From Lachnospiraceae bacterium (GTDB lineage Bacteria > Bacillota > Clostridia > Lachnospirales > Lachnospiraceae): a DNA stretch of 35,674 bases. Numbering within the stretch: the stretch's first letter is position 1; every line of letters begins with the position of its first letter. The stretch covers positions 1 through 35,674 of the forward strand of contig JAEEXY010000031.1 of the NCBI GenBank assembly GCA_016288005.1. The letters are read 5' to 3'. The notes below the pieces were generated by a model. The model did no database searches. It saw only the letters and a program-made list of their open reading frames with translations, and was not told the origin of the DNA. This document shows positions 1 to 35,674 of the stretch, piece by piece. The position numbers and the translations under genes were made by a program.

Positions 1-418
1 CGGAAGCCGGATCGCCGTCGTTCAGGTAATCCATGCGGTTGATGATGCCGCGCAGATCGCCGATATCGTTGCCGTCCGAATCCGAAAACGAACCCACGAA
101 TATGTGATAGAAAACGCGGGAGTTGTCGGATGAGCTGAGCGCGGTGTAATTGCTCAGGTCGACGTCATTGATCAGGACCTCGCCCGAAGCGTCGACCGGA
201 TAGCTGTCGGTATCAGGGGTCAAAAGCCCGTGTGATGAGCTGTCTCCGGTACCGGTGCCCGTATCGCTCCCCGCGTCGGGTGTGGGCGCGGCGGTCGGCT
301 CCGCGGTGGGAGTAACGTCCGGATCGGAGGTCTTCTGCTTACAGCCTGCCAGGGACATGAGCATGGACACGATCAGGAGGATACAAAAAATACGCTTAAA
401 TGATGAAAAATTCTTCAT
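1..418 (-). CDS. GH13 alpha-amylase-family lipoprotein, N-terminal part (C-terminus outside window)
   Basis: The minus-strand reading frame starts with ATG at 418 and stays open to the window edge (139 codons). Residues 1-26 form a lipoprotein signal: a basic start, a hydrophobic core, then the lipobox SLAGC with Cys26 as the lipidated residue. A Thr/Pro/Asp/Gly-rich linker follows to about residue 75. From about residue 103 the sequence [20 protein letters not shown] matches the start of a GH13 catalytic barrel, with the early-barrel GDLRGI and DYLNDGD motifs. It would be anchored on the outside of the membrane and degrade starch or maltodextrins. The catalytic Asp/Glu/Asp residues lie beyond the window, so exact specificity cannot be read. 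A gaggg ribosome site lies just upstream, and the gene has its own promoter and LacI-type operator. Confidence 0.85.
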
Positions 419-442
419 AATTCCGCCCTCTTGTTGTATAAT
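414..442 (+). promoter_or_regulatory. Possible promoter of the HD-GYP gene
   Basis: On the plus strand TTCATA (414-419), a 17-bp spacer and a perfect TATAAT (437-442) could start a transcript near 449 that crosses the palindrome at 472-485 before reaching the HD-GYP start codon. The -35 box is weak (4 of 6), so this is a moderate prediction. Confidence 0.45.
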
Positions 443-471
443 CAAAAATGACAAAATGGGTAATTGTTTTT

Positions 472-485
472 TGGAAACGTTTCCA
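472..485. promoter_or_regulatory. LacI-family-type operator (perfect palindrome)
   Basis: TGGAAACGTTTCCA is a perfect 14-bp palindrome with the central CG typical of LacI/CcpA/MalR-family operators. It starts about 6 bp downstream of the minus-strand -10 box of the amylase, so it covers the expected transcription start, where a bound repressor would block initiation. It also lies in the expected 5' untranslated region of the divergent HD-GYP gene. Which family member binds cannot be told from the site. CcpA and a maltose regulator are both possible. Confidence 0.75.
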
Positions 486-490
486 CGAAA

Positions 491-519
491 AGTATAGCAC
501 CAAAGGCCCGTTTTTTCAA
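491..519 (-). promoter_or_regulatory. Sigma-A-type promoter of the amylase lipoprotein gene
   Basis: Read on the minus strand, TTGAAA (519-514) and TATACT (496-491) are separated by exactly 17 bp. This is a near-consensus housekeeping promoter, with the LacI-type palindrome directly downstream. Confidence 0.75.
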
Positions 520-553
520 TATTTTCACGCATTCATTTAGCGGGGGTTTGCAA

Positions 554-1630
554 ATGTCCAGGATATTTACCAGAGATCTTGTGCCGGGAATGATCACCGA
601 CGAGGATGTTTACTCGGTCAATGACCAGCTGATCATTGCCAGGGGGCAAAAACTGACGGACAACTACATAAACAGGCTGGTTTTCTACTCGATCGGCAGC
701 GTCAGGATAAGGGACGACTCCGAGGAGGTCGAACTGCCGGAAAAGCCGCATGAGGATACCTACTCCGAGAAAATTCTGGCGAGCGAAGAATATAAGGTAT
801 TCAAGGCCAGCTTTGAGGTCGCGGTCAAGCACATCAAGGGCTTTATAAACGACGTCATCGAGAAGAGGATCAAGATCGACGAGGAGTATCTGCTGAACGA
901 GATCCAGTCCCTGATCGTGCACAACGACAACAGCATTCACCTGTTTGACATGCTCCACAACATGCATGTTTACGACGATCCCACCTACGCGCACAGCGTG
1001 AATGTTGCGCTGATCTGCAATATTTTCGCGAAGTGGCTCGGGTTCGAAAAGGAGGAGCTGGACATAGTCACGATGGCCGGTCTGCTCCACGATATCGGCA
1101 AGACCAAGCTTCCCGAGGGCATCATCACAAAGCCGGGCAAGCTGACCGACGACGAGTATAATCTGGTCAAGACACACCCGACCGAGGGCTACAAGATCCT
1201 CAAGGAGACGACACTTAATCCGCATATAATCAACTCGGCGCTGATGCACCACGAGCGCATGGACGGCTCGGGGTATCCAATGGGACTTGAGGGCGACCAG
1301 ATCGACCCCTGCGCCCGTATTGTTGCGATCGCGGACGTATATGACGCGATGACTTCCAGGCGCGTGTACCGCGGCCCGCTCTGTCCGTTCAAGGTCATCA
1401 CGATATTTGAGAGCGAGGGCTACCACAAATACGACTCGCAGTACATTTATGTATTCCTCGAATACATCATCAATACATACATCAATAACCGCGTCCGCTT
1501 AAGTGACGGCCGGGAAGGCACGATCGTCCTGATCAACAAGTTCGATCTGGCTCATCCCGTAGTGATCACCGATGACGGCTGGATCGACCTGTCGAGGGAT
1601 CACAGCCTGTCGGTGGAGGAGATTATCTAG
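554..1630 (+). CDS. HD-GYP domain protein, probable c-di-GMP phosphodiesterase
   Basis: The protein is 358 residues from ATG 554, which follows a G-rich stretch (gggggtt). An in-frame ATG at 464 would add 30 residues but runs through the amylase operator and promoter, so I prefer 554. Residues 1-140 form an N-terminal region like those in front of many HD-GYP domains. The HD-GYP domain covers about 140-310: metal-binding HD at H179-D180 with K183, a second histidine pair in HHE (232-233), the diagnostic GYP at 240-242, and the ARIVAIADVYDAM helix. All signature residues are present, so it is probably active. Family members hydrolyse c-di-GMP to pGpG or GMP in the cytoplasm. The last ~50 residues form a small C-terminal extension seen in Clostridia. 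No transmembrane or receiver domain is visible. Confidence 0.88.
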   Translation: MSRIFTRDLVPGMITDEDVYSVNDQLIIARGQKLTDNYINRLVFYSIGSVRIRDDSEEVELPEKPHEDTYSEKILASEEYKVFKASFEVAVKHIKGFINDVIEKRIKIDEEYLLNEIQSLIVHNDNSIHLFDMLHNMHVYDDPTYAHSVNVALICNIFAKWLGFEKEELDIVTMAGLLHDIGKTKLPEGIITKPGKLTDDEYNLVKTHPTEGYKILKETTLNPHIINSALMHHERMDGSGYPMGLEGDQIDPCARIVAIADVYDAMTSRRVYRGPLCPFKVITIFESEGYHKYDSQYIYVFLEYIINTYINNRVRLSDGREGTIVLINKFDLAHPVVITDDGWIDLSRDHSLSVEEII

Positions 1631-1644
1631 AATTTGGCTCTTTG

Positions 1645-1680
1645 GGGCCGGCAGTTCTGCAAGCAGAACTGCCGGCCCTT
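1645..1680 (+). terminator. Long perfect hairpin after the HD-GYP gene, terminator-like
   Basis: A 16-nt arm (1645-1660) and its exact complement (1663-1678) are separated by only two bases, giving a very stable GC-rich hairpin 14 bp after the stop codon. The T tract is minimal (TTGTTGG), so it may be an inefficient terminator, or a repeat element in its own right. Confidence 0.55.
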
Positions 1681-1691
1681 GTTGGTTTCAA

Positions 1692-1843
1692 GCCTAGTGA
1701 CGGTTCGGGCGGCGACGAGTAAAACTTCCGGAGACACGCTCTCGCTTCGATTACGGACGCAGCGCCACTAGGCACGCAGAATACGCGTGCTGAGTGTCGG
1801 CGTCCTTTACGAGTCCCGGAAGTTTTCTCTGCAGCGCCCGAAC
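1692..1843. other. Nested inverted-repeat element, candidate structured RNA or non-coding repeat
   Basis: Successive complementary arms nest inside one another. The outer pair is 1703-1711 with 1835-1843 (9 bp). The next is 1721-1731 with 1816-1826 (11 bp), then 1733-1737 with 1794-1798, then 1755-1760 with 1800-1805 (an alternative to the preceding pair). The innermost is 1772-1777 with 1785-1790 around a 7-nt loop. In addition GCCTAGTG (1692-1699) is exactly complementary to 1766-1773, which would give a pseudoknot-like or alternative pairing. No plausible gene lies here: the only open frame is on the minus strand, spans all the palindromes and has no domain I recognise. The 1631-2073 interval contains this element, the two flanking palindromes and a promoter. 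Confidence 0.5.
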
Positions 1844-1881
1844 TTGTAATCGGATTATAAAAGACGTGGGCAGTCAGTTGG

Positions 1882-1944
1882 AAGACATGGGGACGGTTCT
1901 TCTGTCTGCGCAGTTCGCAGACAGAAGAACCGTCCCCATGTCTT
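1882..1944. repeat. Perfect 29-bp inverted repeat, REP-like palindrome
   Basis: The left arm 1882-1910 is exactly complementary to the right arm 1916-1944, with a 5-nt loop (CAGTT). The arms contain GGGGACGGTTCTTCTGTC, a sequence type I recall recurring in intergenic palindromes of many bacterial genomes (from memory, not checked). No transposase lies nearby, so if mobile it would be non-autonomous. It has no T tract, so it is a poor terminator. Confidence 0.7.
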
Positions 1945-1968
1945 ATCATTAACCTTATGATTTCCTCC

Positions 1969-1997
1969 TTGACAGTACACATTAGAGGTGGTAGGAT
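1969..1997 (+). promoter_or_regulatory. Promoter upstream of the 671-residue protein gene
   Basis: A perfect TTGACA (1969-1974), a 17-bp spacer and TAGGAT (1992-1997) lie 76 bp before the start codon at 2074. The short palindrome TTGCGCAA (2018-2025) in the leader could be an operator half, but this is weak. Confidence 0.6.
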
Positions 1998-2073
1998 TTT
2001 AGTAGTTGGACAATCGGTTGCGCAAATGACTCAGTTATGCGTCGGAAGCGCGAATTTTCAAGGAGATAAGTGT

Positions 2074-4089
2074 ATGGAAAACAGATTTATAGTCAATATC
2101 ATTCACCGCCCCGAGATGGTACCCGAGTACGCCGAGAAGGTGACCGGACAGGGCAAGGCCGAGGATATCGGGCGCAAAGCGCTGCTGACCGAGTCGCTCG
2201 ACATTTTCAAGACACAGCAGAGACTCGCGCACGAGAACGGCCTGAAGACCACGATCCAGATGACTTACGCCAGCCTTTTTAACGACGAGGCGGTAGCAAT
2301 TGCGAAGGAGCATCACGAGAAGTACGGCGATGAGATCGCGCTCACGCTGCTCGGACTTCCCTGCAAGGAGTTCCGCGAGAAGTATAAGACCAAGGATTTC
2401 TGTATTTGGATGTTCTCGATGGAGGACAAGATCAGCATTGTCAACGATGTATTTGAGAAGTTCCACGAGCGCTTCGGCTTCTACCCTGAGTCGACGGGGT
2501 CGTACTATATGGACGCAGAGCTTACGAACTACATCAAAGAGACGTATCCTTCGGTAAAATGCGCAGTTGCGACCTGCTGGGAGGAAGGCCCGAAGGCTTA
2601 CCATACCTGCAATAACAGCTGGTACACGCTGATGGACGGCGGTCCGTGGGCACCCTGGATCCCTTCGAAGGTCAATACCCATGCACCCGCGGCCAATGAG
2701 GCCGAGGACAGCGGTATCGTGGCCATTCCTCATCTTTCGCGCGACCTGCTCGCATGCTATGACGGCAACGGCTCGAATTTCGGAACCCATCCGCAGAACG
2801 TTCTGCGCGGCATGAGCTATTACAAAGAGGACGGCGAGTACAAGTACCCTTACTTCTACAATCTTGTCGACCAGTACAGGGTTCTCGGCGATTACAACAA
2901 CGGCATTGCTTACAACATGATGTTCGTCGGACCCGGCTGGATGAACAAGATGGGCCGATGGGAGGCGCCTTACGAGCTGCTCTACCAGAGCTATTCCGAC
3001 GGAATGAAGTATTACGGCGACCTCAAGAAGCAGGGAGAGCTCGAGGATCTCACGATGGCCGAGTGGGCCGATTTCTACCGTGAGCACAAGAATTACACCG
3101 AGCCCGAATGCGCGCTCTGGAAAGACATCCTCTACGGTTCGGACAAGCAGCTTTTCTGGTACAACGATCCGTTCATGCGTGTCTGCGTGAACATGGACCA
3201 GGGCGGCGCGATCGTCGATCTGCGTCCTTACGCGGCGAAGCTTGAGTGGCCGGTGGGCATCGGAACGCCTCATGTTCAGGACTGCTCGTATCCATTCCTG
3301 ATCCAGGAAAAGTACAGGGCCGGATATTTCACTCATTACGCGGGCGAAGGAACAGTGCGCAGCGCGAAGCTGATCCACGGCGGCGAGGAGGTCGACCTCT
3401 GCCTTTGCAGGACCAAGGCGAAGTTCTCAGAAGAAGTGATGAAGGACGAAAAAGGCAGGACCGTCGAGCTCGCTAAATGCGATATGAACGACAAAAAGGG
3501 AAAACTCGTTTCGCCGAAGACAAAGACCTCCGCGGGCAAGATCAGGAAGCTGACTCTCGAACCCGTAGACATAGAGTTTTCGGATCTTAAGGTTAAGCTG
3601 CAGACCGAGATCATTTTCAAGGAAGGCAGCAGCGATATCAAGATAAAGAGAAACATCCTTGAGATGAGCGATCCGAAGGCGGAGCTTAAGATCAACGAAT
3701 ACATGGTGGCTTGCTACGGAACGACCGAATATCCCGAGGACATGACCTGCGTTACCCTTCGTGCGATGGGAGCGCTCGACTCCTACGAAAAGGGCCTCGA
3801 GAGCGGCAGGATCACAGGCATCGACGGAGGCAATATGTCTTCCGCGTCCCGCTCGATCGATTACGCATACAAATGCCGCGAGGAGTATGTTCAGGACGCA
3901 TCCGCGGTCAACGCTTCGATCCGCGCGATAAAGACGCTTGTTACTATGACCGGCGAAGGCGGAAAGAACAATGTCGGCTACATCAGGGAAGGCTATGCGT
4001 TCTCGCCGATGTTCACGCTCGGATACATGGCGGAACTGACACAGGGCGATGTTTATACGACGAGCCTGAGGCTGGAGAGGGAGGATTGA
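2074..4089 (+). CDS. Large cytoplasmic protein of uncertain function, possible carbohydrate-active barrel enzyme
   Basis: The protein is 671 residues from ATG 2074, which has a strong aaggaga ribosome site; the frame extends upstream to 1957 but without a ribosome site. No signal peptide or transmembrane segment is visible. Residues 1-270 alternate strands and helices as in a TIM-like or deacetylase-like barrel, with conserved-looking blocks HRPEMVPEYAEK, FGFYPESTGSYYMD and GGPWAPWIPS. The C-terminal ~250 residues are rich in beta strand and charged residues, as in accessory sandwich domains of glycoside hydrolases. It reminds me of the DUF3863/DUF3864-type proteins, but this is from memory and unverified. 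It is followed 2 bp later by a small zinc-ribbon gene and then by a mannan-type operon, which hints at a role with glycans. I assign no reaction. Confidence 0.8.
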   Translation: MENRFIVNIIHRPEMVPEYAEKVTGQGKAEDIGRKALLTESLDIFKTQQRLAHENGLKTTIQMTYASLFNDEAVAIAKEHHEKYGDEIALTLLGLPCKEFREKYKTKDFCIWMFSMEDKISIVNDVFEKFHERFGFYPESTGSYYMDAELTNYIKETYPSVKCAVATCWEEGPKAYHTCNNSWYTLMDGGPWAPWIPSKVNTHAPAANEAEDSGIVAIPHLSRDLLACYDGNGSNFGTHPQNVLRGMSYYKEDGEYKYPYFYNLVDQYRVLGDYNNGIAYNMMFVGPGWMNKMGRWEAPYELLYQSYSDGMKYYGDLKKQGELEDLTMAEWADFYREHKNYTEPECALWKDILYGSDKQLFWYNDPFMRVCVNMDQGGAIVDLRPYAAKLEWPVGIGTPHVQDCSYPFLIQEKYRAGYFTHYAGEGTVRSAKLIHGGEEVDLCLCRTKAKFSEEVMKDEKGRTVELAKCDMNDKKGKLVSPKTKTSAGKIRKLTLEPVDIEFSDLKVKLQTEIIFKEGSSDIKIKRNILEMSDPKAELKINEYMVACYGTTEYPEDMTCVTLRAMGALDSYEKGLESGRITGIDGGNMSSASRSIDYAYKCREEYVQDASAVNASIRAIKTLVTMTGEGGKNNVGYIREGYAFSPMFTLGYMAELTQGDVYTTSLRLERED

Positions 4090-4091
4090 TC

Positions 4092-4313
4092 ATGGCACAG
4101 TTAGGAAAAGGACGGCTTAATTACAGATGCCCTTCGTGCTTCATGCGCGACCTGGACATCGATATGTTCTACGATAAGGAAAAGGACGAATATTGCTGCA
4201 TCCGCTGCCAGTACCGCGGAAATGAGGCCGACGTGCTCGCGAAGAACGAGATGGCGCGTTTCAGGTATAAGAGCATGAAGAAGCGCTACACAATGGAAGA
4301 GCTGAGACAGTAA
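4092..4313 (+). CDS. Small zinc-ribbon protein, function unknown
   Basis: A 73-residue protein starts at ATG 4092, 2 bp after the preceding stop, with ggagg overlapping the end of the upstream gene; the two are probably translationally coupled. CPSC (residues 13-16) and CCIRC (35-39) provide two CxxC pairs for one structural zinc. The C-terminus (about residues 48-73) is basic and helical. The family is not one I recognise beyond the ribbon. Such a fold could bind nucleic acid or a protein partner. A strong terminator follows directly. Confidence 0.75.
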   Translation: MAQLGKGRLNYRCPSCFMRDLDIDMFYDKEKDEYCCIRCQYRGNEADVLAKNEMARFRYKSMKKRYTMEELRQ

Positions 4314-4321
4314 TACATCCG

Positions 4322-4357
4322 GAGAATGCACTATAAATTGTGCATTCTCTTTTTTTA
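4322..4357 (+). terminator. Intrinsic terminator
   Basis: The 10-bp stem GAGAATGCAC (4322-4331) with GTGCATTCTC (4340-4349) is followed by eight T residues (4350-4357). It ends the two-gene unit 2074-4313. Confidence 0.9.
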
Positions 4358-4364
4358 TATCCGA

Positions 4365-4393
4365 TTGACATAATGCCCGAATGTACCTATACT
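4365..4393 (+). promoter_or_regulatory. Strong promoter of the mannan-type operon
   Basis: A perfect TTGACA (4365-4370), 17 bp, then TATACT (4388-4393). It starts right after the terminator of the previous unit and about 200 bp before the first start codon at 4595, implying a long leader. Confidence 0.8.
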
Positions 4394-4433
4394 TTGGGAT
4401 GTAATCATGCTTGTCCGCGCATCGGTTTTTTGC

Positions 4434-4572
4434 CGTGCATGGAGTAAAATGCACGATTATGCACAATTACGTGTCAAACTACAAGACGGAGCGGCGGGAT
4501 ACCGTCCCTAATTAGGGCCTTGTACGTAAGTGACGTGGAGGGCAGGGAATCAGATGCGGTTAAGACCGCATC
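4434..4572 (+). promoter_or_regulatory. Structured leader or operator region of the epimerase-phosphorylase operon
   Basis: Several complementary segments lie in the ~200-nt untranslated leader. CGTGCAT (4434-4440) faces ATGCACG (4449-4455), with a further TGCACAA at 4460-4466. A possible three-way junction is formed by ACGT 4469-4472 with 4533-4536, TACAAG 4480-4485 with CTTGTA 4519-4524, ACGG 4486-4489 with CCGT 4502-4505, and the palindrome CCCTAATTAGGG (4506-4517). A last hairpin pairs GATGCGGT 4553-4560 with 4565-4572 around a TAAG loop. No T tract follows, so it is not an attenuator terminator. It does not match any riboswitch consensus I know. Confidence 0.45.
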
Positions 4573-4594
4573 TAAAGAAGAGAAGGATTGAATT

Positions 4595-7060
4595 ATGGAC
4601 AGACAGCAGATTTCAAAGGAGTTTTACGATCATCTTACCCGGAAGATCATACCGTTCTGGGCGGAGCTGCGCGACGACAGGTTCGGGGGCTTCTGCGGGT
4701 ATGTGGACTACGACCTGAAAAAGGACCCGGCAGCGGCGAAGGGCTGCATCCTCAACAGCCGCATACTCTGGTTTTTCTCAAATGCGTACATGCTCTTTAA
4801 GGGCAAGGAGGTCAAGGCACTCGCGGATGATGGCGAAAATGCCAAATTCGCCGCGATCTGTCTGGACAACGCAAAGCACGCATATAAATTCATGTCGGAC
4901 TACTGCATAGACAACGCTTACGGCGGAGTGCTCTGGGCGGTGCGCTACGACGGCAGCATCGCCGACGATACAAAGCACACCTACAATCAGGCATTCGCCA
5001 TCTACGCGCTGGCTTCGTATTATGACGCGACGGGCGATCTGTCGGCGTTTTTCAAGGCGATCGAGATCATGGACGTGATCGAGAGCAGGTGCGTGGACAA
5101 TGTCGGGTATCTCGAGGCGTTCAACCGCGATTTCACGCCTGCGGGCAACGATAAGCTCTCCGAGAACGGCGTCGAGGCCGAAAAGACCATGAACACGCTG
5201 CTGCACGTGTTCGAGGCATATACAGAGCTGCTGCGCGTTGCGAGAAAGCACAGCGACAACGGCTGCGGAGGCCTGGCTGCGCGTCTGGCCGGCAGACTGC
5301 GCTTTATGCTGAATATCATCGAAGGCAAGATCTATAATCCTGCGCTCAGGCGTCAGGAGGTATTCTTTGACAAAGACTATAATTCGCTGATCGACCTGCA
5401 TTCCTACGGGCATGACATTGAGACCTCATGGCTCGTCGACCGCGGGCTCGAAGTGCTCGACGACGAGGATTTCACGGCCAGGATCGCGCCGATCACGAAG
5501 GCGCTGGCCGAGCGCATCTATGAGAGGGCGTATGTGAACCATTCGCTCCTGAACGAGTGCGAGAGAGGCACCGACAATACGCACAGGATCTGGTGGGTGC
5601 AGGCCGAGGCGGTGCTCGGTTTCATGAACGCCTCGCAGAAGTTCGAATGCGATCCCGCCAATACCAATCATAAATTCTTCGCGGCCGCGCTCGACATCTG
5701 GAAGTTCATCCGCGAAAAGCTGACGGATCACAGAGAGGGCTCAGAGTGGTTCTGGGAGCTGGATGCAAATCTTGAGCCGATCGCGGGCCGCCCGATAGTC
5801 GAGCCCTGGAAGTGCCCGTATCACAATGGCAGGATGTGCATCGAGATGATCAGGAGACTGGCCGTGACCGATATCGAGATCCCCGAGCTCCATCCCGAGT
5901 ATTACCGCGCGCTGGCGGCATACGATGCGGCGCTCGCAAAGAAAAACAGCATTGATACGGCATTTTATAACGGAATATACGACCGCTGGGTAAATCCGGT
6001 GATCACACGCGACAATATCCCCGTTTTCTGGCGTTACGACCTCAATCCGCAGACGAATCCTTTCTTTGAGGAGCGTCTCGGCATCAATGCGACGATGAAT
6101 TCCGGCGCGATCAAGCTTAACGGCAAATACTGCCTCGTGGTGCGCGTCGAGGGCAATGACCGCAAGAGCTTTTTTGCGGTGGCAGAATCGGACAACGGCG
6201 TGGACGGCTTTAAGTTCCGCGATTATCCCGTTGTTCTGCCCGACACCTGTCCCGAGGAGACCAATGTTTACGACATGCGCCTGACACAGCATGAAGACGG
6301 CTGGATATACGGCGTTTTCTGCTCGGAGTCGCATGACGATTCCTCGAACGATCTGTCCGCGGCGGTGGCTGCGGCGGGCATCGTGCGCACAAAGGATCTC
6401 GATCACTGGGAGAGGCTCGACAACCTCAAAACGCTCAATTCTCCCCAGCAGAGAAATGTCGTGCTCCACCCCGAGTTTGTAAACGGCAAATATGCTTTCT
6501 ATACCAGACCGATGGATGATTTCATCGACACCGGTTCGGGCGGAGGCATCGGCTTCGGACTGTGCGACGATATCGAGCATGCGGTGATAGATGAGGAGAT
6601 CATCACGAGCCGCCGCAAATATCATACGATCACCGAAGTCAAGAACGGTGCGGGTGCCGTGCCGATCAAGACCGACCGCGGCTGGATCCACATCGCGCAC
6701 GGCGTGCGCAATACCGCTGCGGGCCTGCGTTACGTGATCTACGCGTTCGCGACCTCGCTCGACGATCCCGCAAAGGTGATCGCGGAGCCTTCGGGACTTC
6801 TCATCGGACCGCGCGGGGGCGAGAGGGTCGGCGATGTTTCGAACGTTACGTTTACAAACGGCGCGATCGTTGACGATGACGGAAAGGTATTCATTTACTA
6901 CGCATCGAGCGACACGAGGATGCATGTGGCAACTACAACCGTAGAAAGACTTGTCGATTACGTGTTCAATACCCCTGAGGATCCGCTGCGCTCGGCGGAC
7001 TGCGTAAAGCAGCGCTGCGAGCTGATCACGAAGAACCTCGAGTATCTTAAACGGAAATGA
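4595..7060 (+). CDS. Fused cellobiose/mannobiose 2-epimerase and GH130 beta-1,4-mannosylglucose phosphorylase
   Basis: One uninterrupted 821-residue frame joins two enzymes that are normally separate. Residues 1-422 are an AGE-family (alpha/alpha)6 barrel of the cellobiose 2-epimerase type. Arg56 (LNSRILW), His273 and Glu276 (YGHDIETSW), the [10 protein letters not shown] block and His410 (KCPYHNG) match the catalytic and substrate residues of that family. After a ~35-residue linker, residues ~458-821 are a five-bladed GH130 phosphorylase. It has [28 protein letters not shown] with the likely general acid Asp560, and [11 protein letters not shown]; these closely resemble the mannosylglucose phosphorylase of Bacteroides fragilis as I recall it. 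The inferred pathway is mannobiose to mannosylglucose (epimerase), then phosphate cleavage to mannose-1-phosphate and glucose. No signal peptide, so cytoplasmic. It is first in an operon with an esterase and manA. Confidence 0.93.
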
Positions 7061-7080
7061 TCTGCAGGTAAGGAGCAAAT

Positions 7081-8325
7081 ATGGCTAAAAAATATCTTAC
7101 TTCAAAAATGATCGGGCGTTCGGTTGCGTACGAAGGCAGCCCCGAGGCGCTGGTCACTCTCATGAAACGCGCGAAAAAAGGAGAGAAGCTGACACTGTGC
7201 TTTCTCGGCGGGTCCATCACCCAGGGTTCGCTCTCCTCGACGCCCGAAACATGCTACGCATATCTTGTGTACAGCTGGTTTGTACAGCGTTTCCCGAAGG
7301 CAAAGTTCACATATGTGAACGCGGGCATCGGAGGCACGAGCTCGCAGTTCGGCATCACGAGACTCACCGAGAATGTGACGCCTTATAAGCCCGATTTCTG
7401 CATGGTCGAGTTTTCGGTAAACGACCCTGCCAATCCGCTGTTTGAGGAGAACTACGAGGGCCTTATCAGGCGCCTTCGCAGACTTCCGAGCCACCCGGCT
7501 CTGCTCATCATGAACAACCTGTTCTACGATACCGGTGTAAATACCCAGGCCGAGCACGATGAGATCGGCGAAGCCTACGATATTACCTGCATCAGCGTGA
7601 GGGACGCGGTGCGCCCCGAGATCGAGGCCGGACGCATTAAGCGCGAGGAGCTCTCGCCCGACGGACTGCATCCGAATGATGCGGGACACGCGGTGCTGGC
7701 GGGCCTCGTGACTGATCATCTGGAGCGGATCTGCGCGGAATACGTCGAGGGAAAGGCTAAGCCCGCGGCTCCCGTGGTCACGATCGATCCCGTGACGGTC
7801 AACGCTATGGAAAAGCTCAAGCGGACGCAGTATCGTTCTAAAGCTGTAGAATGCAAGGGTTTCAAACCCGACTATTCAAAGAAAAAGGATCTGCACGACC
7901 TGTTCAAACACGGCTGGAAGGCGTGGAACAAGGGTGATTCGATCACATTTACATTTACAGGCTCGGAGCTGGCGCTCCAGTACAGAAAGACGATCCACCG
8001 CCCCACGCCGATAGCTGAGGCGATAATCGACGGCGATACGGCGCATCCCGTGATCCTCGACGGCAACTTCGATCAGGACTGGGGCGATCATCTCTACATC
8101 GGCACGCTGATGTACCACGGAGAGCGCATCGAGACCGCGCTGGCAGATACCGGGCGGGTGCAGTTTGCCAAGCCCACAAAGGCGGAGGCCGCAGCCGAGG
8201 CTAAGCTCGCCGCGATCGCACAGAAACAGCCCGAAAAGAAAAAACATACGGTAACGATCAGGATAATCGAGACGCATAAGGACGACAAAGTGCCGTTCTA
8301 TCTGGTTTCGTTTATCACGGCGTAA
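7081..8325 (+). CDS. SGNH/GDSL carbohydrate esterase, probable acetyl-manno-oligosaccharide esterase
   Basis: The protein is 414 residues with start ATG 7081, 20 bp after the fusion gene and behind an aaggag site. Residues ~35-215 form an SGNH hydrolase: FLGGSITQG with nucleophile Ser45, NAGIGG (Gly84), FSVND with Asn114, and SPDGLHPND with Asp194/His197. Residues ~255-414 form a beta-rich domain that could be a carbohydrate-binding sandwich. This two-domain layout recalls mannan acetylesterases of gut Lachnospiraceae such as the CE17 type (family knowledge, assignment inferred). It lacks a signal peptide, so it would remove acetyl groups from imported oligosaccharides before the epimerase and phosphorylase act. 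The Ala/Lys-rich stretch at residues ~363-390 looks like a flexible loop. Acetyl-xylan substrates are an alternative. Confidence 0.82.
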   Translation: MAKKYLTSKMIGRSVAYEGSPEALVTLMKRAKKGEKLTLCFLGGSITQGSLSSTPETCYAYLVYSWFVQRFPKAKFTYVNAGIGGTSSQFGITRLTENVTPYKPDFCMVEFSVNDPANPLFEENYEGLIRRLRRLPSHPALLIMNNLFYDTGVNTQAEHDEIGEAYDITCISVRDAVRPEIEAGRIKREELSPDGLHPNDAGHAVLAGLVTDHLERICAEYVEGKAKPAAPVVTIDPVTVNAMEKLKRTQYRSKAVECKGFKPDYSKKKDLHDLFKHGWKAWNKGDSITFTFTGSELALQYRKTIHRPTPIAEAIIDGDTAHPVILDGNFDQDWGDHLYIGTLMYHGERIETALADTGRVQFAKPTKAEAAAEAKLAAIAQKQPEKKKHTVTIRIIETHKDDKVPFYLVSFITA

Positions 8326-8372
8326 AATCATATTATTGCCGGTCTGAGGAAAGGCCGGTGAGGGGATCAGAA

Positions 8373-9383
8373 ATGGATATTATAAGACTTAAGCCTGTAT
8401 TCAAGCAGATGATATGGGGCGGCAGCAGGATGAGAGGCGAGTTCGGGTATGATATCCCGGGCGACGATACGGGTGAGTGCTGGGCGGTCTCGGCGCATAA
8501 AAACGGCGACTGTGAGATCGACGGCGGCGAATTCGGAGGAATGACGCTTTCCAAACTTTGGGAGACCCGTCAGGATGTTTTCGGCAATGCGGGTCAGATC
8601 TTAAAAGACCGGCTCGGCGCGGAAGGCATCGTCACGGACGGCCTGCCCGTTTTCCCGCTGCTCACCAAGATAATCGACGCGCGGCAGGACCTCAGCATCC
8701 AGGTGCATCCGGACGATGCGTACGCGATGGAGCATGAGAACGGGTCGCTCGGCAAGACCGAATGCTGGTACGTACTGGATGCGGAGCCCGGGAGCACGAT
8801 CGTTATCGGGCACAACGCGAAAACACGTGAGGAGCTGGCCGATATGATAGAGAACGGCCGCTGGGGCGAGTTTATCCGCGAGATCCCGGTGCATAAGGGC
8901 GATTTCTTCCAGATTTATCCCGGCACGCTCCATGCGATCAAGGGCGGCACGATGATCCTCGAGACGCAGCAGAACAGCGACATTACCTACCGCGTTTACG
9001 ACTACGGGAGGCTGCAGAACGGCAAACCGAGACAGCTGCACGTGCAGCAGAGCATCGACGTGATAAAGGTGCCTTTTACGGGGAGCGACGCTTCTGACAA
9101 AGGCCGTCCCATGTCGGCGCCGGACGGGTGCGGCAGCAGCTGCACGCCGCTCGTTCACTGCAAATACTACAATGTCCGCAGACTTGACATTGAGGGCAAA
9201 GACTCGTATATTCAAGACGAACCGTTTTTGATCTGTTCGGTGATCGGAGGAGAAGGCCGCATCACGCGCACGGGTGAAACAGACGGTGAGGTTATTCGCA
9301 AAGGCGACCATTTCATACTTCCTGCAGGCTTTGGCGGTTTCACTCTCGAAGGAGGGCTGCGGCTGATCTGTTCATCGATCTGA
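8373..9383 (+). CDS. manA: Class I mannose-6-phosphate isomerase
   Basis: A 336-residue enzyme that interconverts mannose-6-phosphate and fructose-6-phosphate, linking mannose to glycolysis. I chose ATG 8373, which has aggggat 7 bp upstream; a GTG at 8358 would place the start in front of that ribosome site. The cupin zinc site is visible: Gln110 and His112 (IQVHPDD), Glu130 (GKTECWYVL) and His187 (GTLHAIKGG). It is somewhat longer than the shortest Firmicutes ManA proteins and has a normal second cupin half (ILPAGFGG). As third gene of the operon it fits directly: the phosphorylase upstream would make mannose-1-phosphate, which a phosphomannomutase encoded elsewhere would convert to its substrate. 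Confidence 0.93.
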   Translation: MDIIRLKPVFKQMIWGGSRMRGEFGYDIPGDDTGECWAVSAHKNGDCEIDGGEFGGMTLSKLWETRQDVFGNAGQILKDRLGAEGIVTDGLPVFPLLTKIIDARQDLSIQVHPDDAYAMEHENGSLGKTECWYVLDAEPGSTIVIGHNAKTREELADMIENGRWGEFIREIPVHKGDFFQIYPGTLHAIKGGTMILETQQNSDITYRVYDYGRLQNGKPRQLHVQQSIDVIKVPFTGSDASDKGRPMSAPDGCGSSCTPLVHCKYYNVRRLDIEGKDSYIQDEPFLICSVIGGEGRITRTGETDGEVIRKGDHFILPAGFGGFTLEGGLRLICSSI

Positions 9384-9463
9384 CGGACGGAGGAGCTGCC
9401 CCGATCGTACTCGCGAACATGGTTTCCCGGATTGGGAGACTTTTTAGAGAGGAGATACTTCAA

Positions 9464-10453
9464 ATGAAGAAATGCATTGCACTTTTACTTGTGCTGAGCC
9501 TGGCTGCGGCAGTGCTTGCCGGATGCTCGAAAAAGCCCGTACTGCCCGAAGAGGACGTTAAGGTAGCGGTTCTCAAAGGACCCACAGCCATTGCGATGGT
9601 AAACCTTATGTCCAAGTCGGACAAAGGCGAAGCAGGACTTAAATACAGCTTTCAGATCGCAGGTGCCGCGGATGAGATCACAGCAGACCTGATCAAGGGC
9701 AACATCAAGATCGCGGCGGTTCCCGCAAACCTCGCATCGGTTCTCTACAACAAGACCGAAGGCGGCATTAAGGTGGCGGCGATCAACAATCTCGGCGTGC
9801 TCTACGTAGTTGAGCTCGGCAATGAGATCAATTCGGTCGCAGACCTCAAGGGCAAGACCATTTATTCCACAGGAAAGGGCGCTACACCCGAGTACACCTT
9901 AAGATACCTGCTCACGATGGCGGGCATCGATCCCGACAACGACGTGACCATAGAGTTCAAATCGGAGGCGACTGAAGTTGCGGCACTCATGAGCGCTGCG
10001 GGCGAGGGCGAGAATGTCATCGCGATGCTTCCCCAGCCCTATGTAACAGCGGTTACGACACAGAATGAGAGAGCCAGAGTCGCGCTCGATGTCAATACCG
10101 AGTGGAACGCGCTCGCAGGTGCGGATTCGGCGATCGTAACAGGTGTTATCGTAGTGAATAAGGATTTTGCCGAGAGCTACCCCGATGCGGTCAAGGTATT
10201 CATCGATGAGTTTAAGGCTTCGGCCGATACGGCAAACAGTGATATCGAAGGAACGGCGGCTCTGCTCGAGAGCTATGATATCTTCAAGGCAGCCATTGCC
10301 AAGAAGGCCATTCCTTTCTGCAATATCGTTAATTACACGGGCGATGAGATGAAGAAGAACGTTGAGGCATATCTTCAGGTTCTCTTCGATCAGAATCCCG
10401 CTTCGGTGGGAGGCAAGCTTCCCGCGGAAGATTTCTATCTCAGTGTAAAATGA
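9464..10453 (+). CDS. Substrate-binding lipoprotein of ABC-transporter type (NMT1/SsuA-like), orphan
   Basis: A 329-residue protein from ATG 9464 with gagaggaga upstream. It starts with a lipoprotein signal: MKK, a hydrophobic core, and lipobox VLAGC with Cys21. The mature part is a two-lobed periplasmic-binding-type fold: an early DVKVAVLKGPTAIAMVNLM strand-turn-helix, a central DLKGKTIYSTGKGATPEYTL segment typical of NitT/TauT (NMT1/THI5) binding proteins, and VIVVNKDFAESYPDAVKVF near the start of the C-lobe return. Such proteins bind small compounds such as sulfonates, nitrate or thiamine precursors. The ligand here is unknown. No permease or ATPase gene is adjacent, which is unusual. It lies 80 bp after manA and is closed by a terminator, so it may be co-transcribed with the sugar genes. 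Confidence 0.85.
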   Translation: MKKCIALLLVLSLAAAVLAGCSKKPVLPEEDVKVAVLKGPTAIAMVNLMSKSDKGEAGLKYSFQIAGAADEITADLIKGNIKIAAVPANLASVLYNKTEGGIKVAAINNLGVLYVVELGNEINSVADLKGKTIYSTGKGATPEYTLRYLLTMAGIDPDNDVTIEFKSEATEVAALMSAAGEGENVIAMLPQPYVTAVTTQNERARVALDVNTEWNALAGADSAIVTGVIVVNKDFAESYPDAVKVFIDEFKASADTANSDIEGTAALLESYDIFKAAIAKKAIPFCNIVNYTGDEMKKNVEAYLQVLFDQNPASVGGKLPAEDFYLSVK

Positions 10454-10468
10454 CAACATTTTCCACAG

Positions 10469-10500
10469 CCCCCGGGGACACTTCTCTCCGGGGGATTTTT
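10469..10500 (+). terminator. Intrinsic terminator at the end of the operon
   Basis: CCCCCGGGGA (10469-10478) pairs with TCTCCGGGGG (10485-10494) over 10 bp with one G-U pair and a 6-nt loop; ATTTTT follows. It lies 15 bp after the lipoprotein stop codon. Confidence 0.88.
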
Positions 10501-10515
10501 GTGCGATAAGCGAAT

Positions 10516-10550
10516 GCCCTCAACGGGAAGCTTGTTTGCCGGTTGAGGGC
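10516..10550. other. Hairpin-forming inverted repeat upstream of ispE
   Basis: GCCCTCAAC (10516-10524) and GTTGAGGGC (10542-10550) are exact complements separated by 17 nt. There is no T tract. It lies in the 160-bp gap before ispE and could be an operator or an RNA hairpin. I can say nothing more specific. Confidence 0.4.
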
Positions 10551-10612
10551 TGAGCGAACGGTCATCGAGCGGACTATGTACGCGAGATGGCATTCCGGAA
10601 TAGGAGGAGCGC

Positions 10613-11473
10613 ATGGCAGAACTTACCGTAAAAGCATACGCAAAGATCAACCTGGGGCTGGATATAGTAGGCCGCAGGGCAGACGGCTATCATCTGGTAA
10701 GGATGATCATGCAGACCGTCGGACTGTCGGATGTGCTGGAGTTTACACGCACGGATGACGGGCAGATCACGATCGATTCGGATGTGGCTCTGGGCGCGCC
10801 TTCGGATAATCTGATCTATAAGGCGATCGACCTGCTCCGCAGGGAAAAGGGCGTCGCTCACGGCATGCACGTTAAGCTCACAAAGCGTATCCCGGTGGCA
10901 GCCGGACTCGCCGGAGGCAGCAGTGACTGCGCGGCGTCGCTTAAGGCGGCAAATGAGCTGTACGGACTGGGGCTTTCTCCCGAACGGCTGGCGGAATACG
11001 GCGTGCGGCTCGGAGCCGATGTGCCGTACTGCCTGATGGGCGGGACCGCAATATCCGAGGGTATAGGAGAAAAACTGACACCTCTGCCCGCTGCACCGCA
11101 GGCGCATGTATTGCTCGTAAAGCCGGCGTTCGGTATTTCGACGAAGGAAGCATACGGCGGGTATGACAGGGAAGAGCACCACGATCATCCCGATATCGAC
11201 GGCCTGATCCGCGCGACAGAGGCGGGGGACCTGCACGCGATGTGCGCATCGATGGGCAATGTGCTCGAGCCGGTCTCGATCGCGATGCATCCGGAAATAG
11301 AGACTATTAAACACAAGATGCTCGCTCTCGGCGCCGCAGGCAGCATGATGAGCGGCAGCGGCCCCACTGTTTTTGGGCTGTTTGATGATGAAGAAGCGGC
11401 AAAGCGGGCTTACATAGAGTTCGCGGATGCGGGTGACGGGACGCAGGTATGCCTGACGGAGTTTGTCGGATAA
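10613..11473 (+). CDS. ispE: 4-diphosphocytidyl-2-C-methyl-D-erythritol kinase
   Basis: A 286-residue GHMP kinase that phosphorylates CDP-methylerythritol in the MEP (non-mevalonate) isoprenoid pathway. The N-terminal KAYAKINLGLDIVGRRADGYH carries Lys11 of the active site. The ATP loop PVAAGLAGGSSDCAASL is at 95-111, Asp136 lies in LGADVPY, and the C-terminal SGSGPTVFGLF motif is present. Length and motifs are normal. The start ATG 10613 follows a strong ggagg site. Its presence shows that this organism uses the MEP route. It is a single gene between a terminator and the lepB promoter. Confidence 0.96.
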   Translation: MAELTVKAYAKINLGLDIVGRRADGYHLVRMIMQTVGLSDVLEFTRTDDGQITIDSDVALGAPSDNLIYKAIDLLRREKGVAHGMHVKLTKRIPVAAGLAGGSSDCAASLKAANELYGLGLSPERLAEYGVRLGADVPYCLMGGTAISEGIGEKLTPLPAAPQAHVLLVKPAFGISTKEAYGGYDREEHHDHPDIDGLIRATEAGDLHAMCASMGNVLEPVSIAMHPEIETIKHKMLALGAAGSMMSGSGPTVFGLFDDEEAAKRAYIEFADAGDGTQVCLTEFVG

Positions 11474-11495
11474 AAGGACCGGGCAGCCGGTTGTC

Positions 11496-11524
11496 TTGAA
11501 AAATCGGGAGAAACGGGCTATAAT
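11496..11524 (+). promoter_or_regulatory. Strong promoter of the signal peptidase gene
   Basis: TTGAAA (11496-11501), 17 bp, and a perfect TATAAT (11519-11524). It lies 72 bp upstream of the GTG start at 11596. Confidence 0.85.
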
Positions 11525-11595
11525 AAAAAGTTAGGAGTGCATCTGCGGCCGGATCGGTCCGGTGCCGCCTTAATCTATGAGGGAGCAGACATACC

Positions 11596-12294
11596 GTGGA
11601 AGATAATTATAAGGACCTGGAAGCGGCAAAGCGTGACGAAGCCGCAATAGAAGAGGCTATCAAAAAGGCGGTCGAAGAGGACGAGAATTACCTTTCCGAC
11701 GCAGCCAAAAAGAGCGAAGAGAAGGCAGAGGGCGAGAAAAAGGTCAATATCCGCCGCGAGATATTCAGCTGGATACTGGTAATTGTTGTGGCTTATATCC
11801 TGGCGTTCTGCATTACCCATTTTGTTATAATCAAGACCGAGGTCATCTCGAGCTCGATGGTGCATACGCTTGAGGTCGGGGACCGCGTCATCGGCAACAG
11901 GCTCGCGTATCTGTTCAAGGAGCCCGTGCGCGGAGACATCATTTTCTTCGCTTATCCCGGCGATGAGAGAGAGACCTATGTAAAGCGCGTGATCGGCTGT
12001 CCCGGAGATACCGTTGTGATCGCTGACGGAAAGGTATTCGTAAACGGCTCGGCAGAGGCGCTTAACGAGCCTTATGTCAACGGACAGAAGACAAAGATCA
12101 ACGGCGGATTCATTACCGAACACGAAGGTACCGTGGTCGTGCCCGACGGGTGCTTTTTCGTGCTGGGCGACAACCGCTCGGTTTCACAGGATTCGAGAGA
12201 ATGGGGCTTTGTTTCAAAGGACGAGATCTATGCGAAGGCATGGCTGCGCTATAAGCCCACAATCGATGTGATAAAGTCCGCAACTTATGACTGA
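11596..12294 (+). CDS. lepB: Type I signal peptidase
   Basis: A 232-residue membrane protease that removes signal peptides from exported preproteins. Residues 1-53 are a highly charged cytoplasmic stretch (many Lys/Glu). A single membrane span at about 56-78 follows, then the extracytoplasmic catalytic domain. The Ser-Lys dyad is present: Ser87 in VISSSMVHTL and Lys130 in YVKRVIGCPGD. Box E, GDNRSVSQDSR, is also present. The start is GTG 11596, with ggga upstream in the sequence gggagcagac. The long acidic-basic N-terminus is more extended than in Bacillus SipS but common in Clostridia. It stands beside a membrane-anchored foldase, so the two probably serve protein export together. Confidence 0.95.
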   Translation: MEDNYKDLEAAKRDEAAIEEAIKKAVEEDENYLSDAAKKSEEKAEGEKKVNIRREIFSWILVIVVAYILAFCITHFVIIKTEVISSSMVHTLEVGDRVIGNRLAYLFKEPVRGDIIFFAYPGDERETYVKRVIGCPGDTVVIADGKVFVNGSAEALNEPYVNGQKTKINGGFITEHEGTVVVPDGCFFVLGDNRSVSQDSREWGFVSKDEIYAKAWLRYKPTIDVIKSATYD

Positions 12295-12296
12295 TA

Positions 12297-12326
12297 TTCA
12301 CAGAAAAAACATATTTGCGTGATAAT
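12297..12326 (+). promoter_or_regulatory. Possible promoter of the foldase gene
   Basis: TTCACA (12297-12302), 18 bp, GATAAT (12321-12326), located 56 bp before the start codon. Both boxes are imperfect, and read-through from lepB is an alternative. Confidence 0.35.
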
Positions 12327-12381
12327 GTGGGTAAGACATCATTAAACGAGACATACAGCGCAGTGCGCGGAACGGAGTAAA

Positions 12382-13854
12382 ATGGACGAGTTAAACAAGG
12401 AAAACACAGAGGTTTCCGGGGACATCACCGAAAAGACCGAAGAGACGGCCGGTGAAGTCATCGAGAGTACCGAAGAGAATATCGAAGAAAGTATCGGTGA
12501 GGTAACGGAAAAGGCCGCGGACGATACCGACGGCAGCGATAAGGATTACTACGACATCCCTGTATTTGACGAGCACGAAGAGGCTACGATCAAGGCCTCG
12601 AAGCGTACCACGGCGGTACTGCTGAGCATCATTCTGGTGCTCGTGGCCGTGATCGTTGTGTTTGTTGTGCTGTTCCTTAAGGAATATAAAAAGAACGCGG
12701 CGGAGCGCGGTTCCGACGGCGGATTTTTCTCAACGATCACATCCCTTTTCTCAAAGGATAAGGACAAGCAGGATGACGCGGATGAGCCCGACGTGACCGT
12801 AACGGACGTGCCCACGGGCACGGTTGACGCTGAGCCCACGGACATCCCCGTTGTTGTGGATCCCGGCTCCAAGGAGTATAACGTAACCGTAACCCTCGGA
12901 CAGTACAAGGGCATCGAGGTTGATTACGAGTACACGCCTGTGACCGACGAGGATGTGGATGCCCAGATCGACGCATTCATGGAGGACAGCTCCGAGGAGA
13001 TAGAGATTACCGACAGACCCGCGGAGATGGGTGACGTTGTGCTGATCGATTACACCGGATATATGGACGGCGAAGCATTCGAAGGCGGAGCCGACACCGA
13101 TTTCGAGCTGGAGCTCGGTTCCGGCAGGTTCATCCCCGGATTTGAAGAGGGACTCGTGGGAGCGAACGCGGGCGATACCGTGGATGTGAATGTCACATTC
13201 CCCGATCCTTATCCGAACAATGAGGCATATTCGGGCAAGCCGGCCAAGTTCGTTGTTACGGTCAATGCGATCTACACGCTCGAGGTTCCCGAGCTTAACG
13301 ATGAGTTTATCGCGGAGAATACCGAGTATTCCACAGTTGAGGAGTACAGGAATTCGATAAGGGAAGAGCTCGAGACCGAGGCAACTGCGGAGGCCGACGA
13401 CCTCGCGAAGAACGCGATAGCCCAGAAGGTCATCGAAAACTGTACCTTCGAGGGTGACATCGACGAGGAGATCGCCGATACTGTAGCATACTGGAAGGAC
13501 TACTACGACAATATGTACAAGTCCTACTACGGCATGGACGCGGCTACGCTTTTCGCGATGTACTACGGATGGACCCCCGCCGAATACGATCAGTTCATGC
13601 AGGACCAGTACACATTCACCATCAAGTACAGCCGCACTCTGGACAAGATCGCTGAGATCGAGGGCTTCGATGTATCCGAAGAGGAGTTCGAGGCCAAGTT
13701 CGAGGAGTATTTCTTCGACTACTACGGATTTGAGACCAGGGAAGAGGTTCTTGAGGCCATTTCCCAGGAGGAGATCGACAAGATGGTCAACAACGCGGTA
13801 CGTCAGGAAAAGGCCGAGAAAGTGATAATGGACAGCGCAGTCATTAATAAATAA
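12382..13854 (+). CDS. Membrane-anchored, extracytoplasmic trigger-factor-like FKBP peptidyl-prolyl isomerase
   Basis: A 490-residue protein. Residues 1-75 are very acidic (Glu/Thr-rich), 77-99 form one transmembrane helix, and 100-165 form a Ser/Asp/Pro linker. An FKBP domain follows at about 210-298, with GDVVLIDYTGYMDGEAFEGG, the hydrophobic GSGRFIPGFEEGLVGANAGD and a VTFPDPYP loop. Residues ~299-490 resemble the C-terminal helical arms of trigger factor, including VPELNDEFIAE. The ribosome-binding N-terminal domain of true trigger factor is missing and replaced by the anchor, so this is not the tig gene. With an N-in topology the isomerase and chaperone parts would sit outside the membrane and assist folding of secreted proteins, in the role of PrsA. 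No signal-peptidase site is evident. Confidence 0.88.
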   Translation: MDELNKENTEVSGDITEKTEETAGEVIESTEENIEESIGEVTEKAADDTDGSDKDYYDIPVFDEHEEATIKASKRTTAVLLSIILVLVAVIVVFVVLFLKEYKKNAAERGSDGGFFSTITSLFSKDKDKQDDADEPDVTVTDVPTGTVDAEPTDIPVVVDPGSKEYNVTVTLGQYKGIEVDYEYTPVTDEDVDAQIDAFMEDSSEEIEITDRPAEMGDVVLIDYTGYMDGEAFEGGADTDFELELGSGRFIPGFEEGLVGANAGDTVDVNVTFPDPYPNNEAYSGKPAKFVVTVNAIYTLEVPELNDEFIAENTEYSTVEEYRNSIREELETEATAEADDLAKNAIAQKVIENCTFEGDIDEEIADTVAYWKDYYDNMYKSYYGMDAATLFAMYYGWTPAEYDQFMQDQYTFTIKYSRTLDKIAEIEGFDVSEEEFEAKFEEYFFDYYGFETREEVLEAISQEEIDKMVNNAVRQEKAEKVIMDSAVINK

Positions 13855-13863
13855 CATAAACGG

Positions 13864-13896
13864 GAATCCTGCCGCGAGGCGGGATTCTTGACTTTT
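13864..13896 (+). terminator. Intrinsic terminator after the foldase gene
   Basis: GAATCCTGCC (13864-13873) pairs with GGCGGGATTC (13878-13887) with one G-U pair around a GCGA tetraloop. A moderate T run TTGACTTTT follows. Confidence 0.75.
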
Positions 13897-13919
13897 GGGG
13901 AAAGCCGTGCTACTATAAT
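13888..13919 (+). promoter_or_regulatory. Probable promoter of the Fur/Zur-type regulator gene
   Basis: A perfect TATAAT lies at 13914-13919. The best -35, TTGACT (13888-13893), is 20 bp away, longer than usual, and sits in the tail of the terminator. The -10 box is convincing; the -35 is less so. Confidence 0.5.
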
Positions 13920-13985
13920 TCGCAAATTAATTGCATTTTAGAGCGGGCGTGCCCGCGAGATGGTTTTTATAGAAACGGAGCAGAC

Positions 13986-14402
13986 ATGGCAGATAAGAAG
14001 TCATACAGGACGGCGGCCAGGACACAGATCGCCGACTATCTGAAGAATAACGCGGACCGGGCACTGACGGTCAATGATATCATGAAGCACCTCGAAGAGA
14101 AGTCGGTGGACGTGAATATCTCGACCGTTTACAGGTATCTGGGGAGACTTTCCGAGGAGGGCATGGTCAACAAGTATTCCGCGGATTCGGGAGACGTGGC
14201 GCTGTATCAGTTCGCGGAGCCGGCCAGAAACTGCGACTCGCACCTGCACCTGCAGTGCGTCAAATGCGGCAAGGTCATACACCTTGACTGTCATTTTATG
14301 GATGAGATAAACGAACATATCGAGGAACATCACGGTTTCTCGATAATCTGCAAGGGCTCGATACTTTACGGAACCTGCGAGAAGTGCAGGAATGAGGAAT
14401 AA
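13986..14402 (+). CDS. Fur-family metalloregulator, probably Zur-like
   Basis: A 138-residue DNA-binding repressor. The winged helix spans residues ~8-75, with recognition helix region ISTVYRYLGRLSEEGMV. A metal and dimerisation domain follows, with two CxxC pairs (Cys91/Cys94 and Cys131/Cys134) for the structural zinc and a His-rich HLHLQC plus HIEEHHGF region for regulatory metal. Start ATG 13986 follows acggagc. It is directly followed (2 bp gap) by an ABC ATPase of the ZnuC/MntB type, which favours zinc (Zur) over iron (Fur), but metal identity cannot be read from sequence. It may repress its own operon. Confidence 0.88.
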   Translation: MADKKSYRTAARTQIADYLKNNADRALTVNDIMKHLEEKSVDVNISTVYRYLGRLSEEGMVNKYSADSGDVALYQFAEPARNCDSHLHLQCVKCGKVIHLDCHFMDEINEHIEEHHGFSIICKGSILYGTCEKCRNEE

Positions 14403-14404
14403 AA

Positions 14405-15205
14405 ATGTCGATACTAACATGCAATCATGTAACGCTGGGCTATGACGGAGTGCCGATACTCAGCGATATCAATTTCTCGGTCGGGCAGGATACGTACCTC
14501 TGCGTGATCGGTGAGAACGGAGCGGGCAAATCGACTCTGGTAAAGGGCATCTTAGGGCTCATCAAGCCCATGTCGGGCAGGATCGAGACCGGTGACGGCC
14601 TGAAGCCCAACGAGATCGGTTATCTGCCGCAGCAGACGCAGATACAGAAGGATTTCCCTGCGAGCGTCAGGGAGGTCGTGGTCTCGGGACGCATAAACAG
14701 CATGGGCTGGCGCCCGTTCATGAATAAAAAGGATTACGCCGAGGCCGATAAGAATATGGAGCTGCTGGGCATCACGAACCTCAGGGATCACTGCTATCAG
14801 GACCTGTCGGGCGGACAGCAGCAGAGAGTCCTGCTGGCGCGTGCGCTTTGCGCAACGAAGAAGCTGCTGCTCCTGGACGAGCCCGTTTCGGGACTCGATC
14901 CCGTCGCCGCGCGCGACATGTACGAGCTCACCTCGAAGATCAATAAGGAGCAGGGGATCGCGATAATCATGGTATCGCATGATCTGGACGAGGCGATGAG
15001 GTATTCGAACCATATCCTGCATCTGTCCCACAAGCAGCTGTTCTTCGGAAAAACAAGGGATTACATCGCGGGAGAGGACGGCGGAGTGGTCAACCCGATC
15101 GAGCGCTACTTAAAGCGCGACGCGGCCAATCACGCGCGCAGGACGGAGCCTGCGGCACCGGCCCCTTACGACGCTTCCGCGAAGATAAACAGGAAAGAGA
15201 GTTGA
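14405..15205 (+). CDS. Metal-type ABC transporter ATP-binding protein (ZnuC-like), permease missing nearby
   Basis: A 266-residue ATPase. Walker A is GENGAGKS (36-43), the signature LSGGQQQR is at 135-142, Walker B is LLLLDEP (155-161), and the H-loop is in VSHDLDEA. The QQTQIQKDFPASVREVV region after the Q-loop is typical of ZnuC/MntB/TroB ATPases, which drive zinc or manganese uptake. The last ~40 residues are a polar tail. It begins 2 bp after the Fur-family gene. Normally a membrane permease (ZnuB) and a binding protein (ZnuA) would follow, but the next gene is greA, so the partners must be elsewhere. Confidence 0.88.
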   Translation: MSILTCNHVTLGYDGVPILSDINFSVGQDTYLCVIGENGAGKSTLVKGILGLIKPMSGRIETGDGLKPNEIGYLPQQTQIQKDFPASVREVVVSGRINSMGWRPFMNKKDYAEADKNMELLGITNLRDHCYQDLSGGQQQRVLLARALCATKKLLLLDEPVSGLDPVAARDMYELTSKINKEQGIAIIMVSHDLDEAMRYSNHILHLSHKQLFFGKTRDYIAGEDGGVVNPIERYLKRDAANHARRTEPAAPAPYDASAKINRKES

Positions 15206-15209
15206 TACT

Positions 15210-15713
15210 ATGGGTGAAGATCTGACAAAGAGCGATGTCGACAAGATACGCGAGGAAATAGAATACAGGAAACTGGTGGTCCGCAAGGACGCGATAGAGG
15301 CGGTCAAGGAGGCCCGCGCGCAGGGAGACCTGAGCGAGAACTTTGAGTATTATGCCGCGAAAAGGGACAAAAACCAGAACGAGTCGAGGATCAGGTACCT
15401 CGAGAGGATGCTGAAGAACGCGACCGTTATCGACGACAGCTCGAAGGCGGACGAGATGGGCATCAACAATACCGCCGAGGTATTTTTCGAGGAGGAAGGC
15501 GAGACGGATACGTTCCGTCTGGTGACTTCCATCCGCGGCGACGTGCTGAACAATCTGATCAGCATCGAATCGCCCCTGGGCAAGGCAATCCTCGGTAAGC
15601 ACGAGGGCGACAGGGTCTTTGTTGAGGTCTCTCCGGGAAACGGGTATTACGTCGTGCTCAGGAAAATCATAAAAACGAATGACGATTCTCATGATAAGAT
15701 AAGAAGGTATTGA
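15210..15713 (+). CDS. greA: Transcript cleavage factor GreA
   Basis: A 167-residue factor that rescues backtracked RNA polymerase by stimulating cleavage of the nascent RNA. The N-terminal coiled coil spans residues ~5-80, with its tip at QGDLSENFEYYAAKR; Asp40 and Glu43 are the acidic tip residues. The C-terminal FKBP-like domain carries the SIESPLGKAILGKHEGD motif. Start ATG 15210 lies 4 bp after the ATPase stop, so it is co-transcribed with the metal genes. Sequence outside the tip is somewhat divergent (for example FEYY instead of AEYD), but the fold signature is complete. Confidence 0.92.
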   Translation: MGEDLTKSDVDKIREEIEYRKLVVRKDAIEAVKEARAQGDLSENFEYYAAKRDKNQNESRIRYLERMLKNATVIDDSSKADEMGINNTAEVFFEEEGETDTFRLVTSIRGDVLNNLISIESPLGKAILGKHEGDRVFVEVSPGNGYYVVLRKIIKTNDDSHDKIRRY

Positions 15714-15720
15714 AAACGAG

Positions 15721-15757
15721 AAAAAACCTTGAAAATGTGCGGTTTTTTATCATTTTT
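15721..15757 (+). terminator. Intrinsic terminator after greA
   Basis: AAAAAACC (15721-15728) pairs with GGTTTTTT (15741-15748) around a 12-nt loop; a second T run follows to 15757. Confidence 0.75.
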
Positions 15758-15759
15758 TC

Positions 15760-15788
15760 TTGACAAAGACCACGCCAACGTTTATAAA
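15760..15788 (+). promoter_or_regulatory. Strong promoter of the HU gene
   Basis: A perfect TTGACA (15760-15765), 17 bp, TATAAA (15783-15788). It lies 91 bp before the HU start codon. Confidence 0.85.
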
Positions 15789-15878
15789 TAAATTGACGGT
15801 CCGATACGGCATTTCGCGCAAGCGGGCACGACTCGGATTTCATTTCATTTATTTTTTTAAAATCGAGGAGGAATTATT

Positions 15879-16154
15879 ATGAACAAGGCTGATTTAGTTG
15901 CAGCTATCGCTGAGAAGGCTGAGTTATCAAAGAAGGATTCGGAGAAGGCTCTCAAGGCTGCTATCGAGGCTATTACCGCAGAGCTTAAGGCTGGCAAGAA
16001 GGTTCAGCTCGTTGGTTTCGGTACTTTCGAAGTTACCAAGAGACCCGCTAGAACAGGACGTAACCCTCAGACCAAGAAGGCTATCAAGATCCCTGCTTCC
16101 AAGGCTCCTAAGTTCAAGGCTGGTAAGGCTTTAAAGGATGCTGTTAACAAGTAA
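15879..16154 (+). CDS. hup: HU-family DNA-binding protein
   Basis: A 91-residue histone-like protein that bends and compacts the chromosome. Start ATG 15879 is preceded by the strong ribosome site gaggagg. The full family signature is present: [11 protein letters not shown] at the start, [20 protein letters not shown] with the DNA-intercalating Arg-Asn-Pro loop near residues 60-63, and a C-terminal KALKDAVNK helix. Its codons (GCT, AAG, CTC, frequent AAG for Lys) are more biased than those of its neighbours, in line with high expression. Its own promoter and terminator flank it. Confidence 0.97.
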
Positions 16155-16170
16155 TTTCTTTAAACACTGG

Positions 16171-16199
16171 GCCCGCGGCCGATAGGTCGCGGGCTTTTT
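16171..16199 (+). terminator. Intrinsic terminator after the HU gene
   Basis: GCCCGCGGCC (16171-16180) pairs with GGTCGCGGGC (16185-16194) with one G-U pair and a GATA loop; TTTTTAA follows. It ends only 10 bp before the rqcP start, so rqcP is either expressed by read-through or from an unseen promoter. Confidence 0.9.
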
Positions 16200-16208
16200 A
16201 ATGGGAAT

Positions 16209-16448
16209 ATGAGACTGGACAAATATCTTAAGGTGTCGCGTCTGATAAAGAGGCGCACCGTTGCCAACGAAGCCTGCGACGCGGGCAGGGTTTCGATAAA
16301 CGGCAAGCCCGCGAAGGCCTCCGCCGAGGTTAAGGTCGGAGACGTGATAGAGATAGGATTCGGCACAAAGACCGTTAAGGTCGAGGTCCTGGGTATCGCG
16401 GATACGCAAAAAAAGGAAGAGGCTGCCGAACTTTATAAGTATCTTTGA
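16209..16448 (+). CDS. rqcP: S4-domain RNA-binding protein RqcP (YabO)
   Basis: A 79-residue S4 domain: MRLDKYLKVSRLIKRRTVANEAC is the alpha-L RNA-binding motif, and GRVSINGKPAKAS follows. This matches Bacillus RqcP/YabO, which helps RqcH add C-terminal alanine tails to nascent chains on stalled 50S subunits. The position before divIC, tilS, hpt and ftsH supports the assignment. Start ATG 16209 has only a weak ggga site and lies directly behind the HU terminator. The window also holds mutS2, whose Bacillus relative splits collided ribosomes. Confidence 0.9.
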   Translation: MRLDKYLKVSRLIKRRTVANEACDAGRVSINGKPAKASAEVKVGDVIEIGFGTKTVKVEVLGIADTQKKEEAAELYKYL

Positions 16449-16584
16449 AGTTTTTTGCGCTGAAGGACTAAAGTTTTTCCCGCAGATAACCGATATATAA
16501 AACGAGCAGCGTGCAGTGTCCCGTTTTTTCGGGCATTGATCCGCAGATTACTAAATAAGGCTATGCAGTCGGGAGGCAAGTGTC

Positions 16585-16884
16585 ATGCGCAGAAAAGGCA
16601 GAAGTTCAAGAGCGGCGATGGGGATCATTGTCATCATCGTTATGTTCATTTGCGTACTTATTCTGGTAAAGACCGAGAAGCTTACGAGCGATCTTAACGC
16701 CAAGAACGATATCATAAAGCAGCTGGATGCGAGCATCGCAGCTGCCAACGAAAAGACAAAGACTATCGAGAACGAGATCAAGTATCGGGAAACCGATGAC
16801 TATATAGAGGATCAGGCCAGGGAAGCGCTGGGGCTGAGATACCCCGACGAGATCATCCTCGTGCCTAAGGAAGGCTCCGAGTGA
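16585..16884 (+). CDS. divIC: Septum formation initiator (DivIC/FtsB family)
   Basis: A 99-residue bitopic membrane protein of the division septum. It has a basic N-terminus (RRKGRSSRA), one transmembrane segment at about 11-29, a coiled coil at about 30-66 (LNAKNDIIKQLDASIAAANE), and the conserved C-terminal YIEDQAREALGLRYPDEIILVPK motif of the DivIC/FtsB family. It would form a complex with FtsL and DivIB. Start ATG 16585 follows cgggagg. The 136-bp gap upstream holds a TATATAAAAC stretch near 16492-16501 that could be a -10 region, plus a short CCCG-T6-CGGG hairpin. yabP and yabQ, which sit here in sporeformers, are absent. Confidence 0.9.
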   Translation: MRRKGRSSRAAMGIIVIIVMFICVLILVKTEKLTSDLNAKNDIIKQLDASIAAANEKTKTIENEIKYRETDDYIEDQAREALGLRYPDEIILVPKEGSE

Positions 16885-16888
16885 CCGG

Positions 16889-18331
16889 ATGGAACAAAAA
16901 GTAATCGATTACATCAAGCTTAATAACATGCTGTCCTGCGGGGATGGCGCAGCAGTGGGCGTATCGGGTGGAGCAGACTCGATGTGCCTTCTTAATATTC
17001 TTTTTTCTTTAAAGGACCGCCTGGGTCTCAGACTCGTCGCGGTTCATGTTAACCACGGTATCAGGGGAGCTTCGGCAGATGCGGACGAGCATTTTGTCGA
17101 AGCTTTTTGTCGCGAAAAGGGGATTGGATTCAGGGTATTTCACGCGGATATCCCGGCACTTGCCAAAGAAAAGGGCCTGACCGAGGAGGAAGCCGGACGG
17201 CAGTACCGATACGAGTGCTTCGCAAAGGTCTGCAAAGACGAGGGACTTAACTGCATCGCGGTCGCGCATAACCGTGACGACAATGCGGAGACCGTGCTGT
17301 TCAATATCGCCAGAGGCAGCGGCATCTCGGGGCTGCGCGGGATCGCTCCGGTGAGGGAGTTTGGCGGATTCCGCATCATCAGACCGCTGCTCGACTGCAG
17401 CAGGGCGATGATAGAAGAGTATCTCGCCGCCAGGGGCATCGCCTACAGGACCGACGAGACGAATCTGACTGAGGATTACAGCAGGAACAGGATCAGGAAC
17501 ACGGTGCTCCCGATCCTGAAAGAGTCGATAAACAGCGAGGCTGCGGCCCATATTGCGGGCGCGGCGAAAAGAGCGGGTGAGCTCGAGGACTACGTGGCCC
17601 TGGCGGCGCGGGAGCGCGTTGAGGCGCTGAAAGCCGATGGCAGGTATATCGAGGAGACGGACGGTGATCAGACCGTTTCCGTCAGGATCGACGCGGACGC
17701 GCTCGCGGGCATGCATATCGCGCTTAGGTCTGTGATACTGCGCGGCGCTTTGGGGAGGCTTGCCGGTAAACTGAAGGATATCGAAGAGATACACGTGAGG
17801 ATCGCGGAAGGGCTGATCGCGAACACCGTCGGAAAAAGCGCCGATCTGCCTTACGGCCTTCGAGCCAGACGCGATTACGGGGCTCTGGTGCTGGAAAGGC
17901 AGAAGGAGACTGCGGACACGGCATTTTTACACGAAGTGGGAGAGATCGGCGAAGAGGGTCTGCGCATTGCCCTGCCGGACGGGAAATGTCTGTATCTGCG
18001 ATTAATTCCCTGTGAAAAAAATCTAAACATTCCCCGAAACGACTATACGAAATTTTTTGATTATGATAAGATAAATGGCAGTATAGCTGTAAGAACGCGC
18101 CGTGAGGGGGACTATCTCCTCGTAAAAGGCAGCGGCAAGACCGGTGAGCTCTGCCGCAAGAGTCTGAAGACCTGGTTCATCGACAACAAGGTCCCCGGAC
18201 CCGACAGAGACGGCACGATACTCCTGGCCGAGGGTCCGCACGTGCTCTGGGTTGTTGGCGGCAGACGGGACGACTCGTGTTATGTAACCGGTGACACGTG
18301 CCGGATACTGGCTGCGGAGCTAACGGAGTGA
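16889..18331 (+). CDS. tilS: tRNA(Ile)-lysidine synthase
   Basis: A 480-residue enzyme that attaches lysine to C34 of the CAU-anticodon isoleucine tRNA, changing its decoding from AUG to AUA; it is essential in most bacteria. The PP-loop SGGADS (26-31) binds ATP. VHVNHGIRG and the HNRDDNAETVLFNIARGSG block are TilS signatures. The C-terminal TilS domain spans ~395-480, with FIDNKVPGPDRDGT. Start ATG 16889 lies 4 bp after divIC. spoIIE, which lies between divIC and tilS in Bacillus and many Clostridia, is missing. Confidence 0.95.
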   Translation: MEQKVIDYIKLNNMLSCGDGAAVGVSGGADSMCLLNILFSLKDRLGLRLVAVHVNHGIRGASADADEHFVEAFCREKGIGFRVFHADIPALAKEKGLTEEEAGRQYRYECFAKVCKDEGLNCIAVAHNRDDNAETVLFNIARGSGISGLRGIAPVREFGGFRIIRPLLDCSRAMIEEYLAARGIAYRTDETNLTEDYSRNRIRNTVLPILKESINSEAAAHIAGAAKRAGELEDYVALAARERVEALKADGRYIEETDGDQTVSVRIDADALAGMHIALRSVILRGALGRLAGKLKDIEEIHVRIAEGLIANTVGKSADLPYGLRARRDYGALVLERQKETADTAFLHEVGEIGEEGLRIALPDGKCLYLRLIPCEKNLNIPRNDYTKFFDYDKINGSIAVRTRREGDYLLVKGSGKTGELCRKSLKTWFIDNKVPGPDRDGTILLAEGPHVLWVVGGRRDDSCYVTGDTCRILAAELTE

Positions 18332-18378
18332 GCGCCGGGCCTGCGGTGATGCGGATTTTATGAAAGGGTGGCGGATTT

Positions 18379-18906
18379 ATGAACAATATCGATGACAAGA
18401 TCAAGATCATGATAGGACAGGAAGAGCTGGAGAAAAGGATCGCCGAGATGGGTGAAGAAATCAGCCGTGATTACGCCGGCAAAGAGCTGCATCTGATCTG
18501 TATCCTTAAGGGCGGAGTCATGTTTATGACCGAGCTGTCAAAGCATATCACCTGCCATGTTTCGATGGATTTCATGTCGGTTTCGAGCTACGGCAACGAG
18601 CGCAAGTCTTCGGGCCGCATCAGGATATTGAAGGACCTCGATGAGCCGATCGAGGGCAGGGATGTGCTCATTGTTGAGGATATCATTGATTCGGGCAAGA
18701 CACTGGCGCATCTGATCGAGGTGCTCGGCGTCCGCAAGCCCAATTCCATCAAGCTCTGCACGATGCTTGACAAGCCCGACCGCCGTGAGGTGGATGTGAA
18801 GGTTGATTATGTCGGATTCCAGATCCCCGACAAATTCGTCCTCGGCTACGGGCTCGATTATGACCAGTTCTATCGCAATATTCCTTATATCGCGGTGGTT
18901 GAATAA
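18379..18906 (+). CDS. hpt: Hypoxanthine phosphoribosyltransferase
   Basis: A 175-residue purine salvage enzyme that makes IMP (and usually GMP) from hypoxanthine (guanine) and PRPP. LKGGVMFM near residue 43 is the pyrophosphate loop. LIVEDIIDSGKTL (97-109) is the PRPP-binding motif with the two acidic residues. KVDYVGFQIPDKFVLGYGLDY is the purine-contact region of the family. The flexible loop VSSYGN is present. Length is normal. It sits in the usual place between tilS and ftsH, with a gtg-rich 47-bp gap and an aaggg site upstream. Confidence 0.96.
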   Translation: MNNIDDKIKIMIGQEELEKRIAEMGEEISRDYAGKELHLICILKGGVMFMTELSKHITCHVSMDFMSVSSYGNERKSSGRIRILKDLDEPIEGRDVLIVEDIIDSGKTLAHLIEVLGVRKPNSIKLCTMLDKPDRREVDVKVDYVGFQIPDKFVLGYGLDYDQFYRNIPYIAVVE

Positions 18907-18931
18907 AGAGTGATACAGGAGGTTTATTCCT

Positions 18932-20758
18932 TTGAAGAACAGCAGATACAAAGGCCTGGTTTTTTATCTCGTAGTGCTGGCTGTGGTGATGCTCGCGCTC
19001 TATCTCTCCGAGAGTCTTGCGGGGAACGGGACGAGAGCGTACAGCTATCAGGAGTTCGACTCGGACGCGCATAAGGCACAGGTCTACAGTGTTACCATTG
19101 AACCCAATGAGGAGGTTCCGACAGGTACCGTAACGGTGACTCTGGTTTCGGGGCAGAAGTGCAGATTCTACTGCTCGGACGTTACCGAGATCGAGGCGGT
19201 CGCCAGAGAATGCGACATCCCGTATACGATGTCCAAGATAGCAAAGCCCAACTGGTTCCTGACACAGGTGCTTCCCTACATCATACTGCTCGTCGTATTT
19301 GTGGTGATGTTCACGATGATCACCGGACAGGCGGGCGGCGGCAACAATTCCAAGATGATGAACTTCGGCAAGTCCAGGGCAAAGCTCGCCAAGGACATGT
19401 CAAAGCGTTTCAATTTCGGTTCCGTTGCGGGACTTAAGGAGGAAAAGGAGGATCTCGAGGAGCTCGTTGATTTCCTCAGAGACCCCGCAAAATACACCAG
19501 ACTCGGAGCGCGCATCCCTAAGGGCGTACTGCTCGAGGGCCCTCCCGGAACCGGTAAGACTCTGCTCGCAAAGGCAGTCGCGGGAGAAGCGGGAGTACCG
19601 TTCTTCTCGATATCGGGTTCCGATTTCGTTGAGATGTTCGTCGGTGTCGGCGCATCGCGTGTGCGTGACCTTTTCGACGACGCCAAAAAGAACTCACCCT
19701 GCATCGTTTTCATCGATGAGATAGACGCCGTAGCGCGCAGGCGCGGTACCGGTATGGGCGGCGGCCACGATGAGAGAGAACAGACACTGAACCAGCTGCT
19801 CGTGGAGATGGACGGTTTCGGTGTCAACGAAGGCATCATCGTTCTCGCGGCCACGAACCGCGTGGATATTCTCGATCCCGCGATCATGAGACCCGGACGT
19901 TTCGACCGTAAGATCGTAGTCGGCAGACCCGATGTAAAGGGCCGTGAGGAGATCCTCAAGATCCACGTTAAGGACAAGCCTCTCGGCGAGGATGTTGATC
20001 TGAAGCAGGTAGCGCAGACCACTGCCGGATTTACCGGAGCGGATCTCGAGAACCTGATGAATGAGGCCGCGATCGCCGCGGCAAAGGATAACCGCAAGTA
20101 CATTTGCGCAGAGGATGTTAAAAAGAGCTTTATCAAGGTCGGAATCGGTACCGAGCGCAAGAGCCGCGTGATCTCTGACAAGGAAAAGAAGATAACCGCG
20201 TACCATGAGGCGGGACATGCGATATTGTTCCACGTGCTTCCCGATGTCGGACCCGTTTACACGGTTTCGATCATTCCTACCGGACAGGGCGCAGCGGGCT
20301 ATACGATGCCGCTGCCCGATAAGGACGAGATGTTCAATACCAAGGGACGCATGAGGCAGGATATCATCGTCGACCTGGGCGGACGTGCGGCAGAGTCGAT
20401 CATATTTGACGATATCACGACCGGCGCGTCGCAGGATATCAAGGTGGCTACCAAGATAGCGCGCAGCATGGTCACAAAGTACGGCTTCTCGGACAACATG
20501 GGTCTGGTCAACTATGACAATGAGGACGATGAGGTATTCATCGGACGCGACCTGGCTCACACACGCAGCTACAGTGAGAATGTGGCGAACCTTATCGACG
20601 AGGAAGTAAAGGCTATAATCGACGAGTGCTACGCCGAGGCGAAGAGGATACTCAACGAGCATCTTGACGTGCTCCACGCCTGCGCAGCCCTGCTTGTCGA
20701 AAAGGAGCGCATTACAAAGGACGAGTTTGAGGCATTATTCACACAGGCAGAGGGATGA
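18932..20758 (+). CDS. ftsH: ATP-dependent zinc metalloprotease FtsH
   Basis: A 608-residue membrane AAA+ protease that degrades misassembled membrane proteins and some regulators. Transmembrane segments lie at ~8-25 and ~110-131. Walker A is GPPGTGKT (203-210), Walker B is IVFIDEIDA (258-266), and the second region of homology is around [18 protein letters not shown]. The zinc site HEAGH is at 425-429, with the third ligand Asp in the [11 protein letters not shown] region. The start is TTG 18932, supported by a perfect cAGGAGG site 8 bp upstream. It closes the rqcP-ftsH block. The C-terminal tail is short compared with Bacillus FtsH. Confidence 0.97.
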
Positions 20759-20761
20759 CCA

Positions 20762-20812
20762 TTGTGCAATGTGCACAAAAGAGAATAGTAAGTTTTGTTA
20801 AGTTTGTGCACA
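20762..20812. promoter_or_regulatory. Repeated TGTGCA half-sites, probable operators
   Basis: TTGTGCA-ATG-TGCACAA (20762-20778) is a 7-bp inverted repeat, and TGTGCACA (20805-20812) is an 8-bp palindrome about 18 bp before a -10 box. A third, related palindrome lies at 20980-20997. Three sites built on the same half-site in 240 bp suggest one regulator, probably of a carbohydrate type (inference). Confidence 0.5.
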
Positions 20813-20827
20813 CTTAATCGCGGACTC

Positions 20828-20836
20828 TGCTATAAT
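20828..20836 (+). promoter_or_regulatory. Extended -10 promoter
   Basis: TGCTATAAT is a perfect extended -10 element (TGnTATAAT). No good -35 exists at 17 bp. The palindrome TGTGCACA occupies that position, so a bound regulator could act here. The transcript would start near 20842. Confidence 0.55.
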
Positions 20837-20841
20837 AATAC

Positions 20842-20937
20842 TCGTAAACCCCAATACATTATATAGTTTTTGCTACACCCCATAAGTAACAAAAATACCT
20901 TCTCCAAAAAAGGACAGTCGCAGGATTGTCCTTTTTT
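20842..20937 (+). ncRNA. Candidate ~95-nt small RNA with C-rich single-stranded motifs
   Basis: The extended -10 box at 20828-20836 and the strong terminator at 20906-20937 enclose about 95 nt with no start codon or ribosome site. Two CCCC motifs (AAACCCCAA near 20847-20855 and ACACCCCAT near 20875-20883) lie in AU-rich, apparently unpaired sequence. Such C-rich motifs are used by Firmicutes small RNAs of the RsaE/RoxS and csRNA kinds to mask G-rich ribosome sites. It could instead be a short leader that terminates before the GH13 gene. Homology to a known RNA is not claimed. Confidence 0.4.
20906..20937 (+). terminator. Strong intrinsic terminator upstream of the GH13 gene
   Basis: AAAAAAGGACA (20906-20916) pairs perfectly with TGTCCTTTTTT (20927-20937) over 11 bp with a 10-nt loop. 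The A and T tracts make it potentially bidirectional. Confidence 0.9.
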
Positions 20938-20969
20938 ACTTTCTCATTTTATGTTTGGGAAAAATGTGA

Positions 20970-20997
20970 TATAATTGATTGTGCAAGCGATTGCACA
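20970..20997 (+). promoter_or_regulatory. -10 box and LacI-type operator of the GH13 gene
   Basis: A perfect TATAAT (20970-20975) is followed by the palindrome TGTGCAAGCGATTGCACA (20980-20997), with 7-bp arms around a CG-containing centre as in LacI-family operators. The operator would overlap the transcription start, the same arrangement as at the other amylase gene (472-496). No strong -35 is visible. Confidence 0.65.
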
Positions 20998-21032
20998 GCC
21001 CATTATATCGTTTATCATAAAAGGCATCAGGT

Positions 21033-23183
21033 ATGGAATATTATCCCAGCAGTGAACAACAACAGAACAGAGTCGTAAACGAATACTACGCTCCTGTGGA
21101 GACGATGTCGAATTCGAATATCGGATTCATGACCACGCAGTTTATCCGCAGAGCCGTATTCAGCGACGGCACAGCCGAATACCGCTGTCCCATGGAGCCC
21201 GGGCAGAATGAGCCGGTAAAGCTCAGGATCAGGGTGGCCAAGGGTAATGCGTCGGCGGTTGTATGCGTAGTCGGGGACCGGAGACTCCCCATGAGTATCT
21301 CGAGCAGCGACCAGCTGTTTGATTATTATGAGTGCACATATACTACAGGAGTAGAAAACGTTCCGTATTATTTCATCATCTGGTGCGGTGAAAAATATTA
21401 TTTCTATAATGCGGTAGGCGTTACGGAGAGTCATGACGAGACGTATGATTTCTGGCTGATGCCGGGCTTTAAGACGCCGGACTGGGCAAAGGGCGCGGTC
21501 ATGTACCAGATATTTACCGACCGTTTTGCCGATGGAGCCAATGACAACCGCACTCTGACCAACGAGTATTTTTACATCGACTGCTATTCGCGCGAGGTGC
21601 TCGACTGGAACAAGACCCCCGAGAACAATGACGTAGGCATTTTCTACGGCGGCGACCTGAGCGGCGTGCTGCGAAAGCTCGATTATCTGCAGGATCTCGG
21701 GATCGAAGTCATCTATTTCAATCCTCTGTTCGTGTCCCCTTCCAACCATAAATACGATACGCAGGATTACGATCACATCGATCCTCATTTTACCGTTATC
21801 CCGCATGATTACGGCAATGTGCTGACAGACGGAGATACGGACAACCGCCATTCCGCGCGCTATATCACGAGAGTTACCGATCTGACGAATCTCGAGGCGA
21901 GCAACGCGTTTTTCGCCAATTTCGTCGGGGAATGTCATAAGCGCGGGATCAGGGTCATCTTAGACGGCGTATTCAATCACTGCGGTTCCTTCAACAAATG
22001 GCTCGACGGACAGCATATATACGAGGATGCGATAGGCTTTGAAAAGGGCGCGTACGGACATGCTGACAGCCCTTACCGCAGTTTCTTTAAGTTTAATGAT
22101 GACAGCTGGCCCGACAATTACAGCTACGAGGGCTGGTGGGGACACAAAACCCTGCCCAAGCTCAATTACGAGGGCTCGCCCGAGCTGGTCGAATACATAC
22201 TTAATATAGCGCGCAAATGGGTGTCCCCGCCTTTCAACTGCGACGGCTGGAGACTCGATGTGGCGGCGGACCTCGGCTATTCCGAGGAGTTCAACCACAA
22301 GTTCTGGCGTATGTTCCGCGCGGCGGTCAAGGAGGCAAATCCCGAGGCCATCATCATTGCCGAGAATTACGAGAATTCCGGCAAGTGGCTGCAGGGCGGC
22401 GAATGGGACAGCATCATGAACTACGAGGCATTTATGGAGCCCGTGACCTGGTTCCTGACCGGCATGGAGAAGCACAGCGATTTCTTCCGCGAGGACATGT
22501 TCCGCAACAATGACGCGTTCTTCGGAGCGATGCTGTATCACATGAGCAGGATGAACTCCCAGAGCCTGCTGACCGCGATGAACCAGCTCTCAAACCACGA
22601 TCATTCGAGATTCATGACCAGGACGAGCAGGAGGATAGGCAGACTCGCGACCTGCGGTCCCGAGGAGGCTTCGTGGGATATCAGGCCCTGGTGCATGCGT
22701 GAGGCCATCGTTATCCAGATGACCTGGCCGGGCGCTCCGTGCCTGTATTACGGTGACGAGGCCGGTGTCTGCGGCTGGACCGATCCCGACAGCAGAAGGA
22801 CTTATCCGTGGGGGCGTGAGGACCGCGACCTGCTGAATTTCTACCGCGAGATGATCAGGATACACCGCTCGTACGACGCGCTGAAGACCGGTTCGGTCAA
22901 GTTCCTGGCCGGCGACCACGCGGTCATCGTCTACGGCCGTTTTAACCGCAGCGAGCGTATCGTGACCGTTGTCAACAACGACGATGTTCCGAGAAATATA
23001 GATATTCCCGTCTGGGAGCTGGGTATCGACGACAACGAGACCATGGTTCGTCTGGTCGAGACCTATGACAGCGGGTATAATTTCTTTGCCGAGATGTATC
23101 ATGCAGAGCGCGGCGTTATCGGGATGCACCTGGAGCCGCACAGCGCGATGGTACTCAAGAATCTTATGAGGTATCTGCAGTGA
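21033..23183 (+). CDS. Cytoplasmic GH13 alpha-glucan hydrolase (neopullulanase/maltodextrinase type)
   Basis: The protein is 716 residues without a signal peptide. Residues ~25-145 form an N-terminal beta domain like those (CBM34-type) of neopullulanases and cyclomaltodextrinases. The GH13 barrel begins at about 150 (GAVMYQIFTDRFADG). Conserved regions are DGVFNHCG (311-318), GWRLDVA with nucleophile Asp409, IIAENYEN with acid/base Glu444, and LSNHDHSR with Asp523. The C-terminal beta domain begins at about 640. It would hydrolyse imported maltodextrins, pullulan fragments or cyclodextrins; the subfamily cannot be fixed by eye. Start ATG 21033 has only a weak site (aaaagg). The extracellular GH13 lipoprotein at 1-418 would be the surface partner. 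It overlaps nth by 4 nt. Confidence 0.93.
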   Translation: MEYYPSSEQQQNRVVNEYYAPVETMSNSNIGFMTTQFIRRAVFSDGTAEYRCPMEPGQNEPVKLRIRVAKGNASAVVCVVGDRRLPMSISSSDQLFDYYECTYTTGVENVPYYFIIWCGEKYYFYNAVGVTESHDETYDFWLMPGFKTPDWAKGAVMYQIFTDRFADGANDNRTLTNEYFYIDCYSREVLDWNKTPENNDVGIFYGGDLSGVLRKLDYLQDLGIEVIYFNPLFVSPSNHKYDTQDYDHIDPHFTVIPHDYGNVLTDGDTDNRHSARYITRVTDLTNLEASNAFFANFVGECHKRGIRVILDGVFNHCGSFNKWLDGQHIYEDAIGFEKGAYGHADSPYRSFFKFNDDSWPDNYSYEGWWGHKTLPKLNYEGSPELVEYILNIARKWVSPPFNCDGWRLDVAADLGYSEEFNHKFWRMFRAAVKEANPEAIIIAENYENSGKWLQGGEWDSIMNYEAFMEPVTWFLTGMEKHSDFFREDMFRNNDAFFGAMLYHMSRMNSQSLLTAMNQLSNHDHSRFMTRTSRRIGRLATCGPEEASWDIRPWCMREAIVIQMTWPGAPCLYYGDEAGVCGWTDPDSRRTYPWGREDRDLLNFYREMIRIHRSYDALKTGSVKFLAGDHAVIVYGRFNRSERIVTVVNNDDVPRNIDIPVWELGIDDNETMVRLVETYDSGYNFFAEMYHAERGVIGMHLEPHSAMVLKNLMRYLQ

Positions 23184-23812
23184 CGAAAGCCAAACTGAAA
23201 CAGATCCTTGCGCTGCTGGATGAGCATTACCCCCCGCAGCCCTGTTTTCTGGAATATAAGGAGCCGTGGCAGCTGCTGTTCGCGACGATCCTGTCCGCGC
23301 AGTGCACCGACGCGCGGGTAAATATGGTGACGAGAGACCTGTATGTAAAGTACCCTGACCTGCAGGCCTTTGCGGGCGCAGAGCTTTCCGGGCTCGAGGA
23401 GGATATCCGCTCGACGGGGTTCTATCATAATAAGGCGCTCCATATCAAAGCGGCGGCGATAGAGCTGCTGAGCCGTTTCGGAGGAGAGCTGCCGTCGGAC
23501 ATCGAGTCGCTGACTTCGCTTCCCGGAGTAGGCCGCAAAACGGCCAATGTTGTGCGCACGCATATATTCGGGATACCTAGCATAGTGGTCGATACGCATG
23601 TCAAACGCGTCTCAAAACTCCTCGGCATCACGCATACAGATGACCCGGTAAAGGCCGAGTTCGAGCTGATGGACATTTTGCCCAAGGATCACTGGAGCGC
23701 ATGGAACCAGCAGATCATCACACACGGCAGACAGCTCTGCATCAGCGGCAGGCCGAAGTGCGGGGAATGCTTCCTTAACGGTATGTGTGAGAATTGTGCA
23801 AAGAAAAAATAG
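23180..23812 (+). CDS. nth: Endonuclease III (DNA glycosylase/AP lyase)
   Basis: A 210-residue base-excision repair enzyme for oxidised pyrimidines. The helix-hairpin-helix LPGVGRKTANVV carries catalytic Lys120; VDTHVKR carries Asp138. The C-terminal cluster Cys-x6-Cys-x2-Cys-x5-Cys (CISGRPKCGECFLNGMC) binds 4Fe-4S. Length is normal. The GTG start at 23180 overlaps the stop of the GH13 gene by 4 nt (GTGA), so the two are translationally coupled even though their functions are unrelated. Confidence 0.96.
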   Translation: MTKAKLKQILALLDEHYPPQPCFLEYKEPWQLLFATILSAQCTDARVNMVTRDLYVKYPDLQAFAGAELSGLEEDIRSTGFYHNKALHIKAAAIELLSRFGGELPSDIESLTSLPGVGRKTANVVRTHIFGIPSIVVDTHVKRVSKLLGITHTDDPVKAEFELMDILPKDHWSAWNQQIITHGRQLCISGRPKCGECFLNGMCENCAKKK

Positions 23813-23839
23813 AACAATGTCGTTTTGTTACATATAAAC

Positions 23840-23878
23840 AAAAAAGATACAGATTGAACGCCGATTTGTATCTTTTTT
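23840..23878 (+). terminator. Strong intrinsic terminator after nth
   Basis: AAAAAAGATACA (23840-23851) pairs perfectly with TGTATCTTTTTT (23867-23878), a 12-bp stem with a 15-nt loop. Confidence 0.9.
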
Positions 23879-23974
23879 GTATCTTTTCGGGTTTATACTT
23901 GATCCATCGAAAGCGATAACGAATGTATCGATAACAGATACCGCGTTTGAGCGGCGTATAATCAGGAGGAAGTT

Positions 23975-25645
23975 ATGAAGAAATTAATGACAAGGATCTT
24001 AACATTAGTACTTACCGCAGCACTCGTGCTCGGAGCCGGTGGCGTAAGAGCATACGCAGCTACGAGTTCACCCGATTACGTTGACCAGCTGATCGATATG
24101 GTATTCAGCGTAAAGAAACCTACCATTAACACCAATGACAAGACTATCAACGGCAACGGTTTTGACGGCAAGCCTTTACAGGACTACTATCAGATCCATG
24201 ATTATGATAATCTGTCAAAGACCGGTGATCCCGGAAGATTTTTTGTACCGGTTTCGGGTCCGGCAGTTTCGGCAGCGATCGATGATGTATTAAACGCATA
24301 CACCGGAACAGAGAATTACAGCGGCACCCACAATATCAATGAGACCGATGTACTCAGCGGAACCGGCGATCAGAGCAAGCTGGCCGAGGAAGTACTTAAG
24401 GCGGTTCTCGTTGAAGGACCTTATGATTATAAGTATGTTTGTGATCTTGCAAAAGAGTATATCAAAACCCAGTTACAGATCAGTGTAAAGCAGAACCAGA
24501 GCGCTATCGTTGACATCGACTGGTACGTTGTAAAGCATCAGTCCGACAACAGAGTAGGCGGCAGATACCACGTAGACGGCAATGTTACCGTTACCATCAA
24601 GGAGTATGAGGACTGGACCGTTGTTTACAACTTCCAGAAGGAATATGGCAGCGAAGAGTATGACAGCGTAGCACTTGAAAAGAAGATTACGGTTGAGAAG
24701 GATACAACACCTGTATTCCCCGATAACAATAATACAATCCTTAATCCTTCAGCAGTAGACCAGAAGTATGAGGACGGAAAGTACACTCTTAGAGTAACCG
24801 AAGACGGAATCGCAGCTATCGAGTTTACCGAGAATAACACCATCGAGATCTACTATGATGTAGCAGAGCCCGAGATCGAGTATGTTGATTGGACCGTTAC
24901 CTACACTTTCGTAAACGGTGAGGAGAGCAACAGCATCACACTGGAAGACAAGATCGAAAAGGTTATTAAGGGCGAGAGACCTGCATTTGACGCTGGAAAC
25001 GATATTAAGACTCCCAATGATGTTGATAATGAGCTCAAGAATGCTGAGTGGACTCTTAAGAAAGAAAATGATGTACCCGTTATTGTTTTCCATGATAATG
25101 ACAGAGACATCGAGATCACATATGTGAAGGTTGAGCCTGAGAAAGAGCCCGAGCAGCCTGCTGATCCTGTAGATCCTCAGGAGCCTTCCGAGCCTCAGAA
25201 TCCTTCTGACGAGCCTAAGGACGAGCCTAAGGATGAGCCCAAGCAGAATGAAACACCCGTTGTTCCCTTCATCATCATCCCTCCCGTGATCACCGAAACA
25301 CCCGAGGAGCCCGTTGTTGAGGAGATCCCTGTAGCAGAGCCCGAGACTCCTGAGGGAACACCCGCTGAGGAAGAGACTGTTGAAGAGATCCCCGTAGCAG
25401 AGCCCGAGACACCCGAAGGCGCACCCGTTGAGGAAGAGGAGATCCCCGTAGAGATCCCCACCACTCCCGAGGGAGCACCCGAGGAGGAAGAGGACATCGA
25501 CGTTGAGATCCCCGAGATCCCCGAGGGCGATGTACTTCCCCAGACCGGCGTAGCAAGCGCAGCAACATTCTTCGGATTCGGCGCAGCTTTCATCGGACTT
25601 GGCGCTGCAGTTATCCGCAAGGGCATCCGCAGAGAAGAGATCTGA
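23975..25645 (+). CDS. LPQTG cell-wall-anchored surface protein with two internal repeats
   Basis: A 556-residue exported protein. The signal peptide is residues 1-28 (MKKLMTRI, hydrophobic core, likely cleavage after YA). Residues ~30-210 form an N-terminal region I do not recognise. Two homologous ~85-residue modules follow at 213-298 and 305-388, each starting with DWTV and ending with IEIYY or IEITY, like the small beta modules of surface adhesins. Residues ~389-518 are a Pro/Glu-rich stalk with near-repeats of EEIPVAEPETPEG. The sortase signal LPQTG is at 521-525, followed by a hydrophobic span and a basic tail. Codon choice (CCT, GTA, AGA, GAG) differs from neighbours, suggesting high expression or an origin elsewhere. 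No sortase gene is in the window. An aggagg site precedes the start. Function could be adhesion or scaffolding. Confidence 0.9.
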   Translation: MKKLMTRILTLVLTAALVLGAGGVRAYAATSSPDYVDQLIDMVFSVKKPTINTNDKTINGNGFDGKPLQDYYQIHDYDNLSKTGDPGRFFVPVSGPAVSAAIDDVLNAYTGTENYSGTHNINETDVLSGTGDQSKLAEEVLKAVLVEGPYDYKYVCDLAKEYIKTQLQISVKQNQSAIVDIDWYVVKHQSDNRVGGRYHVDGNVTVTIKEYEDWTVVYNFQKEYGSEEYDSVALEKKITVEKDTTPVFPDNNNTILNPSAVDQKYEDGKYTLRVTEDGIAAIEFTENNTIEIYYDVAEPEIEYVDWTVTYTFVNGEESNSITLEDKIEKVIKGERPAFDAGNDIKTPNDVDNELKNAEWTLKKENDVPVIVFHDNDRDIEITYVKVEPEKEPEQPADPVDPQEPSEPQNPSDEPKDEPKDEPKQNETPVVPFIIIPPVITETPEEPVVEEIPVAEPETPEGTPAEEETVEEIPVAEPETPEGAPVEEEEIPVEIPTTPEGAPEEEEDIDVEIPEIPEGDVLPQTGVASAATFFGFGAAFIGLGAAVIRKGIRREEI

Positions 25646-25685
25646 AATTAAATGTTCCGACAGAGGAATAAAATAAAGGTAAACG

Positions 25686-25717
25686 AAGACCCCCGCTCGT
25701 ATGAGCAGGGGTCTTTT
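25686..25717. terminator. Bidirectional terminator between convergent genes
   Basis: AAGACCCC (25686-25693) and GCTC (25695-25698) pair with GAGC (25703-25706) and GGGGTCTT (25708-25715), with one C-A mismatch and a GTAT loop. It is flanked by T residues on one side and A residues on the other. It can serve both the LPQTG gene and the minus-strand gene ending at 25817. Confidence 0.85.
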
Positions 25718-25732
25718 CGGTGCGGCATTACA

Positions 25733-25761
25733 TTGACAAAGACGGCCGCAGATGATACGAT
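25733..25761 (+). promoter_or_regulatory. Possible plus-strand promoter reading antisense into the minus-strand gene
   Basis: A perfect TTGACA (25733-25738), 17 bp, TACGAT (25756-25761). No plausible plus-strand gene follows, so a transcript would be antisense to the end of the 25817-26416 gene. The -10 box is 4 of 6. Confidence 0.35.
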
Positions 25762-25816
25762 TAAAAGACGTATAGATATAAGTCCGATGCGGATTTCACA
25801 GATATGCGGCACCTGC

Positions 25817-26416
25817 TCAGCGCAGGTTTCTGATCTTGCCCGAGGTGATCGAATTTGCATCACAGAAATCGAGGATGCGTTCAGCCTCTTCATCCATTCC
25901 GGCCTCACGCAGTGAGCTCACCAGTGTGGGTATCAGCTGGACCAGACGGGTGTAGTTCGTATCGGCGGTCGAGAGCATCGTAAAGTTCGGAGTACCGTAT
26001 TTGAGCCTCAGATCGGTGTTCGTGTATTCGGACAGATCTGCTATCTTGACCTTTGAGAGTGAGCGCAGCTCCGCGGACAGCGTGTTTATACGCTCGTAGG
26101 CGGTGGCTAAGGTATCCTCTTCTTCCTCGTCATCCTCATCGTAATCGTCGGGATCGGGGGGCGCGGGATCGTCGGATGCGTCATCCGGCAGGTCGCGTTC
26201 GGGAGGATTGTAGACGACCTTTTTCGGGATTATTTCCTTCGGGATCGTGATAAATACCACATCGTCGATGCTTTTGCGCGGGGTCATCAGCGCTTCGTGC
26301 TCGCGGGCCCAGAAGTCCGCAGAGTCCTTGGCGTCCGCGCGTGAGCTCTTTTTGATCTCATAGCCGAGCCAGGCGGTGAAGATCAGTACACAGACCAAAA
26401 TGTAAGGAAAATGCAT
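25817..26416 (-). CDS. Single-span membrane protein of unknown function
   Basis: A 199-residue protein starting at 26416 with gaaagga 8 bp upstream. Residues ~3-20 form one transmembrane helix (FPYILVCVLIFTAWLGYEI), followed by a charged part. The middle (about residues 72-100) is a Pro/Asp then Asp/Glu-rich acidic linker. The last ~95 residues (ATAYERINTLSAELRSLSKV onward) look like an all-helical domain. I recognise no family. It is the only complete minus-strand gene here, and it is divergent, with only 33 bp, from a tiny membrane peptide gene, so the two promoters must overlap the opposing coding sequences. Confidence 0.75.
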   Translation of the reverse strand: MHFPYILVCVLIFTAWLGYEIKKSSRADAKDSADFWAREHEALMTPRKSIDDVVFITIPKEIIPKKVVYNPPERDLPDDASDDPAPPDPDDYDEDDEEEEDTLATAYERINTLSAELRSLSKVKIADLSEYTNTDLRLKYGTPNFTMLSTADTNYTRLVQLIPTLVSSLREAGMDEEAERILDFCDANSITSGKIRNLR

Positions 26417-26449
26417 ATATTATATCCTTTCGGGAGAACGGAGGCAAAC

Positions 26450-26551
26450 ATGAACTTTTTTAACGCAAAGACCAGAAAAACCATTACCATCGTGATCGTC
26501 GGAGTGCTCGTACTTGCGATGCTCGCGGCACTTGTGGCATCTCTGGTGTAA
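26450..26551 (+). CDS. 33-residue single-span membrane peptide
   Basis: ATG 26450 to TAA 26551 encodes MNFFNAKTRKTI followed by a run of ~20 hydrophobic residues (VIVGVLVLAMLAALVASL). A strong site, cggagg, lies 6 bp before the start. The polar, basic N-terminus with a C-terminal helix matches the form of small Firmicutes membrane peptides (N-in, positive-inside rule). Its role is unknown. It could be a regulatory membrane peptide or a type I toxin-like peptide, although the charge pattern gives no strong case for a toxin. A small hairpin GTGTAAG-CTT-CTTACAC (26547-26563) overlaps its stop codon. Confidence 0.65.
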   Translation: MNFFNAKTRKTITIVIVGVLVLAMLAALVASLV

Positions 26552-26611
26552 GCTTCTTACACATCAAGTATAAACCATTTCCGTCAAACATCAAGCGGAG
26601 TTCGGAGTATT

Positions 26612-27103
26612 ATGGATATCATTCTGATCGGGAGAGTGGCCGAAGCATGGACTCTGGAGACTGCGGAGCGTGAGCGCGGCAGTCTGGAGGCGCGCTACGG
26701 TCTGCGTTATCTGATGCAGGGAGTCGCAGGGCTGGAAGCGGAGTTCGCGGATGACAGGTGTATGCGCGAGCTGACGCTGGGCGGCTGCGATGTATTTGTC
26801 GTAGGGAGACAGGGTATCTACAAGGCGCTCTGGGCTCTCGGCGAGACGCTTTCGTGCGGGCTCAGGGTCAGACTGGAGGATATACCGATCAGCCAGTTCG
26901 CGATCGAGATATCGGAATACGCGGATGAGAACCCTTATCTGGTGAACAGCCTCGGCTGCATTCTCGCGTGCTGCGAGGAGGGCAGGGCACTGACGGAGAA
27001 GCTGAACGGGCTCGGGTATCCCGCAGCAGTCATCGGATATACGACCGATGACAATACCCGCGGGGTGATCAATCATGATACCGTTACGTATCTTACGCCG
27101 TGA
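26612..27103 (+). CDS. Stand-alone PurM/HypE C-terminal-like domain protein
   Basis: A 163-residue protein that resembles the C-terminal ATP-related domain of the AIR synthase/HypE superfamily. KALWALGETLSCGLRVRLEDIPISQ, IEISEYADENPYLVNSLGCIL, and a closing GYPAAVIGYTTDDNTRGV strand pattern follow the order of those proteins. The N-terminal domain that binds ATP and carries the Asp-rich loop is absent, so it cannot be a complete kinase-like enzyme. Start ATG 26612 has a cggag site some 12 bp upstream. It lies 59 bp before an Lrp gene and an aminotransferase gene, so a link to amino-acid metabolism is possible but unproven. Confidence 0.7.
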   Translation: MDIILIGRVAEAWTLETAERERGSLEARYGLRYLMQGVAGLEAEFADDRCMRELTLGGCDVFVVGRQGIYKALWALGETLSCGLRVRLEDIPISQFAIEISEYADENPYLVNSLGCILACCEEGRALTEKLNGLGYPAAVIGYTTDDNTRGVINHDTVTYLTP

Positions 27104-27162
27104 CCGGGCCGTCGGACGGCTGCGCGCGGATAAGGGAAAGCAATAGAAGAGGGGACAGAACC

Positions 27163-27651
27163 ATGGAACTGAAGGAACAGATTTTAAGGACGATCGACAG
27201 GAATTCAAAGATCAGCATGTCTGAGCTCGCGATGATGCTCGGACGCGAAGAGGCCGAGGTTACGGCGGCAGTCGCCGAGATGGAAGCGGATAAGATCATC
27301 TGCGGCTATCCCACACTGATCAACTGGGACAAGGTCTCGAATGAGAAGATCACAGCGCTCATCGAGGTTAAGGTTACTCCTCAGAGAGGACAGGGCTTTG
27401 ACAGGATCGCGGAGCGTATCTATAAGTTCTCGGAGGTAGAGACGGTCTATCTGATGTCGGGCGGCTTTGACCTTACCGTTATCATCAAAGGAAAGAGCAT
27501 GCGCGAGGTCGCGAGCTTTGTATCGGAAAAGCTTGCTCCGATGGAGGCGATCTTAAGCACCGCCACGCATTTTGTGCTCAAGAAATACAAGGAGCACGGC
27601 ATCATAATGGAGCAGGAAGAGGAAGATGAAAGGATGATCGTTTCACCATGA
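27163..27651 (+). CDS. Lrp/AsnC-family transcriptional regulator
   Basis: A 162-residue regulator. The helix-turn-helix at residues ~3-55 (ILRTIDRNSKISMSELAMML) is followed by a RAM ligand-binding domain at ~65-150 with ALIEVKVTPQ, SEVETVYLMSGGFDLTVII and a C-terminal ILSTATHFVLKKYKEHG. Start ATG 27163 follows aggggac; an upstream in-frame start at 27100 lacks a ribosome site. Its last codons overlap the aminotransferase start by 4 nt (ATGA), so the pair is translationally coupled. It probably senses an amino acid and controls this operon (inference). Confidence 0.9.
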   Translation: MELKEQILRTIDRNSKISMSELAMMLGREEAEVTAAVAEMEADKIICGYPTLINWDKVSNEKITALIEVKVTPQRGQGFDRIAERIYKFSEVETVYLMSGGFDLTVIIKGKSMREVASFVSEKLAPMEAILSTATHFVLKKYKEHGIIMEQEEEDERMIVSP

Positions 27652-28814
27652 GGGATCCGTTAAATAAAGCTATTGTCGATATCAAACCTTCCGGTATCCG
27701 TAAGTTTTTCGATATCGTCACCGAAATGAAAGATGCCATATCGCTCGGTGTGGGCGAGCCCGATTTTGACACGCCCTGGCATATCCGCGAGGAGGGCATC
27801 TACTCTCTCGAGAGAGGAAGAGGACATTACACGTCTAACGCAGGTCTTAAGGAGCTGCGCATCGAGATATGCAATTATCTCGAGAGACGTTTTAATCTGC
27901 ATTACAGCTGGGATAAGGAGACGCTGGTAACGATCGGCGGCAGCGAGGCGATAGATGTTGCCTTAAGAGTCATGCTCGATCGCGGCGATGAGGTGCTCCT
28001 GCCCCAGCCGAGCTACGTGTCGTACGAGCCCTGCATCCTGATGGCGGGCGGCAAACCCGTTGTCATAGAGCTCAAAGAAGAGGACGATTTCAAGCTTACC
28101 GCGGAGGAGATCAGGAACGCGTGCACCGACAGGACCAAGATCCTCGTTCTGCCTTTCCCGAACAATCCGACCGGCTCGATCATGACGCGCGAGGAGCTCG
28201 CGCCGATAGCCGAGATCGTAAAGGAAAAGGACCTCTTCGTTATTTCCGATGAGATCTACGCGGAGCTGACCTACGGCGGAAAGCACGTTTCCATCGCCGA
28301 GTTTGACGGGATGAGGGAAAGGACAGTTGTGATCAACGGCTTCTCGAAGTCCTATGCGATGACCGGCTGGAGACTCGGCTATGCCTGCGGCCCCGAGAAT
28401 ATCATCAGGCAGATGACAAAGCTCCACCAGTTCGCGATCATGTGCGCGCCGACCACGAGCCAGTACGCCGCGATCGAAGCATTGAAGAACGGCGACGCGG
28501 ATGTCGAGATGATGTGCGACGCCTATGAAAAACGCAGGAGATTCCTGCTGCACGAGCTCAGACGCATGGGTCTGCCCTGCTTTGAGGCGAGGGGCGCGTT
28601 TTACGTATTCCCGTGCATCAAGAGTCTCGGCATGACCTCCGAGGAGTTTGCGACAAAGCTTCTGATGGAAGAAAAGGTCGCAGTTGTTCCGGGAACCGCA
28701 TTCGGGGACTGCGGCGAAGGTTTCTTAAGGGTTTCATATGCGTATTCGATCGAAAAGATCAAAGTGGCGCTCGAGCGTATAGAGCGCTTTGTAAATAATC
28801 ACAAGGTGGGATAA
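27648..28814 (+). CDS. PLP-dependent class I aminotransferase
   Basis: A 388-residue fold-type I aminotransferase. The substrate-binding GVGEPDFDTP motif is at 34-43, PFPNNPTGSIM (169-179) carries the conserved Asn, SDEIYAEL contains the Asp and Tyr that contact PLP, and the Schiff-base Lys234 lies in NGFSKSYAMTGWRLGY. The conserved Arg near the C-terminus is in FLRVSYAYS. It resembles the PatA/AspC-like enzymes that sit beside Lrp regulators in Clostridia. The amino donor cannot be read. It overlaps the Lrp gene (ATGA) and is followed 6 bp later by the CheX-like gene. Confidence 0.93.
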   Translation: MRDPLNKAIVDIKPSGIRKFFDIVTEMKDAISLGVGEPDFDTPWHIREEGIYSLERGRGHYTSNAGLKELRIEICNYLERRFNLHYSWDKETLVTIGGSEAIDVALRVMLDRGDEVLLPQPSYVSYEPCILMAGGKPVVIELKEEDDFKLTAEEIRNACTDRTKILVLPFPNNPTGSIMTREELAPIAEIVKEKDLFVISDEIYAELTYGGKHVSIAEFDGMRERTVVINGFSKSYAMTGWRLGYACGPENIIRQMTKLHQFAIMCAPTTSQYAAIEALKNGDADVEMMCDAYEKRRRFLLHELRRMGLPCFEARGAFYVFPCIKSLGMTSEEFATKLLMEEKVAVVPGTAFGDCGEGFLRVSYAYSIEKIKVALERIERFVNNHKVG

Positions 28815-28820
28815 AAGGGA

Positions 28821-29291
28821 ATGGCAACGATCAACGTTAATTACATCAATCCGCTGTTAAAGGCGTCGGTTTCCGTCATAGAGCAGGCATGCGGACTCAA
28901 TGTCACGATCGGAAAGCCCGCATTGAAGGACGCGCAGTTCACCAGTGACGAACTGCTGATCCTGATGGGCATCACCGGCGAGATGAAAGGACAGGCTATC
29001 CTTGACTTTCCGATGCCTGCGGCGCTTCAGATCGCGTCGAAGATGTGCATGATGGAGGTCACCGAGCTTTCGGATCTCGCGCAGAGCGCGATCTGCGAGC
29101 TTTGCAACATGATCATGGGCAATACCGCTACGCTTTTCTATCAGAGCGGCACACAGATAGATATCACACCGCCCACGATCTGCAAGGGAAATGTATCCTT
29201 TGGCAATAACTACGCGGCCAATATCTGTATTCCTTTTAACTATGAGGATAAGTACTTTTTCGCGATCAATATCTCGATCAAAGAAGATTAA
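28821..29291 (+). CDS. CheX/CheC-like phosphatase domain protein
   Basis: A 156-residue single-domain protein. The diagnostic Glu-x2-Asn pair of CheC/CheX/FliY phosphatases is present as Glu93 and Asn96 in AICELCNMIMGN, preceded by GQAILDFP and followed by TPPTICKG, as in CheX. In chemotaxis such proteins dephosphorylate CheY-P. Here no cheA, cheY, mcp or flagellar gene is nearby, and the sequence could equally act on another response regulator. Start ATG 28821 is 6 bp after the aminotransferase, with an aaaggga site in that gap. It is closed by a terminator. Confidence 0.85.
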   Translation: MATINVNYINPLLKASVSVIEQACGLNVTIGKPALKDAQFTSDELLILMGITGEMKGQAILDFPMPAALQIASKMCMMEVTELSDLAQSAICELCNMIMGNTATLFYQSGTQIDITPPTICKGNVSFGNNYAANICIPFNYEDKYFFAINISIKED

Positions 29292-29297
29292 AGGATC

Positions 29298-29326
29298 ACA
29301 TGCCGCTTTTTCGGGCGGCATGTTTT
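29298..29326 (+). terminator. Intrinsic terminator after the CheX-like gene
   Basis: ACATGCCGC (29298-29306) pairs with GCGGCATGT (29315-29323) over 9 bp; a short T run (TTTT) follows. Confidence 0.75.
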
Positions 29327-29337
29327 AGGTTTTGCGC

Positions 29338-29829
29338 ATGAATATAGTATTGTTGGAGCCGGAGATCCCGGCAAATACCGGGAATATCGGAAGGACCTGC
29401 GTCGCTACCGGTTCGACGCTGCATCTTATCAAGCCTCTGGGTTTTTCGCTCGCTGAAAAGGAGCTGAAGCGCGCCGGGCTCGACTACTGGCCCAAGCTGA
29501 AGTATAAGGTCTACGAGAACTACGCCGATTTTCTCGAGCAGAATCCGGGAGCGAGGATACATTTCGCTACCACAAAGGCGAAAAAGGTCTATACCGCCGC
29601 AGACTTCGGGCAGGATGACTATATCATGTTCGGCAAGGAAAGCGCCGGAATACCCGAAGAAATACTGCTTGAAAACCAGGAAATGTGCATAAGGATACCG
29701 ATGATAGGGGATATCAGGTCCCTTAACCTCGGCAATTCCGTTGCCATAGTTTTATATGAGGCCCTGAGACAGAATGGTTTCGAAGGGATGAACTGTGAAG
29801 GAGAGCTGCACAGACTCCGCTGGAAATAG
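29338..29829 (+). CDS. trmL: tRNA (cytidine/uridine-34 2'-O)-methyltransferase
   Basis: A 163-residue SPOUT methyltransferase that methylates the wobble ribose of leucine tRNAs. MNIVLLEPEIPANTGNIGRTC at the start, FGKESAGIPEEI at ~99-110, and the SAM-binding knot IPMIGDIRSLNLGNSVAIVLYE near 120-143 are family signatures. I start at ATG 29338 because the protein then begins with the usual MNIVL; a TTG two codons earlier is unlikely. The ribosome site is weak (tagg). It lies just behind a terminator and 46 bp before mutS2. Confidence 0.93.
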   Translation: MNIVLLEPEIPANTGNIGRTCVATGSTLHLIKPLGFSLAEKELKRAGLDYWPKLKYKVYENYADFLEQNPGARIHFATTKAKKVYTAADFGQDDYIMFGKESAGIPEEILLENQEMCIRIPMIGDIRSLNLGNSVAIVLYEALRQNGFEGMNCEGELHRLRWK

Positions 29830-29875
29830 GGCCTCCGCGCCCGCAGTCTGTTTAAGGGCGTAAACGGAGAACGCT

Positions 29876-32260
29876 ATGAATGAAAGAGCATTAAAAACAC
29901 TTGAATATTTTAAGATAGTCGACAGGCTGACGGACCTCGCGGGGTCCGAGCTCGGCAAAGAGAAATGCCGCGCGATCAGGCCTATCTCAGACACCGAAAA
30001 GATCAGGGAGCTGCAGAAGGAGACTTCCGACGCGCTCACGAGAGTATACCGCAAGGGCTCACTCTCGTTTTCGGGCATACATGACATCAGACCTTCGATC
30101 ATGAGACTGGAGGTCAGCTCGTGCCTGGGCGCGGGCGAGCTGCTGCATATCAGTTCGGTACTTACCGCGGTGCTCAGGGTAAAGTCCTACGGCAGGACGG
30201 AGGAGGGCGCGGAGCCCGATTCGCTGACCGAGAGATTTGAGCTGTTAGAGCCGCTTTCGGTGATCAGCAGCGAGATCATACGCTGCATCATTTCCGAGGA
30301 GGAGATCGCGGACGATGCGAGCCCCGGACTCAAATCCGTAAGGCGCAGGATCAAATCGACGAACGACAAGATACGCGACCAGCTGAATCAGATCGTCAAT
30401 TCAAAAGACACGCAGATCGTGCTTCAGGACAATCTGATCACGATGCGCGACGGCAGATACTGCCTGCCCGTCAAATCCGAATACAAGAACCAGTTCGCGG
30501 GCATGATACACGACCAGAGCTCGAGCGGTTCCACGACCTTTATCGAGCCGATGGCGGTCGTTAAACTGAACAATGAACTCAGAGAACTGGCCATCCTCGA
30601 AAAAGAGGAGATCGAAAAGGTCCTCGAGAACCTGAGCGGCATGCTCTTCCCCGAGACTGAGAAGCTCAAATACGATATAAAGACTCTCGCGGAGTTTGAC
30701 TATATCTTCGCCAGAGCGATGCTCGCAAAGGACATGAAGGCGAGCGAGCCCGTATTCAACGACAGGGGCTATATCAACATCAAAAAGGGCCGTCACCCGC
30801 TGATCGACCCGAGAAAGGTCGTGCCGATAGACATCTGGCTCGGCGGCGATTTCTCGATGCTCGTGATCACGGGCCCCAACACCGGCGGTAAGACGGTTTC
30901 TCTAAAGACCGTCGGACTCTTTGCGATGCTCGGACAGTCGGGACTGCATATTCCCGCGTTCGAGGGCTCGGAACTCTGCGCGTTCACAGAGATCTACGCG
31001 GATATCGGTGATGAGCAGAGCATAGAACAGAGCCTCTCGACATTTTCATCGCACATGACCAATACCGTATCGATCCTCTCGCAGGCGGACGAGCATTCGC
31101 TCGTGCTGTTCGACGAGCTCGGCGCGGGAACCGACCCCACCGAAGGCGCGGCGCTCGCGCAGGCGATACTTACCTATCTGCACAACAGGCGCGTGCACGT
31201 GATCGCGACCACCCATTATGCCGAGCTGAAGCTGTTCGCGCTCTCGACGCCCGGTGTCAGCAACGCGTGCTGCGAGTTCAATGTGGAGACACTGAGCCCC
31301 ACCTACAGGCTGCTGATCGGCATGCCCGGAAAATCAAACGCTTTCGCGATCTCTAAAAAGCTCGGACTGAACGACGAGATCATCGATATGGCCAACAGCT
31401 TTATCGGCACGCGCGACAGGAGCTTTGAGGATATCATCAGCGAGCTCGACAGGGCCAGACTCGAACTCGAGGAAAAGAACGAGACCGCCGCAAAGGCCAT
31501 GGTCGATGCCCAGGTACTGCGCGATAAGCTCGAAGCCAAGAACGAGCGCCTGGACGCTGCAAAGGATAAAGTCCTGCGCCGCGCGAACGAAGAGGCGCGC
31601 GATATACTCCAGAAGGCCAAGGATTACGCCGACGAGACGATCCGCAAGGTAAACCGCTTAGGTGCCGCCGGAATGTCCGTAAAGGAGCTTGAGGCCGAAA
31701 GAGCGGGCCTGCGCGAGAAGCTCGGCGCCGCCGACGAAAAGCTGGCGATAAAGGCGCCCAAGCCTAAGAAACAGAGTGATGACAGCCGCAGCATAGAGGA
31801 CCTCAAGATCGGAGACACCGTGCTCGTGCGCACGATGAACCTGAAGGGTAAGGTCTGCTCGCTCCTGAACGCGAAGGGAGAGCTCGCGGTCCAGCTCGGC
31901 GCGATGCGCACTCAGGTCAATATCAAAGATATCGAATTTGCCGAGGCTGAGCCCGAGGTTGTTGAAAGAAAGAAAACAGGCGCGGGACAGATAGCGGTTT
32001 CGAAGTCCATGACCGTAGGCATTGACTGCAACATCGTCGGCATGCGCGTGGACGAGGCGCTGCCGGTGATCGATAAGTATCTCGACGACGCGTATCTTGC
32101 GCATCTTCCGCAGGTTTCCATCATTCACGGAAGGGGCACGGGAGCGCTCCGCGACGCGGTGCACAGGCATCTGCGCAGCCTCAAATACGTCAAGTCCTTC
32201 CGGCTCGGAGAGTTCGGCGAGGGCGACAGGGGCGTTACGATCGTAACTTTTAAGGAATAA
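29876..32260 (+). CDS. mutS2: MutS2 family ATPase with Smr nuclease domain
   Basis: The protein is 794 residues. The N-terminal core (1-~310) has the MutS2 clamp and coiled coil. Walker A is GPNTGGKT (333-340), Walker B and signature follow in SLVLFDELGAGTDPTEGAALA, and the switch region is ATTHYAELK. A long coiled coil (~525-630) and a KOW-like segment (LKIGDTVLVRTMNLKGKV, ~643-660) precede the C-terminal Smr domain (about 715-794) with HGRGTGALRDAVHRHL. In Bacillus this protein (RqcU) splits stalled, collided ribosomes. An older role is suppression of homologous recombination. No mismatch-recognition domain is present. It leads an apparent operon with a two-component system (18-bp gap). Confidence 0.96.
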   Translation: MNERALKTLEYFKIVDRLTDLAGSELGKEKCRAIRPISDTEKIRELQKETSDALTRVYRKGSLSFSGIHDIRPSIMRLEVSSCLGAGELLHISSVLTAVLRVKSYGRTEEGAEPDSLTERFELLEPLSVISSEIIRCIISEEEIADDASPGLKSVRRRIKSTNDKIRDQLNQIVNSKDTQIVLQDNLITMRDGRYCLPVKSEYKNQFAGMIHDQSSSGSTTFIEPMAVVKLNNELRELAILEKEEIEKVLENLSGMLFPETEKLKYDIKTLAEFDYIFARAMLAKDMKASEPVFNDRGYINIKKGRHPLIDPRKVVPIDIWLGGDFSMLVITGPNTGGKTVSLKTVGLFAMLGQSGLHIPAFEGSELCAFTEIYADIGDEQSIEQSLSTFSSHMTNTVSILSQADEHSLVLFDELGAGTDPTEGAALAQAILTYLHNRRVHVIATTHYAELKLFALSTPGVSNACCEFNVETLSPTYRLLIGMPGKSNAFAISKKLGLNDEIIDMANSFIGTRDRSFEDIISELDRARLELEEKNETAAKAMVDAQVLRDKLEAKNERLDAAKDKVLRRANEEARDILQKAKDYADETIRKVNRLGAAGMSVKELEAERAGLREKLGAADEKLAIKAPKPKKQSDDSRSIEDLKIGDTVLVRTMNLKGKVCSLLNAKGELAVQLGAMRTQVNIKDIEFAEAEPEVVERKKTGAGQIAVSKSMTVGIDCNIVGMRVDEALPVIDKYLDDAYLAHLPQVSIIHGRGTGALRDAVHRHLRSLKYVKSFRLGEFGEGDRGVTIVTFKE

Positions 32261-32278
32261 GCACAGAACGGAGTTTAC

Positions 32279-32980
32279 ATGTCTGACAAACAGAGGATCA
32301 TGATAGTTGATGACGACGCGAACATCGCGGAGCTGATCTCATTGTACCTGATGAAGGAATGCTTCGATACCGAGATCGTGCCGGACGGTGAGACAGCTGT
32401 AGAAAGATACGGGACATACAAGCCCGATCTGATACTGCTGGATATCATGCTGCCCGGGATCGACGGCTACGAGGTATTGCGCAGGATACGCAAGCTCGGA
32501 GACTGCTCGGTCATCATGCTCTCGGCGAAGGGCGAGACCTTTGACAAGGTTTTGGGCCTCGAGCTCGGAGCCGACGATTACATGGTAAAGCCTTTCGATT
32601 CAAAGGAACTCGTGGCGCGCGTCAAGGCGGTGCTGCGCAGGAACAGGACGCAGGAAAAGGCCGAAGAGGCCGCTGCCGACAAGGATTCGGTGAGCTATCC
32701 CGACCTCGTGATCAGCCTTACGAACTATCAGGTGACATATATGGGCCATGTGGTCGATATGCCGCCCAAAGAGCTGGAGCTCCTGTATTTCCTGGCTTCG
32801 CATCCCAATCAGGTATTTTCGAGGGACAAGCTGCTCGAGCTGATCTGGGATTACGATTACGTGGGCGATTCAAGGACCATCGACGTCCATATCAAGCGAC
32901 TCAGGGAAAAGATACACGATCATGACAACTGGGCTATCGGAACCGTATGGGGACGCGGTTACAGGTTCGAAACAAGATGA
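32279..32980 (+). CDS. OmpR/PhoB-family response regulator
   Basis: A 233-residue transcription regulator. The receiver domain (5-118) has acidic pair Asp11-Asp12, phospho-acceptor Asp55 (LILLDIMLPG), and switch residues in MLSAKGE and VKPFDSKEL. A ~20-residue Ala/Glu linker leads to a winged-helix DNA-binding domain (~140-233) with PPKELELLYFLA and the recognition region SRTIDVHIKRLREKI. Start ATG 32279 lies 18 bp after mutS2. The partner histidine kinase follows at 33038. The target genes are not evident, but the HtrA-like gene downstream is a natural candidate. Confidence 0.95.
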   Translation: MSDKQRIMIVDDDANIAELISLYLMKECFDTEIVPDGETAVERYGTYKPDLILLDIMLPGIDGYEVLRRIRKLGDCSVIMLSAKGETFDKVLGLELGADDYMVKPFDSKELVARVKAVLRRNRTQEKAEEAAADKDSVSYPDLVISLTNYQVTYMGHVVDMPPKELELLYFLASHPNQVFSRDKLLELIWDYDYVGDSRTIDVHIKRLREKIHDHDNWAIGTVWGRGYRFETR

Positions 32981-33005
32981 GACCCGGTGACGGGGTTACA
33001 GGTTC
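32952..33005 (+). repeat. Short imperfect direct repeat at the end of the response-regulator gene
   Basis: GACGCGGTTACAGGTTC (32952-32968), inside the last codons of the regulator, recurs at 32989-33005 with one mismatch, 37 bp downstream. It looks like a small local duplication of the gene end. No function is apparent. Confidence 0.5.
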
Positions 33006-33037
33006 AGCATGCTGACATTCTTAAGAGAGGGTAAGCC

Positions 33038-34432
33038 GTGAAATTACCGTTAAAGGTAACAATCTGCTTCCTTGTCACCATTCTGGTCATTTTCGTTCTG
33101 GTCAATCTGTTCGGAAACCGGATGGTCGAGGAAGCAGTTTACGAGAAAATGAAGCCGCAGTATTCCGAGCATGTGCGAAGGATCGCGGACGAATACAGCG
33201 AATACTATTTTTCTTCTTATGTCGATCTGGGCGACATACAAAGGCAGCTTGAGCTGATCGACAGGCTGATCGATGCCAGGATATGGCTCGTCAACAGTAA
33301 AGCCGCGGTGCTAGCGGATACACGCAGCAAAGCCCTGCTCAATGTCAGCGATCAGGCGGACATGCTGTTTGCCTCGTCATTTAACGACGGGGTGGAGATA
33401 TCCGGGGTATTCGCGGAGCCGATGATGTGCTTCTGCGAGCCGGTTATCTATGATTACGCGGTCAAAGGCTATGTCTGCATTTTCGTGCCGCAGTCGAAGG
33501 TGGACAGGGATGCCGTCATTTACATGGACGTCATCAATATGGGTCTGCTGATCATAGCCGGCGTACTGTTCATCGCGTTCGTCGGGATCTATTTCCTGGC
33601 CGTTTACCCTACCAGAAAGATCAGGAACGCCGCTATCGAGTACGCCAAGGGCAATTATGACTATCCGATGAACGTCAAGAGCCACGACGAGATACGAAGT
33701 CTGGCCGATTCGATCAGCTACATGGTCGGAGAGGTCAAAAACGTCGACGATTACCAGAAAAAATTCATTGCGAACATATCTCACGATTTCAGGTCGCCGC
33801 TGACCTCGATCAAGGGCTACGCGGAGGCGATGAAGGACGGAACGATACCGTATGAGCTGCAGGGCAAATATCTTGATATCATCCTTTTCGAGGCGGACCG
33901 TTTAACAAAGCTCACCTCGAACCTGCTCGATCTGAACAGGATGGACAACAAGGGCCTGATGCTCGATATAACGAGCTTCGACATCAATAAGGTCATCAGG
34001 AATGTCGCGGCCGCTTTTGAGGGCATCTGCCGCAGCAGGAAGATCGTGATAGAGCTGGAGTTCGCAGCGATGGAGACCTTTGTCGATGCGGATATGAGCC
34101 GCATCCAGCAGGTTCTCTACAATCTTACCGACAATGCGATCAAGTTTTCCAATTCCGACTCGAGGATCGAGATCGAGACGGAGGAAAAAGGCAATAAGGT
34201 GCTGATAAGAGTCAGGGACCACGGGATCGGTATTCCGAAGGACAGCGTAAAGCGCATATGGGAGCGGTTTTACAAAGCCGATTCCTCGCGCGGAAAGGAC
34301 AAGAAGGGAACGGGCCTCGGCCTGTCCATCGTCAAAGAGGTCATATCCGCGCATGATGAGAATATCAGCGTTATAAGTACCGAGGGAGTGGGAACGGAAT
34401 TTACGTTTTCACTGACTCTGAGCGAGACATAA
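33038..34432 (+). CDS. Membrane sensor histidine kinase
   Basis: A 464-residue kinase, partner of the regulator at 32279. Transmembrane segments lie at ~8-26 and ~168-188, with an extracytoplasmic sensor of about 140 residues between them that I do not recognise; it holds a Cys pair (CFC, near residues 131-133). A HAMP domain follows at ~190-240. The phospho-acceptor is His249 (ISHDFRSPLTSI). The ATPase domain has the N box NLTDNAIKFS, G1 RDHGIGIP, F box FYKADSSR and G2 GTGLGLSIVKEV. The start is GTG 33038 with gagaggg upstream. The sensor form is that of envelope-monitoring kinases. Confidence 0.94.
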   Translation: MKLPLKVTICFLVTILVIFVLVNLFGNRMVEEAVYEKMKPQYSEHVRRIADEYSEYYFSSYVDLGDIQRQLELIDRLIDARIWLVNSKAAVLADTRSKALLNVSDQADMLFASSFNDGVEISGVFAEPMMCFCEPVIYDYAVKGYVCIFVPQSKVDRDAVIYMDVINMGLLIIAGVLFIAFVGIYFLAVYPTRKIRNAAIEYAKGNYDYPMNVKSHDEIRSLADSISYMVGEVKNVDDYQKKFIANISHDFRSPLTSIKGYAEAMKDGTIPYELQGKYLDIILFEADRLTKLTSNLLDLNRMDNKGLMLDITSFDINKVIRNVAAAFEGICRSRKIVIELEFAAMETFVDADMSRIQQVLYNLTDNAIKFSNSDSRIEIETEEKGNKVLIRVRDHGIGIPKDSVKRIWERFYKADSSRGKDKKGTGLGLSIVKEVISAHDENISVISTEGVGTEFTFSLTLSET

Positions 34433-34489
34433 GGTAATCCGGGGTTCACATAAGGGGCGGGCAGATCGGTTTGCCCGGACGGAGAAGAG

Positions 34490-35674
34490 ATGGACAATAA
34501 CGACAAAGATTTCAATTACGTTGAGCAGAAGATCAAACCGAAGAACAGGAAAAAGGCCAAGAAGGTCATAGCGATAATAGCGCTGACTGTCGTGGCCGCG
34601 GTACTGTTCGGTTTTTTGTCGAGGCTGGTGTTTGTCGCGTCCGAGGGCGCGGTAAACAAGATACTCGGCATTACACCGACACCGACGCCTACGCCTGTTG
34701 AGAGCTCAAACGGCAGGAGCCCAGTCACATTCGGCGGCACGCCTACGCCTACGTCGCCGGTGACACAGTCACCGACACCTACGCCGTCGCCCACGCCTAC
34801 CGTGATCCCGGTTGTGCTGGACCCGACCGAAGAGCCGTCACCCACGCCGACCGAGCCTCCGACACCGACGCCTGCGCCCGATACCGGGACAGAGCCCAGT
34901 CCTACGGATATACCCGCGGCGGATCCGATCGCGGATTATCTGAAGATGATCTCGCAGATGCGGACGATCGCGGGCAAGGCCGGAGAGTCGCTCGTAAGGG
35001 TCTATGCCGTAACCAGCGGCGTAAACTGGATGGATGAGAGCATCGAGACCAGGACCGAGAGGACCGGCATACTCGTCGCGGACAACGGAGTCGAGCTGCT
35101 GATCCTGGCCGAATACAACGTATTTTCATCAGCGGACAGGATAGAGATAGAATTCCGCAACGGAGCGGTCGCGGAAGGGCAGATATACATGGCGGATCCC
35201 GATTCGGGACTGGCGGTGATCGCGGTCGAGCTGACCGATATCAGCGCTTCGACACTGGCGACCTGCGAATATGTATCGCTCGGAGATTCGGACAATGTGA
35301 CCGAAGGCGAGCCGGTTATCGCGCTCGGCCGGCCCAACGGCTACTACGGTGCGGTGGAGTTCGGCTTTGTCGCTCATACGGGCATTACAAAGTATTTCGT
35401 CGACGGCGTGCAGTTCGGATTCACGACGGATATCGTTTCCGGCGCGGGCTCGGACGGCATCGTGATCGACCTCGCGGGCAAGCTTGTCGGGCTTATCGTC
35501 CCCGACTCCGAGGGTGAGCGCATCACGGTCAGCGCTATCTATATCAACAGCGTAAAGACTCTGCTCTTAAAGCTCCTGAACGGCAATCCCCTGCCGTATT
35601 TCGGAGTCCGCGCTGAGAACGTTCCTAAGGACATCCTCGTCGGCATGGGACTTGAGAACGGTATCTATGTAAAC
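34490..35674 (+). CDS. HtrA/DegP-like trypsin-fold protein with degenerate catalytic triad (cut by window edge)
   Basis: ATG 34490, behind a ggagaag site, opens 395 codons without a stop to the window end. Residues 1-25 are charged and basic, ~26-43 form one transmembrane anchor, and ~60-137 form a TPTP-rich linker. From ~145 the sequence follows the HtrA trypsin fold. In the place of the catalytic His (usual TNxHVV) it has EYNVF with Asn210. In place of Asp (DxxSDLAVL) it has DPDSGLAVI with Gly240. The serine loop (GNSGGP) reads GAGSDGI, keeping only Ser321. A PDZ domain starts at about 372 (LPYFGVRAENVPKD). Thus it is probably a membrane-tethered pseudoprotease on the outer face. It is third after the regulator and kinase, with 57-bp gaps between genes. 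Confidence 0.85.
   Translation, partial: MDNNDKDFNYVEQKIKPKNRKKAKKVIAIIALTVVAAVLFGFLSRLVFVASEGAVNKILGITPTPTPTPVESSNGRSPVTFGGTPTPTSPVTQSPTPTPSPTPTVIPVVLDPTEEPSPTPTEPPTPTPAPDTGTEPSPTDIPAADPIADYLKMISQMRTIAGKAGESLVRVYAVTSGVNWMDESIETRTERTGILVADNGVELLILAEYNVFSSADRIEIEFRNGAVAEGQIYMADPDSGLAVIAVELTDISASTLATCEYVSLGDSDNVTEGEPVIALGRPNGYYGAVEFGFVAHTGITKYFVDGVQFGFTTDIVSGAGSDGIVIDLAGKLVGLIVPDSEGERITVSAIYINSVKTLLLKLLNGNPLPYFGVRAENVPKDILVGMGLENGIYVN

Follow-up and report, generated by a model that had tools for sequence, protein, structure and literature searches.

A mannobiose 2-epimerase-like and a GH130_1 phosphorylase-like enzyme joined in one chain, most likely bifunctional, form a rare but recurrent gene fusion in Lachnospiraceae

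The gene at positions 4595-7060 (+ strand) of the window, i.e. the whole 35,674-nucleotide stretch of Lachnospiraceae DNA that was analysed, raises the question of whether two enzymes expected to act one after the other in mannan breakdown are here truly joined in one chain and, if so, what such a chain would do and how often it arose. The two steps usually come from separate genes, as the original prediction had stated and as is the case in the portions of PMC6385246, PMC9784577, PMC8262883 and PMC12704710 available to us. A description of such a fusion was not found in open-licence papers, and the domain-architecture listings of protein databases may already show the chain.

The frame opens with ATG and encodes 821 amino acids, in which Pfam recognizes a GlcNAc_2-epim domain (residues 89-395) and a Glyco_hydro_130 domain (residues 501-790). 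The epimerase half (residues 1-422; positions 4595-5860, +) is 44% identical over 422 columns to RaCE of Ruminococcus albus (3vw5), with which residues 9-421 align in a phmmer search against the PDB (E 4.6e-104), and the predicted model matches the fold of that entry with a TM-score, by target, of 0.97. After a linker of about 11 residues (423-433; positions 5861-5893, +), modelled with low confidence, comes the GH130_1 half (residues 434-821; positions 5894-7057, +), which is 71% identical over 385 columns to R. albus RaMP1 (5ay9). Its assignment to GH130_1 follows from the same kind of search: residues 433-818 match 5ay9 with an E-value of 6e-188 and Bacteroides fragilis MGP (3was) with 1.3e-161, against 3.3e-23 for RaMP2 (5ayd). 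Neither NCBIfam equivalog cut-off was reached by the whole protein, be it that of EpiA (NF041848; 253.6 versus 800 bits) or that of mannobiose phosphorylase (93.2 versus 550 bits). The original prediction of one 821-residue frame holding an epimerase and a GH130 phosphorylase is thus borne out by Pfam, by the PDB matches and by the corresponding frames of two congeners (see below).

Are both active sites complete, as had also been claimed? By alignment counting, R56, H273, E276 and H410 correspond to R52, H243, E246 and H374 of RaCE, which we take to be its catalytic residues. In the other half, D560 corresponds to D131, the catalytic acid of B. fragilis MGP (BF0772), Y559 to the tyrosine that precedes the catalytic aspartate, and R523 to Arg94 of the same enzyme, a residue of the +1 subsite (PMC4599007, in the portion available). 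Conservation was assessed in non-redundant sets of 170 epimerase and 163 phosphorylase rows, obtained from 226 and 232 by dropping rows at least 97% identical and containing 13 fused rows each. Gaps aside, the named residues are invariant: H273 and E276 occur in 170 of the 170 rows, H410 in 169 (one gap) and R56 in 168 (two gaps), while D560, Y559 and R523 are each found in 163/163. Several Arg, Lys and His columns are likewise without variation, three basic residues being expected to bind phosphate in GH130_1 enzymes. All 13 fused rows, the window's among them, retain the catalytic positions, except that one incomplete row does not cover the first epimerase positions. Both active sites look complete. 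Both halves are evidently under purifying selection, judging from dN/dS values between the window and its congener G797 of 0.067 for the epimerase half and 0.055 for the phosphorylase half; among own-genus pairs dS is least saturated in this one, and the values for most other pairs are rough because dS exceeds 1.

The structure model, built on an alignment that took in 76 of 103 references, has a mean pLDDT of 89.5, falling to 62 over residues 421-430 and 79 over residues 431-440, and the linker is predicted to be flexible. With a pTM of 0.59, both domains are well defined and their relative placing is uncertain. The B. fragilis MGP hexamer is built by N- and C-terminal helices, and in the monomer model the phosphorylase half carries predicted helices at 434-448 (N-terminal) and 800-820 (C-terminal).

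A gene of this kind could be an artefact of frameshift, assembly or contamination. Such a suspicion is fed by the draft state of the genome, rated 5.98% contaminated, and by the fact that most full-length matches in relatives proved to be read-through of a stop. The GC content of the window is 0.536, compared with 0.492-0.517 for four stretches elsewhere in its genome, and that of the fused loci of G797 and G796 is 0.529 and 0.511. However, these two congeners have the same uninterrupted frame, with 92% (G797) and 85% (G796) identity, and the flanking genes are common to all three, except that the two genes immediately preceding the fusion are missing in G796. Moreover, another genus has fusions in genomes that are near-complete or consist of a single contig (G321, G820). 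Because the intact frame recurs in G797 and G796 and the flanking genes are conserved, a join by frameshift or misassembly, which had been put forward as what might undo the original prediction, is very unlikely, and we regard an artefact of any of the three kinds as scarcely credible.

How widespread, then, is the fusion? In the window's own genus, 13 of 24 genomes gave a match and three (those of the window, G797 and G796) have an uninterrupted fusion. In a further one, G787, the phosphorylase half lies at a contig start. The two genes are separate in G791 (same frame, one TAA between them), in G784 (overlapping) and in G793 (about 3.2 kb apart), and in six genomes of the genus there is an epimerase match without a GH130_1 match. 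In one congener, G788 (L074), the epimerase is 65% identical to that of the window and no GH130 gene was found.

In the family sample, 90 of 397 genomes gave a match and 11 rows span both halves, nine of which contain stops and correspond to two adjacent genes (G126, G366, G358, G162, G173, G111, G236, G209 and G156, all rejected as fusions). The window's frame and that of G321 are uninterrupted and a third, in G266, is fused and cut by the contig end, which gives three fusions among 397 genomes, the window's included. The class sample gave 36 matches in 391 genomes, uninterrupted in the window and G321 only; G688, G593 and G529 have stops inside, their two genes being separate, and were rejected. 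In the phylum sample, where 14 of 398 genomes matched at 1e-100, only the window's frame spans both halves without a stop, the candidate G1038 having one TAA between them. Large open-frame figures in the family sample also drew attention to G264, G333, G187 and G087, in all of which the two genes proved to be separate. A record labelled Acholeplasmataceae (L247) has a GH130_1 match on a long branch of the tree, with no epimerase found at the cut-off used.

In the Lacrimispora-type genus of G321, 10 of 25 genomes match and five are fused without a stop (G321, G798, G799, G807 and G820), the remaining matches being three separate adjacent gene pairs, a broken epimerase frame (G821) and a truncated locus (G808). 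The broken frame of G821 (L174), a single-contig genome, lies beside a partial phosphorylase match and may be a pseudogene or a sequencing error. The genus of G266 (g266) counts four genomes, i.e. two whole fusions, one fusion at a contig end and one fragment only. Among the best 80 of 586 confirmed loci in named records, at least nine have a fused frame, and these nine include Clostridium sp. 12(A), [Clostridium] aerotolerans DSM 5434 and Lacrimispora algidixylanolytica SPL73; the fusion is thus present in cultured Lacrimispora-type strains. It is real, and rare but recurrent in the family.

Such recurrence could reflect one ancient fusion or several. The genes themselves are usual neighbours: of 162 non-redundant loci, 130 have the phosphorylase gene immediately downstream of the epimerase gene, 12 have the two fused and 20 have them apart or at a contig edge, which fits the original suggestion that the pair has been under selection as a unit. 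Six changes of the fused label are required on the tree built from either half, and again six in careful trees of 62 of the 163 phosphorylase and 58 of the 170 epimerase rows, in which the nearest neighbours of fused rows were taken first and long-branch rows were excluded by name. In these careful trees five or six of the changes are forced by well-supported branches, and a single fused clade appears in 0 of 200 bootstrap trees. Fused rows occupy six places: the window's own genus, the Lacrimispora-type genus, g266 and the single metagenomic genomes L193, L215 and L227; with one genome each, the last three could each hold an error. A single origin of all fusions is rejected (one clade, AU p 7e-48), and so is a common origin for the own genus and the Lacrimispora-type genus (p 0.022), while one for the own genus and g266 is compatible with the data (p 0.247). 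We prefer five or six independent origins; the tree counts do not separate gain from loss.

A loss appears to have occurred at least once. In G808 (L175, 1354-2697, minus strand) a 448-amino-acid epimerase frame ends in 42 phosphorylase C-terminal residues, a tail that matches the end of the phosphorylase half in L. algidixylanolytica (73.8%, E 7e-16). This genome is without a GH130_1 match and keeps one GH130 gene of the other, mannooligosaccharide-phosphorylase type next door. The simplest account would be that the tail is the trace of a lost fusion, left by an in-frame deletion within the fused gene. It is the one phosphorylase remnant among 209 frames of separate epimerases, and no epimerase remnant was seen on 210 frames of separate phosphorylases; some loci are represented more than once in these sets.

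In separate-gene relatives, the phosphorylase has its own ATG and ribosome-binding site, often within the end of the epimerase gene. Loss of the stop that separated two such neighbours would have created the window's fusion, and the same would have happened in several further lineages of the family. The linkers differ: a stretch of 15 residues in the window, KRGVEPKLHP in g266 and KRLGIIHP in the Lacrimispora-type fusions. Is the old start of the phosphorylase still in use, so that a long fusion and a free phosphorylase would be made side by side? In the window a possible internal start, AGGAG, seven bases and GTG (Val424), lies at 5852-5866 (+) with a predicted binding energy of -7.4 kcal/mol, and L193, L215 and L227 retain at the old phosphorylase start an in-frame ATG with a strong ribosome-binding site (-9.9, -9.3 and -9.1 kcal/mol) like those of separate phosphorylase genes (median -9.3 kcal/mol, n=139). 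However, G797 does not have the site and G796 has a weak one, no strong site is shared among the Lacrimispora-type fusions or among those of g266, and of 756 control windows taken from within GH130 genes about 10% attain -7.5 kcal/mol. Since the site is not conserved in G797 or G796, we rejected internal initiation as the source of the main product and kept it as a rival only; that two products are made seems to us rather unlikely.

What the fused chain would do can be proposed from separate homologues of both enzymes, for which the two activities described next have been shown in assays (PMC6385246 and PMC12704710, in the portions available). The N-terminal half would convert beta-1,4-mannobiose to mannosyl-1,4-glucose by C2 epimerization at the reducing end, and the C-terminal half would cleave mannosyl-1,4-glucose with phosphate to alpha-mannose-1-phosphate and glucose. 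The net reaction would be that of a mannobiose phosphorylase, i.e. mannobiose and phosphate giving mannose-1-phosphate and glucose. A mutase not located here would then produce mannose-6-phosphate, which the isomerase encoded by the second gene downstream would turn into fructose-6-phosphate. Joining the enzymes would set a 1:1 ratio and place both sites on one chain, and it may or may not let the intermediate be passed on locally, as the original prediction took a fusion to imply. In short, two known enzymes are joined in one chain that is most likely bifunctional, and it is quite probable that the product is a bifunctional enzyme of cytoplasmic beta-mannan catabolism, its activities, substrate, location and benefit being inferred. 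Counting against this reading are the two equivalog cut-offs that the whole protein does not reach, an epimerase sequence that does not tell mannobiose from cellobiose, the possible internal start of a free phosphorylase, and the congeners, of which only 3 of 24 have an uninterrupted fusion, so that most manage otherwise.

Two further readings concern the halves and the substrate. One of the halves might be inactive or merely structural, so that the protein would work as one enzyme carrying a relic; G808, with its 42 phosphorylase residues on an epimerase, illustrates that a half can be lost, and G788 has an epimerase without any GH130. But the retention of the catalytic positions throughout the fused rows, the incomplete one aside, and the low dN/dS of both halves make this highly improbable. 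The main substrate might instead be cellobiose or another glucomannan disaccharide: RiMep of Roseburia intestinalis converts cellobiose to glucosyl-mannose (PMC6385246) and Segatella copri EpiA also acts on cellobiose (PMC12704710), and the epimerase sequence does not separate the two substrates. Yet for GH130_1 enzymes the non-reducing end has to be a mannose, mannosyl-glucose was the only substrate on which RiGH130_1 acted in the available part of PMC6385246, and the genes adjoining the fusion are of mannan type, so that mannobiose remains our preferred substrate and cellobiose an improbable one. A bolder extension of the bifunctional reading would have a GH130_1 hexamer carry six tethered epimerases and keep mannosylglucose from the cell pool, a gain selected five or six times in the family and staged from leaky fusions, with a separate phosphorylase start, to committed ones with none; we consider it doubtful.

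The closest characterized systems have the same parts, differently arranged. R. albus RaCE and RaMP1 share domains, folds, catalytic positions and the two steps with the fusion but are two chains. R. intestinalis RiMep and RiGH130_1 are the same pair, in a Lachnospiraceae mannan locus (MULL) with a CE17 esterase, and unlike the fusion they are encoded by separate co-transcribed genes and were assayed separately (PMC6385246, in part). Segatella copri EpiA and GH130, purified enzymes with which the same two reactions were demonstrated, are also encoded by separate genes, in another phylum (PMC12704710, in part). A precedent for the fusion of same-pathway steps is provided by Roseburia hominis RhGH1-M6P, with GH1 and mannose-6-phosphate isomerase domains; it joins other steps, however, and in the window the isomerase is a separate gene (PMC9784577, in part). 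A frame of 835 amino acids downstream of the epimerase in G134 (L075, 5761-8265) has a mannose-6-phosphate isomerase part and resembles this R. hominis fusion. With the same gene pair adjacent in most relatives and fused in several lineages, the family provides a naturally replicated experiment on the reasons why consecutive enzymes become fused. Comparisons are built in, i.e. linkers of different lengths, separate-gene sisters within the same genera and one apparent loss, so that channelling, stoichiometry and expression can be compared directly across fused and separate versions.

The genes next to the fusion are of mannan type. Directly downstream lies a gene (7081-8325, +) for a CE17-like mannan 2-O-acetylesterase of the SGNH hydrolase type, which matches 6hfz over residues 15-349 (E 1.8e-108), an entry that corresponds to RiCE17 (PMC13276840 and PMC9487903, in the portions available). 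It is followed by a class I mannose-6-phosphate isomerase gene, manA (8358-9383, +; TIGR00218, 182.9 bits against a cut-off of 116.2), and both genes are kept downstream of the fusion in G797 and G796. Elsewhere in the window's genome there are a gene for a GH130_2-like mannooligosaccharide phosphorylase beside an ABC transporter (by eye), a third GH130 and two GH26 genes; with the whole protein as query, a single epimerase and a single GH130_1 were found in this genome. In all five fused Lacrimispora-type genomes and in three of three g266 genomes examined, the gene directly upstream of the fusion, at a distance of up to about 125 bases, is a GH130 of the mannooligosaccharide-phosphorylase type. 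In the window, positions 2074-4089 (+) encode a 671-amino-acid protein with no Pfam or NCBIfam match (searched as a longer frame of 710 amino acids) and no PDB sequence match, which shares 75-79% identity with 19 aligned relatives and occurs in 32 of 250 genomes of the family. Its model, of low confidence (pLDDT 61), gives weak fold matches to mutarotase-like and GH36 domains and to a deacetylase, and the protein may possibly represent an undescribed carbohydrate-active family.
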